From Peptococcaceae bacterium BRH_c8a (GTDB lineage: Bacteria > Bacillota > Desulfotomaculia > Desulfotomaculales > Desulfallaceae): 64,000 nucleotides of DNA. The stretch spans positions 1 through 64,000 of the forward strand of contig LADP01000013.1 in the NCBI GenBank assembly GCA_000961575.1, in the 5' to 3' direction. Below, piece by piece: positions 1 through 64,000 of this stretch. How positions within the stretch are numbered: the stretch's first letter is position 1; every line of letters starts with the position of its first letter. The notes beneath the pieces are model-generated. The model was not told the origin of the DNA, searched no databases, and worked only from the letters and a program-made list of their open reading frames with translations. A program made the translations under genes and the position numbers.

Positions 1-346
1 CATTTCACTAAACCAGTTACGCCAACGGCCTAGGGTGGATTCGTCGGCGGTGACGGTTAGTGCCGTGTCTCCGGTTATGACCGCCTCGATACTTGCTCTG
101 CCGTAGCGTTTGTACGGGAGGACGATATCCGGAAGTTCGTGATGTATCCGCTGGCAGTGTTCACAACGGAGCCGGCGAATGATGAGAACTATTTGATCGC
201 CAAGGCCATTTATGTACTTTCGTTGCCGGCTGCCGATGACATCTAGTGACCCGTTACAACAGGGGCAGGGAATCTGCTCCGCGCTCTTTACAAAAAACAC
301 ATTTTTCAAGGTTTTCAATTAGCTCATATTCTGTTAAAATGACCAT
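1..346 (-). pseudogene. DUF6431-like protein, 3'-truncated by window edge and frameshifted
   Basis: Read on the minus strand from the ATG at 346-344, the first frame gives a start like MVILTEYELIENLEKC and then runs into a stop near 247. From about 275 downward another frame carries a Cys-rich start (IPCPCCNG), then RRLRCEHCQRIHHELPD and a tail ADESTLGRWRNWF that runs off the window. A zinc-binding CxxC plus HHELPD plus a Trp-rich helix is the look of DUF6431 proteins, which are often near mobile DNA (family knowledge). The two frames joined would make one normal protein, so I infer a single frameshift near 265-275. Function unknown. An earlier in-frame ATG at 424 is also possible. Confidence 0.6.
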
Positions 347-440
347 ACAATCAGTGGTGGACGCCTCTGGTGCTTCTGTTGGCGCAGTTGCACATTTAAA
401 CAGGGGCGTCTTTCCTTTCTTCATGATATGATCATTATAT

Positions 441-1076
441 ATGGCAACTTTTGGACAGGCAACACCATCAGCTTTCGGGCATTATAGGGCAGCAGGAACA
501 GAATACCTATACATTGATTATGAAAATGTACAGGATGTGAAAGTAGATTTAATTAAGAAGACAATGAAAGTAATGATTATTATGGGGAAAAATCAAACAA
601 AGGTGCCAATTGAGCTAGTTCAAAAGACCCAGCCGTTTGGAAACGCAGTAGAATGGATTCGGGTAAATGGAAAAGGCCGAAATGCACTAGACTTTTTCAT
701 CGCTTTCTATCTGGGAAAAGATGTTGCTGCAGATAGTGGGAAAACATTCATTATTTATTCCAAGGATACTGGATACGATCCACTAATAAATCACCTGAAA
801 AAGAGTGGAATCAAAGCAAAAAGAATTGTAAGCTTTCAGGAATTAGGCCAAAACAAAGCGATAAAGATTGATGAAGCTGGGGTAAAGAAAGTTAAAGAAA
901 TTTTAATAAAAGTTGCAGCTAACAAACGACCTAAAAAGAGAAGCAGTTTAACTGGATTCATTATTGCGCTACTTAAAGGCACCCCGAAGCAGGATATTGA
1001 TAAAATTATCGAAGATCTTTTTATTGAAAAAATTGTATTTGAAGAAAACGGTTTAATAAAATATTCGCTTGATTAG
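441..1076 (+). CDS. PIN-like domain protein
   Basis: 211 aa. The N-terminal half has the PIN/NYN-type nuclease pattern: YIDYENV (Asp26, Asn29) on strand 1, ALDFFIAFYLG (Asp84) and YSKDTGYDPLI (Asp109, Asp113) after a later strand. These acidic residues would form the metal site of a PIN-fold ribonuclease. The C-terminal part (about 145-211) is Lys-rich with no recognisable domain. No convincing ribosome site precedes the ATG at 441, and the first 20 residues look unlike the family, so the true start may be further in. It stands alone; its base composition is A+T-richer than the MBL gene after it. The fold is fairly sure; RNA cleavage is inferred. Confidence 0.7.
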   Translation: MATFGQATPSAFGHYRAAGTEYLYIDYENVQDVKVDLIKKTMKVMIIMGKNQTKVPIELVQKTQPFGNAVEWIRVNGKGRNALDFFIAFYLGKDVAADSGKTFIIYSKDTGYDPLINHLKKSGIKAKRIVSFQELGQNKAIKIDEAGVKKVKEILIKVAANKRPKKRSSLTGFIIALLKGTPKQDIDKIIEDLFIEKIVFEENGLIKYSLD

Positions 1077-1088
1077 TTAGACAGTTAT

Positions 1089-1153
1089 GTTTATTCCACG
1101 CGGGGCGATGCATTGGTTTTAAAATCGGCTGGCTATAGGTTTGTGGAATAAAC
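1089..1153. repeat. 11-bp perfect inverted repeat
   Basis: GTTTATTCCAC at 1089-1099 and its exact complement GTGGAATAAAC at 1143-1153 enclose 43 bp, between the PIN-like gene and the MBL-fold gene. There is no T-run, so a terminator is unlikely. It could be an operator or a remnant of a mobile element. Confidence 0.45.
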
Positions 1154-1193
1154 CAAAAATTATTTTTGTTATGGAAGGAAGAGTGGCTTTTTA

Positions 1194-1874
1194 ATGAACA
1201 AACCCGAGGGAATTACTGAAGGCGTGTATATCATAGGGGGGCCTCAAATAACGGATGAACGGGATTGTTGTGTCTACCTTGTAGACGGCGGCACCGAGCT
1301 GGCTCTGGTGGACGCAGGACTGGGTTATTCCACCGGGGCTATTTTAGAGAACATCGAAAAACTTGGCCTGGACAATTCCCTGTTAAAGTATGTTATCGTC
1401 ACCCACGGACACATTGACCATATAGGAGGGGTGCATTATTTCCGGAAGCGAGGAGCGCAAGTGGTGTGCCACGAACTTGAGCGCAACGCAGTTTCCGGGG
1501 AAAATCCTGAGCTAACTGCGGCATGGTACTATCAGGTCAAATACCGTCACGTACCGGTGGATAGATTATTAAACGGTGATACGCAAGATTTCGTCGTGGG
1601 AAACACGGTTTTGCATTGCCTACATACTCCCGGCCACACACCGGGGGGAATCAGCCCCTACCTGGATGTAAAGGGAACCAGAGTTTTATTTGGCCAGGAT
1701 ATCCACGGGCCATTTGACCCCTCCTGGGGGTCGAATATGGAACTATGGCGAGACTCCATGCGCAAGCTACTCAATTTAAATGCGGACATCCTTTGCGAAG
1801 GCCACTTTGGGATCTACAAACCGGCAGAAAAAGTCCGAAATTACATAGAATATTACCTGGATTATCACTCCTGA
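1194..1874 (+). CDS. MBL-fold metallohydrolase
   Basis: 226 aa. It carries the complete metallo-beta-lactamase-fold metal set: THGHIDH (His71, His73, Asp75, His76), HTPGH (His148), GQD (Asp169) and EGHF (His204), which binds two metal ions. Overall size and the HTPGHTPGG motif fit the glyoxalase-II-like hydrolases that cleave thioesters or related bonds. No signal peptide, so cytoplasmic. The ATG at 1194 follows GGAAGGA at a usable distance. The next gene is 48 bp downstream on the same strand and may be cotranscribed. Substrate cannot be told from sequence. Confidence 0.85.
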   Translation: MNKPEGITEGVYIIGGPQITDERDCCVYLVDGGTELALVDAGLGYSTGAILENIEKLGLDNSLLKYVIVTHGHIDHIGGVHYFRKRGAQVVCHELERNAVSGENPELTAAWYYQVKYRHVPVDRLLNGDTQDFVVGNTVLHCLHTPGHTPGGISPYLDVKGTRVLFGQDIHGPFDPSWGSNMELWRDSMRKLLNLNADILCEGHFGIYKPAEKVRNYIEYYLDYHS

Positions 1875-1922
1875 TGGTATGGGAGAAAAAATGACCATGA
1901 TTTGTTTTAAGGAGAAGGGGAA

Positions 1923-2459
1923 ATGAGAGAAATACGTTTACCAGACGGAAAAACAGCCTTTATTAGAAATGCCCAAAAATCAGATGCACGTGGGATTATT
2001 GAATACATAAATATTATTGCAAACGAAACAGACTATTTGACTTTTGGCCCAGGCCAGTTTACAAAAAGCATTACCGAAGAAGAACAGTACATTGATAATA
2101 TTAGTAGACAGAATAACTCGTTATTAATAGTCGCCGAGGTTAATAATTTAATAGTTGGTAATTTAAATTTTTTAGGTAATGTAAAACCGAGAACCAGGCA
2201 TGCTGGCGAATTTGGCGTCAGCGTCCTTAAGGAATACTGGAAGAAAGGTATAGGCGAGGCACTTATAAATTACTTAATTGATTGGTGTAGAGAATCTAAG
2301 ATAATAAGAAAAATAAATTTAAGAGTTAGAACGGATAACTATCCTGCTGTACGCTTATATAAAAAACTTAACTTTATTGAAGAAGGAACAATACAAAGAG
2401 AGTTTCAAATAAATGGTAAGTTTTATGATAGTATCCATATGGGGCTCATCATTGATTAA
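1923..2459 (+). CDS. GNAT-family N-acetyltransferase
   Basis: 178 aa, the normal size for a RimJ/RimL-like GNAT. Acetyl-CoA-binding motif A is visible as GVSVLKEYWKKGIGEAL at about 98-114, followed by the family's VRTDNYPAVRLYKKLNF segment near 138-154. Such enzymes move an acetyl group from acetyl-CoA to an amine of a protein N-terminus, metabolite or drug. An AAGGAGAAGGGG ribosome site lies just before the ATG. The gene is A+T-rich compared with the MBL gene before it, which suggests separate origin. Acceptor unknown. Confidence 0.85.
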   Translation: MREIRLPDGKTAFIRNAQKSDARGIIEYINIIANETDYLTFGPGQFTKSITEEEQYIDNISRQNNSLLIVAEVNNLIVGNLNFLGNVKPRTRHAGEFGVSVLKEYWKKGIGEALINYLIDWCRESKIIRKINLRVRTDNYPAVRLYKKLNFIEEGTIQREFQINGKFYDSIHMGLIID

Positions 2460-2520
2460 GAGTATCTAGGAGACGGGGTTCATTTTTATCCAGCACATTT
2501 TTCATCGGACTCCCCCCACG

Positions 2521-2628
2521 GCATACCATGCATCCGAGCGCGGCGGTTTTGTCAAAGTTAAAGTGAATAATGACCGCGTAATTCTTGGGGGCCAAGCAGT
2601 TACCGTGTTGAACGGGGAGTTATTATAA
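2521..2628 (+). pseudogene. Fragment of a phzF-like gene (3' end only)
   Basis: About 108 bp here match the last 36 codons of the intact phzF-like gene at 15769-16557, including the stop codon, with scattered substitutions (for example GTCAAAGTTAAAG against GTTAAGGTTAGGG). No upstream part is present, so it is a dead duplicate fragment. The 150 bp that follow, up to the palindrome, hold nothing I recognise. Confidence 0.85.
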
Positions 2629-2776
2629 GACCCAACGTTGGTATTTAAGAAGTAGACATAGTAGAGCTATTTTTAAAAATACGGCGGCGCATCCTCCGGT
2701 CTTTGGTACAATGGGAAGTATATCACCAGGCCGGGCAGGCTGTTGAGCAACGGATTGATATTTAAGTGAAATAAGG

Positions 2777-2838
2777 CAGACAAGGGGACAGGGACTTGTC
2801 TGCCGTGTCTAACAGACAAGTCCCTGTCCCCTTGTCTG
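2777..2838. repeat. CAGACAAG palindromic element (two-arm, TT type)
   Basis: Each 26-bp arm is itself an inverted repeat: CAGACAAG, then a 10-base core GGGACAGGGA (or its complement), then CTTGTCTG. Two arms face each other around the loop CCGTGTCTAA, so the DNA can fold either as one 26-bp-stem hairpin or as two small hairpins. TT type means the left arm has GACTTG and the right arm the matching CAAGTC. The right edge joins a 192-bp segment that recurs at 12804, next to another copy whose loop is exactly inverted. Confidence 0.97.
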
Positions 2839-3030
2839 GTTTCCTGCTTGGGTTGATCGTTGTAATTACCTATGCTAATTTAAATATTCTATGGGCTGAA
2901 CCCCATTCCCGCCGTCTAATCACTTGATTGGTAACCAAACATGAACTACCTCGCGAGATGAACGCCTTTGTAAATTGGTTCGAAACAAACTTATTGGACG
3001 CAATAACACAGGCTTTATGGTTCCCACTTA
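2839..3030 (+). repeat. Direct repeat copy 1, Fic-like gene scrap
   Basis: This 192-bp segment recurs at 12804-12997 with about 95% identity by eye. In one plus-strand frame it reads HELPREMNAFVNWF and then LLDAITQALWFPLITI, which resembles the stretch before the HPFxDGNGR active site of Fic-family AMP-transferases (family knowledge). The active site itself is absent, so it is a dead fragment. In both places it starts right at a palindromic element. The Fic assignment is tentative; the duplication is certain. Confidence 0.6.
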
Positions 3031-3158
3031 TCACTATCTTTGTTTTCTTGACCACGGGCATAAGAACCAAAAAGTATAGCTTTTTCAACCCGAATTTTTT
3101 TTGCTTTTAGGGCATTAATATATTCTTTTATTGTTACCTCAACTTGTTTTTTAGCCAT
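3015..3158 (-). pseudogene. Nucleotidyltransferase (MNT-like), truncated after GSYARG...DSD
   Basis: The minus-strand ATG at 3158-3156 follows a GGGGGT ribosome site and opens 47 codons: a Lys-rich helix and then ILFGSYARGQENKDSD, the start of the minimal nucleotidyltransferase fold (GSxxRG then DxD). After DSD the reading enters the Fic-like repeat and stops at once, so the second Asp and the rest are lost. MNT proteins usually pair with HEPN proteins in toxin-antitoxin modules, and a broken HEPN gene lies at 20-22 kb. This is a clean truncation caused by the neighbouring repeat segment. Confidence 0.7.
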
Positions 3159-3384
3159 TCAATGACCCCCTTTGTTGCTGCCAGTAATTCTCCCGTAGAT
3201 TCGATCAATCACTTCAACCACATAAGTGTGCTCAGTGCACCCCTTTGGACAATTCCACCATGATTGAGAGAAGGCTGATTTCGTCAAGGAACTATACTGC
3301 ACGGCCAGCTACACAATTAAATACCATTATTCATGGACTAAGTGCAACGAGGACGTTTGCAGGTAAGGGTATAAAACCTCCTTC

Positions 3385-3417
3385 AATAGAATATGGCTAT
3401 TATAGCTATATTCTATT
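3385..3417. promoter_or_regulatory. 33-bp near-perfect palindrome upstream of toxin-antitoxin genes
   Basis: Two 16-bp arms (AATAGAATATGGCTAT and its complement with one mismatch) flank a single T. A TATAAT sequence overlaps its right end at 3417-3422, and the antitoxin-like gene starts at 3460. Its position and symmetry suggest the operator through which the antitoxin represses its own operon. Confidence 0.6.
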
Positions 3418-3459
3418 ATAATGGGGGTAAGGTCATTGAGAAGAAGGAGTGAAAAACTT

Positions 3460-3915
3460 ATGCCTAACGTACCTATACACGAGGCAAAAAATAAATTGAC
3501 CGCATTAAGACGGGAAGCTATTACTGGAAAAGAATTTATTTTGGCGAATGCCAAAATGAAAGATGACAAACCTGTTTCTCTAATATCAACGGTACTACTT
3601 GACGAACTATGTGAAACTAAAAGTTTTTCATTTGAATGGATAGACGAACCCACGGATGAAAGCGAATATTATTCTTTATATAACCCGGAAATCGGTGTTT
3701 ACGGTGTAGGCACAACTAGAAGGGAGTCTATAGTAGACTTCATTGACAACATTGTTGAATACGCTGAAGTCTATTGGAATGACTTACCGTTTTATTTAAG
3801 TCCGTCAGGTGGTCGCCGTGAACATTATTGGTACTTAAGGCGCATCATTCGCTGCCAAGGTGACAGTGATAAAATTTACCGTGTGCTGGATTTGGATAAG
3901 GTGCTGGGAGATTAA
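3460..3915 (+). CDS. Antitoxin-like protein, Phd-like N-terminus and HicB-like C-terminus
   Basis: 151 aa from the ATG at 3460, which follows GAAGGAG; an ATG at 3421 is possible but overlaps the likely promoter. The first 55 residues (PIHEAKNKLTALRREAITGKE, then LANAKMKDDKPVSLIS) resemble the DNA-binding Phd/YefM antitoxins. The later part (EIGVYGVGTTRRESIVDFID then EYAEVYWND) resembles the HicB fold that caps HicA. The stop overlaps the next gene's ATG by one base, so the two are translationally coupled. The role as antitoxin is inferred from this pairing and the palindrome upstream. Confidence 0.6.
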   Translation: MPNVPIHEAKNKLTALRREAITGKEFILANAKMKDDKPVSLISTVLLDELCETKSFSFEWIDEPTDESEYYSLYNPEIGVYGVGTTRRESIVDFIDNIVEYAEVYWNDLPFYLSPSGGRREHYWYLRRIIRCQGDSDKIYRVLDLDKVLGD

Positions 3916-4151
3916 TGGGATATACGTTTACCTGGGATGATATTGAGCAAATTTGCCGCAAGTTGGGGATGAAGAGACAGGGCAAGACTTCTGTTTGGAA
4001 AGGCATTGGGCCAGACGGAATTAAGCGTACTTGTATAATTCATGCAAAACATAAGGGAAATGTGGGAAGCGGGCTGATACAGAAGATTACTACAAAGGAA
4101 TTGAAATTTGCTTCAGTGGAGGAAATGTACTATTTTTTGAAACGGAAGTAG
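3915..4151 (+). CDS. HicA-like toxin
   Basis: 78 aa, the size of HicA mRNA-interferase toxins. The order of a helix with LGMKRQGK, a strand pair, then CIIHAKHKGNVGSGL matches the double-stranded-RNA-binding-like HicA fold, where a His after the second strand is catalytic; here His37 or His40 could serve. It is coupled to the upstream antitoxin-like gene by a 1-bp overlap, and a strong terminator follows at 4187. Family fit is moderate, so toxicity is inferred. Confidence 0.6.
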   Translation: MGYTFTWDDIEQICRKLGMKRQGKTSVWKGIGPDGIKRTCIIHAKHKGNVGSGLIQKITTKELKFASVEEMYYFLKRK

Positions 4152-4186
4152 GCTTACTAAAGTACCGGGCTGATGCCCGGAAAATC

Positions 4187-4217
4187 TGGAAGACCTGCCC
4201 GGTCTTCCAAATTCTTT
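4187..4217 (+). terminator. Terminator of the toxin-antitoxin operon
   Basis: A perfect 9-bp stem (TGGAAGACC with GGTCTTCCA) and 5-base loop end in AATTCTTTT, 36 bp after the HicA-like stop. A second small hairpin, CCGGGC with GCCCGG, precedes it at 4165-4180. Confidence 0.8.
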
Positions 4218-4279
4218 TAGATGAGGCCTGTCCCCCGCCAATGTGATGCGTTAACGTACTAAAGTGATGCGGGTATAGG

Positions 4280-4317
4280 AATCCCCTGCCGGTACAGACT
4301 AGGCAGGGGATTATTTT
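4280..4317 (+). terminator. Orphan intrinsic terminator
   Basis: AATCCCCTGCC at 4280-4290 pairs with GGCAGGGGATT at 4302-4312, followed by ATTTT. No intact gene ends just before it; it may have belonged to a gene now lost. Confidence 0.7.
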
Positions 4318-4323
4318 GGACAT

Positions 4324-4488
4324 ATGTTGTTATCGGTTATCGGTTCACCACAAGGCTCCGAATTGCGAAAAGAACTGCAAATACCCGAGGGCTACAAGCC
4401 CTACTATGCGGCTGTGCTGGGATATAAAAAAGCTGCGACTGTCAAAGCACCGGCTAGGAAAACCAACCTCATTACATATATCAGGTAG
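4324..4488 (+). pseudogene. C-terminal fragment of a nitroreductase-family gene
   Basis: 54 codons ending at the TAG at 4486 read ELRKELQIPEGYKPYYAAVLGYKK, then a Lys/Arg-rich stretch and ITYIR. This matches the end of the nitroreductase-family fold (IPEGYxPYxAxxLGY). The FMN-binding N-terminal two thirds are missing, so this is a remnant. It is not similar to the nitroreductase at 40399. Confidence 0.6.
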
Positions 4489-4526
4489 TATTCAGCTTTT
4501 TATTAAGGCAGATTGGAGAGCTAATA

Positions 4527-5129
4527 ATGGGAAACACTGATAAGTTTGAAATGATAGCTAATATATATGACACTTCTGAAAGAATCCAAATTGCAAAGGT
4601 ATCATCAGATGCCATTCGTGAATATTTAGTTGACGCCAAAAGTAAGAATGCTATTGATTTTGGGTGTGGAACTGGTCTTGTGGGAATGAACTTGTTAAAT
4701 GATTTTAATTCTATGCTTTTTCTAGATACATCGCAAAATATGATTAATCAAATGAAACAAAAAATTGCTGACTTTAATGTTCGGAATGTAGATACATTAT
4801 GCTTTGATTTCGAAAAGGAAGGTCGGTCGGATTTACATGCTGACTATATTTTTATGGCTCAGGTACTACTCCATATTAATGATGTTGAGTTAGTTTTATC
4901 AAAATTATATGATGTTCTAAATGTGGGAGGGCATTTATTAATCGTAGATTTTAATAAAAATGAGAAAATAGTTTCAGATATGGTTCATAACGGATTTGAT
5001 CAAGTAAAGCTAACCGATATTATGGCTAAAATAGGGTACAGGGATATTCAATCCAAAACTTTTTATTCAGGAAGTAAAATATTCATGGGACAAGATGCAT
5101 CTATGTTTATTCTTGATTCACAAAAATAA
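4527..5129 (+). CDS. Class I SAM-dependent methyltransferase
   Basis: 200 aa. The SAM-binding glycine loop IDFGCGTGLVG is at about 43-53, an acidic residue after strand 2 (LFLDTS) near 68, and the post-II motif DYIFMAQVLLHIND near 110-123. This is the UbiE/Methyltransf_11 type, which methylates a small molecule. The ATG follows GGAGAG. Flanked by gene remnants on both sides; A+T-rich. Substrate unknown. Confidence 0.8.
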   Translation: MGNTDKFEMIANIYDTSERIQIAKVSSDAIREYLVDAKSKNAIDFGCGTGLVGMNLLNDFNSMLFLDTSQNMINQMKQKIADFNVRNVDTLCFDFEKEGRSDLHADYIFMAQVLLHINDVELVLSKLYDVLNVGGHLLIVDFNKNEKIVSDMVHNGFDQVKLTDIMAKIGYRDIQSKTFYSGSKIFMGQDASMFILDSQK

Positions 5130-5209
5130 ACTTCAAGACGGAAATTTTTAATCCCGTATCTAGACTTGAGATTATTACGATAAAAAAGAAAATTAGCAAA
5201 TCATAATAG

Positions 5210-5842
5210 ATGCACTTTAAAAGCAGTTCTCGTCTACTGTTTGTCGGGCTTCAGGGAAGTTATGGTCGGGGCGAAGCAACAGACAGCAGCGACATAGATG
5301 CGGTTGTCATACTGGATCAGGCGACTCCGGGAGATCTGAAAGCATACGGCGCTATGCTGGACACGCTTCCGAACCGGGAGAAAGTTTGTGGATTTATCTC
5401 CGGCCGGCAGGAGTTACTAAATTGGGAACGCTCCGATCTGTTCCAGTTCTATCATGATACCGCCCCGGTTTTCAATAGTCTTGATTTTCTGCTGCCACTT
5501 ATCGGTAAGGAGGATATTCGCCGTGCCATCCGGATCGGGGCCTGCAACATCTACCATATGTGTGGCCACAACACGGTGCATGAGAAAGACGCGGAGATAT
5601 TGAAAACCCTTTATAAATCAGCCGCCTTTACCGTACAGGCAGTCTATTACGACCAAACGGGAACCTACATAAAGCAAAAGGCCGAGCTTATCCCCGTGCT
5701 TTAACCACAGGAACGGGAGATTTTGCAGACCGGCATTACGCTCAGGCAACAGCCAAACATGGTGCAGACTGAGTTTGAGCGGCTCTCTGAACTGCTGTTC
5801 AATTGGGCAGCGGGGTTGATTATCGAATATAAGACTGTGTGA
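5210..5842 (+). pseudogene. Nucleotidyltransferase-domain protein with an in-frame TAA
   Basis: Residues 13-33 read GLQGSYGRGEATDSSDIDAV, the nucleotidyltransferase signature GSxxRGxxxxxSDID with both metal-binding Asp residues. The frame is open for 164 codons and then meets TAA at 5702-5704. The same frame continues for 45 more codons (PQEREILQTGITL up to AAGLIIEYKTV) to TGA at 5840-5842. That tail looks like genuine protein of the same family, so one nonsense change splits the gene. The codon before the first ATG is a TAG and no ribosome site is visible, so the start may be damaged too. Confidence 0.7.
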
Positions 5843-5880
5843 AATTAAGCAAAAACATGAATTTGAACGGATGATTCACT

Positions 5881-5925
5881 ATGAAATTTAAGAACCCTAT
5901 GCTGGTTATTAATGGCTTTTACTAA
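5881..5925 (+). pseudogene. Scrap of a VOC-family gene start
   Basis: Fourteen codons, MKFKNPMLVINGFY then stop, resemble the first strand of VOC (glyoxalase/dioxygenase fold) proteins. Too short to be functional. Confidence 0.35.
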
Positions 5926-6020
5926 AGCATTTATTTTGTCGCCTTTCGTAAATCCCGCTTATTCCAAACTGTCTCCCTTTTTATAACAATTTATTCAAAT
6001 TAAAAAACCTAATATAGCCC

Positions 6021-6072
6021 TTGACATTCTATAAAATAGGTAATATATTACGTATAAAAGGTAATGTATTAC
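6021..6072 (+). promoter_or_regulatory. Promoter with two MarR-type operators
   Basis: TTGACA at 6021-6026 and TATATT at 6044-6049 are 17 bp apart. A perfect 12-bp palindrome GTAATATATTAC (6040-6051) covers the -10 box, and a near copy GTAATGTATTAC lies at 6061-6072, 21 bp further, i.e. on the same DNA face. The MarR-family gene starts at 6131, so autorepression is the natural reading. Confidence 0.85.
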
Positions 6073-6130
6073 GTAATTCGCGGGGACAGAGTATCAAACA
6101 ACAGAGCTTTAGGCAGAAGGTGGGTATGAT

Positions 6131-6574
6131 ATGGATATCTTAGAACAACAAAGATTTATTTTCGGCAGTTTGTTTCTAATTCCTAATAAGCTACAGGTTA
6201 TTGTGGATCGTTCTCTGGCTAAACATGATTTAACGGCAAAACAGTGGTTGCTTACAGCCATGATTGAGAAAATGAATCAACTATCACCTACCTTAATGGA
6301 GGTAACGGAGGCTATGGGAAGTTCTCACCAGAATGTAAAACAGATCGCCTTAAAACTACAGGAGAAAGATTTTCTGGTCTTGGAAAAAGACGCCGAAGAT
6401 CGTAGGGTTACCCGGTTAAAGTTAACAGAGAAATCAGCGGCCTTTTGGGATAAACAGCAAGAGGATGGTATGCGGCTGTTTGCAGATTTATTCGAGGATT
6501 TTACCCCGCAGGAAATAGATTCACTATATAAAGGATTAATGAAGATATATCAAAAGTTGCATGAGACGAGTTAA
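6131..6574 (+). CDS. MarR-family transcriptional regulator
   Basis: 147 aa, the usual MarR length. A winged helix spans about 45-105: LMEVTEAMGSSHQNVKQIA is the helix-turn-helix and EKDAEDRRVTRLKLTEKS the wing with its DxR pair. It should bind the two GTAAT-ATTAC palindromes over its own promoter as a dimer and release them on ligand binding. The start follows GAAGGTGG. The DUF6544 gene is 66 bp downstream on the same strand and is probably the regulated partner. Confidence 0.9.
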   Translation: MDILEQQRFIFGSLFLIPNKLQVIVDRSLAKHDLTAKQWLLTAMIEKMNQLSPTLMEVTEAMGSSHQNVKQIALKLQEKDFLVLEKDAEDRRVTRLKLTEKSAAFWDKQQEDGMRLFADLFEDFTPQEIDSLYKGLMKIYQKLHETS

Positions 6575-6640
6575 GTGAATTGTTATGTGTGCAGTCTGAG
6601 GAGCACTTTTTATATATAAATAATAGAAAGGAAAACAATC

Positions 6641-7483
6641 ATGGAAAAAAAATATATCATAGCTGTATTGTTGTTAATTATAGTTTTTGCGTCCATAACG
6701 CTGTTCATTAAAGCCCAAGGCCTGAAAAAGGCTTACCAAGGGGATGTTCAGCAAGCACTGGAACAGGTTCGCCCTGTGGATAACGAAATACTTACGGTAG
6801 AGGATATAAAGCACCTGCCCATGCCTGTGCAAAAGTATCTTACCTATACCGGTGTCATTGGGAAGGAAAAAGTTCAAAACATGCGCGTGGTCACTGAAGG
6901 AAAGTTTAGACCTGACCCGCAAAAAGGCCTGGCCCCTATGGTTTCCGAACAATACAATTTCTTTGCCGAACCGGCCCGTTTTTATTACATCAAGTTGAAA
7001 ATGTCCGGTGTCCCTGTGGTGGGACTGCACGCTTACAAAGATGCCAAGGCGTCTATGCGTATTAAGTTGGCATCACTTTTCAAAGTGGCCGATGCTCAAG
7101 GTGAGATTATGAATAAAGCCGAAACAGTAACAGTATTTAATGATATGTGTTTATTAGCCCCGGCTAGCCTAATTGATAAAAGAATAAAATGGGAAACAGT
7201 TGATCCGTTGACGGTCAAAGCCATTTTCACCAATAATGGTATTGCGATTACGGCCATCTTGTATTTCAACAAAAAGGGCGAACTGATTAACTTTACTTCC
7301 GATGACCGTTACCTTACGGCTACGGGGGAAGAATTTCGCCAGGCCAGGTGGTCAACTCCGGTTAAGGATTACAAGGATTTTAATGGTGTGAAGCTGGCAA
7401 GTTATGGAGAAGCCGTTTGGAATTTGCCCGAGGGTGATTATTGTTACGGCCAGATAAATATTAAGGAAGTTGACTTCAATTAA
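6641..7483 (+). CDS. DUF6544-family membrane-anchored protein
   Basis: 280 aa. One membrane helix at about 5-24 (IIAVLLLIIVFASITLF), then a soluble domain with the family's LPMPVQKYLTYTGV segment near 60-74, ending with QINIKEVDFN. I recognise this as the DUF6544 (previously DUF6920) type; no enzyme activity is established. It probably sits in the membrane with the domain outside. AGAAAGGAAAAC precedes the ATG. It likely shares the MarR promoter at 6021. A palindromic element begins 13 bp after its stop. Confidence 0.75.
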   Translation: MEKKYIIAVLLLIIVFASITLFIKAQGLKKAYQGDVQQALEQVRPVDNEILTVEDIKHLPMPVQKYLTYTGVIGKEKVQNMRVVTEGKFRPDPQKGLAPMVSEQYNFFAEPARFYYIKLKMSGVPVVGLHAYKDAKASMRIKLASLFKVADAQGEIMNKAETVTVFNDMCLLAPASLIDKRIKWETVDPLTVKAIFTNNGIAITAILYFNKKGELINFTSDDRYLTATGEEFRQARWSTPVKDYKDFNGVKLASYGEAVWNLPEGDYCYGQINIKEVDFN

Positions 7484-7496
7484 CAGACAAGGGTAA

Positions 7497-7556
7497 CAGA
7501 CAAGGGGACAGGGACTTGTCTGCTTTTTAACAGACAAGTCCCTGTCCCCTTGTCTG
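7497..7556. repeat. CAGACAAG palindromic element (TT type)
   Basis: Two matched 26-bp arms around the loop CTTTTTAA, in the 101-bp gap between the convergent DUF6544 and DUF421 genes. An extra partial unit CAGACAAGGG precedes it at 7484-7493, directly after the stop codon. Confidence 0.96.
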
Positions 7557-7584
7557 CTTGAGTTTTATTGTAACCCAGACGCAG

Positions 7585-8310
7585 TTAAGTGAGCCGGAGT
7601 TTTTTTAGAAAAGCATCATAACTAAACCCTTGATACGGCACTAGGTAAAGCCCTTCAACCTTTGACCATTCGGCAAAAAAAACATCCTGCGCCTTGTCTA
7701 ATCCGCGTGCCGATAACTGTTTTAAAAGCCACTCCTCATTCAACCCACAATCATAAAGATTCTCCTTCAACACTTTTCCATCGCTAATCAGGGTATACGG
7801 CAGATGCAATTCTTCTGGCGGCAGCAGTAAATCTTTTTTTTTCGGAGTATCATAATTGCTTTTTTTTAGTACGGACAAACCTCCATTTGTTTCTAAAATG
7901 GCGTAATCAACTTCCCTGACCGAGAAAACGCTTTTTTGCCGCAGCAGGGTTTGCAGCTGATCAATGTTAATCTTATTTTTATTTAACTGGTACCGATCAA
8001 TAACCCCCTGCCGGATAATTATGGATGGTTTGCCCTGCATAAAGCCCCTGGTTTTGAGTATCCGCTGGTTTACCGATTCCATAATAAAAAGCAGCGAGCC
8101 CCATACTACCAGGGCAAACACAATTTGCAGCGCACCCGTTTCAGTCTGGTAAATCGCGTTTCCAACCAATTCCCCCAGCACCAGGGCGGACAAGAAGTCA
8201 AACGGCGTTATCTGGCTTATTTGGGTTTTACCTAGGATTTTTATAATAATGAATAATGTAAAAAATCCTGCTACCAGTTCAGTGCCGATACGTAAATATT
8301 CCATAATCAA
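7585..8310 (-). CDS. DUF421 (YetF-type) membrane protein
   Basis: 241 aa. Three hydrophobic segments in the first 80 residues, including a FDFLSALVLGELVGNAI stretch, then the DUF421 cytoplasmic domain with LETNGGLSVLKK near 145-156 and PYTLISDGKVLKENL near 177. Family members sit in the membrane and appear linked to spores or the cell envelope; their biochemical job is not known. It stands alone, unlike the two DUF421 genes at 35-37 kb, and differs clearly from both. No strong ribosome site is seen before this ATG. Confidence 0.85.
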   Translation of the reverse strand: MIMEYLRIGTELVAGFFTLFIIIKILGKTQISQITPFDFLSALVLGELVGNAIYQTETGALQIVFALVVWGSLLFIMESVNQRILKTRGFMQGKPSIIIRQGVIDRYQLNKNKINIDQLQTLLRQKSVFSVREVDYAILETNGGLSVLKKSNYDTPKKKDLLLPPEELHLPYTLISDGKVLKENLYDCGLNEEWLLKQLSARGLDKAQDVFFAEWSKVEGLYLVPYQGFSYDAFLKKLRLT

Positions 8311-8464
8311 TTACCCCCAGGATTACTCTATTGTTAAATTGAAACTGTTTTTTTATGTGTTTTTTTAAAAAATAAGGGGGAGTGCCAGGTTACTGCCCCT
8401 GATTCTTATTCTTCTTTAATAGAATACTAGCGTAGGTATCCTTAGCGGTTTTGACGAATTGCGG

Positions 8465-8492
8465 TTGTCTATATTAATATTAAACTTATAAT
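8465..8492 (+). promoter_or_regulatory. Promoter of the 4Fe-4S protein gene
   Basis: TTGTCT at 8465-8470 and a perfect TATAAT at 8487-8492 are 16 bp apart, 20 bp upstream of the TTG start at 8513. That leaves room for a GGGGG ribosome site. Confidence 0.55.
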
Positions 8493-8512
8493 AATTTTCG
8501 GGGGTAATACGT

Positions 8513-9328
8513 TTGTGTGAATTCTGCACCAAACATGGTGAAGGTAAAAAATGGTATGAGGTAATGGAGAATTATTCTACAGCACTATTAGCTGAAACCC
8601 GTCGCCAGGCTTATATCAACCGGTTTGTTCCATCTATACATAATGCCAGTTTAAAACTAGACAAATTAGAGACTGTTAAAAGAAAGTATCCTCTGGCTTA
8701 TCGTTTCATTAGCAAAATGGGGACGCAGCAGATGAAAAAAAATCATTTCGGACAAGTAGTACCCATTGAAGACGCCGAGAAGATTATAGATTTAGTTCAG
8801 TCCATTACGAGGATAGCTTGTATATGCAGAAAGATTAAAACCGGGGAAAGTAACCACAGGTATTGTTTACTACTGGGCATTGACCCCACTGGCATAATAA
8901 AAGAATGGCCGGAATTGCAATATAATTTGGAGACACTTAATAAGATAGAAGCTAAAAAATTGTTGAGGGAATTCGACAGGGAGGGTTTGGTTCATTCAAT
9001 CTGGACCTTTAAAACCCCTTTTATCGGTGCCATATGTAATTGTGACCACGATTGTCTGGCTTTTAGGCTTCAGGTAAGTTCGGGCTTATTAAATGTCATG
9101 TTTAAGGCTGAATACATAGCGGAAATTGACCCGGTTAAGTGTGTGGGGTGTCGCGAATGCCAGAAGCTGTGTCAATTTGGAGCCATACAGTATTCTGTAA
9201 CCAACCACAAGTGTTACATTAACCCCCTGCAATGTTACGGGTGCGGAGTCTGTAGGGTTGGCTGCAAAAAAGACGCCGTAAATTTATTGCTCAAAGAAGA
9301 ACTGCCTAATTTTAAACATCTATGGTAA
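8513..9328 (+). CDS. Ferredoxin-type 4Fe-4S binding protein
   Basis: 271 aa from a TTG start, placed by the GGGGG ribosome site and by the family's N-terminus MCEFCTKHGEGKKWY. The C-terminal 70 residues hold two 4Fe-4S motifs, CVGCRECQKLC and CYGCGVCRVGC, each with a further Cys before or after. Other Cys residues lie at CICRK and ICNCDHDC in the middle. It is likely a cytoplasmic electron carrier or a subunit of an anaerobic redox enzyme, but no partner gene is adjacent. Such stand-alone proteins are common in anaerobic Firmicutes. Confidence 0.85.
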   Translation: MCEFCTKHGEGKKWYEVMENYSTALLAETRRQAYINRFVPSIHNASLKLDKLETVKRKYPLAYRFISKMGTQQMKKNHFGQVVPIEDAEKIIDLVQSITRIACICRKIKTGESNHRYCLLLGIDPTGIIKEWPELQYNLETLNKIEAKKLLREFDREGLVHSIWTFKTPFIGAICNCDHDCLAFRLQVSSGLLNVMFKAEYIAEIDPVKCVGCRECQKLCQFGAIQYSVTNHKCYINPLQCYGCGVCRVGCKKDAVNLLLKEELPNFKHLW

Positions 9329-9408
9329 ATAATTTTACAGCTGTTTGAGGCAATTAACTGTTTAGTAGTAATGTTCATACTAAAAGCTGGTGAACCGCCG
9401 GCCAGAAG

Positions 9409-9470
9409 CAGACAAGGGGACAGGGACTTGTCTGCCGTGTCTAACAGACAAGTCCCTGTCCCCTTGTCTG
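9409..9470. repeat. CAGACAAG palindromic element (TT type)
   Basis: Matched arms around the loop CCGTGTCTAA, the same loop and orientation as the copy at 2777. It ends 37 bp before the start codon of the next gene, so it would lie in that gene's 5' leader or promoter. Confidence 0.96.
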
Positions 9471-9507
9471 CTTATGGTGTTACCCGGCAAATGAAAGGGG
9501 TTTATTG

Positions 9508-10887
9508 ATGTCTATTGAAGAACATTTTGCTGAAAGTAAAAAAGCTCATCCTTCTACCGGAAAAGCCGGCAAGATGCCCATCCCTGTAAACCCCGTTATT
9601 TACGCGTCATTACGGGCTATATACGCCGGCGGTCCGGGCTGTCGTTGGAAGTCGGACTCATACGGGAGACCCTATTATCCCTACCAGGCGAGAGACGGCC
9701 AGATTAATATATACTTTGATCCTCCCTACCCCCCGCATCAAGGCTATCTCCCCTGGTCAAGCAGGGACATGGAAAAAGCCGCAGAACTGCAAAAACTCTA
9801 CCTTACCCCGCGCTGGCAAAACATATACACGGGTAGTATCAGAGAAGCGGTTCGTAACCTGTCCGTTGAGACGGCTGATGTTTTCCTCATTTTGATGGCC
9901 GAGATATCCAGGCTTCCCGATCCGCGGCGCGATACAGCCTTTATAAGTATGGAGGATATAGCTGCATACCGGTCGGTAAGAATCAGGCATGGTAGCGCAA
10001 CTAATCTTCATAGGGAATTCAAGGAAGAAATCCTGAGGTTAGCTGATTTACGGCTTACGATGACATGGCGAGACTACAAAAGGGGCGGCACTTTGTTCTT
10101 CGGCAGGGAACGGCCGGACAGACTGCTGGATGTTGTTGACGTTGAGTACAGGCGGGACGATACCCAATGGGCTTCTGTTAATATCCGCTGTGGTCAGGCG
10201 CTGGCCGGGTTTTTAAACCCGGACGGTTTGAGATGGGTTGGCTATTACAGCAGGGCCTTACTTCAGCTAAACCCCTACCAGGAAGCAGTTGCCAAAAAAA
10301 TGGGCACCTACTGGATAATGATTGGTGTAACGGCGGGGAAAAGAGGCGAAAGGCCACGCGCAACCCCATATACTATCCTTGATTTTTGCGGTGAGAAAAT
10401 CAATTGGCGCAACCCGGGGCAAACGGTGGACTCCTTTATCAAGGCTCACGAACGGCTCAGAGAAATTGGAATTCTGGAAGAAACACCGGTTTTGGAACCG
10501 CCCGACAGAAATAAAGGTTATTTTAAAAAATGGTTGCAGACCCCTTTATCAGTCAAGCTTTCAGATAACCTCTGGATGATAAAAGTTAAACCCGACAAAA
10601 AGGCGTTAACTGCATCAGATAATACGCGACAACGTAATCGGACACCTTTGCATTGCAGATTACCCGGAAATGCGACGGAACTGCAAAACGACCCCCACCT
10701 AATCCGGCAGTTCAGGTCGGTTTTTGGAATTCACCAGGAAGAATTAGCCCACACAGTAGGTGTTGCCCGGCAGACCCTTTCCAATTACGAACGCTGCCGG
10801 CGACAACTTCCATACGATGTGGCCGTACAAATCCTCTCAGTCTGGAAGCGCAAATCCAGACAATATGATAACCAACCCATTAAGTGA
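9508..10887 (+). CDS. Large HTH protein, possibly replication- or plasmid-related
   Basis: 459 aa from the ATG at 9508 (preceded by GAAAGGGG; a TTG just before it is also open). The last 60 residues form an XRE-type helix-turn-helix: FRSVFGIHQEELAHTVGVAR then QTLSNYERCRR. The N-terminal third is Pro/Tyr-rich (GRPYYPYQAR, PPYPPHQGYLPWS); the middle has Trp/Arg-rich segments (LRLTMTWRDYKRGGTLFFG) reminiscent of winged-helix plasmid initiators, which is only an impression. The gene stands alone, with a palindrome before it and a terminator after it. The HTH is sure; the function is unknown. Confidence 0.6.
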   Translation: MSIEEHFAESKKAHPSTGKAGKMPIPVNPVIYASLRAIYAGGPGCRWKSDSYGRPYYPYQARDGQINIYFDPPYPPHQGYLPWSSRDMEKAAELQKLYLTPRWQNIYTGSIREAVRNLSVETADVFLILMAEISRLPDPRRDTAFISMEDIAAYRSVRIRHGSATNLHREFKEEILRLADLRLTMTWRDYKRGGTLFFGRERPDRLLDVVDVEYRRDDTQWASVNIRCGQALAGFLNPDGLRWVGYYSRALLQLNPYQEAVAKKMGTYWIMIGVTAGKRGERPRATPYTILDFCGEKINWRNPGQTVDSFIKAHERLREIGILEETPVLEPPDRNKGYFKKWLQTPLSVKLSDNLWMIKVKPDKKALTASDNTRQRNRTPLHCRLPGNATELQNDPHLIRQFRSVFGIHQEELAHTVGVARQTLSNYERCRRQLPYDVAVQILSVWKRKSRQYDNQPIK

Positions 10888-10969
10888 GTTAGACTAACCC
10901 ATCTCGTGATTATTACCCACCCGCACCGTGAGTATGTCATCAGTACAGTTATCAAGAAGCCTTTATTTA

Positions 10970-11000
10970 AGCGCCCCATACAGGGCGCTCATCTTTTATT
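10970..11000 (+). terminator. Intrinsic terminator after the HTH gene
   Basis: AGCGCCC and GGGCGCT form a 7-bp GC-rich stem around CATACA, followed by CATCTTTTATT. It lies 82 bp after the stop at 10887. Confidence 0.8.
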
Positions 11001-11089
11001 AGTATTAATAAGTTCTAGGATTAATTTTTCACATGTTACTCTGGAGCTATCATGTAAAATAGTTAAAAAGCGGTAAGGAGGTTGTCCTA

Positions 11090-12286
11090 GTGTATTACGC
11101 GCCGGTACATATAACCCCCCGGGCCGAGCTGGAAGCCCGCGCGGCAAGGCTCCAGTCATTAATGTCAGACAGTGACCTGGACGGGGCGATAATAGTTCAA
11201 AATGCCGACCTGTTTTACTTTGCCGGTACAGTCCAGCGCGCAAACCTGTTTATCCCTGTTCAGGGAAATCCGGTTTTATTGGTAAAAAAGAACCTGGAAA
11301 GAGCTAAACGTGAATCCACTTTGGAAAAAATTGTTCCACTACCCAGTATGAAAGAATTACCTTCGGTTTTGGCAACTTATACGGGTCATAAATTAAACCG
11401 GATAGGGTTTGAGCTGGATGTACTGCCGGTAAACCAATTTTTTTATTACCAGCGATTACTTGGCGATACAAAAATAGTGGACGCCAGCCGCTTAATACGC
11501 CAGGTGCGTGCGGTAAAGTCGGAATACGAAATTGGTTTACTTAAAGACGCGGCTGGTCTAAACCAGGCAATGTTCTCCAGTGTTAGGGAATTTTTAAGGG
11601 AAGGAATAACCGAAGTGGAGCTTGCCGGTCAACTGGAAAACGTATACCGCCGTAGGGGGCACCAGTGCCATATCAGGATGCGCGGTTTTAATATGGAAAT
11701 CGTTTACGGGCACCTGATGTCCGGCTGGAACCTGGCTATTCCCACCTTCTTTGACGGGCCAACCGGCGGTAGCGGGCTAAATCCTTCTTTCCCTCAGGGT
11801 GCGGGCATGAAAGCCATCGGCAGGGACGAGCCGGTTATGGTTGATTATGTGGGTGTTTTAAACGGGTATATGGTTGACCAGGCCAGGATATTTTGTATCG
11901 GGCGGTTGCCCGATAAGCTCGTGCGAGCTTATCACGTATCTATTGAAATTCAAGAATTAATCAAAGAAAAGGCTGTAATCGGAGCATCCTGCACCCATCT
12001 TTACGAAATAGCGCTTGAGGTTGCAAGAAAGTACGGGCTGGGTGAACACTTCATGGGATACCCGGAACCGGTGGCGTTCATTGGTCACGGTTTGGGCATT
12101 GAACTGGACGAACTGCCCGTGCTTGCCAGGGGATACGACCTTCCTCTGGAACAAAATATGGTATTTGCGTTGGAGCCCAAGTTTGTTTTTCCGGAAGGAG
12201 CCGTCGGTATCGAGAACACCTACCGGGTAACTGCTAATGGTTTGGAATCGATAACCGAGTTTGACGAAAGTATTGGATATTTATAA
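11090..12286 (+). CDS. M24-family metallopeptidase (Xaa-Pro dipeptidase-like)
   Basis: 398 aa from a GTG start with a perfect AAGGAGG ribosome site 8 bp upstream. The creatinase-like N-domain (1-150) is followed by the pita-bread domain. The five metal ligands are visible: Asp in VMVDYVGV, Asp in MVDQARIF, His in GHGLGIELDE, Glu in FALEPKF and Glu in GIENTYRV. Such enzymes cleave dipeptides with C-terminal proline or related compounds in the cytoplasm. The CGGC-domain gene starts 22 bp downstream with its own ribosome site, so the two form an operon. Confidence 0.9.
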   Translation: MYYAPVHITPRAELEARAARLQSLMSDSDLDGAIIVQNADLFYFAGTVQRANLFIPVQGNPVLLVKKNLERAKRESTLEKIVPLPSMKELPSVLATYTGHKLNRIGFELDVLPVNQFFYYQRLLGDTKIVDASRLIRQVRAVKSEYEIGLLKDAAGLNQAMFSSVREFLREGITEVELAGQLENVYRRRGHQCHIRMRGFNMEIVYGHLMSGWNLAIPTFFDGPTGGSGLNPSFPQGAGMKAIGRDEPVMVDYVGVLNGYMVDQARIFCIGRLPDKLVRAYHVSIEIQELIKEKAVIGASCTHLYEIALEVARKYGLGEHFMGYPEPVAFIGHGLGIELDELPVLARGYDLPLEQNMVFALEPKFVFPEGAVGIENTYRVTANGLESITEFDESIGYL

Positions 12287-12308
12287 ACAATTCTTAGGAG
12301 GAGATTGG

Positions 12309-12740
12309 ATGGCCAGGATAGGAATTCTTACCTGTTCCAACTGTACCGGGGAACTGGATTGCGCTTCGGTGGTCTGCCTTGGTGACCTACGCAAACGGAA
12401 AGGTTTTTTCAGTAATTACCCGCCCGAAGAAAAGTTGGACTTAGTCGGTATAATTAGCTGCACCGGGTGCCCAACCGTTGGCGCGCCGGAAAAAATACTG
12501 CGGCGGGTACGGTCCATCGCGGAGTTTAACGTTAATGTCATACATTTTTCTTATTGTATGACCGCAGTATGCCCTTTCAAGGAAAAGTACGTATCGGTGA
12601 TTCAAAATGCCTACCCGGACATCAAGTTGGTAATGGGTACCCATACTCCCAGGGATCCGGCGGTATTCCGTGAGGAGGTAAGGGGTCTCCTTTGCGCCGG
12701 TCGCCAAAACATGACAGACCTGATAAAGGGGGCTCATTAA
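12309..12740 (+). CDS. CGGC-domain Cys-rich protein
   Basis: 143 aa from the ATG at 12309, chosen because TAGGAGGAGA precedes it; an earlier in-frame ATG at 12261 lies inside the peptidase gene. Cysteines occur as CSNCTGELDC at 8-17, VVCLG, ISCTGCPTVG near 57-66, YCMTAVCPF near 91-99 and LLCAG, a pattern of the CGGC domain, thought to bind metal or an Fe-S cluster. It is cotranscribed with the M24 peptidase. A palindromic element begins 2 bp after the stop. Function unknown. Confidence 0.75.
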   Translation: MARIGILTCSNCTGELDCASVVCLGDLRKRKGFFSNYPPEEKLDLVGIISCTGCPTVGAPEKILRRVRSIAEFNVNVIHFSYCMTAVCPFKEKYVSVIQNAYPDIKLVMGTHTPRDPAVFREEVRGLLCAGRQNMTDLIKGAH

Positions 12741-12741
12741 G

Positions 12742-12803
12742 CAGACAAGGGGACAGGGACTTGTCTGTTAGACACGGCAGACAAGTCCCTGTCCCCTTGT
12801 CTG
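12742..12803. repeat. CAGACAAG palindromic element (TT type, inverted loop)
   Basis: Matched arms around the loop TTAGACACGG, the exact reverse complement of the loop at 2777, although the 192-bp sequence that follows is in the same orientation in both places. It begins 2 bp after the CGGC-protein stop. Confidence 0.97.
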
Positions 12804-12997
12804 GTTTCCTGCTTGGGTTGATCGTTGTAATCACCTATGCTAATTTAAATATGGTCCAAGGGCTGAACCCCATTCCCGCCGTCTAAGCACTTGATTAGTA
12901 ACCAAACATGAACTACCTCGCGAGATGAACGCCTTTGTAAATTGGCTCGAAACAAACTTATTGGACGCAATAACACAGGCTTTATGGTTACCACTTA
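12804..12997 (+). repeat. Direct repeat copy 2, Fic-like gene scrap
   Basis: Second copy of the segment at 2839-3030, again starting directly at a palindromic element. The two diverge sharply after CCACTTA. It is followed by about 80 bp coding for EWFAAADLTLQAKPGV and similar residues in one frame, an unrecognised gene scrap. Confidence 0.85.
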
Positions 12998-13138
12998 GTG
13001 GCCATAAACAATAAGTGTAATTCGCCAGAGTGGTTTGCAGCAGCCGATTTGACGCTACAGGCCAAGCCGGGGGTAGACACAAAAAGCCTTATCAGACACC
13101 GCTAGTCCAGGAAGCGACGGGGGAAATATTCCACTAAT

Positions 13139-13316
13139 CCTGGTACCGATTCTGGTACCGATCCGGGGACTGACCCGGGGACTGACCCGGGGACTGACCC
13201 GGGGACTGATAATGCCGTCGGTGGAAATATTCCACCGTTTCTGGTACCGATCTTGGTACCGATCTTAGTACCGATCCTGGGACTATTAATAAACTAAACT
13301 AAACTAAACTAAATAA
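13139..13316. repeat. Tandem GGTACCGAT / GGGGACTGACC minisatellite
   Basis: Short units of 11-12 bp repeat: GGTACCGATC-like units occur five or more times and CCGGGGACTGA units four times; GGAAATATTCCAC occurs at both ends, and an AAACT run closes it. In one open frame the array reads repeated PGTD, then repeated LVPI, and stops at 13312-13314. It may be the tail of a broken gene. No start is evident. Confidence 0.75.
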
Positions 13317-13378
13317 TAAATAAATATATTACACCCATTTTCCTACACTGGAATGGAGCTAGTGCACTGTTAGGAAAG

Positions 13379-13441
13379 CAGACAAGGGGACAGGGACCTG
13401 TCTGTTTGATACAAACAGACAGGTCCCTGTCCCCTTGTCTG
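13379..13441. repeat. CAGACAAG palindromic element (CC type)
   Basis: Left arm has GACCTG and right arm CAGGTC instead of GACTTG and CAAGTC, a compensated pair of changes. Loop TTTGATACAAA. It lies between the minisatellite and the broken VOC gene. Confidence 0.96.
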
Positions 13442-13542
13442 CTGACCATGTCTGATGTGGATCGGACCGGGGCGGTTTTAAAGAAGGGCTGGTTCTTGAA
13501 AAGATCCTTAGATATAATTGATTTACGATTCTTATTTTCCTA

Positions 13543-14037
13543 ATGAAAGAAGGTAGTAGAATTAAATTCAAATGCCCGCTTATCGTTGTTGAAGACATTG
13601 ATGTTTCTAGGACATTTTACGAGAACGTACTTAATCAAACAGTAAAATATGACTTCGGATAAAATGTGACTTTTGGGGGTGACTTTGCGATACATTTAAA
13701 ATCACACTTTTTGCAATTAGTTAACTTAAGTTCAAACGACATATCTAAAAGACCAAATAATAGTGAATTGTATTTTGAAGAAGATAATTTGGATGATTTG
13801 CTTGAAAAGCTTAAAGAATACGGTTCTATAGAATATATTCATGCAATAAAAGAACAGCCTTGGGGACAGCGCGTGATAAGATTCTATGATCCCGATATGC
13901 ACATTATAGAAGTTGGTGAATCCATGGAAAGCGTGGCAAGAAGATTCTTAAGCCAAGGATTTTCCATTGAAGAAACCGCAAAACGCATCTCGATGCCAGA
14001 GGAATTTGTACAGCAATGTTTTAATAAAAATAACTAA
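13543..14037 (+). pseudogene. VOC-family protein with one in-frame TAA
   Basis: From the ATG at 13543 the frame gives a typical VOC first half (FKCPLIVVEDIDVSRTFYEN, KYDFG), then TAA at 13660-13662, then continues without a shift as NVTFGGDFAIHLKSH and on to 14037. The tail SQGFSIEETAKRISMPEEFV is a known extension of some clostridial VOC proteins. A Glu codon (GAA) is the usual residue at the stop position, so a single G-to-T change would explain it. The part from the GTG at 13666 could still be translated. VOC proteins bind metals or drugs; the role here is unknown. Confidence 0.7.
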
Positions 14038-14065
14038 CGGCAAATTAAAATGATGCGATGCGGTT

Positions 14066-14504
14066 GAAGGGAGGATGATCAAGATGGCTGACTTTCGTCT
14101 TAAGTTTCCGGAGAGTCTGGGGCTGTTGGGTCTCTTGGGCCTAATCGGGGTTATAGGCAATTTTTTAGATTCGAGTTTACTTAAACCCTGGCTAGCTGCC
14201 TTTGCCGCTTTTTGTATCTTCGGTCTGCGATTCTTCCATGACCGCCGGCTGGGGTTACCGGAAAGATTGGGACTGCTCGGCTTTTTCGGGTTTCTAGGGT
14301 TTTTGGGCTATATTCCCGGGGCGGAATTTCTCAAGTCTTTGTTTGCCTTCTGGAGCTTTGCGTTTTTCTTTGCTTTCTTGGGTCGCCGCCGAAAAAACAT
14401 CCATTGAACAGCTGCCAGAACACCACGCAACAAACACTCCTGAGGTGCATGCAAATGAGATTAAATAAATCCGAGCGCATGATTATTCTAACGATATGGT
14501 TTAT
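14066..14504 (+). repeat. 439-bp duplicated block, copy 1
   Basis: Matches 19178-19616 at about 95% identity with no length difference. It contains the whole DUF3796-like gene, its ribosome site and the first 15 codons of the following gene, and ends sharply after GGTTTAT. The 14066 copy is joined there to an unrelated hydrolase gene. Confidence 0.93.
14084..14407 (+). CDS. Small hydrophobic DUF3796-like protein, copy 1
   Basis: 107 aa from the ATG at 14084 (GGGAGG lies 9 bp upstream; the ATG at 14075 is too close to it). Two Gly/Leu/Phe repeat stretches (LGLLGLLGLIGVIGN at 14-28 and LGLLGFFGFLGFLGYI near 66-81) alternate with membrane-like segments, and it ends in a basic RRRKNIH. It probably lies in the membrane. 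The style resembles DUF3796 proteins. Copy 2 at 19196 differs by only a few residues, so the duplication is recent. Function unknown. Confidence 0.65.
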   Translation: MADFRLKFPESLGLLGLLGLIGVIGNFLDSSLLKPWLAAFAAFCIFGLRFFHDRRLGLPERLGLLGFFGFLGFLGYIPGAEFLKSLFAFWSFAFFFAFLGRRRKNIH

Positions 14505-15104
14505 CTAAAAAAATCTGAGACAGCAGTGGTCGTGCTGCATGAAATATACGGGATAAATCAGCACATAATAAATATCTGCCTTGATTTGTCCAAAGAGCAA
14601 GTGGATGTCTTTGCTCCAAATATGCTGCAGAGTGAAACTATGTTTAATTATGACCAAGAAAATCTTGCCTATGATAATTTTTTTAATTATGTAGGTTTTG
14701 ACAGGGCTTTCAACCAGATAAATACTTTGCTTTTTAATTTAAGGAAAAGGTACAATAGAATTTTTGTTGTGGGATTTAGCGTGGGTGCTACTATTGCATG
14801 GCTATGTAGTAAAGAGCAAAACCTCTGTAACGCAGTTATTGGTTTTTATGGCTCTCGTATAAGAGACTATCTTGAAGTAAACCCCAGCTGCCCTGTGTTG
14901 CTTTTCTTCCCAACTCAAGAAGTTTCATTTAACGTATCTAATTTAGTTGGGCTTATTAATACAAAAGATATGGTTTTCGCAAAGCAGTTAAACGGACAAC
15001 ATGGTTTTGCCAACCCTTCATCTCCCAATTATAATAAGCAGTCATCTTATCAAGCATATCAAGATATGATTCTTTTTATGAACAGACAAGGGGGCCAGGC
15101 GTAG
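14496..15104 (+). CDS. Dienelactone-hydrolase-like alpha/beta hydrolase with a borrowed start
   Basis: 202 aa. Visible are VVVLHEIYGIN near 11-21 (oxyanion region), the nucleophile elbow GFSVGATIAW near 98-107 (Ser), FFPTQEVSF where an acid is expected (Glu instead of the usual Asp), and the catalytic His in QHGFANP. This is the DLH family, which hydrolyses esters or lactones. The first 3 codons (ATG GTT TAT) come from the end of the 439-bp duplicated block, read in another frame. The C-terminal MNRQGGQA is encoded by a degenerate piece of a palindromic element (15082-15098). It is thus altered at both ends and may not be functional. Confidence 0.65.
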   Translation: MVYLKKSETAVVVLHEIYGINQHIINICLDLSKEQVDVFAPNMLQSETMFNYDQENLAYDNFFNYVGFDRAFNQINTLLFNLRKRYNRIFVVGFSVGATIAWLCSKEQNLCNAVIGFYGSRIRDYLEVNPSCPVLLFFPTQEVSFNVSNLVGLINTKDMVFAKQLNGQHGFANPSSPNYNKQSSYQAYQDMILFMNRQGGQA

Positions 15105-15243
15105 TAACCGCTTTTGTTTGCCGCTACCGGGAAAGGCATGCCCGTGATGTTTTTTAACTTTGCGAATGAAACAACTTTTATCGGAGTCATTTAAATAACG
15201 GCATCTTATAATTACTGGCCCCTTTTAGATTGGAGATTCGCTT

Positions 15244-15693
15244 ATGAAAGTAAAATTTGCCCACACAAACATCATAGCCAAAGACTGGGAAAAGCTAGCC
15301 CAGTTCTATATCAATGCATTTGGGTGTGAGCCAGTATATCCGGAGCGGGATCTTAAAGGAGCATGGCTCGACCAGGTAACAAACTTAAAAGATGTCCAGA
15401 TAAAGGGCATTCATCTTCGCCTACCTGGGTATACGGATGGTCCAACTCTGGAGCTTTTTACTTACAACCAGCAAAATGAAAGCAATGAGCCGTCTGCCAT
15501 AAATAATCCTGGATTTGCCCACATAGCTTTCCTCGTTGATGACGTCCAACTACATTACAACAAGATATTAGAGCATGGCGGTGGCGCACTCGGTGAATTA
15601 GTCGAGCAAGAGATAGAAGGCGTTGGTGTTCTTACCGTTGCTTATATGAGAGACCCTGAGGGCAATATCGTTGAGATATTAAACTGGAAATAA
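15244..15693 (+). CDS. VOC-family protein (glyoxalase-like)
   Basis: 149 aa. Two beta-alpha-beta-beta-beta modules: KFAHTNIIAKDWEKLAQFYI at 3-22 and GFAHIAFLVDDV near 96-107, ending with RDPEGNIVEILNW. The family puts a metal at His/Glu positions: His7, Glu77 (LELF), His99 and Glu145 are candidates. Members include glyoxalase, dioxygenases and resistance proteins. GGAGATTC precedes the ATG. It is 76 bp upstream of the PhzF-like gene. Confidence 0.8.
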   Translation: MKVKFAHTNIIAKDWEKLAQFYINAFGCEPVYPERDLKGAWLDQVTNLKDVQIKGIHLRLPGYTDGPTLELFTYNQQNESNEPSAINNPGFAHIAFLVDDVQLHYNKILEHGGGALGELVEQEIEGVGVLTVAYMRDPEGNIVEILNWK

Positions 15694-15768
15694 AGACTAG
15701 GGCATGATGTCCTTATTTTACTTAACCTTGGATGTTAATAACAAAGCTTTAGGATGGGAGGCTGTAAT

Positions 15769-16557
15769 TTGGAAATTAAAATATACCAGGTAGATGCTTT
15801 TACAGATAAGCCTTTCTTAGGTAACCCAGCAGCAGTATGTATCCTAACCGAACGCAAAGAAGAAAAATGGATGCAAGACGTTGCAAGGGAAATGAACCTC
15901 TCTGAAACAGCATTCCTACTTAAAATAGAAGATGGTTATAATTTACGCTGGTTTACCCCTAGTGTTGAAGTTGATCTTTGCGGCCACGCAACCTTGGCCA
16001 GTGCACATATCTTATGGGAAAAAGGTTACCTTGGTGCTAGTGAACAGGCTCGTTTTCATACAAAAAGTGGTTTGTTAACGGCCACCAAGAAAGATGAGTG
16101 GATTGAATTAGACTTCCCGGCAGAACCAGCGGTAGAAGCAACTGCACCGGAAGAATTAATTAAAGGTCTTGGAATTACCCCCGTGTACGTTGGTAAGAAT
16201 CGTTTTGATTACATTGTTGAGGTAGCAAACGAGCAATCCGTGCGCAACATGGAGCCTAATTTTAGTTTACTTAAGAAGCTCAATGCAAGAGGCGTTATTG
16301 TAACCAGCCGGCCGAAAACGGGGAATTATGATTTTGTATCACGCTTTTTTGCTCCGGCATCCGGTATTGATGAGGATCCGGTAACGGGATCAGCCCATTG
16401 TTGCCTGGGGCTGTATTGGAAGGCAAAGCTTAATAAAGATGAATTCATAGCGTACCAGGCATCCGAACGTGGCGGTTTCGTTAAGGTTAGGGTGAATAAT
16501 GACCGTGTGATTCTTGGGGGACAAGCTGTAACCGTGTTGAGCGGGGAGTTATTATAA
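15769..16557 (+). CDS. PhzF-family isomerase/epimerase
   Basis: 262 aa from a TTG at 15769, chosen because GGGAGG lies 9 bp upstream and the family begins IKIYQVDAF; an ATG at 15754 overlaps that ribosome site. Landmarks are FLGNPAAVC (about 16-24), NLSETAFL with the catalytic Glu near 45, FTPSVEVDLCGHATLAS near 60-76 and IDEDPVTGSAHCCLG near 202-216. The family catalyses proton-shift isomerisations and folds like diaminopimelate epimerase. A fragment of a close paralogue lies at 2521. A palindromic element follows the stop by 3 bp. Confidence 0.9.
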   Translation: MEIKIYQVDAFTDKPFLGNPAAVCILTERKEEKWMQDVAREMNLSETAFLLKIEDGYNLRWFTPSVEVDLCGHATLASAHILWEKGYLGASEQARFHTKSGLLTATKKDEWIELDFPAEPAVEATAPEELIKGLGITPVYVGKNRFDYIVEVANEQSVRNMEPNFSLLKKLNARGVIVTSRPKTGNYDFVSRFFAPASGIDEDPVTGSAHCCLGLYWKAKLNKDEFIAYQASERGGFVKVRVNNDRVILGGQAVTVLSGELL

Positions 16558-16560
16558 GTA

Positions 16561-16619
16561 GACAAGGGGACGGACCTGTCTGTTGGATACAAACAGACAG
16601 GTACCTGTCCCCTTGTCTG
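16561..16619. repeat. CAGACAAG palindromic element (CC type, worn)
   Basis: The left arm lacks three bases of its core (GGGGACGGACC) and the right arm has GGTACC; loop TTGGATACAAA. It starts 4 bp after the PhzF-like stop codon. Confidence 0.93.
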
Positions 16620-16633
16620 CTCCATTCAACAAT

Positions 16634-16664
16634 AAAAAAACGAAGGTGTTTGCTATACGCCTTC
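16634..16664 (-). terminator. Terminator of the 28-aa peptide unit, copy 1
   Basis: On the minus strand GAAGGCG pairs with CACCTTC (one mismatch), followed by a G and seven T. It overlaps the peptide's stop codon region. The same structure is in copy 2 at 34778. Confidence 0.7.
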
Positions 16665-16739
16665 TGTTTTTTCATTTTCATATTCAATTTTTTCTAAGCC
16701 GATACTTTCAAGAATTTCATTAATTAATTCTTCGGTCAA
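16653..16739 (-). CDS. 28-aa acidic peptide, copy 1 of a repeated transcription unit
   Basis: TTG start at 16739 with AGGAGG 7 bp upstream; 28 codons, TAG stop. The peptide begins MTEELINEILESIGLEKIE and is strongly acidic, with a likely amphipathic helix over its first 20 residues. The identical coding sequence occurs at 34799-34885. A promoter (TTGACA, 18 bp, TAAAAT) lies 34-63 bp upstream and a terminator right after, so it is a complete gene of its own. I do not recognise the peptide; regulator, antitoxin or membrane-active roles are open. Confidence 0.65.
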   Translation of the reverse strand: MTEELINEILESIGLEKIEYENEKTEGV

Positions 16740-16772
16740 ACGAATTCCTCCTTTTTATAGAGCGACTTTAAT

Positions 16773-16802
16773 ATTTTACTATCTAATAATAATAAATGTC
16801 AA
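16773..16802 (-). promoter_or_regulatory. Promoter of the 28-aa peptide unit, copy 1
   Basis: On the minus strand TTGACA (16802-16797) and TAAAAT (16778-16773) are 18 bp apart. The sequence is A+T-rich and nearly identical in copy 2. Confidence 0.75.
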
Positions 16803-16826
16803 TATATGGCATGTCCTTTTTTAAAG

Positions 16827-16853
16827 CAGACACGGGGACAGGGACCTTGTCTG
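16827..16853. repeat. CAGACAAG element, half copy
   Basis: A single left arm, worn (CAGACACGGGG, GACCTTG). It borders the peptide unit on one side and the metallophosphoesterase fragment on the other. Confidence 0.85.
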
Positions 16854-16856
16854 TGG

Positions 16857-17055
16857 ATTACTTTAGGTAGTGCGTAATGAAAAAATGGCTTTTGTTTTTC
16901 TCTTTTATAGTAATAATCCTGATTTTAATAATGTTTTTCCCCCATTGAGAGAATAACGGCCATTAATAATAATGTCTTTTTTGTATCTGGTAACCATGAG
17001 TGGGGGAACGCTTTTACCGTAGAGTTTTTAAACGGTCTCAGCGAGCGAAATGTTA
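16857..17055 (+). pseudogene. Metallophosphoesterase fragment with internal deletion
   Basis: The first 60 bp match the start of the intact gene at 30360 (GTGCGTAATGAAAAAATGG and a membrane helix), and the rest matches its region 30633-30762, including the GNHEWG metal motif. About 220 bp between them are missing and a stop follows early. It is a decayed duplicate between two palindromic elements. Confidence 0.9.
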
Positions 17056-17062
17056 CTGACAG

Positions 17063-17135
17063 CAGACAAGGGGACAGGGACTTGTCTGGTGGACACGAGC
17101 AGACAAGTCCCTGTCCCCTTGTCTGTCCTTGTCTG
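17063..17135. repeat. CAGACAAG palindromic element (TT type) with an extra unit
   Basis: Core 17063-17125, matched arms around the loop GTGGACACGAG; an extra TCCTTGTCTG unit follows at 17126-17135. It ends 25 bp before the serine hydrolase start. Confidence 0.95.
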
Positions 17136-17160
17136 AACCTATATAAAAAGGAGATGCCAG

Positions 17161-19092
17161 ATGTCTAAGTTATCATTTGCCATACGAAATTTACTGTCAA
17201 TGGTGTTATTGATCATTTTTATAGCGACTACTGCAAACAATGCTGTAGCTGCTGATCTTGCCGACCCGGAAGAGTTGGAAAATTTTCTGGACGGGCAAAT
17301 GGCTGCACACAGGGATGAGTTCAAGTTTGTCGGGGCCACCCTATCCATTGTCAAAGACGGCGAGGTGCTGCTTGAAAAAGGTTACGGCTACTCCGACCCG
17401 GAACAACGCATCCCCGTAGATCCGAAAAGAACCTTATTCCGTCCCGGCTCCGCATCCAAGCTTTTCACCTGGACTGCCGTTATGCAGCTTGTCGAACAGG
17501 GGAAAATTGACCTGCATACCGATGTGAATAAATACCTGGACTTTGAGATTCCTGCACAGGTTCTACAGTCCGGGCGGGAACCGCAACCGATCACTATGGC
17601 TCATCTTATGACGCACACTCCGGGCTTCGAGGACCAGGGGAAGGACCTTTTTCTACTCGAAAAAGATAAGATGCAAGCACTGGGAGATTATCTGAAAAAC
17701 TATCTGCCTGCTCGAGTGTTTCCCCCCGGCGCAGTGATGGCGTATTCAAATTACGGTTCCGCCCTGGCCGGTTATATTGTGGAGCGTGTATCCGGGCAGC
17801 CTTTTGAAGCATATGTTGAGCAGCACATCTTTAGCCCACTGGGGATGAAGAACAGCACTTTCCGACAACCGCCTGCAGAGCTGAATGCGGAATTGGCGCA
17901 GGCTTATAGCTTTGTAGGCGGTGAATATCACGAAGGCAGCTTTGAATACCTCCAGGCCAGGCCGGCGGGCAGTTTGAGCAGTACGGCTTCTGATATGGCG
18001 AGATTTATGATCGCTCACCTTGGTGAAGGGTCTTACGATGGAACACGCATTTTGGCAGCAGAGACCGCCCGTGAAATGCACCGGCAGCAGTTTACCCACC
18101 ATCCCATACTCGACGGGATGACTTACGGTTTTATTGAGTCCACTTACAATGGTAGACGCACCATAACCCACGGGGGGGATACCCTGCTGTTTCATAGTGG
18201 TCTCTTTCTTCTTCCGGAAGAAGAGCTGGGTTTGTTTGTTTCCTATAGCGGTGGGAGTTTTTTGGCCCGGGAAAGGTTGTTCCAGGCTTTTATGGACCGC
18301 TATTACCCGAAGGAGTCTCTGCCGGAGATTCAACAGGCAGGCGATGCGCAGGAAAGGGCCTACCAATACCTTGGCGAGTACCACCCGAACCGCCGCAACT
18401 TTACCAGCGAGGAGAAAATTCTCAGCCTGATGCAGGCGGTGCAGGTAGGTTTGACCGATGATGGCTACCTGTTGGTGCCAAATTTTGTAGTTCCGGCACA
18501 GTTTGTGGAGTTAGAACCCGGTGTTTACACAAACCGGATCACCGAAGGGACGAGGTTGCTTCGCACGCTAGTTTTTGAAACTGATAAAGCTGGCAGGACC
18601 ATGCTGTATCCCGATGGGCCAATGACTTATACGAAGGCGCCCTGGTACAGTACCGGCTCGTTTAACGGTTTGCTGATTGGCCTGTCTCTGCTGGTGCTGT
18701 TGGGTTCAACCACCGGCTGGATCGCAGCATTCGTCCTGCGCCTTTTCCGGAGACAGAAAACGCAAAGCCCAAGGGCTGCAATAGCTGCCCGGTGGGTGGC
18801 CTCAATTTATACCTTGTTGGCATTTGTTTTCCTGGTGGGAATGGCAAGTGTGGTTGGCCAAATAGATCCTGCTTTCGGCGTGCCGAGGATTTTTTTCGAA
18901 GATCCTCCCGGCATTGATGTTCTGATGGCACTGCCGCTATTGATGGCTTTTGCAGGAACAGCCGTGGTAATTTTTGCCGTGTTTGCATGGTGGAAGGGTT
19001 TATGGCATCGTGGTGCCCGTATTCATTATACATTCGTTGGCGCAGCTGCCCTGGCGTTTTTATGGTTCATGTACTTCTGGAACTTGCTATAA
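17161..19092 (+). CDS. Class C beta-lactamase-type serine hydrolase with C-terminal membrane domain
   Basis: 643 aa. A signal peptide or anchor at 8-31 leads to a penicillin-binding-protein-like domain: SxxK as Ser97-Ala-Ser-Lys100, YxN as Tyr195-Ser-Asn197 and HGG at 337-339. These are the three catalytic motifs of class C beta-lactamases and DD-peptidases. The last 150 residues hold about four membrane helices (NGLLIGLSLLVLL, WVASIYTLLAFVFLV and others). It therefore acts outside the membrane, perhaps on peptidoglycan peptides or D-amino acid esters; resistance cannot be claimed. AAAAAGGAG precedes the ATG. Confidence 0.88.
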   Translation: MSKLSFAIRNLLSMVLLIIFIATTANNAVAADLADPEELENFLDGQMAAHRDEFKFVGATLSIVKDGEVLLEKGYGYSDPEQRIPVDPKRTLFRPGSASKLFTWTAVMQLVEQGKIDLHTDVNKYLDFEIPAQVLQSGREPQPITMAHLMTHTPGFEDQGKDLFLLEKDKMQALGDYLKNYLPARVFPPGAVMAYSNYGSALAGYIVERVSGQPFEAYVEQHIFSPLGMKNSTFRQPPAELNAELAQAYSFVGGEYHEGSFEYLQARPAGSLSSTASDMARFMIAHLGEGSYDGTRILAAETAREMHRQQFTHHPILDGMTYGFIESTYNGRRTITHGGDTLLFHSGLFLLPEEELGLFVSYSGGSFLARERLFQAFMDRYYPKESLPEIQQAGDAQERAYQYLGEYHPNRRNFTSEEKILSLMQAVQVGLTDDGYLLVPNFVVPAQFVELEPGVYTNRITEGTRLLRTLVFETDKAGRTMLYPDGPMTYTKAPWYSTGSFNGLLIGLSLLVLLGSTTGWIAAFVLRLFRRQKTQSPRAAIAARWVASIYTLLAFVFLVGMASVVGQIDPAFGVPRIFFEDPPGIDVLMALPLLMAFAGTAVVIFAVFAWWKGLWHRGARIHYTFVGAAALAFLWFMYFWNLL

Positions 19093-19098
19093 CAGCAG

Positions 19099-19124
19099 CA
19101 GACAAGGGGACAGGGACTTGTCTG
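19099..19124. repeat. CAGACAAG element, half copy
   Basis: One complete left arm, 6 bp after the serine hydrolase stop. No T-run follows. Confidence 0.93.
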
Positions 19125-19177
19125 CTTCGATTATGTTCATGGTATGATGTACAAATGAAAAATAGTATATTTATAGG

Positions 19178-19616
19178 GAAGGGAGGATGATCAAAATGGC
19201 TGACTTTCGTCTTAAGTTTCCAGAGAGTCTGGGGCTGATGGGTCTCTTGGGCCTAATCGGGGTTATAGGCAATATTTTTGATTCGAATTTACTTAAACCC
19301 TGGCTAGCTGCCTTTGCCGCTTTTTGTATCTTCGGTCTGCGATTTTTCCATGACCGCCGGTTGGGGTTACCGGAAAGACTGGGATTGCTCGGCTTTTTCG
19401 GGTTTCTAGGATTTTTGGGCTATATTCCCGGGGCGGAATTTCTCAAGTCTTTGTTTGCCTTCTGGGGCTTTGCGTTTTTCTTTGCTTTCTTGGGTCGCCG
19501 CCGAAAAAGCATCCATTGAACAGCTGCCAGAACACCACGCAACAAACACTCATGAGGTGCATTCAAATGAGATTAAATAAATCCGAGCGAATGATTGTTC
19601 TAACGATATGGTTTAT
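19178..19616 (+). repeat. 439-bp duplicated block, copy 2
   Basis: Partner of 14066-14504. Here the sequence runs on into an intact membrane-protein gene, so this is probably the original location and the 14066 copy the transferred one. Confidence 0.93.
19196..19519 (+). CDS. Small hydrophobic DUF3796-like protein, copy 2
   Basis: 107 aa from the ATG at 19196, nearly identical to the protein at 14084 (differences include LGLMGLLG, NIFDSN, FWGFAF and RRRKSIH). GGGAGG precedes the start by 9 bp. It is followed after 47 bp by a membrane-protein gene in the same direction; such DUF3796-like proteins often sit beside other small membrane proteins and an HTH regulator. Membrane location is inferred from composition; function unknown. 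Confidence 0.65.
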   Translation: MADFRLKFPESLGLMGLLGLIGVIGNIFDSNLLKPWLAAFAAFCIFGLRFFHDRRLGLPERLGLLGFFGFLGFLGYIPGAEFLKSLFAFWGFAFFFAFLGRRRKSIH

Positions 19617-20046
19617 AATTTTGTTTACTTTACCGGTTCTAACAGACATTTATTATGCAACGTTTTATTATGCAGGTGTATTTTTATTAATACCTATTAC
19701 ATTTTATAGAATTATTTGTGCTGATAAATTTGATAAAAAATTTTATCAGTCATGGCCCCAAGCTAGAGAGCAAGGATTTTGGATCAATGTAGTCCGAGAA
19801 GGGCTGCGAACAATTATTATAATTACAGTAGTGGTGACTATATCCCAATTACTTGTAAACGGACGCACTCCGTTTGATTTAGTGGCCGGGCTATCGAACG
19901 GTGTATTAGTATTGCTATTGTTGTTGCTTTTAGGGTTTGGTTTGCTAGGCGGAATAGCTGCCTGGCATGAAAATGACAAAAGGTACTATCGAATTCATTA
20001 CAGCCTGCAGACCAGACAAGGGGACAGGGACTTGTCTGGTTATTGA
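19567..20046 (+). CDS. Predicted integral membrane protein, C-terminus formed by a half palindrome
   Basis: 159 aa from the ATG at 19567 (TGAGGTGC upstream); a longer frame from 19516 overlaps the previous gene. Four membrane helices are likely: 8-24, 29-46, 82-99 and 111-135 (VLVLLLLLLLGFGLLGGIA). The final residues TRQGDRDLSGY are encoded by a half copy of the palindromic element at 20013-20038, so the natural C-terminus has been replaced. The first 17 codons are duplicated at 14455-14504. Not recognised as a named family. Confidence 0.6.
   Translation: MRLNKSERMIVLTIWFIILFTLPVLTDIYYATFYYAGVFLLIPITFYRIICADKFDKKFYQSWPQAREQGFWINVVREGLRTIIIITVVVTISQLLVNGRTPFDLVAGLSNGVLVLLLLLLLGFGLLGGIAAWHENDKRYYRIHYSLQTRQGDRDLSGY
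20013..20038. repeat. CAGACAAG element, half copy inside a gene end
   Basis: One left arm, lying within the last 12 codons of the membrane-protein gene. Confidence 0.93.
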
Positions 20047-20109
20047 AACCGGACAGTGGTTGTCTTTTAAAGGCTTAAGTGCTTGGCCTTAGAAAGGGAG
20101 AGGTTGCCA

Positions 20110-20258
20110 CTATGTCTGTTCTAAAGCTGATCTAATGGTCTTTATAAACCTTTTTGCCATTTCCAGTTGATTAAATGAATCTTCTTTACTGACCAAATAG
20201 AAATCTGCAATCAGATGATTCCCGCCTTACCCTAACCTTGTTTAAATCCCTGCCAGCC
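20110..20258 (-). pseudogene. C-terminal piece of a HEPN-domain gene
   Basis: The minus strand codes ADFYLVSKEDSFNQLEMAKR, then FIKTIRSALEQT and a TAG at 20112-20110, the end of a HEPN-type helical protein. Upstream it repeats about 70 bp of the N-terminal piece at 21958, but a 2-bp loss breaks the frame. The two pieces are separated by the 509-aa gene. Confidence 0.65.
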
Positions 20259-20330
20259 CGTTAAACAAAAGGAGCAGCACACCTTTCTGGTAAAAAATTC
20301 ATATCATAAACCAAAAAGGAGTGCACCTGC

Positions 20331-21860
20331 ATGAATACGGAACTTACCAAGGCCTTTGACCATACATACAGCAATTTTAGAAAAATCACCCCCGTCAATG
20401 GCTTTGATGCCGCCAACCCCGATAATGCCATGCAGAACAACTATGCCTGGTCCATGACCGAACTGGGTGACTACATTTATGTGGGCACAGCCAGAAATAT
20501 CCCCTATTCAATTTTCTCCAACCAAATTTTTGGTGACATTCCGATTCCCGAAGAACTAACCCCCGAAAACCCGGTCCTGCGCGGAGAAATCTGGCGCCGT
20601 CGCAAGTGCGACCATCATGCCTGGGAGAGAGTATACCGCTCCCCGGAGAATCTGGTTGATTTAGGTTTCCGGTTTATGATCACTTATACCACCCCTGGAG
20701 GGGAAACGGCTATCTACGCGGGGGCACTTACGCTGAGTCCCAACCTGTTCATGGTCAAATCCACCGATGGCGTTAACTGGCGTCCGCTGCAAAGTAATAT
20801 CCAGGGCTTTTCCACCAGATATATGGCTGAACACAGAGGCAAACTGTATATGGGTGCCCTGCCGATTACAGGTCTGGCGGGTATTCAGCTGTACAGCAGC
20901 TTTGACCCGGAGCAGGATGGTTGGGAGTTGGTAGATGTCAATGGTGACCCTGACAAAAACCCCCGGGGCAATGTGGATCTGTTGCTCAGTTATAATAACC
21001 ACCTTTATGTAGGAACCGGGCGACCCACCGGCTTTGAGTTGTGGCGTACTATAGGAACGGAGCCGGAAAGGGATAAGTGGAAACTGGTAGTTGACCAAGG
21101 AGCGGGAGATGCCAGAAATGAACACCCCTGGGCATTGGCAGTGTTTAAAGATTATATCTATATTGGCACAGCCATTGAAGCTGCCGTACTGAGTTTAAAC
21201 CCGGACCAGCGTATTGTACCACCCAAAGGCTTTGATGTCATAAGGGTAGACCGCTACGATAACTGGGAACTGGTGGTGGGCGGCCCCGCCATAGTCCCCA
21301 CGCAGCCTGTAACGGGCACCCGCGAGCTGCCCCTAAGCGGTTATTCCTCGGGTTTCGGCAATATCTCCAACGCCTATTGCTGGCAGCTTCAGCGACAGGG
21401 TAATGAACTATACCTGGGGACTTTTAGCTGGTCTGTTTTAATCCCGCCCTTTATCCCCCTGCTGCCGGAAATCCTACGCAATCTACTATCACTTAACGCC
21501 AAAGGCTACCAGTCCTCGCTTACTGATTACTTCAAATACCTGCTCCAGGCAGACCCGCGCTTGTCTCATTTGCCCCTGGAAAACGTGCTGCAATGGGTGG
21601 CTGATTTATTAATGAAGTTGGGGCAGCGGACCCTGGGCTTTGACCTCTGGAAAACGACGGACGGTATCCATTGGGTGCCGGTTTCGCTCAACGGCCTGGG
21701 GAACCCTCATAATTACGGTGTGCGGATGCTGTTCCTGTCCCAAAACGACTGCCTGTATTTAGGTACTGCCAATCCCTTTGACGGGCTGGAAGTTTGGGTT
21801 AAGCCGCAGCATTGTATTTTTGATGACGCCGATGAAACCCTAAAATCCGGTGCGGAGTAA
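20331..21860 (+). CDS. Propeller-like repeat protein, 509 aa
   Basis: A four-residue strand pattern recurs along the protein: YIYVGT, YAGALT, LYMGAL, LYVGTG, YIYIGT, LYLGTF and LYLGTA, often followed by a phrase like GFELWR or GLEVW. Such spacing, about 50-70 residues, suggests a beta-propeller of six or seven blades. No signal peptide or membrane helix, so it may act in the cytoplasm. No catalytic motif is evident. AAAAAGGAG precedes the ATG. The gene sits between the two pieces of a HEPN gene, as if inserted there. Not recognised as a named family. Confidence 0.65.
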   Translation: MNTELTKAFDHTYSNFRKITPVNGFDAANPDNAMQNNYAWSMTELGDYIYVGTARNIPYSIFSNQIFGDIPIPEELTPENPVLRGEIWRRRKCDHHAWERVYRSPENLVDLGFRFMITYTTPGGETAIYAGALTLSPNLFMVKSTDGVNWRPLQSNIQGFSTRYMAEHRGKLYMGALPITGLAGIQLYSSFDPEQDGWELVDVNGDPDKNPRGNVDLLLSYNNHLYVGTGRPTGFELWRTIGTEPERDKWKLVVDQGAGDARNEHPWALAVFKDYIYIGTAIEAAVLSLNPDQRIVPPKGFDVIRVDRYDNWELVVGGPAIVPTQPVTGTRELPLSGYSSGFGNISNAYCWQLQRQGNELYLGTFSWSVLIPPFIPLLPEILRNLLSLNAKGYQSSLTDYFKYLLQADPRLSHLPLENVLQWVADLLMKLGQRTLGFDLWKTTDGIHWVPVSLNGLGNPHNYGVRMLFLSQNDCLYLGTANPFDGLEVWVKPQHCIFDDADETLKSGAE

Positions 21861-21957
21861 AACTGCGACGCCCCTGGCACACCGGCACTATACAACCGTC
21901 GTGTCGGCTCAGGGGCGCCCCAGTTTATGACCATTGCGGGACAGAAGATCGACCTGG

Positions 21958-22171
21958 TACTGACCAAATAGAAATCTGCATAATAAGATGATTCCCGTCT
22001 TACCCTAGCCTTATTTAAATCCCTGCCAGCCATGCGGTCAATTATACCGGTTTTAACAAAATGTTGGTTAAATAAAGAAATTACTCCGCTATGTTTTTTA
22101 CTGTCAAGTTCTTTCAAAGCTAAAAGTGCTTGGGCTGCATTGAACATCGCATAATAAGATCGACCCAGGAA
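21958..22171 (-). pseudogene. N-terminal-side piece of a HEPN-domain gene
   Basis: The minus strand reads FLGRSYYAMFNAAQALLALK, then KHSGVISLFNQHFVKTG and GRDLNKARVRRESSYYADF. That is the helical core of HEPN proteins, partners of MNT nucleotidyltransferases. An in-frame TAA lies just upstream, and a palindromic element begins 15 bp further on, so the gene start is gone. The last 75 bp are repeated at 20188-20258. Confidence 0.75.
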
Positions 22172-22186
22172 TCGTTATATAAAGAG

Positions 22187-22250
22187 CAGACAAGGGGACA
22201 GGGACCTGTCTGTTTGTGTCTAAACAGACAGGTCCCTGTCCCCTTGTCTG
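22187..22250. repeat. CAGACAAG palindromic element (CC type)
   Basis: Matched arms with GACCTG and CAGGTC, loop TTTGTGTCTAAA. It lies between the HEPN remnant and the lutB-like stop, 12 bp from the latter. Confidence 0.96.
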
Positions 22251-22261
22251 CTCTTGAAAAA

Positions 22262-24448
22262 TTATAGATCCAATAGTTCCACGGTGTGTTTAACCGTCAC
22301 GGCGCTGCCCCTGCTGGTTAGCCCCCCGCTAATTTGGAGCAGGCACCCTGGGCAATCCAGGGCCAGTGTTCCGACCTCCGCTCCTGCAACCGTGTCAAGT
22401 TTGTTATCTAAAATTTGCCTGGAAAGTTGTGGGAATTTAATCGAATATGAACCACCAAAACCACAGCACCGGTCGGAGCATTCCAGCTCCACCAGGTTGT
22501 ATCCGGCTAGGCCCAAAAGTTCGCGCGGTTCCAGGGTTAGCCCCAAACAGCCTTTCATATGGCATGAATCGTGGTAGGTAACGGTAGTGCCCCTGGCTTT
22601 CTTCAACCGGGCCCCGGCCAGGCGTTGGAATACACCGTGCAGGTAACCAGTCACGTGTTCCACCTGGTTGGCCATAGTGGTAGCGCGTTGATGCCATTCC
22701 GGTTCTCCGGCCAAAATTTCGGGATACCGTTTGATTGCTTGTGCGCAGGTGGGACAGGCGGTAACAATCCGGTCAACACCGGCGTGTTCAAAAGCGGTGA
22801 TGTTTTGTCGGGCAGCCTCTGCCGCGGTATGAGCCAAACCCGTGTATAAGGCCGGCACGCCACAGCAGGTTTGTTCCATCGGAAAAACCATTTCAATACC
22901 GGCACTGGTAAGTAATTCTTTCACCGCTTCCCCTATACGGGGGTACACAAAATCTACCAGACAACCGGCGAAAAATCCCACCCTGACCCCCTGGCGCTGA
23001 TTATCACCGACTATCTGAGATGTTTTGGGCGTTTGAGCAACCCTGTCCCGGAGCGGTTTTGAGACTATGGCCGGCAGGCTGCGCCCCTCGGTAAGCCCGG
23101 CCAGGAACAAGGGCAAGTGACGCACCATACCGCCCCTCTGGAAGGGCTTCTGCGCTATGCCGGCAGCCCTGAGTAAACTGTGAAACAATCTGCGATTGGG
23201 TAGTACCTTGGCCATAACTTGGCTAGAAATTGAGGGCGCCCCAGCCTTTTCCCCCGTCCGCCGGCGCAATTCCCGAATCAATCGCGGCAGGTCTATTTTG
23301 CCCGGGCAGTAAAGCTTACATCGCTCACAACCCAGGCACAGGTTTTGTATTTCACTAGCGTTTTGCCAACCGTTTAAAAAGGCCGTTAAAACGGTACCAA
23401 TACCGCCAGTGTACACGTAACCGTATACATGCCCGCCCACTATCTGGAATACCGGGCAAACGTTCAGACATGAAGCGCAGCGAATGCACTGCAGCGCTTC
23501 TTTGAACACCGGGTCGGCTTGCATTTGGGTGCGCCCGTTGTCCAGCAGCACAATATGCAATTCCTTGTCCCCGGTGGTTCCGTCCGGGTAAGCAACCGGG
23601 GTGGGGCCGGTTATCATGGACACGTAACTAGTTATCTTTTGGGCGGTGGCGCTGCGCGGCAAAGCCTCCAGGATGGGCTTGATATCGGAAAATTTTTCTA
23701 CCAGTTTTTCTAATCCCACAACGGCCACGTGTAGCGGGGGCAAAGTGGTGGTCAGCCTGCCGTTGCCTTCGTTGGTTACTATAACTATGGTCCCGGTTTC
23801 AGCTACGGCAATGTTGGCTCCGGTTATACCCATTTGGGCCTCCAGAAACTTGCGGCGCAGGTTCTGCCTGGCTACTTTGACCAGTTTGGGAATATCGGGG
23901 GGAAGCTGCTCCCGCACTTCTTTGGAAAATACCTGGGCTACTTCACCCCTGGTCATGTGAATGGCCGGCATCACCATGTGGGATGGTTTTTGCCCCGAAA
24001 GCTGTAGAATCCATTCCCCCAGGTCTGTTTCCACCGTCTCAAGGCCAAGCTGGTGCAGGTGCTCGTTCAGGTGGATTTCCTCGCTGGCCATCGACTTGGA
24101 TTTTACTATTTGCCGCACGTTTTTTTGGCGGGCCAGGTTGGCAATATATTCTCTGGCTTCTTGTGCTGTGGCAGCCCTAAAAACCTTGGTCCCGCGGGCT
24201 TCGGCCGCCCGGGTGAAACGTTGAGCCAAATCTTCCATTTTATCGGCGGCATTGCGTTTAATAGCACAAATCTCTTCCCGCAGCGCGTTGAAATCTTTAC
24301 CTGCGTAAGCTCGGGCTCGGGATTCAAGGTAAGCTTCACCAAACCGGGTCAAGGCCCCGCGTAGGTTTTTGTTACCTAGGGCTTCTTTGATGTCACGTTT
24401 AATATCGCCCCGCCTATTCAACGCATGCACCCCCGGCCCGATCCACAA
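22262..24448 (-). CDS. LutB/LldF-type iron-sulfur protein fused to a LutA-like CCG domain
   Basis: 728 aa. An N-terminal LUD domain (about 60-320, with ITGANIAVAETGTI) is followed by two 4Fe-4S motifs, CIRCASCLNVCP and CLGCERCKLYCP, then two CCG-type domains (TCCGVPALY then ACPTC; RCCGFGGSY then CPGC). This joins what Bacillus encodes as LutB and LutA, parts of the complex that oxidises L-lactate to pyruvate. The ATG at 24448 overlaps the preceding lutC-like gene by 35 bp; a TTG at 24421, overlapping that gene's stop, is a likelier coupled start. Cytoplasmic, possibly membrane-associated. Confidence 0.88.
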   Translation of the reverse strand: MWIGPGVHALNRRGDIKRDIKEALGNKNLRGALTRFGEAYLESRARAYAGKDFNALREEICAIKRNAADKMEDLAQRFTRAAEARGTKVFRAATAQEAREYIANLARQKNVRQIVKSKSMASEEIHLNEHLHQLGLETVETDLGEWILQLSGQKPSHMVMPAIHMTRGEVAQVFSKEVREQLPPDIPKLVKVARQNLRRKFLEAQMGITGANIAVAETGTIVIVTNEGNGRLTTTLPPLHVAVVGLEKLVEKFSDIKPILEALPRSATAQKITSYVSMITGPTPVAYPDGTTGDKELHIVLLDNGRTQMQADPVFKEALQCIRCASCLNVCPVFQIVGGHVYGYVYTGGIGTVLTAFLNGWQNASEIQNLCLGCERCKLYCPGKIDLPRLIRELRRRTGEKAGAPSISSQVMAKVLPNRRLFHSLLRAAGIAQKPFQRGGMVRHLPLFLAGLTEGRSLPAIVSKPLRDRVAQTPKTSQIVGDNQRQGVRVGFFAGCLVDFVYPRIGEAVKELLTSAGIEMVFPMEQTCCGVPALYTGLAHTAAEAARQNITAFEHAGVDRIVTACPTCAQAIKRYPEILAGEPEWHQRATTMANQVEHVTGYLHGVFQRLAGARLKKARGTTVTYHDSCHMKGCLGLTLEPRELLGLAGYNLVELECSDRCCGFGGSYSIKFPQLSRQILDNKLDTVAGAEVGTLALDCPGCLLQISGGLTSRGSAVTVKHTVELLDL

Positions 24449-25007
24449 ATATCACATATAGCTTTTCGGGACCGTGGACACCGATGGTGAGCACCCGCTC
24501 GATGTCCGCCGTTCGGCTGGGCCCAGATATAAAAGAGATATAGCCGGGCAGGCTGCTAGTATCTTTATTGGTATTAAATAAATCTATAGCATCACTTAAA
24601 TAATGCACCAGCCGTCCTGTTTGCACCAGTGCCACGTGAACCGGCGGCAGTGTGGAGACCAGCCGCTGTTCCGGGGCGGTGCTGTCCTGTACCAAAGTGC
24701 CGGTTTCAGCCACGGCAAGGTCAACCTCGGAGAGCCCCAGGTCCGCCTCTGGCGCGTAATTTCTTAAGTTGGTGGTGTGTACCGCCGCAGTTTGTGCCCC
24801 AGCGTTATTCAGGCAACTGTTGACCAGCGGTGAGGGAACTGCGACCAGTTTATTCACTGCCAGTTGGTTAATTATTTCCCTCAGTTTTTTGCCGGCGGCC
24901 GACGGGTCGGTAACCCGGTATACCAGAGCGGAAATAGCTTCAGCCTGTTCCTTGAACAGGGCATATAATCTATCCAGTTCATCATGGTCATGCAAATTCA
25001 AAAACAT
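24414..25007 (-). CDS. LutC-type LUD-domain protein
   Basis: 197 aa from the ATG at 25007, which AAAGGAG precedes closely; an ATG at 25109 gives a longer form without that support. The LUD domain shows LSEVDLAVAETGTLVQD and LPPVHVALVQTGRLV, then GPSRTADIERVLTIGVHGP, the normal LutC ending. It is the third subunit of the iron-sulfur lactate oxidation system and is cotranscribed with the lutB-like gene. No LutR-type regulator or lactate permease lies nearby. Confidence 0.85.
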   Translation of the reverse strand: MFLNLHDHDELDRLYALFKEQAEAISALVYRVTDPSAAGKKLREIINQLAVNKLVAVPSPLVNSCLNNAGAQTAAVHTTNLRNYAPEADLGLSEVDLAVAETGTLVQDSTAPEQRLVSTLPPVHVALVQTGRLVHYLSDAIDLFNTNKDTSSLPGYISFISGPSRTADIERVLTIGVHGPEKLYVIFVDRAGGACVE

Positions 25008-25102
25008 GCACTCCTTTGCGCAGTTACGCATGGTAGATAGCATTAATTGAAGCCATTCGACTATGGTGGCGGATTTCCTTGTTATATTCAACAATAAAAA
25101 AG

Positions 25103-25162
25103 CAGACAAGGGGACAGGGACCTGTCTGTTTAACGCCAGACAGGTCCCTGTCCCCTTGTCTG
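25103..25162. repeat. CAGACAAG palindromic element (CC type)
   Basis: Matched arms with GACCTG and CAGGTC, loop TTTAACGC. It lies between the divergent lutC-like and gerA-like genes, so it sits in their promoter region. The left flank TATTCAACAATAAAAAA resembles the sequence beside the peptide unit at 16625. Confidence 0.96.
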
Positions 25163-25297
25163 CTCAAAAACAGATAGAAACCCTTTGGCTATTTTAAAAT
25201 CATTTTGGATAACTTAAAAATACTTTATGCTTGGGACATTTGATAAATATCAGAGCAAAATTTTATTACCAAATTTAACTGGAAAGGGCTCAAATTA

Positions 25298-26491
25298 ATG
25301 AGATTTATAAGACCTAGAAAATTACTAGATAAAAAGAAACCGAAAGCGGATACTGAAAATATAGAGCATTCTACCGAGCCTATGCGTATTGAGCCCGAAA
25401 AAATACGGAGGAAAACGCCTATTGTCTCCACCAGCCCTTATGATAAGGAGCAAATTGTTCGTGGCCCCAAGGAGCGTTTCTCAGGCAACCTGGACCACAA
25501 TCTGAACCTGCTGATCGAAAGAACGGGTGACGCAAACCTTATCTTGGAGGAGTACCTAATGGGTACCCAGGCTAAAAAACGAGTAATAATAGCCTATCTT
25601 GAGAACGTCGCCAACCCGGGGATCGTCTCCGAAATAAAAACCAGACTAAGTAAAAACCGTACGAAACCAGTCCTGGACAGCAGTTACATAGAAAGGAATA
25701 TTGAAGATTCAAATCTTAGCCCCTTCCCGCAAGTAGAGACAACGCCTAACCCAACAGTCGCCGAATCCGCCCTATTACAAGGGCGAGTAGCAATTTTTGT
25801 TGATCAAAGCCCCGATGTTTTATTGGCACCCACCACATTTTTTGACTTGATGGACACTACTGAAGACGCTTTTAGACGGTGGCATGTGGCTTCCAGCTTT
25901 TTTAAGCTGGCCCGTTACATCTTGTTAGTCATTGCCGCTTCACTGCCGGGGTTTTATATTAGCTTGACCTCTTACAATCCTGAGTTAATTCCCACTCGTC
26001 TGGCTTTTATTATCGCAGGCAGCAGGGAAGGAACCCCTTTCCCGGTGTACTTTGAGGCCTTTTTCATGATGGGTGTGGTGGAGGCTGTAAGGATGGTCAT
26101 AATTAGATTACCTACCGCATTAGGTTCAACCATTGCTCTTTTTGCCGGTTTATTACTAGCCGGCGCCGGTATTTCCATTAATATCATCGGTGTGCCCATT
26201 ACTATGGTGGTGACCCTGACGATTATTGCTTCCTTTGGAATCCCCAATAATGACTTAAGGGGGGCCATCCGGATTATTCAGTTTGGCACGATGATTATGT
26301 CTGCAATTTTAGGTGTTTTAGGTTTTGCCATTTCTTTCTTTTACCTTACCGCTCACCTGGTAAATTTGAAATCCTTCGGCATCCCTTATATGACCCCTCT
26401 GGCCCCGATGGAAGGCAGTGGTTGGGAGCATACTGTTCTGCGGGGAAACACTAAGGAAATGCCCCGGGATGAGAGTTATAAACCAAGCTAA
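25298..26491 (+). CDS. GerA-type spore germination receptor subunit
   Basis: 397 aa, about 100 shorter than the usual GerAA/GerKA; the soluble N-terminal domain is compact (hydrophilic to about residue 190, with LNLLIERTGDANLILEEYL near 69-87). Four or five membrane helices follow, with the family segment LIPTRLAFIIAGSREGTPFP near 231-250 and SFGIPNNDLRGAIRIIQFG near 310-328. It sits in the spore inner membrane and, with the next two genes, should sense germinants. GGAAAGG precedes the ATG. Confidence 0.85.
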   Translation: MRFIRPRKLLDKKKPKADTENIEHSTEPMRIEPEKIRRKTPIVSTSPYDKEQIVRGPKERFSGNLDHNLNLLIERTGDANLILEEYLMGTQAKKRVIIAYLENVANPGIVSEIKTRLSKNRTKPVLDSSYIERNIEDSNLSPFPQVETTPNPTVAESALLQGRVAIFVDQSPDVLLAPTTFFDLMDTTEDAFRRWHVASSFFKLARYILLVIAASLPGFYISLTSYNPELIPTRLAFIIAGSREGTPFPVYFEAFFMMGVVEAVRMVIIRLPTALGSTIALFAGLLLAGAGISINIIGVPITMVVTLTIIASFGIPNNDLRGAIRIIQFGTMIMSAILGVLGFAISFFYLTAHLVNLKSFGIPYMTPLAPMEGSGWEHTVLRGNTKEMPRDESYKPS

Positions 26492-26507
26492 TTAATGAGG
26501 TACGAAA

Positions 26508-27629
26508 ATGAAAAAAGACATTAAATCGATGATACAGGATAAAATTGACCCCAGGGTTTTGACCGTAGCTTTAGTCATGGCCATTATTGAGTTCGAGATT
26601 CTTTTCTTTACCAAAAGGCTGGTGAATATAGCGGGACAGGACGCCTGGATGTCTATTATCCTAGGCGGTATTATTTTACTTTTTACCACCTACTTTCTTG
26701 TTACCTTAGCCCTGCGCTTTCCCAGGGAGAATTTCTTTCAATATTTACCGACAGTTTGGGGTAAACCCCTGGGCATCCTAATCACCCTGGGGTACCTTGT
26801 TTTTTGGTTTGTCTTTAGCGTTTTATTGCTTGAGGAATTCAGTTATGCTACTAAAACTTTATTTCTAAGGGAAACGCCCGTACTGGTACCTATGCTGGCT
26901 CTTTTACTAGCGGTAATACCTATCGCGGCTTATGGACTGATCTCGGTAATCAGGAGTTTTCAACTGCTTTTTCCTTTCCTGATGGTACTACTGATTCTTG
27001 CCATTATATTGGGTTTGTCAAAAGTTGAACTATCAAAATTTTTACCACTAATGGAAAATGGGCCGGTACCGGTTCTAAAAGGCGCGATATACTTTTTGGG
27101 AGTGCCGCAGGGACTCATAGGCATCATTCTATTTTTGACCCCTTTTCTTAGTAAGCCTGATAAAGCTCTCCTTCCGGCAATCTCCGGAATATCTATAATT
27201 ATCTGCACAGTTTTTTTCTTCATGGCTACGTCCATCGGGGTTTTAGGTGTCGACTATGTTAAGATTGCAGTCTGGCCGGGCATTGATACTTTAGGTTCTA
27301 TTCAGTTTCCCGGCTTCCCTGTGGAGAGATATGAATTATGGCTTACCCTGCCCTGGTTAATCGGGGTTTTTACAACTACCACTTTAATGTTGTACCTTAT
27401 TAGTAATGGATTAATCCAGGTATTTAACTTTGACCTTAAATATCGCAAAATCGCTGCATATTTAATTGCTGCTCTTCTAATTGCGGTTACCTACGTCTTA
27501 CCGAATTATGCTTATACGTTAAAATTCCGTGAATATATTACTATCCTCGGTCTGAGTTTTCTGCATCTAATTCCGTGGTTAACCTTAATCATTGCCCTCC
27601 TTAGGGGAAAAAGGGGGCAGTATTCATGA
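26508..27629 (+). CDS. GerB-type endospore germination permease
   Basis: 373 aa with ten likely membrane helices, the APC-superfamily fold of GerAB/GerKB. The start DPRVLTVALVMAIIEFEILF and the phrase AIYFLGVPQGLIGIILFLTP near 190-209 are characteristic. It should bind the germinant or conduct ions in the inner spore membrane. Start 16 bp after the gerA-like stop, with a modest TGAGG site; its end overlaps the next gene by 4 bp. Confidence 0.88.
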   Translation: MKKDIKSMIQDKIDPRVLTVALVMAIIEFEILFFTKRLVNIAGQDAWMSIILGGIILLFTTYFLVTLALRFPRENFFQYLPTVWGKPLGILITLGYLVFWFVFSVLLLEEFSYATKTLFLRETPVLVPMLALLLAVIPIAAYGLISVIRSFQLLFPFLMVLLILAIILGLSKVELSKFLPLMENGPVPVLKGAIYFLGVPQGLIGIILFLTPFLSKPDKALLPAISGISIIICTVFFFMATSIGVLGVDYVKIAVWPGIDTLGSIQFPGFPVERYELWLTLPWLIGVFTTTTLMLYLISNGLIQVFNFDLKYRKIAAYLIAALLIAVTYVLPNYAYTLKFREYITILGLSFLHLIPWLTLIIALLRGKRGQYS

Positions 27630-28747
27630 ACAAAAACAAAGCCTTAGGATTAATAATCATATTATTACTTTTATCCACGGGTTGTTGGGATGCTCAGGAT
27701 ATTAGCCAAAGGGCTTTTGTCAATGCTGTCGTTGTAGATGCCTTGGACGATAACTCTGAAAACAAATACAAGATAACCCTGGAAATAATCAAGCCCGAAA
27801 CCATTATTAGACGGGACACCCGGGATGAAGCCACTATCATCCATACCGCAGAAGCTAAAAGTATTGCCGATGCCGTGGAGCAAATACAGTCTAGAATCTC
27901 CCGGCCTATAAGCTTCGGCCATATTCGGCTTGTACTCATGGGGGAAGAGGTATCCCGCAGGGAAAGCATCATGAACACCCTGGATTATTTCATCAGACAC
28001 CCTGATATTGCGGTACGGTTTAGAATAGCCTTTGTCCAGGGGGCAGAGGCTCGTGAAGTCCTATACGCGAAACCAAGTTTTGAAAGGTTCATGACTGCGG
28101 AACTGGTGGCCATGACAGAATTGGAACCCGAGTTAGCTACCTTAAGGACAGCCCCCTTTAACGAATTTATTGGCAACTTACTTGGAAATAAAGGAACGGA
28201 ACTGGCACCTAGAGTGTTAATTCAAGGGAAAGATGAGCCTGTAATTAGAAACGGCGGGGCTGTTCTGAAGAACTGGAAACTTGCCGGGTGGCTTTCGGCT
28301 GAGGAAACCCAGGGAGCAAATTGGCTCATAGGGGATGCCAACGCCGTAGTAGTTGCGCAAGAGGATAATGAATCCTACACGTATAAAGTAGATAAACAGT
28401 CTGCTAAGATTATTCCCTACACTAAAGATGGTGAGTTAGCCTTTAGGGTTGAAGTAAAAACCGACGGCATCTTGAGACAAAAGAACAATAGTAAACTTGA
28501 TGTCTCCCAACCGGAAAACCTGGCCAAAATTGAAAAACTGTTCTCCCGAACCATTAATAACCAGGTGAGCACCGCCATCGAATCGGCCCAGGTAAACTTT
28601 AAGGCTGATTACCTAGGGTTTGGACAGGCCTTAAGACGCAAAGATCCCGCACTATTTAAGACCCTTAATTGGGATCAGGTTTTCCCCACTGTTCCGGTCG
28701 AAGTGAAAGTGAAAGCCCGTATAACAAGATTTGGAATGACGACGTAA
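27626..28747 (+). CDS. GerC-type spore germination lipoprotein
   Basis: 373 aa. Signal peptide with lipobox LSTGC at about 16-20, directly followed by WDAQDISQRAFVNAVVVD, the standard Ger(x)C start. It would be lipid-anchored outside the inner spore membrane as the third part of the receptor. ATGA overlap with the gerB-like gene shows translational coupling. The palindromic element begins 2 bp after the stop. Confidence 0.9.
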   Translation: MNKNKALGLIIILLLLSTGCWDAQDISQRAFVNAVVVDALDDNSENKYKITLEIIKPETIIRRDTRDEATIIHTAEAKSIADAVEQIQSRISRPISFGHIRLVLMGEEVSRRESIMNTLDYFIRHPDIAVRFRIAFVQGAEAREVLYAKPSFERFMTAELVAMTELEPELATLRTAPFNEFIGNLLGNKGTELAPRVLIQGKDEPVIRNGGAVLKNWKLAGWLSAEETQGANWLIGDANAVVVAQEDNESYTYKVDKQSAKIIPYTKDGELAFRVEVKTDGILRQKNNSKLDVSQPENLAKIEKLFSRTINNQVSTAIESAQVNFKADYLGFGQALRRKDPALFKTLNWDQVFPTVPVEVKVKARITRFGMTT

Positions 28748-28749
28748 AA

Positions 28750-28819
28750 CAGACAAGGGGACAGGGACCTGTCTGGCGTTAACCAGACAGGTCCCTGTCC
28801 CCTTGTCTGCCCTTGTCTG
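28750..28819. repeat. CAGACAAG palindromic element (CC type) with an extra unit
   Basis: Core 28750-28809 with GACCTG and CAGGTC, loop GCGTTAAC; an extra CCCTTGTCTG follows. It fills the gap between two convergent genes, 2 bp from the gerC-like stop and 4 bp from the guaA-like stop. Confidence 0.96.
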
Positions 28820-28823
28820 CTTG

Positions 28824-30131
28824 TTACTCCCACTCAATTGTGGCACAGGGCTTGGGACTTAAGTCATAGCAAACCCGGTTTACATTGAGAACCTCTGTTA
28901 AAATTCGATCTGTAATTCTCATAAGAACAGGCCAATCAATTTGTTCGATGCTGGCAGTCATGGCATCAATGGTGTTTATGGCCCGAATAATAACAGGGTA
29001 TTCAAAACTCCGGGCATGATTTTTTACACCAACAGACTTAAAGTCGGGGACAACGGTAAAATATTGCCATACTTTTTTATCCAAACCGGCCCTGGCAAAC
29101 TCTTCCCGTAAAATAACATCGGATTCCCTTACGGCTTCCAGGCGTTCTTTGGTAATCGCACCGAGGCAGCGCACGCCAAGTCCGGGTCCGGGGAACGGCT
29201 GTCTGTAAACCATTGCTTCCGGCAGGCCCAGCTCAATGCCGCAAGCTCTGACCTCGTCCTTAAAGAGATGGTAAAGAGGTTCTACCAGGGAAAATTTAAG
29301 ATCATCAGGCAAACCGCCCACGTTATGATGAGATTTAACAGCGCTGGCCGTCTTAGTGCCGCTTTCTACGATATCAGGATAGATGGTTCCCTGGGCGAGA
29401 AATTTGATGTCTTCCAGTTTTCGTGCTTCTTCTTCAAATACGCGAATAAACTCAGCGCCGATAATTTTTCTCTTTTTCTCGGGATCAGATACGTTTGCCA
29501 GTTTTTTCAGGAAACGTTCACCGGCGTCAACGTAGATAAGGTTGGCGTCCATTTGATTCTTAAATACTTCAATGACGGTTTCCGATTCACTCTTGCGCAT
29601 TAGGCCATGATTGACGTGCACGCATACCAGCTGTTTCCCTATGGCCTTGATGAGCAATGCCGCAACCACCGAGCTGTCCACCCCACCGGATAAGGCGAGT
29701 AAAACCTTTTTATCATCAACCTGTTTTTTGATCAGTTCAACTTGATCTTCAATGAAATTTTTCATATTCCAGTTAGGTTCTGCATGGCAGGTATTAAATA
29801 TGAAATCTTTTAAAACCGCTTTGATTTCTTCTTCCGTTTCCGGCCAACTTTCTCTTTTATTTGCACACTGCACCGACTCATGCTCAACCACCATTACGGG
29901 ATAACCGGCTTCGTAGATATTATGGTTGACATCTATTGTTACTCCGTCGCTCAGAACGTTTTTGCCCCCGTTGATGATAATGCCCTTTAGGTTCGGCAAT
30001 TGGGAAAGTTTATCCCGTGAGATATCATGGGGATGAATTTCACTATATACACCAAGGTCACGAATTGCCCTGGCAATGGCCGTATTTTTCGGGCTTCCCA
30101 GATCTAAAATGACAATCATATCCTGTTTCAT
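28824..30131 (-). CDS. guaA: GMP synthase-like protein with degenerate glutaminase domain
   Basis: 435 aa against the normal 510-525. The ATP-pyrophosphatase domain is complete (LLALSGGVDSSVVAALL near 144-160, PDIVESGTKTASAVKSHHNV), and so is the dimerisation domain to the usual CATIEWE end. The N-terminal amidotransferase domain keeps its first 80 residues but the nucleophile motif GICYGMQ is replaced by PVMVVEHES, and the following 80 or so residues with the His and Glu are missing. It could therefore use free ammonia or a separate glutaminase to make GMP from XMP, or have another role. AGGAGG precedes the ATG. Confidence 0.85.
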   Translation of the reverse strand: MKQDMIVILDLGSPKNTAIARAIRDLGVYSEIHPHDISRDKLSQLPNLKGIIINGGKNVLSDGVTIDVNHNIYEAGYPVMVVEHESVQCANKRESWPETEEEIKAVLKDFIFNTCHAEPNWNMKNFIEDQVELIKKQVDDKKVLLALSGGVDSSVVAALLIKAIGKQLVCVHVNHGLMRKSESETVIEVFKNQMDANLIYVDAGERFLKKLANVSDPEKKRKIIGAEFIRVFEEEARKLEDIKFLAQGTIYPDIVESGTKTASAVKSHHNVGGLPDDLKFSLVEPLYHLFKDEVRACGIELGLPEAMVYRQPFPGPGLGVRCLGAITKERLEAVRESDVILREEFARAGLDKKVWQYFTVVPDFKSVGVKNHARSFEYPVIIRAINTIDAMTASIEQIDWPVLMRITDRILTEVLNVNRVCYDLSPKPCATIEWE

Positions 30132-30190
30132 CTTGTCCTCCTAATAATGTTATCAAAGCTATTTTTTGATCATAGCAAAAAAGTAATGAG

Positions 30191-30250
30191 CAGACAAGGG
30201 GACAGGGACTTGTCTGGCGTTAACCAGACAAGTCCCTGTCCCCTTGTCTG
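30191..30250. repeat. CAGACAAG palindromic element (TT type)
   Basis: Matched arms, loop GCGTTAAC, between the divergent guaA-like and metallophosphoesterase genes. Confidence 0.96.
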
Positions 30251-30359
30251 CTCCGTGTCCCTAGGCAGGGAATTTGACGTTAAAACAGGAAAGAATAAGC
30301 AAGTCCTAAAGATAAATGATATCCTAAAGGTTTTAAAAATTACTTTAGGTTGGTGCGTA

Positions 30360-31202
30360 ATGAAAAAATGGCTTGTGTTTTTCTCTTTGATAGTCATAAC
30401 CCTAAGTTTATCAGCCAAGATTTATTTTGATACAAATGTTTTTAAAGTAAATAAAGTTCAGTTTTACAGTAACAAATTACCAGAGGGATCCGAATTTACA
30501 GTTTTGCAAATCAGTGACTTGCATAATAAAGTTTTTGGAGATAACAATGAGCAATTGGTTAACACCGTGGAAAAATTAAATGCCGATATTATTGTTATAA
30601 CAGGTGACCTCGTAGATGAAAGTACCGATAATTTTAAAAATGTTTTTTCCCTCATGGAGAGAATAACGGCCATTAATAATAATGTCTTTTTTGTATCTGG
30701 TAACCATGAGTGGGGAAACGCTTATACCGTGGAGTTTTTAAACGGTCTCCGCGAGCGAAATGTGACAATCTTAAACAACAGAAACATAAAAATCATGGAA
30801 AACAATATAACACTTAATTTAGTTGGGGTTGACGATGTCTCAAGAAATCATGAAAATTCCCCCCAAGCATTCAATAGCGTTTACCAAGACCAATATACCA
30901 TACTGCTTTCTCATTCGCCCGGCATCACGGAAAAATACCATGACCTACGGGCAGACCTGATTTTAAGCGGGCATACTCATGGGGGGCAAGTGAGAATCCC
31001 ATATATCGGTGCATTGGTGGCCCCTAACCAAGGCTTCTTCCCCCAGTTGGATAAAGGAACATACCAAATTGGTCCGAACCAATATCTTTATATTGACAGC
31101 GGCCTTGGTACGAGTATTGCTCCGATACGATTTTTAAATCAAAGTCAGCTAAGTTTAATAAAGATTAAAAACAGACAAGGGGACAGGGACTTGTCTGTTT
31201 AG
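30360..31202 (+). CDS. Membrane-anchored metallophosphoesterase
   Basis: 280 aa from the ATG at 30360; a longer frame from 30147 only reads through the palindromic element. One membrane helix at 4-21, then the calcineurin-like metal motifs DLHNK, GDLVDE, GNHEWG, LSHSPG and GHTHGGQ, a complete two-metal site facing outside. It resembles the YkuE-like phosphodiesterases. The tail NRQGDRDLSV comes from the palindromic element that overlaps the stop. A deleted duplicate lies at 16857. Substrate unknown. Confidence 0.88.
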   Translation: MKKWLVFFSLIVITLSLSAKIYFDTNVFKVNKVQFYSNKLPEGSEFTVLQISDLHNKVFGDNNEQLVNTVEKLNADIIVITGDLVDESTDNFKNVFSLMERITAINNNVFFVSGNHEWGNAYTVEFLNGLRERNVTILNNRNIKIMENNITLNLVGVDDVSRNHENSPQAFNSVYQDQYTILLSHSPGITEKYHDLRADLILSGHTHGGQVRIPYIGALVAPNQGFFPQLDKGTYQIGPNQYLYIDSGLGTSIAPIRFLNQSQLSLIKIKNRQGDRDLSV

Positions 31203-31236
31203 CACAGCAGCAGACAAGTCCCTGTCCCCTTGTCTG
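31172..31236. repeat. CAGACAAG palindromic element (TT type) overlapping a gene end
   Basis: Matched arms, loop TTTAGCACAGCAG. The left arm encodes the last nine residues of the metallophosphoesterase, and the stop TAG lies in the loop. The right arm ends 16 bp before the Imm5-like start. Confidence 0.96.
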
Positions 31237-31252
31237 TTTGGAGGGATGAAAT

Positions 31253-31780
31253 ATGCCAAAAACACGAAAGATGCTAAGCGATTGGAAAGCGCCGTATATT
31301 CATTCGCTTATGAAATTGATTGAAACGCAGAGTAAGTCAACTCTTGCACATTGGGCAGTAGATTATTCCGAGAGAGTTTTATTACCGCTGTGGGACAAGC
31401 ACTACCCAGATGACTTGCGTCTGCATAATGCACTGAATGCCGCTCGGGAGTGGTTATCAGGAGCAATCAAACTGCCACAGGCGAAATCGGTAATCCTCGA
31501 GTGCCATGCGGCCGCCCGTGCAGCCGACGGAAATCCTGTTGCGCAAGCCGCGGCAAGGGCTATTGGTCAATGTGCATCGACCATCCATTCGGCAAGGCAC
31601 TGCATCGGGCTTGCTTTTTATGGAGCGCTAGCGGTCGCTTATGACCGACTCGGGACTGACGCACCGTGGGGACAAATCGAGCATTGCGCCGCAAAAGAGT
31701 GCGGTCGAATGGAAGCCGCCCTTCGTGCCGTTGCCGTGGAGAACGAACCGAACCCGGCAAAAATCGATTGGAAATGCTGA
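31253..31780 (+). CDS. Imm5-like putative immunity protein
   Basis: 175 aa, all-helical. I recognise the general look of the Imm5-type fold: HWAVDYSERVLLPLWDKHYP near 31-50, ARAADGNPVAQAAARAIGQC near 85-104, then the conserved STIHSARHCIGLAFYGALAVAY. Such proteins are annotated as immunity proteins of polymorphic toxin systems, but no toxin is nearby and the ending ENEPNPAKIDWKC is the part duplicated at 34156. GGAGGG precedes the ATG. Cytoplasmic. The function is only inferred. Confidence 0.65.
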   Translation: MPKTRKMLSDWKAPYIHSLMKLIETQSKSTLAHWAVDYSERVLLPLWDKHYPDDLRLHNALNAAREWLSGAIKLPQAKSVILECHAAARAADGNPVAQAAARAIGQCASTIHSARHCIGLAFYGALAVAYDRLGTDAPWGQIEHCAAKECGRMEAALRAVAVENEPNPAKIDWKC

Positions 31781-31815
31781 TTATGACCCATCGGAGGTAG
31801 GATATTTCAAAATCA

Positions 31816-32037
31816 TTGATAACAGGTGAAGGTGTTATTTACAAATATACAAAAGAAGAATTGATAGATGCACTGCGGCCGGTATCTTCAATTATCAGCA
31901 AATGTGAAAAAGCACAGCAAAAATATGCGGAGGGAACCGCTAATCATACCCGCTTCAAGAACATAATAAAAGCAATGTATATTTCAAAATCATTAATAAC
32001 AGAGCAGACAAGGGGACAGGGACTTGTCTGGCGTTAA
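31816..32037 (+). pseudogene. Fragment of an ISKCEK-domain protein
   Basis: One copy of a 50-residue domain (YTKEELIDALRPVSSIISKC then EKAQQKYAEGTANHTRFK and IKAMYISKSLIT), the same as the two domains of the gene at 34273. The sequence just upstream (TTTCAAAATCATTGATAAC) is the end of a preceding domain, so it was cut from a longer tandem gene. A TTG at 31816 could start it. The end (EQTRGQGLVWR) is coded by the palindromic element. Confidence 0.6.
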
Positions 32038-32077
32038 CCAGACAAGTCCCTGTCCCCTTGTCTGCTCCCCTTGTCTG
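32005..32077. repeat. CAGACAAG palindromic element (TT type) with an extra unit
   Basis: Core 32005-32064, loop GCGTTAAC, extra CTCCCCTTGTCTG after it. It overlaps the end of the ISKCEK fragment and stops 4 bp short of the sigma-factor stop codon. Confidence 0.96.
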
Positions 32078-32081
32078 AACA

Positions 32082-33818
32082 TTATACCGCCGGCAACTGC
32101 TTTAGACTCTCGGCCCAGCTAATGATTTCCTCTTTGCTGCCATCCCCGCCGATACTAATGTGAGCACCGTTCTTTTCTATAAAAAGCATTCCCTGTACCC
32201 CCGGTGCGTTAACAGCCACGTAGGTGCCCTTGTCTCCAGCCACCGCCACTTCAACGGTGGGATGGCCCGGCGGGATATTGCCGTGGTACCCTGAGCCCTG
32301 GGTCAGCACTACCTTTGGCAAAGGCTGTCCGGGATTGCGGTATTCCTGGAGAACCACCGGAAAACCAGTCAAGTCTGTCACCCTTACCTCATGCAGCGTA
32401 CAACCGTACTTCTCCGGCAGCACATACATGGGGAAAGGCAGCTCGCGCCGTGCCTCCTCCAGTGAAAGGGTACGGATACTGCCGGCATTGGGCCGGGAAA
32501 CCGTTTGTGTGGTCATTGACTCCGGCAGAGCAAGGTTAAATAATTCTTCCGACAGCCCGCTATTAATCACCAGGTCGGAAACTTCCTTCTTAGCCACCAA
32601 ATTACCTTTAACATCATACTGTTCTTCCAGGACCGGGAACCAGGTTTTTTCTTCCACCCACAGGTGGGTAACCAACTCTCCTCCCGTCACCTGGGGAACA
32701 TCCTGGCTGAATGTAAGGTGATAACATTGGCGTCCCTCCATGTTCTCCCTACCCAACATCGCCACGGTTTGGTTTTGCGACAATGTTTTGACCAGTGCAG
32801 GGAAGTTAGGCAGGAACTGAGCAAAACCTCCATCCTTAAATTCCATACGAACCGCCTGGTTTTGATCCGGGTACATGACAACACATTCGGTATCACGGGC
32901 CACCGCCACTACCCTGCCCGTACCCGGGTGGGTGTATTCCAGACGGTGCATATCCGGGTATTTAAAATAAAGGGTGGCGGATAAGCTGATGGACTGCGAG
33001 CCCATGAACGCCGTTTGCAGCTGGTTGTATCGGTAATCCTGTAATGCATCCTGTAACTTATTCATCTGGTTGGCAATGTCCGCCGAACTGAGTGATATCT
33101 GACCTGTTATACGGTGCAGCACTTTCAAGAATGTTTTCTGGTTCTCCACTCTTTTACATAATACCGGGTCGGCATTAATCTTTTTTTCAAATTCTGCAGT
33201 TTCCGTGGCGATTAAACGTCCTTCTAGATAGTCATAAATGAGTTCTTCAATGGTTCTTTCCGTCATTGGTATCCGCTCCTTTTTTACAGGGGCAAAATTT
33301 TGTAACGCCCGGCGCAGGATCTCTCTACCCCGGTGCAGCCTGGATTTGACGGTGCCGGCGGGAACACCCAGGATTTCGGCGATTTCCCCAATCTTGTAAC
33401 CCCGCACATCGCCTAATACCACCACATCCTGGTACTTCGGGCTCAGGGCGCGAAGTGCCCGGTAAAACTCGGCCCGGAAGGCCGCCGTTTCAGCGGGATC
33501 GACCTGTTGTGATTTATCAAGCGGGGTATCACCGTCGTATATCTCTCCAGGGGATTCTCGCCGGCCGGCCCGCAAGGTAAGGAAAACCTCATTGGTCACC
33601 AGCCTGTTGAACCATGCCGGGAAGCTTACCGGATCACGCAGATCCTTCAGGGAGCGCAGCATTTTGAGCAATGCGTTCTGCACTGCGTCATCGGCCAGAA
33701 CCTGATCTCTGAGCATCCGGCGGGCAATTTTTTTGGCCCTTGGGTACACGTCCTTAACCAGTGCCTCCCACGCATCGACTTCACCTTCCCTGCACCGCGC
33801 TATAATATCCGCCTGCAT
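32082..33818 (-). CDS. ECF sigma factor fused to an anti-sigma/LolA-like domain
   Basis: 578 aa. Residues 1-175 are a complete ECF sigma factor: region 2 with DQVLADDAVQNALLKML and region 4 with LSPKYQDVVVLGDVRGYKIG and VPAGTVKSRLHRG. Then follow a short helical segment (TIEELIYDYLEGRLIATETA) like the start of anti-sigma factors, and a beta-rich LolA/DUF4367-like part (about 250-578). No membrane helix joins them. An in-frame ATG at 33266 has AAGGAG 9 bp before it, so the second part may also be made on its own. Two formerly separate genes probably fused by loss of a stop. Confidence 0.75.
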   Translation of the reverse strand: MQADIIARCREGEVDAWEALVKDVYPRAKKIARRMLRDQVLADDAVQNALLKMLRSLKDLRDPVSFPAWFNRLVTNEVFLTLRAGRRESPGEIYDGDTPLDKSQQVDPAETAAFRAEFYRALRALSPKYQDVVVLGDVRGYKIGEIAEILGVPAGTVKSRLHRGREILRRALQNFAPVKKERIPMTERTIEELIYDYLEGRLIATETAEFEKKINADPVLCKRVENQKTFLKVLHRITGQISLSSADIANQMNKLQDALQDYRYNQLQTAFMGSQSISLSATLYFKYPDMHRLEYTHPGTGRVVAVARDTECVVMYPDQNQAVRMEFKDGGFAQFLPNFPALVKTLSQNQTVAMLGRENMEGRQCYHLTFSQDVPQVTGGELVTHLWVEEKTWFPVLEEQYDVKGNLVAKKEVSDLVINSGLSEELFNLALPESMTTQTVSRPNAGSIRTLSLEEARRELPFPMYVLPEKYGCTLHEVRVTDLTGFPVVLQEYRNPGQPLPKVVLTQGSGYHGNIPPGHPTVEVAVAGDKGTYVAVNAPGVQGMLFIEKNGAHISIGGDGSKEEIISWAESLKQLPAV

Positions 33819-34155
33819 TTTAATCAGCCCCCAATATTGTCATTCAATAGAGAGGATACAACCACCGCTCAAATGGTTCCCTAAAAACTCCACACTATAG
33901 GACAATTAGTTCATAGTAGCGACTGCCTAATCCGATTTCTTCTCCGTAAGATAATTGGATCGTTCCGTCTATGTGTGATCTCAAACAATGAAATTAGTGA
34001 CTACCAACAATAGCTTAATATAAAATTTATAAGCTAGCATGGGAATGGACAAATATTAAAGGAACTCCTGGAACTTTACTTTTATGATATAATTATACCC
34101 CAAAAAGAGTGATACACTTGGCTGAACACGACCTGATTATCAAGGCATTGGCCGC
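33819..34155. other. Non-coding stretch
   Basis: About 340 bp upstream of the sigma-factor gene with no convincing gene. A TTG at 34118 opens a short reading LAEHDLIIKALAARY that resembles a gene start and then joins the Imm5-like remnant. A TATAAT-like sequence is near 34085. Nothing else is recognised. Confidence 0.4.
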
Positions 34156-34218
34156 GCGCTACGTGCTGTTACCGTGGAGAACGAACCAAATCCGGCGAAA
34201 ATTGATTGGAAATGCTAA
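34156..34218 (+). pseudogene. C-terminal remnant of an Imm5-like gene
   Basis: Twenty codons (ALRAVTVENEPNPAKIDWKC, then TAA) nearly repeat the end of the gene at 31253-31780. Upstream sequence does not match. As at 31 kb, an ISKCEK-domain gene follows, so the whole pair was once duplicated. Confidence 0.85.
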
Positions 34219-34272
34219 CCATGATCCGCCGGGGACCAGGACATTTTGTGTGAAAATCAGGGGAGTGATGTA

Positions 34273-34707
34273 ATGGACACATTTACAAGAGAAGAATTAG
34301 AAGAAGCTATACAACTTGTTTCTTCAACCATCAGCAGATGTGAAAAAACACAGCCCAAATTTGTGGAGGGTACCTCTCAGCATACACTCCTTAAGAACAG
34401 GATAAAAGCATTATACATTTCAAAATCATTGATAGCAGATAAGAATGTTATGGACAAATATACAAAAGAAGAGTTGATGGTAGCACTGCGACCCATATCT
34501 TCAATAATCAGCAAATGTGAAAAAGCACAGCAAAAATTTGCGGAGGGTACCTCTCATCACACCCGCTTCCAGAAAATGATAAAAGCAATGTATATTTCAA
34601 AATCATTGATAACCGATGAGATTAGTAAAAGAGATGGCTACGGTAGCTCCCGAAGGGCCGGTGCCGACAATTATGACATCCCAACCAGCCCGGCAACCAG
34701 AAGGTAG
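34273..34707 (+). CDS. Tandem ISKCEK-domain protein
   Basis: 144 aa from the ATG at 34273, preceded by GGGGAG. Two copies of one 50-residue helical domain: FTREELEEAIQLVSSTISRC at 4-23 and YTKEELMVALRPISSIISKC at 61-80, each followed by EKxQxKFxEGTSxHT and IKAxYISKSLI. I have a general impression of small Firmicute proteins with this pattern but know no function. The last 28 residues are junk, antisense to a flavoprotein remnant, so the original end is lost. Confidence 0.6.
   Translation: MDTFTREELEEAIQLVSSTISRCEKTQPKFVEGTSQHTLLKNRIKALYISKSLIADKNVMDKYTKEELMVALRPISSIISKCEKAQQKFAEGTSHHTRFQKMIKAMYISKSLITDEISKRDGYGSSRRAGADNYDIPTSPATRR
34621..34683 (-). pseudogene. FAD-binding N-terminus remnant
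   Basis: The minus strand reads WDVIIVGTGPSGATVAISF, the GxGxxG dinucleotide-binding start of a flavoprotein. No start codon or continuation is present. It overlaps the 3' end of the ISKCEK gene in antisense. Confidence 0.55.
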
Positions 34708-34777
34708 TAGAATATATTACAAGGAATTGGGATATAGTCACCACTATGATATGATTATTACTACGGCAACTTTTAAC

Positions 34778-34810
34778 AAAAAAAAACGAAGGTGTTTGCT
34801 ATACGCCTTC
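34778..34810 (-). terminator. Terminator of the 28-aa peptide unit, copy 2
   Basis: Same GAAGGCG/CACCTTC hairpin as copy 1, followed on the minus strand by nine T. Confidence 0.7.
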
Positions 34811-34885
34811 TGTTTTTTCATTTTCATATTCAATTTTTTCTAAGCCGATACTTTCAAGAATTTCATTAATTAATTCTTCGGTCAA
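34799..34885 (-). CDS. 28-aa acidic peptide, copy 2
   Basis: Identical to the coding sequence at 16653-16739: TTG start at 34885, AGGAGG 7 bp upstream, TAG stop at 34801-34799. The repeated unit, from terminator through promoter, spans about 190 bp with one or two differences, and ends directly at a palindromic element in both places. Conservation of promoter, ribosome site, frame and terminator together is good evidence for a real gene. Confidence 0.65.
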   Translation of the reverse strand: MTEELINEILESIGLEKIEYENEKTEGV

Positions 34886-34918
34886 ACGAATTCCTCCTTT
34901 TTATAGAGCGACTTTAAT

Positions 34919-34948
34919 ATTTTACTATCTTATAATAATAAATGTCAA
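34919..34948 (-). promoter_or_regulatory. Promoter of the 28-aa peptide unit, copy 2
   Basis: TTGACA (34948-34943) and TAAAAT (34924-34919), 18 bp apart, as in copy 1. Confidence 0.75.
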
Positions 34949-34971
34949 TATATGGCATGTCCTTTTTTCAA

Positions 34972-35039
34972 CAGACAAGGGGACAGGGACCTGTCTGTTA
35001 GGCACGAGCAGAGCAGACAAGTCCCTGTCCCCTTGTCTG
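34972..35039. repeat. CAGACAAG palindromic element (mixed arms)
   Basis: The left arm is CC type (GACCTG) and the right arm TT type (CAAGTC), so two pairs in the stem are mismatched. Loop TTAGGCACGAGCAGAG. It abuts the promoter side of the peptide unit. Confidence 0.95.
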
Positions 35040-35109
35040 TTTCCCCAAAAGGGAACCAGTGAAACGGTTGCTGCTTTATTAAGCACACAAAATAAAACAG
35101 ATTAAATGC

Positions 35110-35778
35110 TCATTTTCTGGAGACTAACAGATTACCCTGGGTATCCAGCTCAGCTAAGGCCACTTCTTTGCTGAATTCCTTTATGCCCTGGTAACTTAAC
35201 GCGCTTAAAAGCCAGTCCTTGGTCAAGTTAGCATGGCGAAGATTATTCTCTAAAATGGACCCATCCATGACCAGGGGCAAAGTAAGTCCCTCGTATTGGG
35301 TTGGAACATTCAAGTCACTGGGGTTAACAGGTCTTTTTTGGGACTTGGGAAAGGCCGATAGCCTCCCCTGAGGCTCCAGGACAGCAAACTCAACATCGGT
35401 TAACTTATCGTATCCTTTTGCCCGCAGCAAACCCATAAACTGGTTCAAACTCAAAGAAGTTGCCTTTAATGCCGACATATCCAACTGACCGTTTTTGACG
35501 ACCACAGTTGGTGAATGCTCCATAATTGGGGTAAGTTTGTTGAAAATGGCCAGGTGTGAGGTCATCCAAATAAGAAAAATTAGCAGGCCCGTTCCATAGA
35601 CGGCCCTCATAGTTACTTTTGTTACCAACGGTTCGGCAGCCACATTTGACAATATAAAAATCCCGGCTATCTCATAAGCCGTCATTTCTGCTATGGCTTT
35701 TTTTGTTAATACGCGGGCACCAAAGTAGGCTAAAAGAAAGATTATAATTACCTTCGTCCCGTAGGTAAGCAATTCCAC
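35110..35778 (-). CDS. DUF421 membrane protein (operon gene 3)
   Basis: 222 aa from a GTG start with AGGGAGG upstream. Three N-terminal membrane helices (VIIIFLLAYFGARVL, AGIFILSNVAAEPLV, VYGTGLLIFLIWMTS), then the DUF421 domain with LEPQGRLSAFPKSQKRPV near 132 and LPLVMDGSILENNLR near 167. It follows DUF4363 by 15 bp in an operon that spore formers keep as DUF421-DUF4363-DUF421. A role in the spore or envelope is likely but not established. Confidence 0.85.
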   Translation of the reverse strand: MELLTYGTKVIIIFLLAYFGARVLTKKAIAEMTAYEIAGIFILSNVAAEPLVTKVTMRAVYGTGLLIFLIWMTSHLAIFNKLTPIMEHSPTVVVKNGQLDMSALKATSLSLNQFMGLLRAKGYDKLTDVEFAVLEPQGRLSAFPKSQKRPVNPSDLNVPTQYEGLTLPLVMDGSILENNLRHANLTKDWLLSALSYQGIKEFSKEVALAELDTQGNLLVSRK

Positions 35779-35793
35779 TTTCGGTTAACCTCC

Positions 35794-36174
35794 CTAAATG
35801 CCTGAAAATACCGTGGTTATGGTTCGAACTTCTTCTCTTAACCCGCCAATTTGAGTTATTACATCATCTTCTTGGTTTTTCACTAAAACGGCAGCTTCAT
35901 TTAATTCACGTCGGAAAGTGCTTAAATCCTCAGGAGAGTTTGTGACTCTGATTAAGAATTCATTGGCCATGAAGGTATTATTTAACAAAGAAATTTCGGC
36001 CCCTGCCTGTTCCCAGTCTTCCTGGATAACGCTGCTTTCGAGTCTATCCAGGGCCGATAGCATAATTTTATTTGGGTCGTTTAATCCAACGTTAAATCCG
36101 TACCACATAAACCCGACTGTTACTACCCAGACCAGGGCCAACCAAAGACGGATTTTTTCCCGGTCAAAATACAT
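35794..36174 (-). CDS. DUF4363 protein (operon gene 2)
   Basis: 126 aa with one N-terminal membrane segment (LWLALVWVVTVGFMWYG at 10-26) and a helical domain outside, with the family's W-x-x-A-x-x-x-x-x-x-L and FxRxL-like spacing. GGGAGGTGAAAAG precedes the ATG. It lies between two DUF421 genes and probably forms a complex with their products. Confidence 0.8.
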   Translation of the reverse strand: MYFDREKIRLWLALVWVVTVGFMWYGFNVGLNDPNKIMLSALDRLESSVIQEDWEQAGAEISLLNNTFMANEFLIRVTNSPEDLSTFRRELNEAAVLVKNQEDDVITQIGGLREEVRTITTVFSGI

Positions 36175-36204
36175 CTTTTCACCTCCCGGATTTAAAGGCC
36201 ACCG

Positions 36205-36933
36205 CTAGGATGCAGTTCTCTCTGAAGCTGAATTCTTAAGGCTATAATATAATTTCCCCTGCGTGTCAAGCATTGCAGCAAGAACATCTTTAGGGGAACT
36301 TATGTTGAAATTTTTTAGTTGCTCATAAAGCCACTTTTCAGATAAATTGTTTCTCTTTAAATTTTCATTAATAATGTTGCCGTCTTCAATAAGCATGGTA
36401 GGGTACCCTTCATATTTTGTTGCTAAACCCAAGTCCTGAGGTGTTACAGCTCTATTCTGGGATTTTGGCAGGACGCTTATTTTACCTTCTGGTTCAAGGA
36501 TGGCAAACTCAACTTGTCCTAAAAAGAAATAACCTCTAATCCTTAATTGTGACATCAGATCATCAAGATTAATCCTGGTTTTCTTCATGGCCTGTTCAAG
36601 AAGCTTGCCGTTTTGCACTAAAATTATAGGTTCTTCCTCTACAACTCTTCTTAACCTAGAAAACTTTAATGATAAAATACTTAAAATTATTTGAAAAACA
36701 GCCAGTGCGCCCACCGTTATCATTACCCCACCAAGACCGCTGGTACTGCTGCTGAGCGCACCGGCCGCGGTGCTTCCGATTATAATACTTATAATGAAGT
36801 CAAAAAGGGTGAGCCTGCCGATTTCCCTCTGCCCCATTAGCTTGGCTAATAATAATAAGTAAAAATATATAACCGCTACCCTTGCTAGCCACTGTATTGC
36901 GGTAAGACTTTGTTGGGCTTCCCAAAAAGGCAT
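36205..36933 (-). CDS. DUF421 membrane protein (operon gene 1)
   Basis: 242 aa. Three N-terminal membrane helices; the central motif REIGRLTLFDFIISIIIGST at 36-55 is the classic YetF signature, and LEPEGKISVLPKSQNRAVTP near 149-168 belongs to the cytoplasmic domain. TAAGGAGG precedes the ATG, so the operon's promoter should lie in 36950-37166, which also holds a palindromic element. Closer to the 35110 protein than to the 7585 one. Confidence 0.88.
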   Translation of the reverse strand: MPFWEAQQSLTAIQWLARVAVIYFYLLLLAKLMGQREIGRLTLFDFIISIIIGSTAAGALSSSTSGLGGVMITVGALAVFQIILSILSLKFSRLRRVVEEEPIILVQNGKLLEQAMKKTRINLDDLMSQLRIRGYFFLGQVEFAILEPEGKISVLPKSQNRAVTPQDLGLATKYEGYPTMLIEDGNIINENLKRNNLSEKWLYEQLKNFNISSPKDVLAAMLDTQGKLYYSLKNSASERTAS

Positions 36934-37010
36934 ATTACTAAGTTCCTCCTTACGGCGTTTAGGTTATATGTTACCCGTTGAAATTGTTTTTATAGGTTGG
37001 GGCGTAGAAC

Positions 37011-37095
37011 CAGACAAGGGGACAGGGACTTGTCTGCTGCTATGAAAGGCAGACAAGTCCCTGTCCCCTTGTCTGGTCCTTGTCTGGTCTGTCTG
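37011..37095. repeat. CAGACAAG palindromic element (TT type) with extra units
   Basis: Core 37011-37075 with matched arms around CTGCTATGAAAGG; two worn units (GTCCTTGTCTG, GTCTGTCTG) extend the right side. It lies between the divergent DUF421 operon and the helicase gene. Confidence 0.95.
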
Positions 37096-37166
37096 CACAA
37101 ATAAAGGATTTAACAACAATATACATAAATAAACCATAAAAAGTTATTATTTCTCAAGGTGGTCAC

Positions 37167-40100
37167 ATGCTAAAACCAGGGATTTACGAGCAGGTGCTTA
37201 ACAAGCTCATCGCAAAAGAACTAGCTGCGTCTGAGCAGCTAGTAAAAAAAGGGCCCATTGATAGTGCAGAGGCGGCTAAAGTGCTGGCCGATTATCTGGC
37301 CGAGATTATTTTCCAAGGCCTTGCCAACGTCAAGGATAAAGGTGGCCAGCTGGGGGATCAAATCACTGTCTGCAACGCCTTGATTAATACAATGGTAGCC
37401 AGGGTAGGGGATATTGACTTTGCTGCGATGACGGTGGACAGGCAAGCTCAGATGCTGCTTGCTATTCTAGAGACGCAAAATTCAGCTGCCGCGGTAAATG
37501 AAAAAGTTGATTTGGTCCGTCCGGTAACCTCCATTGCGGTCAGTTCACTATTTACAGGGTCAGTGCATGAACCCAGCATGTTTTCAGAGCTTAAAAAAGA
37601 GATTTTAAGCTGTGACCGGATCGACATGCTGGTTTCTTTTATCAAGTGGAGCGGCCTGCGGATTATTATTGATGAGCTAAAGGAATTTACCAGGCGGGGC
37701 AGGCTGCGCATCATTACCACCTCTTACATGGGGGCTACTGATGTTAAGGCTGTGGAGGCTCTGCGGGGGTTGCCCAACACGGACATAAAGATTTCCTATG
37801 AGACCAGGCGCACCCGGCTGCATGCCAAGGCCTATGTTTTTGCCCGCCACAATGGCTTTACCACAGCTTACGTGGGATCATCCAATCTTTCCAGCGCCGC
37901 CATATCGGCGGGACTGGAGTGGAATGTGAAGCTAACCCAAAAAGACCAGCCCGATATGATTAAAAAGATTGCCGCTACCTTTGAAACTTATTGGAACGAC
38001 CGGGAGTTCGTTCCCTACCAAGAAGGGGATCAGCAGGTACTGCAGCGGGCTCTCGGAGCTGAGCGCCATACCGGTGGGGAGAATGTCATCTTTAATTTTG
38101 ATATCACCCCCTATCCGTACCAAAGCGAAATACTGGATAAGCTGGAGGCCGAAAGAAAGATCCGGGATCACTGGCGCAATCTGGTGGTGGCCGCCACCGG
38201 CACCGGCAAAACGGTGATTTCGGCCTTGGATTATAAGCGGTTTGGCAGTGAAAACCGTGGCCAGCCGGCCCGCCTGCTGTATGTGGCCCACCGGGAAGAA
38301 ATATTAAAGCAAAGCCTGGCCTGTTTTCGTACCGTTCTAAAAGACCCCAATTTTGGTGAACTGTTCGTAGGGGGATCCACCCCGGAGAGCATCGAGCACC
38401 TTTTTATTTCCATCCAAACCTTTAACGCTCGGGATTATCACAGCCTTACCGCCCCTGATTTTTACGATTACATAATTGTGGACGAGTTTCACCATGCCGC
38501 AGCGTCTAGCTATCAAAAACTGCTCACCCATTACAGTGCCAAAATTCTGCTGGGCCTTACCGCCACCCCGGAGCGGATGGACGGTAAAAATGTACTTGAG
38601 TTTTTTAACCACCGCATCGCCGCTGAAATCCGTTTGCCCGAGGCCATCGAGCGAAAGCTGCTTTGCCCGTTTCAATACTTTGGCGTCACCGACACCGTGG
38701 ATTTGGACGCCTTGCGCTGGGCCAGTGGAGGTTATGACCGGGGGGACCTAAACAAGGTTTATACCGGCAACGACGCCCGGGCTAAGCATGTAATCAACTC
38801 GTTGGACCGGTATGTAACTGAACTAAATGAAGTTAAGGGGCTGGGCTTTTGTGTTTCCATTGAGCACGCCGGGTATATGGCTAAGTTCTTTAATCACTAC
38901 GGCATCCCGGCAATGGCCCTGTCCGCCCATTCCGGGGACGAGGAGAGAAACAGTGCCCAAAGGCGACTGGCCAGCGGAGCAATCAAATTTATCTTCGTGG
39001 TAGATCTTTATAACGAGGGCGTGGATATCCCGCAGGTTAATACGATTTATGTTCCTGCGCCCCACCGAGAGCCTGACAGTCTTTCTGCAGCAGCTGGGCC
39101 GGGGTCTGCGGCTGCATGAGGATAAGGATTGTCTCACCGTGCTGGACTTTATCGGCCAGGCTAGCAAAAAATATAATTTTGAGGATAAGTTTAAGGCGCT
39201 GCTCGTTAATACCACCCGCGGCATGCAGCGGCATTTGCAGGAGGGTTTTGCCGGCCTGCCCAAGGGCTGCTTCATCCAGCTTGAAAAAAAGGCCCGGGAG
39301 TATATTCTAAGCAACATTCGCAGTACCCTGGGACGGGTGTCGGGGTTCGCCACCAGGCTGGCCTCCTTTGCGGAAGATACCGGTGAGAGGCCTACGCTAG
39401 CCAAATTTTTAGAGTACTACCATCTGGATGCCCGGGAGTTTTACAGCAAGACCTCCTTCAGCCGTTTGTCTGTTATGACAGGCCTAAGGGATGATTTTAC
39501 GGAGCCTGATGAAAAGGCATTGGCCAAGGCACTGGCCCGCCTGTGCACCATTGACTCCCGCCGGTGGATTGCATTTTTGCTGGGCGTTTTACAAGCTAAA
39601 ACCGCGATAGACGAAAGCATATTAAATGAAGCAGAGCGCCAAATGCTGCTCATGACCCATTACACCATTTGGCAAACAACTTTGCCCGACAGCGGCTTTA
39701 ACACCCTTGCCGATAGCATAGCCCGCCTTAGGCAAAATCCCGTTATGCTTGAGGAGATCATAGAGCTTTTGCGCTACCGCTATGAAAAGATCGACTTTGT
39801 AGATCAGGCGGTGGAGTTAGGATTTGACAGCCCCCTGGACCTGCATTGTACCTATACCCGGGACCAGATTCTGGCGGCGGTGGACTACTATACCAAGGAC
39901 CGCAGGCCCGCCATGCGGGAGGGTGTGAAATATCTGCCGGACAAGCAGCTGGATGTATTCCTGATTACCTTGAACAAAGCGGACAAGCAGTATTCGCCCT
40001 CCACCATGTATGACGATTACTCGATAAATGAATGGCTGTTCCACTGGCAATCCCAGAGCACCACTGCGGAGCACTCACCAACCGGGCAGCGCTATATCAA

Positions 40101-40302
40101 CCACCGTAAGAATGGCAGCCGGGTAGCGCTGTTTGTCCGGGAGTTTAAAAACGATGCCGCCGGGGCCGCGCCGTACACTTTCCTGGGCCTGGCCCAATAC
40201 GTGCAGCATACGGGCACCAAGCCCATGAGCATAGTTTGGCGGTTGGAGCGGGCCATCCCGGCCAGGTTCCTGAAAAAGTCCAATAAAATGATTGTGGGGT
40301 AA
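37167..40302 (+). pseudogene. PLD nuclease-DEAD helicase-DUF3427 gene, split by a frameshift
   Basis: About 1,045 codons if joined. Part 1 (37167-39119) has an HKD phospholipase-D nuclease motif (LHAKAYVF then GSSNLS, residues about 213-240), Walker A ATGTGKT, DEFHH box and GLTATPER. Part 2 (in frame from about 39049) has helicase motif VI QQLGRGLRL and a long DUF3427-type C-domain. An extra T in ATTTATGTTC near 39046 shifts the frame between helicase motifs V and VI. Such proteins are seen in defence-rich regions, but nothing here proves that. AAGGTGGT precedes the ATG. Confidence 0.85.
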
Positions 40303-40303
40303 A

Positions 40304-40392
40304 CAGACAAGTGGACCAGACAAGGACCAGACAAGGGGACAGGGATTTGTCTGCTGCTGTGCAAAGCAGACAAGTCCCTGTCCCCTTGTCTG
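40304..40392. repeat. CAGACAAG palindromic element with extra left units
   Basis: Core 40328-40392; two shorter CAGACAAG units precede it (40304 and 40316). Left arm has GATTTG, right arm CAAGTC, one mismatch. It lies 2 bp after the helicase stop and 6 bp from the convergent nitroreductase stop. Confidence 0.95.
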
Positions 40393-40398
40393 GTCCTT

Positions 40399-41253
40399 CT
40401 ATTGTCCGGGGTCGTCCGTTTTGGCACTGGAATTAAATCGGGCCACCCCGGGGTGAGCCAGAAACTCCCATGTTCCATGTACACCGTACTTTAAAGCGGT
40501 AACATGGATATGAAGCATAGCAATGCCGCAGTCCAGGCGTTTGGATATTTTATAGGTATCCTTACCATCTACGGAAACGGCTAGCGCACCTTGTTCCACA
40601 TGAAAGCGCCAGGGCTGACGATTGACTGCCGAAGGCGACAGCCTGGCGGCTGCAAGGGATTCGGCAACCCATTCCGGCCAGGATTCCTTTGGGGTTCCGG
40701 AAACCAATTCCGACAAGGGCTTGCGCCGGTAATTCCGGCCGAAGCCTGCCATCAGTTTATCCTCGAAGGTTATTTTTGGGGCGGGATAACCGACGGGAGT
40801 AACAGCCAGCACTTTTTCACCGGTATTTAAGCCTACCAGCGAGCCGACCACCGCCTCATTAAACATGCCCCCAACCCAGCAGGTTGCCAATCCCAGTGCG
40901 GTGGCCTCCAGTATGATCCCTTCTCCGGTATACCCAACTTGTTCATTTACATTAGGGTTTGCGGCATCGCCGATAAAGGCTATAAAAACCGGAGCGCCTT
41001 TAATCTTTCCGTAACCGCCCACCAAACCGTGAAAAACTCTATCGGCCGGCTGCCTGACTAAAACAGCCCGGGCTCCTTCAAAGGGCCGGAATTGGTGGCA
41101 GGTGTTTTCCAGCGCCTGGACGGGGCCGGTCTCCAACGGATCGGGTTTATAATTGCGTCTCGATCTTCGCCTGGCGATGGCTTCATACCATCTACCGTAT
41201 TGAACATGCAAATAGCCCCGGTTATCCAATGTCAACGTTATATCTGCAATAAT
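40399..41253 (-). CDS. TM1586-type nitroreductase family protein
   Basis: About 284 aa. It shows two related halves as in the TM1586 nitroreductase family: WYEAIARRRSRRNYKPDPL near 20, GYTGEGIILEATALGLATCW in the first half and AARLSPSAVNRQPWRFHVEQ in the second. FMN is the expected cofactor. GGGAGG lies at 41259-41264, and the only nearby in-frame codons are ATT at 41253 and 41250, so a rare ATT start is possible. The longer frame from 41331 only reads through a palindromic element. Confidence 0.8.
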   Translation of the reverse strand: MIADITLTLDNRGYLHVQYGRWYEAIARRRSRRNYKPDPLETGPVQALENTCHQFRPFEGARAVLVRQPADRVFHGLVGGYGKIKGAPVFIAFIGDAANPNVNEQVGYTGEGIILEATALGLATCWVGGMFNEAVVGSLVGLNTGEKVLAVTPVGYPAPKITFEDKLMAGFGRNYRRKPLSELVSGTPKESWPEWVAESLAAARLSPSAVNRQPWRFHVEQGALAVSVDGKDTYKISKRLDCGIAMLHIHVTALKYGVHGTWEFLAHPGVARFNSSAKTDDPGQ

Positions 41254-41310
41254 ACTGACCTCCCAAATTATGCTTAACTTAGAATTCCCAAATACTACAT
41301 GATTATGAGG

Positions 41311-41428
41311 CAGACAAGGGGGACCAGACAAGGGGGACCAGACAAGGGGACAGGGACTTGTCTGCCTGCAAAGCAGCAGACAAATCCCTGTCCCCTTGTC
41401 TGGTCCCCCTTGTCTGGTCCCTTGTCTG
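41311..41428. repeat. Nested CAGACAAG palindromic element, 118 bp
   Basis: Core 41339-41402 (left GACTTG, right CAAATC, loop CCTGCAAAGCAG). Two CAGACAAGGGGGAC units extend it on the left, and GTCCCCCTTGTCTG plus a shorter unit extend it on the right, so the palindrome has grown symmetrically. It directly touches the stop codon of the gene at 41429. Confidence 0.96.
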
Positions 41429-42145
41429 TTAATCTCTATGGTTGAGGATATGCACTGTACTGTTGTCGGTTTTAATTATAAGGTTGGCAGGTACCTGAAT
41501 ATAGAGAACCTGTTGTTCATGATAGAAAAAGCCCTTACTTTGCATAAATAATCCTTCACCTGTGAATTGGGCAAACGTAAAATCATGATTAAAGCGAACC
41601 ATTTCCACATGTTTGGGTTGGGGCGGGATGATCTCCAACCGGTTTTCTATAAGCCTAACCTCCGGCGGATTGGCCACTGTGATTTTGGAAAAGGGAGAGA
41701 CTGCTGTATAGTTTGCTACGTCTACCTTGCCATCGTGCACATCCTTTTGTTTAACTGCAATCATGGCGTTATAGTTCTGGTTCCCTGAGGCTGTTACAAG
41801 CAAGTGTTCCTGATCATATTCAAAACTCCACTGCCTGTTTATAGTGGCATCCTCATATTCCTCCAGCCGGTTGTCATAAATCGCACTGTAAAATTTATTT
41901 AAATGACTATCATATTCTACCCAAGAACTCTCCCCGGTTGCATTCGGGCCCGGGCCCGGCATCGACTGGCCAGGTTCTGCAATGGCATAGAACACTGGGA
42001 CAGAGATAAGCAACAAAGCCAAATAAAGAATCAGCACCGGCCAGGTCTTGTTAATAGGAATGCGAATTTTACTGATCATATTAAAAACAAAAACAATAAT
42101 GATTAGAATAATTACCAGATTAAGTATAGAAAAAAGCATCGTCAT
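41429..42145 (-). CDS. Membrane-anchored protein of the ABC operon
   Basis: 238 aa. Two membrane helices (5-22 and 36-54), then an external beta-rich domain with no motif I recognise. It overlaps the upstream permease gene by one base, so it is the last gene of the GntR-ABC operon and may be an accessory or sensor subunit. Confidence 0.55.
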   Translation of the reverse strand: MTMLFSILNLVIILIIIVFVFNMISKIRIPINKTWPVLILYLALLLISVPVFYAIAEPGQSMPGPGPNATGESSWVEYDSHLNKFYSAIYDNRLEEYEDATINRQWSFEYDQEHLLVTASGNQNYNAMIAVKQKDVHDGKVDVANYTAVSPFSKITVANPPEVRLIENRLEIIPPQPKHVEMVRFNHDFTFAQFTGEGLFMQSKGFFYHEQQVLYIQVPANLIIKTDNSTVHILNHRD

Positions 42146-42897
42146 TATTTTCTGACCTCCATTCGATTAGAAAATAGAATGACACATCCATAAAGAAAGG
42201 CCGATACCAGGATAACTTTCAGGGCGAAGAATGCCTGGGAATTCTCTTTGGAAAAGAATTCAATGGCGGAAATCAGCGTCTGGGCCTGACCGGTGCTTCT
42301 GGCCTCCACAAACAGGGTGCCAAAAAACAGGACCGGCAGAAGCACGATAAAGACCCGGTTTCGCTGCACCAACATACCGGCAAAATATCCGATGCTGCTT
42401 GTAAGTACAGCATAGAGTGTAGTGGCAAAGATGCCGGTTAACAAAGACAACGGCGCAATCCAAAAACCGGAACCTGTATCCACACCGTTTTGGGTATAAT
42501 ACATTACCACGCGCAGCAGTATACCGCATAAAGTGGCCGTAACACCGCCCACAACTGCGGCGGTTAAAAGGAACGCTATGCTGGAAAGGTGGCTGCTTAC
42601 CCGGTTTGAGATAAAGGTAAAGTCCATCTTAAATCCGCTGCCGGCCGTACTGATACCGATACCTAAGGCCCAGATTAGTGTAAGCACGATGATTATATCA
42701 CCGGAGATATACTTTATATTATAAGTTATACTATCAAAACCGCCGGCTGAAGTACCCACACCACCGTTGAGGGAGAGCAGAAATGCCAGCAACTGAACCG
42801 CAATAAGAATGACAAACATACCGGCGTTTGCTTTTATTTTGTAGCGGTACTGCGTCTTCGCCACGGACATCAAGTTAGTTTCTGTCAAAAACATCAT
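42145..42897 (-). CDS. ABC transporter permease-like membrane protein
   Basis: 250 aa from the ATG at 42897, which GGAGGG precedes; a longer frame from 43026 lies inside the ATPase gene. Six membrane helices are likely, with no catalytic motif, as in ABC-2-type permeases. It overlaps the ATPase gene by 23 bp, so the two proteins should form the transporter in the cell membrane. Substrate unknown; YtrA-linked systems often respond to envelope stress. Confidence 0.75.
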   Translation of the reverse strand: MMFLTETNLMSVAKTQYRYKIKANAGMFVILIAVQLLAFLLSLNGGVGTSAGGFDSITYNIKYISGDIIIVLTLIWALGIGISTAGSGFKMDFTFISNRVSSHLSSIAFLLTAAVVGGVTATLCGILLRVVMYYTQNGVDTGSGFWIAPLSLLTGIFATTLYAVLTSSIGYFAGMLVQRNRVFIVLLPVLFFGTLFVEARSTGQAQTLISAIEFFSKENSQAFFALKVILVSAFLYGCVILFSNRMEVRK

Positions 42898-43777
42898 CGA
42901 TCCCTCCTTCGTGCTTCGCTGTAAGGTACACACAGAGATCATCGGTGGGCACTGATGAAACCTCAATCCCCTTGAGGCGGGCCTTTTGCAGCTCTTCTTT
43001 TGTGTATTGATTGCGCACGGCGACATACAGACTGTCTTTACCCAGTTTTTTCCGGTAGAAAACTTCGGTATTTCTTGTCATTTCCGCAATGATATCTTCT
43101 TGGCCCTGCAGCCCGACGGCATACTCGCTCAGCTCATCGACAGGCAGATGCAGGTATTTTGCACCGTCTTTAATCAACAAAATATCACTTAAAATATCAT
43201 TAAGTTCATTTAAAAGATGGCTGGAAAGAATGATCGAGCGCGGATGCTGCATGAAATCTTTGAGCAATGCCCGGTAAAAATCCTTCCTTACCGCCACATC
43301 CATACCTGTGGTGGGTTCATCAAAGATGGTTAGCGGACAGCGGGCAGCCAGGCCAACAATCATATTAAAAGTGCTTCTCATGCCTTTGGAAAGTTTGCTG
43401 TGGTATTGTTTCGGCTGCAAATTAAAGTATTCAAACAGTCCCATAGCCAGTTTATGATCCCAGTTTGCGTAGAAGCTGCTCGCAGATTCCAGAATTTCAG
43501 TGAGATACATTAACTCAGGCATGGCCATGTTATCGTCTATAAAAATCATATTGGCGGAAACCTTAACACTGTTAAAAGGGTTTTCCGCAAAAACCTGAAT
43601 ACTGCCCGTGCTGGGGAGTAAGTATCCGGCAATAATTTTTAAAAGGGTAGTTTTCCCCGCGCCGTTACGTCCGATCAGCCCGGTTATTCCTTCTGGTGCC
43701 AGCGTAAAAGACAGGTTATTAACCGCCCTGGTTGACCCAAATATTTTAGTCAACTCGTTGCATACAATTACATTCAC
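42875..43777 (-). CDS. ABC transporter ATPase
   Basis: 300 aa. Walker A GLIGRNGAGKTTLL at about 33-46, signature LSKGMRSTFNMIVGLAARCP near 128-147 (LSKGM in place of LSGGQ), Walker B LTIFDEP, and the switch His in SSHLLNEL. The signature variant is usual in the YtrB group. It overlaps the regulator gene by 4 bp (ATGA). Confidence 0.92.
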   Translation of the reverse strand: MNVIVCNELTKIFGSTRAVNNLSFTLAPEGITGLIGRNGAGKTTLLKIIAGYLLPSTGSIQVFAENPFNSVKVSANMIFIDDNMAMPELMYLTEILESASSFYANWDHKLAMGLFEYFNLQPKQYHSKLSKGMRSTFNMIVGLAARCPLTIFDEPTTGMDVAVRKDFYRALLKDFMQHPRSIILSSHLLNELNDILSDILLIKDGAKYLHLPVDELSEYAVGLQGQEDIIAEMTRNTEVFYRKKLGKDSLYVAVRNQYTKEELQKARLKGIEVSSVPTDDLCVYLTAKHEGGIDDVFDRN

Positions 43778-44160
43778 TGTGATTTCTCCTTTCGCAGCTG
43801 AAGATTGGCTGTTCTAATTATTTCAATTAGCTGCTCTTCATCGACGTCCAGGCGCCCTGCTTCAGCGACCAACTCCAGCGCCAGTTGCTTGATGTTCTGG
43901 TTAATCCGTTTGCTGCGAATGGCCTCGCGGGCATGAGAAGACACAAACATGCCAAGCCCCCTTTTTTTATATAAAAGGTTTTCATCTGCTAAAATGTTTA
44001 AGCCCTTGGCTGCGGTAGCCGGATTAATATTAAACATATCAGACAGCTGGTACTGCGAATACATTTTTTCATCGCTTTGAATGTTGCCGTTTAAAATCTC
44101 CATTTCCAACCACTCCGCAATTTGTACGTAAATTGGTTTTAAACTGTCTGTATTCAGCAA
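43774..44160 (-). CDS. GntR/YtrA-family regulator
   Basis: 128 aa from a TTG at 44160, with GGAGGAGG 10 bp upstream. A GntR winged helix spans 8-75 (PIYVQIAEWLEMEILNGNI, then LSDMFNINPATAAKGLNILA), followed by a short helical tail, the YtrA pattern without a ligand domain. It should repress its own ABC operon through the 17-bp inverted repeat at 44184. Confidence 0.9.
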   Translation of the reverse strand: MLNTDSLKPIYVQIAEWLEMEILNGNIQSDEKMYSQYQLSDMFNINPATAAKGLNILADENLLYKKRGLGMFVSSHAREAIRSKRINQNIKQLALELVAEAGRLDVDEEQLIEIIRTANLQLRKEKSQ

Positions 44161-44183
44161 CCAGCGTTCACCTCCTCCGCAAT

Positions 44184-44240
44184 GTAATATAGTACATTAC
44201 TGTTGTAATGTACTATATTACTTCTAGATTTATCTGTCAA
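44184..44240 (-). promoter_or_regulatory. Promoter and operator of the GntR-ABC operon
   Basis: On the minus strand TTGACA (44240-44235) and TATAGT (44217-44212) are 17 bp apart. A perfect 17-bp inverted repeat (GTAATATAGTACATTAC at 44184-44200 and its complement at 44205-44221, 4-bp spacer) covers the -10 box and the start region. Confidence 0.88.
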
Positions 44241-44243
44241 TAG

Positions 44244-44278
44244 CAGACAAGGGGACAGGGACTTGTCTGTTTTTTTTA
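44244..44278 (+). repeat. CAGACAAG element, half copy with a T-run
   Basis: One left arm (44244-44269) whose CAGACAAG and CTTGTCTG ends can pair, followed by eight or nine T. It could work as a plus-strand terminator, but no plus-strand gene ends just before it. Confidence 0.9.
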
Positions 44279-44441
44279 ATACCTTTCATTCTATCGAAGT
44301 TTCTCTGAAAGGCGGTAGATTGTTAACCTGTGCCACTTGTTGTTAGAAATAGAAACCATATAAGAAAATTTTGTTAGTATTCAATAGAATTTCTTTAATA
44401 TCAACGTTGACATGACAATATGTTTGCGTTGTTTTTTTTGT

Positions 44442-44514
44442 AGACAGAGGGACAGGGACTTGTCTGTTTGTAACAGACAAGTCCCTGTCCCTCTGTCTGC
44501 TGTCCCCTTGTCTG
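44442..44514. repeat. CAGACAAG palindromic element (AGAGGG variant) with an extra unit
   Basis: Outer ends carry AGACAGAGGGAC on the left and GTCCCTCTGTCT on the right in place of AGACAAGGGGAC and GTCCCCTTGTCT, a compensated change. Loop TTTGTAA. An ordinary CTGTCCCCTTGTCTG unit follows. Confidence 0.95.
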
Positions 44515-44616
44515 TTAGACATTGCCACAACGGCACATATTTCCAGACTAAGAAGGGGAGCATAAAAAATAAGGGACATAAGAATGCCAAATGACAATAA
44601 GGAGAGATGAAATACA

Positions 44617-45594
44617 TTGGGTATTTCGATATTTAAGAACAACAATTCTCTCAAAGAACCACTAGATATATCAAGTACATACAACCTATGGGAGTTATTA
44701 AGAGCAAGGTACGATAGTATTGAATCTACTCAAATGCTAAGAAACTTTGTGCATGACAGAGAACTTGATATTCTTTTAGGGATGTTTCTAAAACACTTTC
44801 AGACACAGACTGAGCAACTTGAAAAAGAAGCCAAAAATTTTAAAATTAAAGTACCCGCAAGACCTGTAATAGATATAAAAACTTCAACTCGCGTAGATGA
44901 AATTACTGACAAGTTTATTTACAAGAGAGTATACGCCGACATGCTTGCTGAAATGCTTTCATTGAATAGTGCGGTACGAACTACCCTTACCAATGATAGA
45001 TTAAGGAGTACATTTAAAACGTACTTACTATCACACGTGTCAGATTTTGAATTACTTTATAAATTTGGCAAGTTAAAAGGGTGGCAAGAAGTTGCACCTT
45101 CATACAAGACCACCAAACCAGCAGAAAAAGAACTTATATCTACCAGCGAAGCCTATCATATTTGGCGAAATATTAGTGACAGATATATTCAAAGTCAATT
45201 GACTGAGTTTTTCATGGGCTTTGTCCATGATTTAGATTTTAAAGCTATATTAAACGCAGGAGCTAAAGTTCTTAGTAAGCAGATTAAATTAATGGAAAGC
45301 AAAGCATTAAAATTTGAGGTGCAACTACCTGAAAGACCTCCTTCTTCATTGACTACTCCTATAGATCCTGAAAACCTAGAGGATAGGTTCATGTATCATA
45401 TAATATTCAAAGGTATAGATGATTCCATAGATCTGCATCTTAGGGCTGTAATTGCTACTCTAAGAAATGACCCTTTGCGCAAGATATTTTTAGACTTATT
45501 TAATGAGGAATTTAATATACATGATAAGTTTATAAAGTATGGAAAAATGAAAGGATGGGCATTAGTGCCACCTATTTATGTTGAACCAAATTAA
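44617..45594 (+). CDS. DUF3231-family protein
   Basis: 325 aa from a TTG start, AAGGAGAG upstream. Two related halves (about 20-165 and 180-322), each opening with a helix like STYNLWELLRARYDS or SEAYHIWRNISDRYI and ending KYGKMKGW or KFGKLKGW. This is the DUF3231 layout, a ferritin-like helical repeat family of spore-forming Firmicutes. The gene is clearly A+T-richer than its surroundings. Function unknown. Confidence 0.75.
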   Translation: MGISIFKNNNSLKEPLDISSTYNLWELLRARYDSIESTQMLRNFVHDRELDILLGMFLKHFQTQTEQLEKEAKNFKIKVPARPVIDIKTSTRVDEITDKFIYKRVYADMLAEMLSLNSAVRTTLTNDRLRSTFKTYLLSHVSDFELLYKFGKLKGWQEVAPSYKTTKPAEKELISTSEAYHIWRNISDRYIQSQLTEFFMGFVHDLDFKAILNAGAKVLSKQIKLMESKALKFEVQLPERPPSSLTTPIDPENLEDRFMYHIIFKGIDDSIDLHLRAVIATLRNDPLRKIFLDLFNEEFNIHDKFIKYGKMKGWALVPPIYVEPN

Positions 45595-45852
45595 TTATGC
45601 CGGCCTACGGAAAACCGCTGATATCACTTCTAACTGGCTCGCGTCGAGCGATTGTATTGATTGTTATTTTATTCAAGTAACGGGCAGGTTAGTTTAATAA
45701 GAGCTTGATAAGGTCTAGCTATTTTTTGAAAATTGAACTCTTTCTAATTTAATTATAGCATATAAAAAATGGTCAATATAGACTGTTTATTCTCATTTAC
45801 TACTGCTAAAATGCAATAGAACTTTAATGCTAATGCAAAATGTAATGGTTAG

Positions 45853-48456
<2,604 letters not shown>

Positions 48457-48532
48457 CAGACAAGGGGACAGGGACCTGTCTGGTTTAAAGTACACAAAAG
48501 GCATAACAGACAAGTCCCTGTCCCCTTGTCTG
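48457..48532. repeat. CAGACAAG palindromic element (mixed arms)
   Basis: Left arm CC type, right arm TT type; a 24-bp loop, longer than usual. It starts one base after the Rph-like stop codon. Confidence 0.95.
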
Positions 48533-48607
48533 CTCTCCGCAGCTTTCGGGACGATCGGCCCTAGTTTTATGCATGGCCGGCTACGAACCAAAAAAAGGGG
48601 GGACAAG

Positions 48608-49576
48608 CTACTGCCCGGAGGATTGAGCCTTAGAATTTCTTTGTGTTTGTACACCAATAACAATACCCGGTGCGGGATCAACAGTGTAAAAACCGACTCC
48701 GTCATAACGGATGGTTATTTGCCTTTCATCTAACTTGTTACCTTGATGATCCAATATGGAAACAGTCACCGTATCATTCTGCCCCTCGTAAATCTGTCCC
48801 TGCTCATTGATGGGCGACCAGTATACCGGACTACCGTCGGGAACTTCAATTGTTTTAACCCCTTTTGCCACTTCACCGGTAACATTACTCCAGGTTAGCA
48901 AAACCCCTTGTTTGGCGAAATAGCGAACATTGCCTACGGAACTGTAATATTCAGCTGAAATGCGTATGCCCGGCGTGCTGGACATCGCAGGTGTATATTT
49001 TTCAGGGTAAATATAAAGCCTGAAGGTTAGATTATTTAAAAACGTTTTAAACAGCTTGATATCCTTTGATTGTGCCCATAAATCATAGTTTAAGCCTTTT
49101 TCAGCTTCGGTTCTCGAATATTGGTAGCCGGAATGTGTTTCTGTTGCATTGTTGATATTAAAGGTTATATTATCGACATTTTCTATCAAGGCGAACATTA
49201 TCAGTGCATTATTGTGTAAAATTGTATCGAGTTGCTGCATGTTCAACTTATCCGCATTGCTCAAATCATAATTTACGGTTACACCGTAAGGTTTACTTTC
49301 TGTAGCCAGGGATAATCCCCTTTGGTAATCGCTAAGGGGTAGTTTGGCTAGCAGGTTGGAAACATTACTGGCATCCCCAATGAAATGGGTTTTGTATTTT
49401 AACAGTTGTTCAGCATTATATAAGATTTGATTTGGATCTGTACTATGGTCTTTATCTTTGCTGCCAGCATTAATAGCGCTGGTTAAAGATAGCCCTCCCA
49501 GCGCTATTACACATAGCGCCCCCATAAGTAAAGTAATACCTCTTTTGCTGTTAAAAAACTCCGCTATCTTAATCAT
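48608..49576 (-). CDS. DUF4825-type membrane-anchored protein
   Basis: 322 aa. A membrane helix at 13-35, then DUF4825 (about 55-160, with KYKTHFIGDASNVSNLLAKL), and a C-terminal external domain. DUF4825 also occurs in BlaR/MecR-like sensors. The ribosome site GAAAGAAGG lies 9 bp before the ATG. It may form an operon with the membrane-anchored gene at 49700. Function unknown. Confidence 0.7.
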   Translation of the reverse strand: MIKIAEFFNSKRGITLLMGALCVIALGGLSLTSAINAGSKDKDHSTDPNQILYNAEQLLKYKTHFIGDASNVSNLLAKLPLSDYQRGLSLATESKPYGVTVNYDLSNADKLNMQQLDTILHNNALIMFALIENVDNITFNINNATETHSGYQYSRTEAEKGLNYDLWAQSKDIKLFKTFLNNLTFRLYIYPEKYTPAMSSTPGIRISAEYYSSVGNVRYFAKQGVLLTWSNVTGEVAKGVKTIEVPDGSPVYWSPINEQGQIYEGQNDTVTVSILDHQGNKLDERQITIRYDGVGFYTVDPAPGIVIGVQTQRNSKAQSSGQ

Positions 49577-49670
49577 CCTGAACCTTCTTTCAATATGTTT
49601 CCAGGTGGATTTAACCTTATCTTAGAAGAAGATGGATACAACTAATTTTACCCAGTTGACAAAATACACC

Positions 49671-49696
49671 AGACGAGGGGACAGGGACTTGTCTTG
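49671..49696. repeat. CAGACAAG element, half copy (worn)
   Basis: One arm with two changes (CAGACGAGG and TTGTCTTG), 3 bp from the stop codon of the gene at 49700. Confidence 0.85.
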
Positions 49697-49699
49697 TTT

Positions 49700-50695
49700 T
49701 TAGTTAGCTAATTTCACCCAGGGGGTGGCGTCAATAATTTTCCATTGGCCAAAATTGTGGGTAAAATATATTGTTTGCCGGGCGAATTCATCACCCCGGG
49801 AGTAAGACATCTTACCAGGTTCGATAAATAGGATATCCACGGCAAAGACATCTTTAATACCAAGGTAATCACCAACATAGTATTCCTGCAGCATATATCT
49901 TAAAGCAAGTTTCTCGCGATCCAGGTTAGACCAGGGGAATACATCCTGGCTTTGATGGTGCAGGTAGCTTGCCGCCGCCACCTGGTTTTCCTGCTTTACA
50001 AGGTTAATAAACCTGTCTACGGTGTGCGTGGGAGCAAAACTAAAATGCTCCGGTTTTCTCTGCCAAAAATTATAAACCTCGTATTGCCACTGGGGAATAA
50101 AAGGTAACTCTTTAATTAGTTCACCGGTTTGACTGTCTTTGATAACTGCTTTAAATGTATGGTTATTATTGAGTAAAACATCATCACCGTGCGCTTCAAA
50201 ATAGATAATATTGCTGTCATCTTCATGATGCCCGCCCGTGCCGCTGGTTAGGCTGGTGTCGAAATCGCCGTAAAGTCGCACCCTAAAAGGGTTAGCATCA
50301 TGAAGTGATACGTCCTGGTACTGATTTATATTTTTGAAAATAATCATCCCCTGAAGTTTAACGGTTCTTTTGTCGGGGTCAAAGATGTAAGGTCGGCTGT
50401 AAAAATAACAAATTCTGAAGAAAGCGTGCTGCAGGCGGGGATTATCTATTCTTTTAGCAACTTCCATGTACCAGGGTGGTTCCTGGCTGAAAGGGTCATA
50501 ATTATCATTTCTTGTGTGGTTATAAGCGACCACATTTTTTACAATGAGTATGGCATCTTCGGTTTCGGCCTTAGCGTAAACCGGGTACTGCTTAAACACA
50601 AGTAAATGCTGACCGTAGAAGTATATTGAAACCACCAGCCAGATGAATACCACTGCAAGGATAACGTTTAATACTTTTTGCTTATTTTTAACCAC
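49700..50695 (-). CDS. Membrane-anchored protein, unrecognised
   Basis: 331 aa. One membrane helix (10-28), then an external domain of mixed strands ending FGQWKIIDATPWVKL. His-rich patches occur (GTGGHHEDD, LLNNNH, SYLHHQS). No family recognised. It precedes the DUF4825 gene by 123 bp on the same strand. Confidence 0.6.
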   Translation of the reverse strand: MVKNKQKVLNVILAVVFIWLVVSIYFYGQHLLVFKQYPVYAKAETEDAILIVKNVVAYNHTRNDNYDPFSQEPPWYMEVAKRIDNPRLQHAFFRICYFYSRPYIFDPDKRTVKLQGMIIFKNINQYQDVSLHDANPFRVRLYGDFDTSLTSGTGGHHEDDSNIIYFEAHGDDVLLNNNHTFKAVIKDSQTGELIKELPFIPQWQYEVYNFWQRKPEHFSFAPTHTVDRFINLVKQENQVAAASYLHHQSQDVFPWSNLDREKLALRYMLQEYYVGDYLGIKDVFAVDILFIEPGKMSYSRGDEFARQTIYFTHNFGQWKIIDATPWVKLAN

Positions 50696-50774
50696 CTAAC
50701 CACCCCCATTATACCCTATTCTTATTCTGCGATGGGTTTCCTGCTATCCCGTGAGTAATCAAATGTGTTTAATG

Positions 50775-50810
50775 TTCCCTCAGGCGGATGTTTTGAGGGA
50801 ATGTTTTATT
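50775..50810 (+). terminator. Orphan terminator-like hairpin
   Basis: TTCCCTCA at 50775-50782 pairs with TGAGGGAA at 50794-50801, followed by TGTTTTATT. No gene ends before it on the plus strand. It may instead be an attenuator in the leader of the SelO gene. Confidence 0.5.
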
Positions 50811-50999
50811 ATGTGAGGCTCCTTTACATACCTAGAAATAGGACGCCATTCAGCTTAGAAAGGGTATAAATAATTGGCGGAATTAGACACTAAAAGGACT
50901 GCTTGTTTGATAAACGTTAGAAATCTTAAATTTCATAGATGCATTTATAATAAAGGAAAAAGCCGGATGCAAAAGGCCTCAAGGAGACAAGGAGATACG

Positions 51000-52475
51000 A
51001 TGACAAAGGGAAAAGCAATAATTGAATCAGGATGGAACCTAGAGCACAGTTATGCCCGTCTGCCCAAATCATTTTTTACCGTCCTAAATCCAGTCCCTGT
51101 GCGCTCACCGAAGTTGATCATTCTTAATCATCCTCTGGCAACATCTCTGGGGTTGGATATCCATGCTCTGCAGAGCAAAGAAGGCGTAGCGGTACTTGCC
51201 GGCAACCAGATTCCCGAAGGCGCTGTGCCTCTGGCTCAAGCTTACGCCGGGCATCAATTCGGGCATTTTACCATGTTAGGGGACGGCCGGGCACTGCTGC
51301 TTGGCGAACAGATTACTCCCTCGGGTGAGCGCTTTGATATTCAGCTCAAAGGTTCAGGCAAAACGCCGTATTCCCGCGGGGGCGATGGCCGGGCGGCACT
51401 TGGGCCGATGCTGCGTGAATATATTATCAGCGAAGCAATGCATGCGCTTGGTATTGCTACCACCCGCAGCCTGGCAGTGGTGTCAACCGGTGAATCAGTA
51501 ATCCGCGAAACTGCCCTGCCAGGTGCAATTCTGACCCGCGTGGCTACAAGTCATCTGCGCGTCGGCACCTTTCAATACGTTTCCACATGGGGTAATGTTG
51601 AGGAACTCCGGACCCTGGCTGATTATACATTGCAACGACATTTTCCAGACGGTGACGCTGCTGGGAACCAATATCTGTACCTACTTCAGGAAGTAATCAA
51701 GCGCCAGGCCGGGCTGATTGCCCAATGGCAACTGGTTGGCTTTATTCATGGGGTGATGAACACAGATAACATGGCCATTAGTGGAGAAACCATTGATTAT
51801 GGTCCTTGCGCCTTTATGGATACCTATGACCCGGCAACGGTATTTAGTTCTATCGACACTTACGGCCGCTATGCCTATGGCAATCAGCCGCATATGGCGG
51901 CGTGGAATCTCGCAAGATTTGCTGAAACCCTATTACCGCTGTTGCATGACAACCAGGCGCAGGCCGTCGAGCTCGCCAAGGAGGCACTCTCGGATTTTGC
52001 TGAATTATATCACTGTAATTGGCTGGGGGGAATGAGAGCAAAACTGGGGCTATTTAACGAAGAGCCACAGGATGAATCCCTTATTGAAAGCCTCCTCAGT
52101 ATGATGCAGGAGTATCAGGCCGACTATACCAATACCTTCCGCGCTTTAACTTTTGATCAGCTAGAGGAAACAACCCTGTTTGGCACCGCGGAGTTTACTC
52201 AGTGGTATGAGCTGTGGCAGGCGAGACTAGGCAGGCAGCAGAACCAAAATATCTCCTCACATCAATTAATGCGTAACAGCAATCCCGCGCTAATCCCTCG
52301 CAACCACAGGGTAGAAGAAGCACTAGAAGCGGCAGTGAAACAAGGGGACTTCAGCGTGATGGAGCGGCTTGTTGATGTTCTCTCGAGCCCCTACGCCCAT
52401 TCCCCCGAACAGGCTGATTACGCCACACTACCTGCGCCATCAGCCCATCCTTACCGAACCTTTTGCGGCACCTGA
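51000..52475 (+). CDS. selO: SelO/YdiU protein AMPylator
   Basis: 491 aa from the ATG at 51000 (AAGGAGATACG upstream); a frame open from 50874 only adds non-family residues. Pseudokinase-fold motifs are complete: [20 protein letters not shown] near 116-135 and the metal-binding [15 protein letters not shown] near 240-254. It ends with PYRTFCGT, as bacterial SelO proteins do. The family moves AMP from ATP to Ser/Thr/Tyr of proteins and acts in redox stress. Confidence 0.92.
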
Positions 52476-52479
52476 TAAA

Positions 52480-52539
52480 CAGACAAGGGGACAGGGACCT
52501 GTCTGGCGTTAACCAGACAGGTCCCTGTCCCCTTGTCTG
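52480..52539. repeat. CAGACAAG palindromic element (CC type) with T-rich flank
   Basis: Matched arms with GACCTG and CAGGTC, loop GCGTTAAC, 4 bp after the SelO stop and followed by TTTCTTTTTTTT, so here it could also terminate transcription. Confidence 0.96.
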
Positions 52540-52668
52540 TTTCTTTTTTTTGCCTAAATTTAGAAGGCAATAACAATAAGTAAATATTTAAAATCAATAA
52601 TAATATATTGTAAAACAATAAAATATGCGTTAAAATCAAATCAACCATTAATAAGTGAGGTGCTTTTT

Positions 52669-53118
52669 TTGAAAGGAGAAACACTCTTTTTAAAGGTAGT
52701 TGTTATTCTTATTGGAATTCCGGTTCTTGGTTTGTGTATATTCGGGTTGCCTTCATTAGCAAATTATTTGCATTATCCTGTTTTAATCGGTATGTATGCA
52801 GCGGCGATAGCGTTTTTCTTTGCTTTGTATCAGACTTTAAAACTTTTAAGCTATATTGACCGGAACAACGCTTTCTCGGAATTATCTGTAAAGGCTTTAA
52901 AGAATATCAAATACTGTGCCATCACAATCAGTATTTTATATGCAGGACTCATACCACTCTTAATTCCCATAGCGGAGGCAGACGACGCCCCAGGTGTCGT
53001 AGGATTCCCAATCATCATTATCTTTGCTTCAATTGTGATTGCAGTCTTTGCTGCTGTTCTTCAAAAGCTATTAAAAAATGCCATCGATATAAAATCAGAA
53101 AATGATTTAACGGTTTGA
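52669..53118 (+). CDS. DUF2975 membrane protein
   Basis: 149 aa from a TTG at 52669 (GAGGTG upstream; a GTG at 52660 also fits but overlaps that site). Four membrane helices at about 8-28, 38-58, 83-103 and 118-138. DUF2975 proteins are typically followed by a small YozG-like regulator, as here (the next start is 11 bp after the stop). Function unknown. Confidence 0.8.
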   Translation: MKGETLFLKVVVILIGIPVLGLCIFGLPSLANYLHYPVLIGMYAAAIAFFFALYQTLKLLSYIDRNNAFSELSVKALKNIKYCAITISILYAGLIPLLIPIAEADDAPGVVGFPIIIIFASIVIAVFAAVLQKLLKNAIDIKSENDLTV

Positions 53119-53128
53119 GGTGCATAAC

Positions 53129-53332
53129 ATGGCGATTATAATCAATATTGATGTAATGTTGGCTAAAAGAAAAATGAGCGTCACCGAACTTTCGGAGAGG
53201 GTTGGCATAACAATGGCTAATCTTTCGATATTGAAAAATGGCAAGGCCAAAGCGATTCGATTATCAACTTTAGAGGCGATTTGTAAGGCTTTAGAATGTC
53301 AGCCTGGAGATATTTTAGAATACAAAAGCTAA
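53129..53332 (+). CDS. YozG-like XRE transcriptional regulator
   Basis: 67 aa from the ATG at 53129 with GAGGTGC upstream. The whole protein is one Cro/C1 helix-turn-helix: MSVTELSERVGITMANLSIL then STLEAICKALECQPGDILEY. It is coupled to the DUF2975 gene and probably regulates this pair. Confidence 0.9.
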   Translation: MAIIINIDVMLAKRKMSVTELSERVGITMANLSILKNGKAKAIRLSTLEAICKALECQPGDILEYKS

Positions 53333-53356
53333 CTTATTAATAGAGGCGGGGCAATA

Positions 53357-54439
53357 ATGTAAGATGTTGCTATTGTAGGTGCTGGTCCGGCAGGAGCCAC
53401 CCTGGCACGATTGATCAGCAGTAAATTAAGGGTACTTTTAATTGACAAACGGAGACCCACCGATACAAACAAAAAGGAATACCAAAAGTCAAAATGCTGT
53501 GGAGGTTTACTGGCCCCTGATGCTCAAAAAATGATTGCCATGCTGGGCCTTGGGCTGCCCGGAGACATTATGGTGGGACCGCAGTTATTTACGGTTAGAA
53601 CAATTGACCTGCAAAACTCATTGGAAAGATATTATCAGCGGTTCTACATCAACATAGACAGGCGAAAATTCGATAGTTGGCTTGTATCCCTGGTCCCAGG
53701 GGCGGTTGATTTACGTTTGGGCTGCTCGTTTAAATCATTTGCAAGGGCCGGCGGGTATTTTGAATTAAGGTTTGCGCAAAATGATACTGAATATGTTGAA
53801 CGGGCTAGGTTTCTGGTGGGGGCTGATGGTGCGTTTTCTATGGTGCGCAAATTGGCGTTCCCAAACCTTCCGGAGCCGATAAAATATACTGCAGTGCAGG
53901 AATGGTTTTATCTTGATCAGATACAGCCATATTTTACGACACTGTTTGATCCGGAAATAAGCGACTTCTATTCCTGGACTATTCCCAAAGAGAACATGTT
54001 GCTCCTTGGTGCTGCTATCCCCCACCGATGTGACGTAAATGCTAAGTTTAACCTGTTAAAAAACAAACTTAAAAATTATGGGTTTAGGTTTGGTTCTGCG
54101 GCTAAAAGGGAAGGAACATTGCTACTCAGACCAGTAAACACCAATCAGATATGTACTGGAGCAAATGGTGTGGCGTTAATTGGAGAGGCGGCCGGTTTGA
54201 TAAGCCCCAGTTCCGCAGAGGGTTTGAGCTACGCTTTTAAAAGCGCGCTGGCATGTGCGCAAAGCATTGCAAAAGCAGCACCGGACTTTACAGATACCTA
54301 TCGCAGAAACGCCGCCGGGATGTTCTCAAATATTAGGCTAAAAAACCTTAAGTCACCTTTCATGTACCACCCGGGGCTTAGAAAAATAATCATGTCATCT
54401 GGCATAATGAGTATGGATGTAAACCGCGGCACAGTTTAA
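53357..54439 (+). pseudogene. Geranylgeranyl-reductase-like FAD oxidoreductase with TAA at codon 2
   Basis: GAGGCGGGG is followed by ATG (53357), then TAA, then the open frame DVAIVGAGPAGATLARLIS and on to 54439. The usual protein begins MYDVAIVGAGPAG, so Tyr2 has become a stop. The remaining 358 residues look intact: FAD-binding GxGxxG, and GVALIGEAAGLISPSSAEGL near 260-280. Translation from the TTG at 53411 would lose the FAD-binding strand. The family reduces isoprenoid or other double bonds. Confidence 0.75.
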
Positions 54440-54451
54440 CTAACTAATTTT

Positions 54452-55276
54452 TTAATCTAAAAATAACTCCGGTTCTCTTCGATTAGCGAAATTAACTTCT
54501 AATTCATGTTTATGTTTTAAAAAATTTGCATCATCATAATACTTTGCTTGACAAGGACATGTTTTAACACAAGCACCGCATTTAATGCAAATATCATTCA
54601 ATTTAGATGTATCTTCGTAATCAATGGAACCCATAGGGCACACATTTACACAAAGTTTACAATCAATACAATTGCTATTTGTCTTTGGGGTAACCTTTCT
54701 AAAGTCAAAGTGTGTACCATCTTCTTTTTTGAGGGTGTAATATTTCCTATAGGGACTATTTCCTTTTACTGTAACGGTTTGAATATCATTGCTAGCAGAT
54801 ATTTTGGCGTATATTTTATTGGCAAAATCATCTACAATTTCCATGTCTTTTTCATCGGGCCTGTCCTTGGCAAGGGTTTTAGAAAATGAGTGTTCTCCTA
54901 TAAATGCCCCACCTGCAATAACTTTAAAACCGTTTAAAACCATAATATCTTTTAATTCTATTAAAGCATCGTCATAATTTCTATTTCCATAAACAACTAC
55001 AGTAATTGCAAATGCTCCATTACCTTTAATAGTATTTAAATATTTAAGCAATACATTGGGAACTCTTCCTGCATAGACAGGAACTCCTATAATGACAACA
55101 TCCTCCCCTGTAAAAGATGCTGTTTCGTTCCTAACCCCCGGTAATGTAAAGTCAATATTATTGATAATTGTTTCCCCGTCAATGTTTTCTGCAATTTTTT
55201 TTGCTATTCCAGATACAATTTTTGCAGTTGTACCTGTTGGGCTAAAATACATTGTATTTATTTTTTTATTCATCAT
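54452..55276 (-). CDS. EFR1-type flavodoxin plus 4Fe-4S ferredoxin protein
   Basis: 274 aa. The N-terminal flavodoxin-like domain shows MYFSPTGTTAKIVSG at 9-23 (FMN phosphate loop) and GVPVYAGRVPN near 65-75. The C-terminal part has two 4Fe-4S motifs, CIDCKLCVNVCP and CIKCGACVKTCP. EFR1 proteins are cytoplasmic electron carriers of anaerobes. It stands alone on the minus strand. Confidence 0.9.
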   Translation of the reverse strand: MMNKKINTMYFSPTGTTAKIVSGIAKKIAENIDGETIINNIDFTLPGVRNETASFTGEDVVIIGVPVYAGRVPNVLLKYLNTIKGNGAFAITVVVYGNRNYDDALIELKDIMVLNGFKVIAGGAFIGEHSFSKTLAKDRPDEKDMEIVDDFANKIYAKISASNDIQTVTVKGNSPYRKYYTLKKEDGTHFDFRKVTPKTNSNCIDCKLCVNVCPMGSIDYEDTSKLNDICIKCGACVKTCPCQAKYYDDANFLKHKHELEVNFANRREPELFLD

Positions 55277-55361
55277 AAGCCCAAGCCCCCCTGAATGGAT
55301 AACTTTGACCTAACATTCCACATAGTTTCTGAATACTCCTTTAAAGCACAAATATTATCCA

Positions 55362-55408
55362 CCTAAAAATGAAAATAAACAGCCAGAGCGTTGATAACAG
55401 CTCTGGCT
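55362..55408 (-). terminator. Terminator after the cupin gene
   Basis: On the minus strand AGCCAGAGC pairs with GCTCTGGCT around a 10-base loop, followed by GTTTATTTTCATTTTT. It lies 139 bp after the cupin stop at 55547. Confidence 0.8.
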
Positions 55409-55546
55409 TAAATGTTCCAGATGATGGATTTCACTTTTGTTAAAAATAAATTAAGTATCAGTATTTAATAATGGCATATTTACTGAAGTTTTTTATTAAG
55501 GCCATTTTGAACTTCGCAGTATTAGATCTTTCTAGAATAACTTATT

Positions 55547-55882
55547 TTAGCCTCGTTTTATAACAGTTAATAACATTTTAAAATTTTCCTTGGCCTCTAA
55601 GCTATGAGGTATGTCTGCCGGCATTATTATCGTCTCGCCTGCCTTGACTACATGTACATTGTCACCAATCGTTATTTCTCCCTCACCGTCTAACATTTGT
55701 ACCATAGCGTCACCGGGAGTGGTATGTGTACTTATGCCCTCTCCTTGATGCAGTGCGAATAAAGTAATTGTTACTGCTGGCAACTGTGTAAGTGTCCTGC
55801 TTACTATTTGGCCATCTTCATATTTTACCAAGTCTTTTAAATTCAGTGCTCTAGAAAATTCAATATTTTTCACTAATTGCAT
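55547..55882 (-). CDS. Cupin-domain protein
   Basis: 111 aa from the ATG at 55882 (GGGGG upstream); a frame from 55996 is open but overlaps the upstream gene. A single small cupin barrel: EGISTHTTPGDAMVQMLDGE carries the first motif and PADIPHSLEA the second His. It may bind a metal or a small ligand. Together with the acyltransferase-like gene it forms a minus-strand pair. Confidence 0.82.
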   Translation of the reverse strand: MQLVKNIEFSRALNLKDLVKYEDGQIVSRTLTQLPAVTITLFALHQGEGISTHTTPGDAMVQMLDGEGEITIGDNVHVVKAGETIIMPADIPHSLEAKENFKMLLTVIKRG

Positions 55883-55967
55883 TTTAAAACCCCCTTGTAG
55901 TTTATTGTTAGATTTTTTTATTTTTATATGTATTAAATTATAACTATAATAAGCGCCATTGGAAAAG

Positions 55968-56774
55968 TTAGGATAATCCATATCCACTTTCAACAAGTTT
56001 AGTTAGTTTGGCGAGCGCTCTCACTGCTGGTGCACCATCAATAATATCATGGTCAACTAAAACCGTAACGTAGAGATATTCTCTTACTTCTATTTTATCA
56101 TTTACAATACCTGGTTTCTTAACTATTGAGCCAATAGCAAAACATAGTGGATGAACACCTACTGGTATCACCCAGCCATTTATCTTGCCCATCATGCCTA
56201 CCGAGGTTATCATCACCGTTCCCATATTTTGCTTGGTTAATAATGGGCTATTTATTATACCTTTCCATATTAACCTTCTGATAAAGGCTGGTAAATAATA
56301 GTATGTTTTCATGACCAACTTATTCTTTTTCTCTTGACCTAAAACATAATCTTCTTCGCCTTCAATGGAATGTTGCTGGCCGTTTTTTATTTCGGCACTA
56401 ATTTCAGCAATACTTTTTTCATTTGTCTTGCGCATAAGGTAGGGTAACGGTACTTTTTTTCCGTCAACTTCTCTTTCTATTGCAATTGATATGTCTATAT
56501 CATCAAAGATAATTACTTTTCGCTTACCTTTTTTTATGCCATGCATCGGCTTAAATTCTTCCACGGCGTGACTTATACACTTAATTAACCAGGCATTAAA
56601 AGTAATCTTTTGTGATAGTTTCTTTTTTTCACGGATTAACTTTCGCGGTTCGGTGACATCTAATTCGATTAATGCCTTAATGTGGTGTTTCTTCAAGCCA
56701 ACCTGACCAATATCAATAGTCGATAATCTGCTGATTGGAAATTCTTCTATCCGATATTGTCCTACGTTTTTCAT
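55968..56774 (-). CDS. Stand-alone E2-type acyltransferase domain
   Basis: 268 aa. It matches only the catalytic domain of 2-oxoacid dehydrogenase E2 subunits: ITFNAWLIKCISHAVEEF near 57-74, a long middle part with membrane-like patches and the active site VDHDIIDGAPAVRAL near 242-256 (His and Asp). There is no lipoyl domain and no E1 or E3 gene nearby, so it probably transfers acyl groups in some other pathway. The cupin gene follows it after 85 bp. Confidence 0.75.
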   Translation of the reverse strand: MKNVGQYRIEEFPISRLSTIDIGQVGLKKHHIKALIELDVTEPRKLIREKKKLSQKITFNAWLIKCISHAVEEFKPMHGIKKGKRKVIIFDDIDISIAIEREVDGKKVPLPYLMRKTNEKSIAEISAEIKNGQQHSIEGEEDYVLGQEKKNKLVMKTYYYLPAFIRRLIWKGIINSPLLTKQNMGTVMITSVGMMGKINGWVIPVGVHPLCFAIGSIVKKPGIVNDKIEVREYLYVTVLVDHDIIDGAPAVRALAKLTKLVESGYGLS

Positions 56775-57026
56775 TGTTCAGCCTCATTTATCCAGTTTTA
56801 TAAAACCATTATAGCTTGAACAATTTGTTTTGCCAAACGCTCTATCAGATGACAATAAACATCCAGTTGCAATACCCGGATTGGTTGTGGTAGCATGAGT
56901 TTAATTGAATAGGTTCGGAAAATATTTTACCATATGGTAGCTTAATTTAATCATATCTTAGTAAACCTTAGTGTTTATGGTTGTCCATTACACTTGGTTG
57001 GTTGCTTTCTTTATCCGATTGTGAAA

Positions 57027-57060
57027 AATAACACAGGGACTTGTCTGTGTTATTTTTTTT
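57027..57060 (+). terminator. Terminator-like hairpin containing an element remnant
   Basis: AATAACACAG pairs perfectly with CTGTGTTATT around GGACTTGT, then TTTTTT. The centre (ACAGGGACTTGTCTGT) is part of a CAGACAAG element arm. No plus-strand gene ends before it; 252 bp upstream hold nothing recognised. Confidence 0.65.
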
Positions 57061-57135
57061 AAAGACTAGAGAGAACATTAACGCCATTATCAACCATACA
57101 GCAGTGTAAAATTATTGAACAAAGGAAGTGCAGCA

Positions 57136-58068
57136 ATGACCTTAACAAATGAACAAGTTATAGAGCGGGCAAAACAACATGGCCTGATGGTAAAAGAAGA
57201 TTCCCTGCTGAACAATGAATCTGGCCTTGATTTTCAGGTGGTTTTTGCCACAGATCTACAAGGCGAAAGATGGGTTCTGCGTATTCCCAGAAGAGAAGAC
57301 GTGCTTGCTAGAACCCGGCAAGAAAAGAACATCCTCGGTCTTGTGAGTTCCTGGCTACCTGTGCAAGTACCCCAATGGACAATTTTTTCCCAGGAGCTAA
57401 TTGCCTATAAGTTGCTAAAGGGCGTACCTGCTGGAACCATTGACCAAGAAGCAAAGGCCTATGTCTGGGAAATAGATGCTCAAAATGTGCCCGATGTTTA
57501 TCATCAATCACTGGGTGGCGCTATGGCTGCCTTACATTGCATTAACCAGGTTGATGATAAAAAAGCCGGCTTTGCATTGAAAACCCCGGAGACATTAATA
57601 ACTTCAATGCAAGCAAGAATGGATAAAATCAAAGCAACCTACGGAGTTGGAGAGAAACTTTGGACCCGTTGGCAAAAGTGGCTGGCTAATGAATCCCTTT
57701 GGCCGCAAAAAACAGCCCTTATCCACGGGGACCTCCATCCAGGTCATATTTTAATCGATGCTAGTGCTCGCGTCACTGGATTTATTGACTGGACAGAGGC
57801 CCATATTGATGATCCCGCTAATGATTTTGTTGTCCATTTAAACGCCTTTGGAGAGGCCGCGTTGAAGGATTTAATAAACGAGTATCATAAAGCTGGCGGC
57901 TATGTCTGGCCGACTATGTTTGAACATATTGTTGAACTGGCCGCGGCATATCCTGTTGCTATTGCGGAATTTGCTATGGTATCTGGTTTAAAAGAGTATG
58001 AAATCTATGCCAAACAAACACTTGGCAGACAAGGGGACAGACAAGGGGACAGGGACTTGTCTGGTTAA
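57136..58068 (+). CDS. Macrolide 2'-phosphotransferase-like kinase
   Basis: 310 aa from the ATG at 57136 (AAAGGAAGTG upstream). It has the aminoglycoside-phosphotransferase fold: ATP-binding LQGERWVLRIPRREDV near 42-57, catalytic loop ALIHGDLHPGHILID near 194-208 and metal-binding VTGFIDWTEAHIDDPANDF. The last two phrases are close to Mph enzymes that inactivate macrolides by phosphorylation with GTP. Tail residues GRQGDRQGDRDLSG are coded by the palindromic element over the stop. The drug target is inferred. Confidence 0.8.
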   Translation: MTLTNEQVIERAKQHGLMVKEDSLLNNESGLDFQVVFATDLQGERWVLRIPRREDVLARTRQEKNILGLVSSWLPVQVPQWTIFSQELIAYKLLKGVPAGTIDQEAKAYVWEIDAQNVPDVYHQSLGGAMAALHCINQVDDKKAGFALKTPETLITSMQARMDKIKATYGVGEKLWTRWQKWLANESLWPQKTALIHGDLHPGHILIDASARVTGFIDWTEAHIDDPANDFVVHLNAFGEAALKDLINEYHKAGGYVWPTMFEHIVELAAAYPVAIAEFAMVSGLKEYEIYAKQTLGRQGDRQGDRDLSG

Positions 58069-58110
58069 CGCCAGACAAGTCCCTGTCCCCTTGTCTGTCC
58101 CCTTGTCTTT
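58026..58110. repeat. Nested CAGACAAG palindromic element overlapping a gene end
   Basis: Core 58038-58097 with matched arms and loop GTTAACGC; one further CAGACAAGGGGA unit on the left and TCCCCTTGTCT on the right, so it has grown symmetrically. A run of nine T follows, so it can terminate transcription. It codes for the last residues of the kinase. Confidence 0.96.
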
Positions 58111-58242
58111 TTTTTAGGCTTAATGTAGTACTGGGATTTAGACAAAATGTTTAAAAGAGTAAAGGCTATTGCTACACTTAAGTAGAAACTAGAGGGGATA
58201 ATAGCTGTAGTTTTTCCTTAAGGCAAAGGAGCCAAAATATTT

Positions 58243-59352
58243 ATGATGAATGAACGACAAATTCAGTTTACACTTCTTGAGAACCCCAAGGAACTTTCCA
58301 ATATATTAGGAATTAATGCTAATGTTATAGCAGCTTATCTTGATCTTAAGCCTTGGGGTGGCGTTGGTCAAATTGATTTTGTTATGGAGGACACCTCAGG
58401 TAATGCCTATGTAGTAGAACTGGAAAAGGAAATTAACAACAAGGCCAAGGTTGAACATGTGGTAGAGCAAGTGCATCGTTATGCCTGCATATCTCAAAAG
58501 GTATATCAAAAGCTTGCTCCTATGGTAGTGTTAGCAGCCCAATCCGATCCCAGATACCTCGATGCCATTAGCGACCGATTGCATGCGTTGCATGTCCAAC
58601 ATAAAATTATTAATTATGATTTGAGCCGTATAAAACGGTTGTATAATTCAATATTGGATTATAATCAACTAATGTTTAGTCTTTCGCCGGAAGAAGTTAA
58701 ATCAGTTGCGGTTGCTTCACTTAAGCAATTAAATGGTATTTTTGCCTATTTTAAAGCCAAAAGAACAACAGAAATGACACTTCAGCAAATGGGAGAGGCC
58801 TGCCTGTGGAAGCATTTTTCCACTCTAATGCAGCGTCTTAAATATTGTCAGGAATTAGGTCTGTTAGCTATAAATAATAAAACCGCCTTTCTTACAAAAC
58901 AAGGAGAAAAATATACATATTACACCAATTTACCTAACAGAATAGGGAAAGATTATATTGACTTGAATGACATGCAAAAAGCCTTAATCAGACAGAACCT
59001 AATTCGTCATCTGCGTACGGAAGACGAATTCAATAGTATCATTAAAAAAATTATCATATACATACAATTTATTATTTTAGTACAGGGGACTTATAAGCAG
59101 GCTGACCCTGGCGTAATCAGCCTCTATAGACAACTCGTAAGAAGATTTGTTTCATTAAAAGATGAAACTATTTCTAATATAATTTATTGGAGTCACAACT
59201 ATGCAATTAATTTGGATTTAATCAGTGTGGATGTAGATAATAACAATTACAGGGTAAATTTAACCCCTGCAGGTACGCAGTTTTATCGCATGTCATGTGA
59301 TATTTTAAATCTTCGCCGGGAAGAGAAAATGATTTTAACCGCAAATTTGTAG
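58243..59352 (+). CDS. Putative PD-(D/E)XK nuclease with winged-helix tail
   Basis: 369 aa. The N-terminal part reads GGVGQIDFVMEDTSGNAYVV then ELEKEINNKAKVEHVVEQV: an Asp after a strand, then ExE-K on the next strand, as in PD-(D/E)XK nucleases such as NucS or restriction enzymes. The middle and C-terminal parts are helical with winged-helix-like segments (LWKHFSTLMQRLKYCQELGL then LTKQGEKYT). AAAGGAG precedes the ATG. No methylase gene lies nearby. The nuclease assignment is plausible, not proven. Confidence 0.55.
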   Translation: MMNERQIQFTLLENPKELSNILGINANVIAAYLDLKPWGGVGQIDFVMEDTSGNAYVVELEKEINNKAKVEHVVEQVHRYACISQKVYQKLAPMVVLAAQSDPRYLDAISDRLHALHVQHKIINYDLSRIKRLYNSILDYNQLMFSLSPEEVKSVAVASLKQLNGIFAYFKAKRTTEMTLQQMGEACLWKHFSTLMQRLKYCQELGLLAINNKTAFLTKQGEKYTYYTNLPNRIGKDYIDLNDMQKALIRQNLIRHLRTEDEFNSIIKKIIIYIQFIILVQGTYKQADPGVISLYRQLVRRFVSLKDETISNIIYWSHNYAINLDLISVDVDNNNYRVNLTPAGTQFYRMSCDILNLRREEKMILTANL

Positions 59353-59420
59353 CAGACAAGCAGACAGGGGGACAGGGACTTGTCTGGTCAACGCCAGACA
59401 AGTCCCTGTCCCCTTGTCTG
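59353..59420. repeat. CAGACAAG palindromic element (TT type) with an extra left unit
   Basis: Begins the base after the stop codon of the nuclease-like gene. CAGACAAG precedes the core 59361-59420, whose left end is CAGACAGG; loop GTCAACGC. It ends 36 bp before the next start. Confidence 0.95.
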
Positions 59421-59456
59421 TAAAACCCCGAAGGTGCTCGAAAGGGTGTATTATAC

Positions 59457-60887
59457 ATGCAAATTAACACCGTTCTTAAAGCCATAAACCATATCACATC
59501 GGGCAACGCCTACTTGGTTGGGGGCAGTGTACGAGACCTCCTGTTAGGATATGAGCCACGGGATATTGACCTGGTGGTATCCGGCAGTGCCCAAAGTATG
59601 ATTTATGATTTAGCGAAATTGACAACCATAAGACCCGTAATCTTACATAAGGAACACGATATTGCCAGGGCTGTTTTACCGGGTTTTCATGTAGATATAA
59701 CCGGCTTAGGTAATGATGCCCTGCTAAAAGATCTTAAAAGGCGGGACTTTACCATAAACGCTATGGCCCTCCCGGTTAAGGATTACCTGCTAGGTGACTG
59801 GTCCGGCCATATTATTGATCCCTTGGGTGGCCTAACAGATTTGCGCCGGGGTATCATTAAGGTCTGCTCGCCTGGTTCACTAAACGAAGACCCCGTAAGG
59901 GTGCTCCGGGCAGCCCGACTGCAGGCCCGGTTAGGTTTTGGTATCGACCCGGATACTTTAAAGCTGATGCAAAATGTAAAGAAACCGTTAGCTGCCGTTC
60001 CGGGGGAGCGGGTATGGGAAGAATTGCGGCATATTTTGGGCCTGCCTGATGCCGCCGTAATTATTTATTTTCTGACCCACCAAACAAAGGTACTGGAACA
60101 AGTTTTCCCCGAAATAGCTCCTATGCAGCAGATGGAGCAAAATTTTTACCATGCAGATAACGTATGGGTGCATTGTTTCAAAACACTGATCGAATTCGAG
60201 CGTGTGCTAAAGGGCGAATTATTACCGGGTGTTGCAAAAGAATCAATTACCAAATACCTTGAAAATTTACTGAGCAACGAGGAAAAACGGCTGCCCGTAA
60301 TCAAGCTGGCCTGTTTGTTTCATGATGTGGGTAAGTTGGCCACCCGTGGTGAACGTGACGATGGGCGCATAACTTTTTACGGCCATCATCAGGTCGGCGG
60401 GCCAATGGTGGAGCTCATTGGACGGCGGTTAAAATTCAGCAAGCGGGAACTTAAACTTTTTCGTTTGCTGGTGGAATGGCATATGCAGCCCCTGTTTCTA
60501 TATAAGAACAATCCACCTTCAACAAAAGCTGTATTCCGTTTTTTCGGCACCCTGGGCGAAGCGGCTCCCGTTTGTCTGCTTTTGAGTCTGGCTGATGTAA
60601 CCAGCAGCCGGAGAGCCACAGGGAAGCTTGAGTTAGCCAAAGACTACGCTGATTATATTGGCCGCATGTTAGAGCGTTTGGTTAGTGAAAAGGATTTATT
60701 TTTAAATACCACACCATTATTATCCGGGGAAGATATTTGTAATGAATTAAACCTTGCTCCATCCCCTTTAATCGGTAAACTTAAAGACGTATTGTGGGAA
60801 GCTCAGCTTGAAGGAAAAGTAACCACCCGCCGGGATGCGGTGGAGTTGCTGAAGATGCGTCAAATAGAGAGGATTTTCGAGCGATAG
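59457..60887 (+). CDS. CCA-adding enzyme-type nucleotidyltransferase with HD domain
   Basis: 476 aa. N-terminal nucleotidyltransferase: LVGGSVRDLLLG at about 19-30, DIDLVVSG (two metal Asp), RRDFTINAMALP near 97-108. RNA-binding head, then an HD phosphohydrolase domain (CLFHDVGKLATRG, GHHQVGG). CCA enzymes add or repair the 3' CCA of tRNA. The HD domain at this position fits the bacterial CCA/poly(A) polymerase family. AAAGGGTG precedes the ATG. Confidence 0.88.
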   Translation: MQINTVLKAINHITSGNAYLVGGSVRDLLLGYEPRDIDLVVSGSAQSMIYDLAKLTTIRPVILHKEHDIARAVLPGFHVDITGLGNDALLKDLKRRDFTINAMALPVKDYLLGDWSGHIIDPLGGLTDLRRGIIKVCSPGSLNEDPVRVLRAARLQARLGFGIDPDTLKLMQNVKKPLAAVPGERVWEELRHILGLPDAAVIIYFLTHQTKVLEQVFPEIAPMQQMEQNFYHADNVWVHCFKTLIEFERVLKGELLPGVAKESITKYLENLLSNEEKRLPVIKLACLFHDVGKLATRGERDDGRITFYGHHQVGGPMVELIGRRLKFSKRELKLFRLLVEWHMQPLFLYKNNPPSTKAVFRFFGTLGEAAPVCLLLSLADVTSSRRATGKLELAKDYADYIGRMLERLVSEKDLFLNTTPLLSGEDICNELNLAPSPLIGKLKDVLWEAQLEGKVTTRRDAVELLKMRQIERIFER

Positions 60888-60942
60888 TATAGAAAATCAA
60901 GTTAAAATATCTCTAGTTAACACAAGAAAGGTGATAAACAAC

Positions 60943-62748
60943 ATGAACTTATCTTACAGCCTTACCGAGAAGCCTTTCAATGAAATCACTGCTGAACTGT
61001 CTCAAACTGCAATGGGGATTTTAAAGGCCGATGTTGTGATCCGGGGCGGCCGGATTGTTAATGTAAACACCGGGGAAATCGAAGAGCACAAAGATGTGGC
61101 CATTAAACATGGTCGTATTGTTATGGTGGGCAAAGTAGAGCATACCATTGGCCAAGACACCACCATAATCGATGCCACCGGTTATACCCTGGCCCCCGGT
61201 TTTTTGGATGGCCACATGCATGTTGAGAGCGGTATGATGACGGTTGGGGAATTTACCCGGGCCGCTTTGCCGAGTGGAACTACCACTATCTTCATGGATC
61301 CGCATGAGATTGCTAATGTACTGGGCATGCAGGGGGTTCAACTGATGCTCGATGAAGGCCGGCAAATGCCCATGAAGGTTTATGCTACGATGCCTTCCTG
61401 TGTACCGGCAGCGCCAGGCTTTGAGGATGCCGGGGCGGTGTTTGGCCCGGCCGATGTTGAAGCAGCGATGCAGGATGATCGAATTATTGGTTTGGGTGAA
61501 ATGATGAATTTTCCCGGCGTCATTTATGGAGATCAAAACGCGCATGGGGAATTGAAGGCTACGTTGGAGGCGGGTAAACCGATTACCGGGCATTATTCTA
61601 TTCCGGATCTGGACACCGGCTTGCAAGCCTATGCTGCCGCCGGGGTAGCGTCCTGTCATGAAAGTACCACCAAAGAAGATGCGCTGGCCCGGATGAGATT
61701 GGGCATGTATGCCAAGTTGCGCGAAGGTTCAGCTTGGCATGATGTTAAAGAAACCGTCCGTGCCATTACCGAGCATAATATCGATACCCGTTATGCTATT
61801 TTGGTGACTGATGATGTGCATCCCCATACCTTGCAGGAACTGGGACATCTCGATCATGTGGTACGCCGGGCCATCAGGCAGGGTGTCAATCCCATTACTG
61901 CGATTCAGATGGTGACCATTAATACCGCCCAGTGTTTTCGTGTGGATCGTCACCTGGGGAGTATTTCCCCGGGCCGTTGTGCAGACATTGTTTTTATCAG
62001 TGATCTGGTTGATGTCGTTGTAGACAAGGTGATGGTTGATGGCCAAATGGTGGCCGAGAATGGACGGCTGAATCAAGCACTCCCAGCCTATACCTATCCC
62101 CAAGCAGCGCGTAATACAGTGCATCTCAAGGAAAAGCTGTTGCCGCAGCATTTTGTGATTAAGGCACCAGCTGGCTCAACAAGTGTTAAGGCGCATGTAA
62201 TGGAGATTATTGAAGCCCACGTGGGCACTTACCACCGGGTCATTGATATGCCGGTCGTGGCTGGACAACCCCGGCATCAAAAGGCGGATGATGTGGCTAA
62301 AGTAATGGTGATGGAGCGGCATGGTGGGCCTGGAACCTACGGCATGGGTTATGTAAAAGGTTTTGGTTTACAAGCCGGAGCGGTAGCATCTACGGTAGCG
62401 CATGACAGCCATAATCTTTTGATTGTGGGCACCAATGATGAGGATATGGCTCTGGCTGGCAATACGTTGGCTGAAGTCGGGGGTGGCATGATTGCTGTTA
62501 AAGATGGTCAAGTCTTGGCTGTGCTGCCGCTGCCCATTGCCGGGCTGATGTCTGACAGGCCGCTGGAAGAAGTGGCTGCAAATGTGGCGCGGTTGGACGA
62601 TGCCTGGAAGGAACTGGGGTGCCATCTAGTGTCTCCGTTCATGACAATGGCGCTGATTTCCCTACCCGTCCTGCCTGAACTGCGTCTTACCAACCGGGGC
62701 CTGGTAGACTGCCTCAACTTTAAAATGCTGGCCTCGGTGGTTGAATAA
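60943..62748 (+). CDS. ade: Adenine deaminase
   Basis: 601 aa from the ATG at 60943, placed by GAAAGGTGAT; a GTG at 60931 overlaps that site. The metal motif LDGHMHVESGMMTVGEF near 89-105 and DPHEIANVLG near 121-130 are typical of bacterial adenine deaminases of the amidohydrolase fold, as are HESTTKEDAL, VTDDVHPHTL and the C-terminal HDSHNLLIVG. It converts adenine to hypoxanthine and ammonia in purine salvage. Its length is normal. Confidence 0.95.
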   Translation: MNLSYSLTEKPFNEITAELSQTAMGILKADVVIRGGRIVNVNTGEIEEHKDVAIKHGRIVMVGKVEHTIGQDTTIIDATGYTLAPGFLDGHMHVESGMMTVGEFTRAALPSGTTTIFMDPHEIANVLGMQGVQLMLDEGRQMPMKVYATMPSCVPAAPGFEDAGAVFGPADVEAAMQDDRIIGLGEMMNFPGVIYGDQNAHGELKATLEAGKPITGHYSIPDLDTGLQAYAAAGVASCHESTTKEDALARMRLGMYAKLREGSAWHDVKETVRAITEHNIDTRYAILVTDDVHPHTLQELGHLDHVVRRAIRQGVNPITAIQMVTINTAQCFRVDRHLGSISPGRCADIVFISDLVDVVVDKVMVDGQMVAENGRLNQALPAYTYPQAARNTVHLKEKLLPQHFVIKAPAGSTSVKAHVMEIIEAHVGTYHRVIDMPVVAGQPRHQKADDVAKVMVMERHGGPGTYGMGYVKGFGLQAGAVASTVAHDSHNLLIVGTNDEDMALAGNTLAEVGGGMIAVKDGQVLAVLPLPIAGLMSDRPLEEVAANVARLDDAWKELGCHLVSPFMTMALISLPVLPELRLTNRGLVDCLNFKMLASVVE

Positions 62749-62765
62749 AGGGGCAGCCGAGGGGC

Positions 62766-62840
62766 CAGACAAGGGGACAGGGACTTGTCTGTTTTAAAAA
62801 ACAGACAAGTCCCTGTCCCCTTGTCTGGCCCCCTTGTCTG
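62766..62840. repeat. CAGACAAG palindromic element (TT type) with an extra unit
   Basis: Core 62766-62827, loop TTTTAAAAAA, then GCCCCCTTGTCTG. It lies between the convergent adenine deaminase and azlD-like genes. Confidence 0.96.
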
Positions 62841-62849
62841 GCAGTCCTG

Positions 62850-63179
62850 TTAGATATTGAACCAGCGCAAGGCGAACATCACCGTCAGGCCCAAAGTCAT
62901 GGTGGCGATAACGCTGCGGCTTTTATAGGCGGTCACCGCTGCGACGCAACCCGCCAGCAAATAATGGTTGCCGGTGCTGATATCCAGGTGGCCCTGGGGC
63001 AGTAAAAGGGCGGGCACGATTAGGGCGGTTAAGATGGCGGTGGGTACGTGCTTCAGCCATTTGTTCATCCACCCGGGCACCCCGTTGCGGCTGAACAGGG
63101 CCAGGCAGGCGAACCGGGTGAAATAGGTGACCGCGGCCATGCCGGCGATAATTAGCAGGATTTCATTGTTGGGCATCAT
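62850..63179 (-). CDS. azlD: AzlD-type transporter subunit
   Basis: 109 aa with four membrane helices (7-24, 40-59, 66-86, 90-107) and the AzlD phrase YFTRFACLALFSR. With AzlC it forms a branched-chain amino acid exporter in the cell membrane. It overlaps azlC by 17 bp. Confidence 0.9.
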   Translation of the reverse strand: MMPNNEILLIIAGMAAVTYFTRFACLALFSRNGVPGWMNKWLKHVPTAILTALIVPALLLPQGHLDISTGNHYLLAGCVAAVTAYKSRSVIATMTLGLTVMFALRWFNI

Positions 63180-63891
63180 TTTTCCCTTCCAGCAGGCCGC
63201 CGGCGGCGCTGGCCGCCAAGCAGGCGATAATAATATACCATTTGCCCGGCAGATACATGGCGCCGACTACGGCAACCACTGCGGACAGGGCACAGACCAA
63301 GGCGCTGGTTCGATCCGCCAGGCGGGGCATTAAAAGAGCCAGAAACATGGCCGGCATGGCGAAGTCCAATCCCCAGCCCAGGGGGTCGGCGATACGCTCG
63401 CCCATGAAAACACCAACCACGGTTGAGGTCACCCAGACTATATAAAATGACAGATTGCACCCCAACTGGTAACCGGGGTGGTATCCACTTTGCCGCACGC
63501 GGTCTATGGTGAGCGCGTAAGTTTCGTCCACTATGCCAAAGGCCAGCAGCGCTTGCATGGGTACGGGCAGGCGGTTCATGTACGGTGCCAGCGAGGCCCC
63601 CATTAGCAGGTGGCGCAGGTTAACCAGCAGCGTAGTCAGCACAATTAACCCCCATCCGGCGGGGCCGGCGCCCAACATGGTCATGGCCACAAACTGGGAG
63701 GCGCCCGCGAAAACCAGGGCCGACATCAGCACTGTTGCCAGGGGCGTCAGGCCTATGGTAATGCCCATGATGCCGCAGGCCAGCCCGAAGGGCACCACGC
63801 CCACGATAACCGGCAGGCTGTCCCGGATTCCGGCCCGAAATTCTACCGTCATTACGCTGCCCCGGCCGGGCAGTATTCTGGCCATGCTCAT
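63163..63891 (-). CDS. azlC: AzlC-type branched-chain amino acid transporter
   Basis: 242 aa from the ATG at 63891 (GGGAGGGACGCAG upstream; a longer frame to 63936 lacks that support). About seven membrane helices, with RDSLPVIVGVVPFGLACGIM and VFAGASQFVAMTMLG, the AzlC signature. Expected to export leucine and related amino acids together with AzlD. No Lrp-like regulator is in view; it is the last gene in the window. Confidence 0.92.
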   Translation of the reverse strand: MSMARILPGRGSVMTVEFRAGIRDSLPVIVGVVPFGLACGIMGITIGLTPLATVLMSALVFAGASQFVAMTMLGAGPAGWGLIVLTTLLVNLRHLLMGASLAPYMNRLPVPMQALLAFGIVDETYALTIDRVRQSGYHPGYQLGCNLSFYIVWVTSTVVGVFMGERIADPLGWGLDFAMPAMFLALLMPRLADRTSALVCALSAVVAVVGAMYLPGKWYIIIACLAASAAGGLLEGKNDAQQ

Positions 63892-64000
63892 CTGCGTCCC
63901 TCCCGGTATTTCCCCTACATCCCCATACCACAGCATTCTGTTGTTTATAATTCTGATCCTTTTTTCATAAACTTTTTCTATCTTAACCGGCAGGAAAAAC

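Follow-up and report, generated by a model that had tools for sequence, protein, structure and literature searches.

Opposite loops in two flank-sharing hairpins of a clustered REPIN-like palindrome family: a tentative case for exchange between hairpin arms

The window analysed here, a stretch of 64,000 nucleotides from the genome of Peptococcaceae bacterium BRH_c8a, contains among its genes several for spore germination, one for a GMP synthase, and one that resembles those for poly(A) polymerase / tRNA nucleotidyltransferase; this gene content points to the chromosome of a spore-forming Firmicute. It is also populated by a family of palindromes, each of which is built from two inverted copies of CAGACAAGGGGACAGGGACYTGTCTG that flank a short spacer of 7-24 nt. 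The window carries 22 complete hairpins of this family, along with several isolated arms (some are listed in Table 1). The elements are mostly intergenic, with 25 of 28 centred outside of ORFs of at least 100 amino acids, and the hairpins of the family fold as single-stranded DNA with z-scores between -11 and -13. Their loops differ freely from one hairpin to the next, and the arms enclose no conserved core site.

In the stretches examined of this 4.17-Mb spore-former genome, which is assembled into 48 contigs, there are 39 (about 40) non-redundant short hairpins. Twenty-five hairpins lie between 2.8 and 96.3 kb of the 137-kb contig C36, which makes up about 3% of the genome. The family is thus extremely clustered in one region (positions 2777-62827 of the window, and on C36 as far as 96314), and it is nearly absent from sister genomes; any match at all was found in three of 79 other genomes, at four, one and one places, respectively. 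A literature search on the arm sequence returned unrelated matches only, and a scan of genome contigs with a DUF6544 protein gave nothing but distant loci from Bacteroidota and Chlorobiota. Loss of SbcCD was considered as an explanation for the survival of the palindromes, but was rejected since SbcD, the hairpin nuclease subunit, is present.

Table 1. Coordinates of hairpins, flanks and longer elements; positions refer to the window unless a locus is named.
Feature	Position	Strand	Description
Palindrome A	2777..2838	.	Arms 2777-2802/2813-2838, 26 nt; loop CCGTGTCTAA at 2803-2812
Right flank of A	2839..3030	+	Aligns with the right flank of B; ends at 3030
Palindrome C	9409..9470	.	Arms as in A; loop CCGTGTCTAA; shares neither flank with A or B
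Palindrome B	12742..12803	.	Arms 12742-12767/12778-12803, same as A; loop TTAGACACGG at 12768-12777
Right flank of B	12804..12997	+	Common to A
Palindrome	28750..28809	.	Loop GCGTTAAC
Palindrome	30191..30250	.	Loop GCGTTAAC
Palindrome	31172..31236	.	Homologous congener position carries one arm only
Palindrome	32005..32064	.	Loop GCGTTAAC; breaks into partly repeated sequence
Palindrome	34972..35039	.	Left flank repeated at 16625-16825, adjoining a degenerate half-element (from about 16826)
Palindrome	37011..37075	.	Ortholog in congener G001 (L072); one-side flank 95% over 1.4 kb
Palindrome	52480..52539	.	Loop GCGTTAAC
Palindrome	58038..58097	.	Loop GTTAACGC, opposite to GCGTTAAC
Longer elements	L057:10051-10197, L057:18709-18910, L058:2026-2229, L054:4552-4910, L054:8320-8579, L055:9423-9604		Same arms around a longer variable sequence

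The hairpins A and B possess the same arms, which consist of CAGACAAGGGGACAGGGACTTGTCTG and its complement and pair perfectly. Folded as single-stranded DNA, A reaches -34.4 kcal/mol (z -11.2) and B -35.2 kcal/mol (z -11.8). It had been predicted that their loops are exact reverse complements of each other, and this is the case (CCGTGTCTAA versus TTAGACACGG, both 10 nt); when letters were shuffled within loops, none of 2000 trials yielded an exact reverse-complement loop pair of at least 10 nt. The sole further copy of CCGTGTCTAA in the genome, apart from the hairpins in Table 1, is located on contig C19, outside any hairpin. The claim that A and B are followed by the same segment in the same orientation was likewise borne out, with 95.4% identity over 194 columns. 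This match begins in both copies with the first base past the arm, and the junction between the arm and GTTTCCTGCTTGG is base-for-base identical in A and B. The left flanks of the two hairpins do not align to each other.

Beyond position 3030, the sequence matches a congener locus (98.9%) that differs from the one matched by the flank, and the first copy is joined there to unrelated sequence. The stretch 12818-13102 is homologous (83%) to a congener locus that lacks the hairpin. The right flank is not unique, as portions of it recur in the genome and in the congener without an adjoining hairpin of this palindrome family. The segments 2839-3030 and 12804-13102 are members of a dispersed repeat that is also found on C45, C21 and C35 and in G001, and contain a short possible reading frame.

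The original prediction read the opposite loops of A and B as a flip in one copy after the pair had formed. The opposite orientation of the loop relative to a shared flank stands; a flip in place is not established by it, since the left flanks are unrelated and only the right flank is common to both hairpins. The second loop pair that had been adduced exists as described, with GCGTTAAC in four hairpins and GTTAACGC in a fifth (Table 1), but these hairpins occupy unrelated sites, where opposite loops are expected for any dispersed palindrome. Random orientation upon insertion yields the same pattern, and opposite loops at non-homologous sites were therefore rejected as evidence for inversion. 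The multi-copy loop types CCGTGTCTAA, GCGTTAAC, GTGTTAAC and GTCAAGAC mostly occur in both orientations in about equal numbers.

The architecture of the family recalls that of REPINs, which are REP doublets that form hairpins and are mobilised by RAYT/TnpA-REP proteins (PMC3116915). Shared with these elements are the two inverted conserved arms around a short variable spacer, the intergenic dispersal, the occurrence of half-elements, and the presence in the same genome of sister palindrome families (GGTGCCAGGTGTTGCAAGTTG.. and GGGGTCAGGCC..) at the ends of RAYT-type genes: two RAYT-like Y1_Tnp genes terminate in palindromes of this sort, GGTGCCAGG.. and GGGGTCAGG... A RAYT-like gene with the exact arm studied here was not found in this genome; the order includes one in a different family (G019, L104) whose ends, GGGGACAGGTACCTTGTCC, are close to the present arm. 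In contrast to REPINs, the stem is long and perfect, and the elements are extremely clustered on one contig. Described REP families carry GTAG and CGTC tags (PMC3733652); the palindrome arm contains neither a GTAG nor a CGTC tag. The family is hence best called REPIN-like, and we infer its direct mobilisation by a RAYT protein.

Inversion of the spacer between the arms of an inverted repeat is a known process. In yeast, template switching between such arms is reported to homogenise them and invert spacers (PMC8604942), and template switching is also reported to invert hairpin loops in rRNA genes, bacterial ones included (PMC8794818). A and B resemble these cases in their perfect arms, in the exactly reverse-complemented spacer, and in signs of arm homogenisation; the published cases, however, keep both flanks, while A and B share only one, so that the same event is not proven for them. 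Small inversions between repeats of 11-24 bp are widespread in plastids according to Kim and Lee (2005), as cited in PMC12928735. As summarised there, loops of 5-50 bp between inverted repeats of 11-24 bp occur in opposite orientations, as they do here, but that comparison concerns orthologous sites, whereas A and B are paralogous sites on one bacterial chromosome.

Hairpins that share a flank form three sets, and the loops are opposite in only one of these, the 2777/12742 pair. For the hairpin at 37011, the counterpart in G001 is the only complete ortholog that a congener yielded; the two agree in loop orientation, with one substitution. On the other side of the 37011 hairpin, the sequence is unrelated to that of G001, where an IS200-type Y1_Tnp gene sits. 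In the remaining set (C21:271281, C21:271915 and the start of C38), a hairpin-bounded unit of 634 bp, composed of a 60-bp hairpin and 574 bp, is repeated with 100% identity, and all loops have the same orientation. Unequal exchange between two hairpins would yield such an arrangement, which points to recombination between hairpins in this genome. The array, in which the identical 634-bp unit is present at least twice, lies at L059:9281-10516 and L067:1-700, and the assembly breaks there.

At the inspected window hairpins with one homologous flank, homology ends at the hairpin or within about 25 nt of it and does not resume beyond. The left flank of the palindrome at 34972 is also found in the congener, where it lacks the element. 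Twelve homology breakpoints lie near hairpins, as compared with 6.7 expected for random intergenic positions (p=0.03). The excess is modest once intergenic positions are used for the comparison because hairpins and breakpoints both lie between genes, and the notion of the hairpins as strict rearrangement breakpoints was dropped as a main claim in view of this small excess.

We tentatively ascribe the reversed loop to an exchange between the identical arms of one hairpin of the pair and a neighbouring hairpin with the same loop, a reading to which we assign a probability of roughly 0.46. The near-identical arms across the family would serve as short homologies. The flank 2839-3030 would have been duplicated along with an adjoining hairpin, or at the least with its right arm, and in one of the copies a crossover, or a template switch during repair synthesis, may then have taken place inside the right arm; the partner would have been a nearby hairpin whose loop was the same but, seen from that flank, pointed the other way. 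One event of this kind would both reverse the loop and give the flank a different left neighbour. RecA-type pairing or polymerase template switching might have served as the enzymatic machinery, which we infer just as we do the exchange itself and the order of its steps. This reading accords with the original prediction in that the arms are an obvious source of homology.

Several observations argue for exchange. The junction between common and unrelated sequence in A and B lies inside the hairpin or at its edge, which a flip alone does not produce. Neighbours of the kind invoked exist, as illustrated by hairpin C, which has the same loop and is located 3.3-6.6 kb from A and B. Furthermore, adjacent hairpins share a loop family more often than expected (nine pairs versus 3.5 by chance, p=0.002), with opposite orientations in five of these pairs and the same orientation in four, and the C21/C38 array provides a hairpin-bounded tandem duplication. 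Homology also stops at or near the window hairpins inspected with one homologous flank, as described above. Against exchange weighs the modest enrichment of breakpoints near hairpins. The donor called for by this reading, which would combine the loop in the required orientation with the left flank seen at 2777 or 12742, was not found, nor was a remnant of the partner's flank beside 2777, 9409 or 12742. The argument from a single event is one of parsimony rather than of direct evidence.

Nearly as likely as exchange is an inversion of the spacer in place. The hairpin and its right flank would have been duplicated, one loop would later have been inverted between its arms, and the left flank would have changed separately; inter-strand template switching by a polymerase, cruciform processing and arm-to-arm recombination are the routes that jointly make up this possibility. 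It has the merit of being a published process that requires no partner with the same loop, and the arms bear signs of homogenisation: 25 arm variants are found in both arms of a hairpin as opposed to eight in one arm only, and the symmetry of the arms extends on average 3.55 nt into the locus-specific flanking bases, compared with 0.33 nt by chance. Both properties are expected if template switching copies the arms from each other. Whole-element inheritance, however, accounts for part of this variant sharing and flank symmetry, and variants such as T20C are common to many hairpins and may have been inherited rather than homogenised at each site. Inversion in place moreover calls for two events, the change of the left flank and the flip, where exchange needs one, and the loop has kept its orientation in the two other flank-sharing sets (37011/G001 and C21/C38).

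It is unlikely that the flank already existed in two copies and that a RAYT-type transposase placed the palindrome next to each of them, in opposite directions. A dispersed palindrome can enter a site either way, and the loop families do occur in both orientations; yet A and B show the very same arm junction, base for base, no hairpin adjoins the homologous flank of the congener, and the sequence to the left of the insertion is not common to A and B. Far less probable still is a phase-variable switch in which a site-specific recombinase turns the loop around; a recombinase was one of the mechanisms named in the original prediction. Opposite orientations between inverted repeats do resemble an invertible element, but no recombinase or integrase was found among the 30 window proteins scanned, which include the products of most genes between A and B, a 10-nt spacer is too short to hold a promoter, and the freely varying loops leave no conserved core site. 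A spacer of 10 nt is also below the size of a typical invertible segment. We consider an assembly artefact, with one of the two loops placed the wrong way round, equally improbable. The genome is indeed fragmented and broken at a hairpin array, but a hairpin of 62 bp is shorter than ordinary reads, the left anchors differ between the two sites, and both orientations are also seen in many other loop pairs.

A and B are best explained as a further case in which processes already known have acted on palindromes, here those of a REPIN-like family, and not as a new DNA switch or system. They represent a bacterial case in which the orientation of a loop can record exchange between dispersed palindromes, and the clustered field, in which a single contig holds about 25 hairpins and sister genomes hold almost none, would offer a good natural test of whether in-place flips or flank swaps predominate in short perfect palindromes. 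That exchange in this field is ongoing, with loops that keep flipping and flanks that keep being swapped between neighbouring hairpins such that orientation and gene neighbourhood vary among the cells of one culture, strikes us as quite improbable.

The family also has longer relatives, in which the same 26-nt arms surround about 95-310 bp of variable sequence, several of them with a subterminal AAGCAAGTTYATGG-like motif; these longer elements are possibly the parent of the short hairpins. At 58027-58108 and 41311-41428 of the window, and at L055:4880-4985, palindromes are lengthened outward by symmetric units of the CAGACAAGGGGA type, as though both arms were growing together. A 439-bp duplication (14066-14504 and 19178-19616; 96%) carries a DUF3796-like gene.

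Follow-up and report, generated by a model that had tools for sequence, protein, structure and literature searches.

The window, the whole 64,000-nucleotide stretch of the Peptococcaceae bacterium BRH_c8a genome that was analysed (contig LADP01000013.1, positions 1 to 64,000), carries on its reverse strand a gene in which an ECF sigma factor runs into a putative anti-sigma domain (ASD) and a LolA-like region. The gene and its signals comprise the following features.

32082-33818, reverse strand: fused open reading frame with an ATG start, 578 aa (ECF sigma, zincless anti-sigma, LolA/RseB-like and DUF4367-like parts)
33291-33818, reverse strand: ECF sigma part, aa 1-176, with regions 2 and 4 and without region 3 (Pfam, TIGR02937)
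33033-33266, reverse strand: putative zincless class I anti-sigma domain, aa 185-262 (hhalign and weak zf-HC2 matches)
32517-33068, reverse strand: putative LolA/RseB-like domain, aa 251-434, without a signal peptide (PF17131, PF03888)
32097-32471, reverse strand: DUF4367-like C-terminal region, aa 450-574 (PF14285; assigned in the window copy by alignment)
33276-33281, reverse strand: internal Shine-Dalgarno sequence AAGGAG, read directly
33264-33266, reverse strand: internal in-frame ATG (Met185), starting at 33266, 9 nt past the Shine-Dalgarno sequence, read directly
33828-33832, reverse strand: GGGGG, weak Shine-Dalgarno candidate for the full-length start, read directly
33853-33880, reverse strand: ECF-type promoter motif GGAACCATTT-N13-ATCCT, 34 nt upstream of the start codon

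The reading frame was open along its whole 578 aa. Within the sigma part, Sigma70_r2 (aa 20-87) and Sigma70_r4_2 (aa 116-166) scored above the Pfam cut-offs and TIGR02937 (sigma70-ECF) matched above cut-off with an E-value of 1.8e-24; regions 2 and 4 were found and region 3 was absent, as in ECF sigma factors. Neither the window copy nor the members of its family gave a Pfam match to a SnoaL_2 or TPR extension of the ECF41/42/56 type. Searched singly, the second part of the window copy produced no strong Pfam match: LolA_like reached 21.4 bits (cut-off 30) and MucB_RseB 16.2 bits (cut-off 22.3), both below the curated values. Across the family, LolA_like (PF17131) was matched in 14/14 members (best E 3.4e-6), MucB_RseB (PF03888) likewise in 14/14 (best E 5.1e-4) and DUF4367 (PF14285) in 6/14 (best E 1.5e-5), the last not being reported for the window copy; weak zf-HC2 matches appeared in four of the 14. 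These sub-cut-off and profile matches point to a LolA/RseB-like domain. A search of solved structures with the second part returned no convincing match, and AlphaFold models of the window protein and of a homolog on a viral contig (mean pLDDT 38 and 43) were too poor for use.

The first 78 columns past the internal start aligned with the canonical zf-HC2 anti-sigma domains of ECF operons at an hhalign E-value of 1.4e-5, against 0.06-0.4 for eight further segments taken from that alignment, which places this segment among the class I ASDs by homology to their helical region. The positions of the Hx3Cx2C zinc motif are replaced in all 14 aligned members, and many ASDs without this motif are known (PMC7406223). 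Because helix 1 of an ASD contacts sigma4 and helix 4 contacts sigma2 (PMC7406223), an ASD tethered just past sigma4 could work in cis; these contacts are compatible with a short linker after sigma4, as a matter of geometry rather than proof. The domain is thus a putative inhibitor of the sigma factor to which it is joined. Alternatively, the C-terminal part might be an activator, with the LolA-like tail needed for sigma activity or serving as a scaffold and a free form acting as competitor, much as parts of the C-terminal extensions of ECF41 and CorE are required for activity (PMC8999054). We regard this as improbable, since the profile match of the N-terminal stretch of this part is specific to class I anti-sigma domains.

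Self-inhibition was among the possibilities raised by the first-pass annotation, which had described an ECF sigma factor running without a stop into a soluble anti-sigma-like and LolA-like region. The open frame and the Pfam and hhalign matches bear out the first half of this description, and hydropathy bears out the second: the window protein has no transmembrane (TM) helix, its highest 19-residue Kyte-Doolittle mean being 0.96. In complete homologs the corresponding maximum was at most 1.53, with the exception of L080, where a hydrophobic stretch at residue 33 precedes the sigma domain within a 5′-extended reading frame. Most stand-alone relatives from the phylum with a readable N-terminus begin with a hydrophobic, signal-like segment. 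No such sign of export was found in the fusion, in which sigma occupies the N-terminus and no TM segment is present. Since sigma leads and the hydrophobic segment is absent, export of the fusion is implausible, and therefore the LolA-like sensor most likely faces the cytoplasm. A match on a Haladaptatus plasmid proved to be a stand-alone protein annotated as lipoprotein-sorting, with no annotated sigma beside it, and was set aside.

Further intact fusions were identified in two other bacterial families, 24 in number, giving 25 bacterial genes with the window copy; the first fused relatives outside the class came from two genomes elsewhere in the phylum, both in frame, and the count of 24 includes the other genomes of their order. 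A 26th fusion lies on a phage contig (IMG/VR 3300050190_000178, L134 2992-4722). The fusions form about seven deep lineages with 31-45% identity, the nearest relatives of the window copy being L038/L062 at about 39%, and in one genus several fusion paralogs occur per genome. Among 113 genomes of the same order, the second part was found in none but the window genome, and a search of the class gave the same set. A collection of genome contigs likewise held no close relative of the window protein, only a generic ECF, and among the matches listed for GenBank phages the sigma part alone was covered. Two further long open frames from the same order that matched sigma (G022, G025) were rejected as ordinary adjacent sigma and anti-sigma genes.

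That no other of the 113 genomes of the class carries such a copy might suggest that two ordinary genes have become joined, in this genome only, through a lost stop codon or a sequencing error. This explanation is rejected, and its probability is practically nil, as the fusion is intact in many independent genomes as well as on a phage contig. The same fusions exclude the stop or frameshift at the joint that the first-pass annotation had named as fatal to its proposal, and the search for split orthologs that it had recommended returned none split at the joint, the copies in G496, G519 and G517 being broken elsewhere.

At the joint, the window copy reads ...GTA AAA AAG GAG CGG ATA CCA ATG ACG..., so that AAGGAG stands 9 nt before an in-frame ATG at 33266, exactly as first annotated. 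At the full-length start of the window gene, by comparison, no match of at least 4 nt to AAGGAGGT was found, and in the other carrier genomes the full-length starts are mostly GTG or TTG with a Shine-Dalgarno sequence of 4 nt or none. Direct reading showed a Shine-Dalgarno sequence with an in-frame ATG or GTG at the joint of all 26 fused homologs. In most of them this is AAGGAG or AGGGAG at 9 nt from ATG or GTG; L039/L080, a lineage with a longer linker, has a moved site that consists of GGGGAG at 7 nt from GTG. These signals are consistent with the earlier proposal that the cell may make a second product from the internal start, so that two proteins could arise from the gene.

In the 25 bacterial frames (14,844 codons), an in-frame ATG with a Shine-Dalgarno match of at least 6 nt was present at the joint in 20 cases and nowhere else. 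A script applied to the frames of all 26 fused homologs found comparable sites in 26 of 2370 background windows of 40 codons and in 24 of 26 joint windows, two joints being missed because it was anchored on the string YLE; the homologous sequences behind both counts are not independent. Shuffling of synonymous codons within single genes gave p values of 0.03-0.25 each (Fisher p 0.008 over 7), which are weak because the K-E codons at the joint often spell AAGGAG anyway. Ranking of Shine-Dalgarno sites by duplex energy placed the joint best or near-best in most frames, though not in the window copy. The case for an internal start therefore rests on recurrence across diverged lineages, with switches from ATG to GTG and one moved site.

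The same K-E codons lend some credit to the alternative that the full fusion is the sole product, the Shine-Dalgarno sequence and methionine at the joint being remnants of an ancestral two-gene operon or constrained by the protein, and sigma being held by its own tail until a ligand, or proteolysis of the linker, frees it; fused sigma/anti-sigma proteins acting via proteolysis are known, as in IutY (PMC8999054). Remnants should decay at 31-45% identity, however, whereas the Shine-Dalgarno sequence, its spacing and the start are kept in 26/26 homologs while the neighbouring residues vary, and valine at the start position is always encoded as GTG. We consider this alternative unlikely. More unlikely by far is that ribosomes undergo a programmed shift to the -1 frame at A AAA AAG (33279-33285) and so produce free sigma from the window copy. 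The heptamer is of the dnaX slippery type, stands in the correct frame and overlaps the internal Shine-Dalgarno sequence, but only in the window copy; homologs have CCA AAG GAG or CGA AAG GAG instead.

Internal initiation is also in keeping with the position of the start, as the internal methionine aligns with the point at which class I anti-sigma domains usually begin. In ordinary sigma/anti-sigma pairs of the same class the two are separate adjacent genes, the anti-sigma gene starting at the equivalent point, and a history of gene fusion is therefore likely: a sigma/anti-sigma pair would have become fused and lost its TM helix while retaining the second start.

Upstream of the gene or operon, each lineage examined has GGAACY followed by ATCYT at fixed spacing (ATC from motif position 24). 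The motif precedes the gene itself in the window, G115, G382, G497 (one mismatch) and the phage copy (as ATCTA), and in another clade it stands, with one mismatch, before a transporter-fusion operon. In one clade, upstream similarity ends just outside a block beginning around GGAACTTTTTAACC. The exact pattern, which was built with the window sequence included so that the count is not blind, has a single match in the window's 4.17-Mb genome, namely the motif of the fused gene, and matches with one mismatch elsewhere in the genome were at control level in a search for a regulon. Conservation of the motif before the gene or operon, together with the single exact match, suggests autoregulation. 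The simplest reading is that sigma, putatively using a GGAAC-type -35 promoter, transcribes its own operon and has few other targets.

In two lineages the fusion is linked to an exporter. In G382/G537 the genes for an ABC ATPase and an ABC-2 permease come after it, and in one clade of the paralog-rich genus the same ATPase/permease pair, with a small membrane protein, precedes it; the ATPases and permeases are 45% and 43% identical between the two lineages. The exporter permease had no match in the window genome, and therefore the exporter is either optional or works with another partner there.

Taken together, the data suggest a one-gene, two-product sigma/anti-sigma module that is self-transcribed, uses internal initiation and carries a cytoplasmic LolA-like sensor, a reading that we favour and hold to be reasonably probable. 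Sigma would start its own transcription at the conserved GGAACY...ATCYT promoter, and the mRNA would yield both the full fusion (sigma, tethered anti-sigma domain and LolA-like sensor) and, from the strong internal Shine-Dalgarno sequence and ATG, a free anti-sigma/LolA-like protein, placing the inhibitor in excess of sigma. The anti-sigma domain, acting in cis or from a free copy, would cover sigma regions 2 and 4. As to ligand and release, our guess is that a cytoplasmic, probably lipophilic compound enters the LolA-like pocket and relieves inhibition, whereupon the released sigma would boost its own operon, including the ABC-2 exporter in some lineages. A cytoplasmic LolA/RseB-type domain could in this manner signal the presence of a lipophilic compound and the linked exporter remove it.

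The family shares features with several known systems. IutY-type hybrids of Pseudomonas putida (ECF243; PMC5411451, PMC8999054) also hold an ECF sigma factor and an anti-sigma in a single polypeptide, but they have a single TM segment between sigma and sensor as well as a periplasmic portion, and are released by Prc/RseP, whereas the window family lacks a TM segment; searching the text of the IutY paper (PMC5411451) for internal translation gave no result. ECF48, ECF52 and ECF53 bear an anti-sigma-like domain C-terminal to the ECF sigma (PMC8999054), yet are actinobacterial, with zinc fingers and TM helices, where the window family is zincless, soluble and LolA-like. Cytoplasmic regulatory tails on ECF sigma factors are known from ECF41, ECF42, ECF56 and CorE (PMC3426412, PMC8999054), but these are SnoaL-like, TPR or Cys-rich metal-binding tails rather than an ASD with a LolA-like domain. 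Ordinary operons such as L185 and L186 resemble the fusion in that sigma is followed directly by the anti-sigma start, and differ in having separate genes and an anti-sigma with the zinc motif and a hydrophobic, TM-like segment. In the RseA/RseB-MucB system, the LolA-fold regulator RseB/MucB acts on the anti-sigma as a separate periplasmic protein; in the window family the LolA-like part is predicted to be cytoplasmic and is covalently joined to sigma.

Most known fused sigma/anti-sigma proteins are membrane-bound, with proteolysis as their presumed means of release. This family is soluble, keeps its internal start in about seven lineages and has its own putative promoter of almost private sequence. 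In the open-access papers searched we found no sigma fused to an ASD and a LolA-like domain, although the family may already have an ECF group number, and no sigma fusion with a conserved internal start. The gene may offer a compact natural example of an inhibitor-to-sigma ratio set by internal initiation and, if the reading is true, would be, to the extent of our search, the first sigma system in which two start codons within a single frame determine the ratio of switch to brake.

Several observations bear on mobility. The window gene has 52.8% GC compared with 44.6% for the window, and because of this deviation and of the failure to find the second part in sister species, it was probably acquired horizontally; comparison with sister species for an empty site showed rearranged flanks. 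On the phage contig, the fusion lies antisense between the genes for portal (phrog_12) and terminase large subunit (phrog_9), a placement like that of a phage cargo gene and possibly of lysogenic cargo. In one clade, copies of 580 aa that are about 90% identical (L118-L131) occur in unrelated contexts across species, as if the gene moves by itself. More tentatively than the module itself, we propose a mobile self-transcribing gene, carried also by a temperate phage, whose single frame would encode a cytoplasm-sensing sigma and, through conserved internal initiation, surplus anti-sigma, and whose LolA-type lipid pocket would function in the cytoplasm.

The surroundings of the window gene contain the following features.

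31253-31780: Imm-5-like putative immunity protein, adjoining the fused gene (PF21805, E 3.2e-37)
31816-32037 and 34246-34707: small open reading frames flanking the fused gene, with a common unit of ~60 aa
31999-32067, 30188-30256, 31172-31239, 34970-35041 and 37008-37075: copies of a palindromic repeat
35067-36998: DUF421 - DUF4363-like - DUF421 gene block

The ~60-aa unit (YTKEELxxALRPxSSIISKCEKAQQKxAEGT...) is duplicated within 34246-34707, and neither small frame had a Pfam match. The palindromic repeat, of 65-80 nt and GACAAGGGGACAGGGACTTGTCT type, recurs dozens of times across the genome; the fused gene has one copy immediately on its 3′ side, and another lies inside the frame of the ORF at 30147-31202. 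The DUF421 block has a 96% identical copy at G000:C40:175775-177708.
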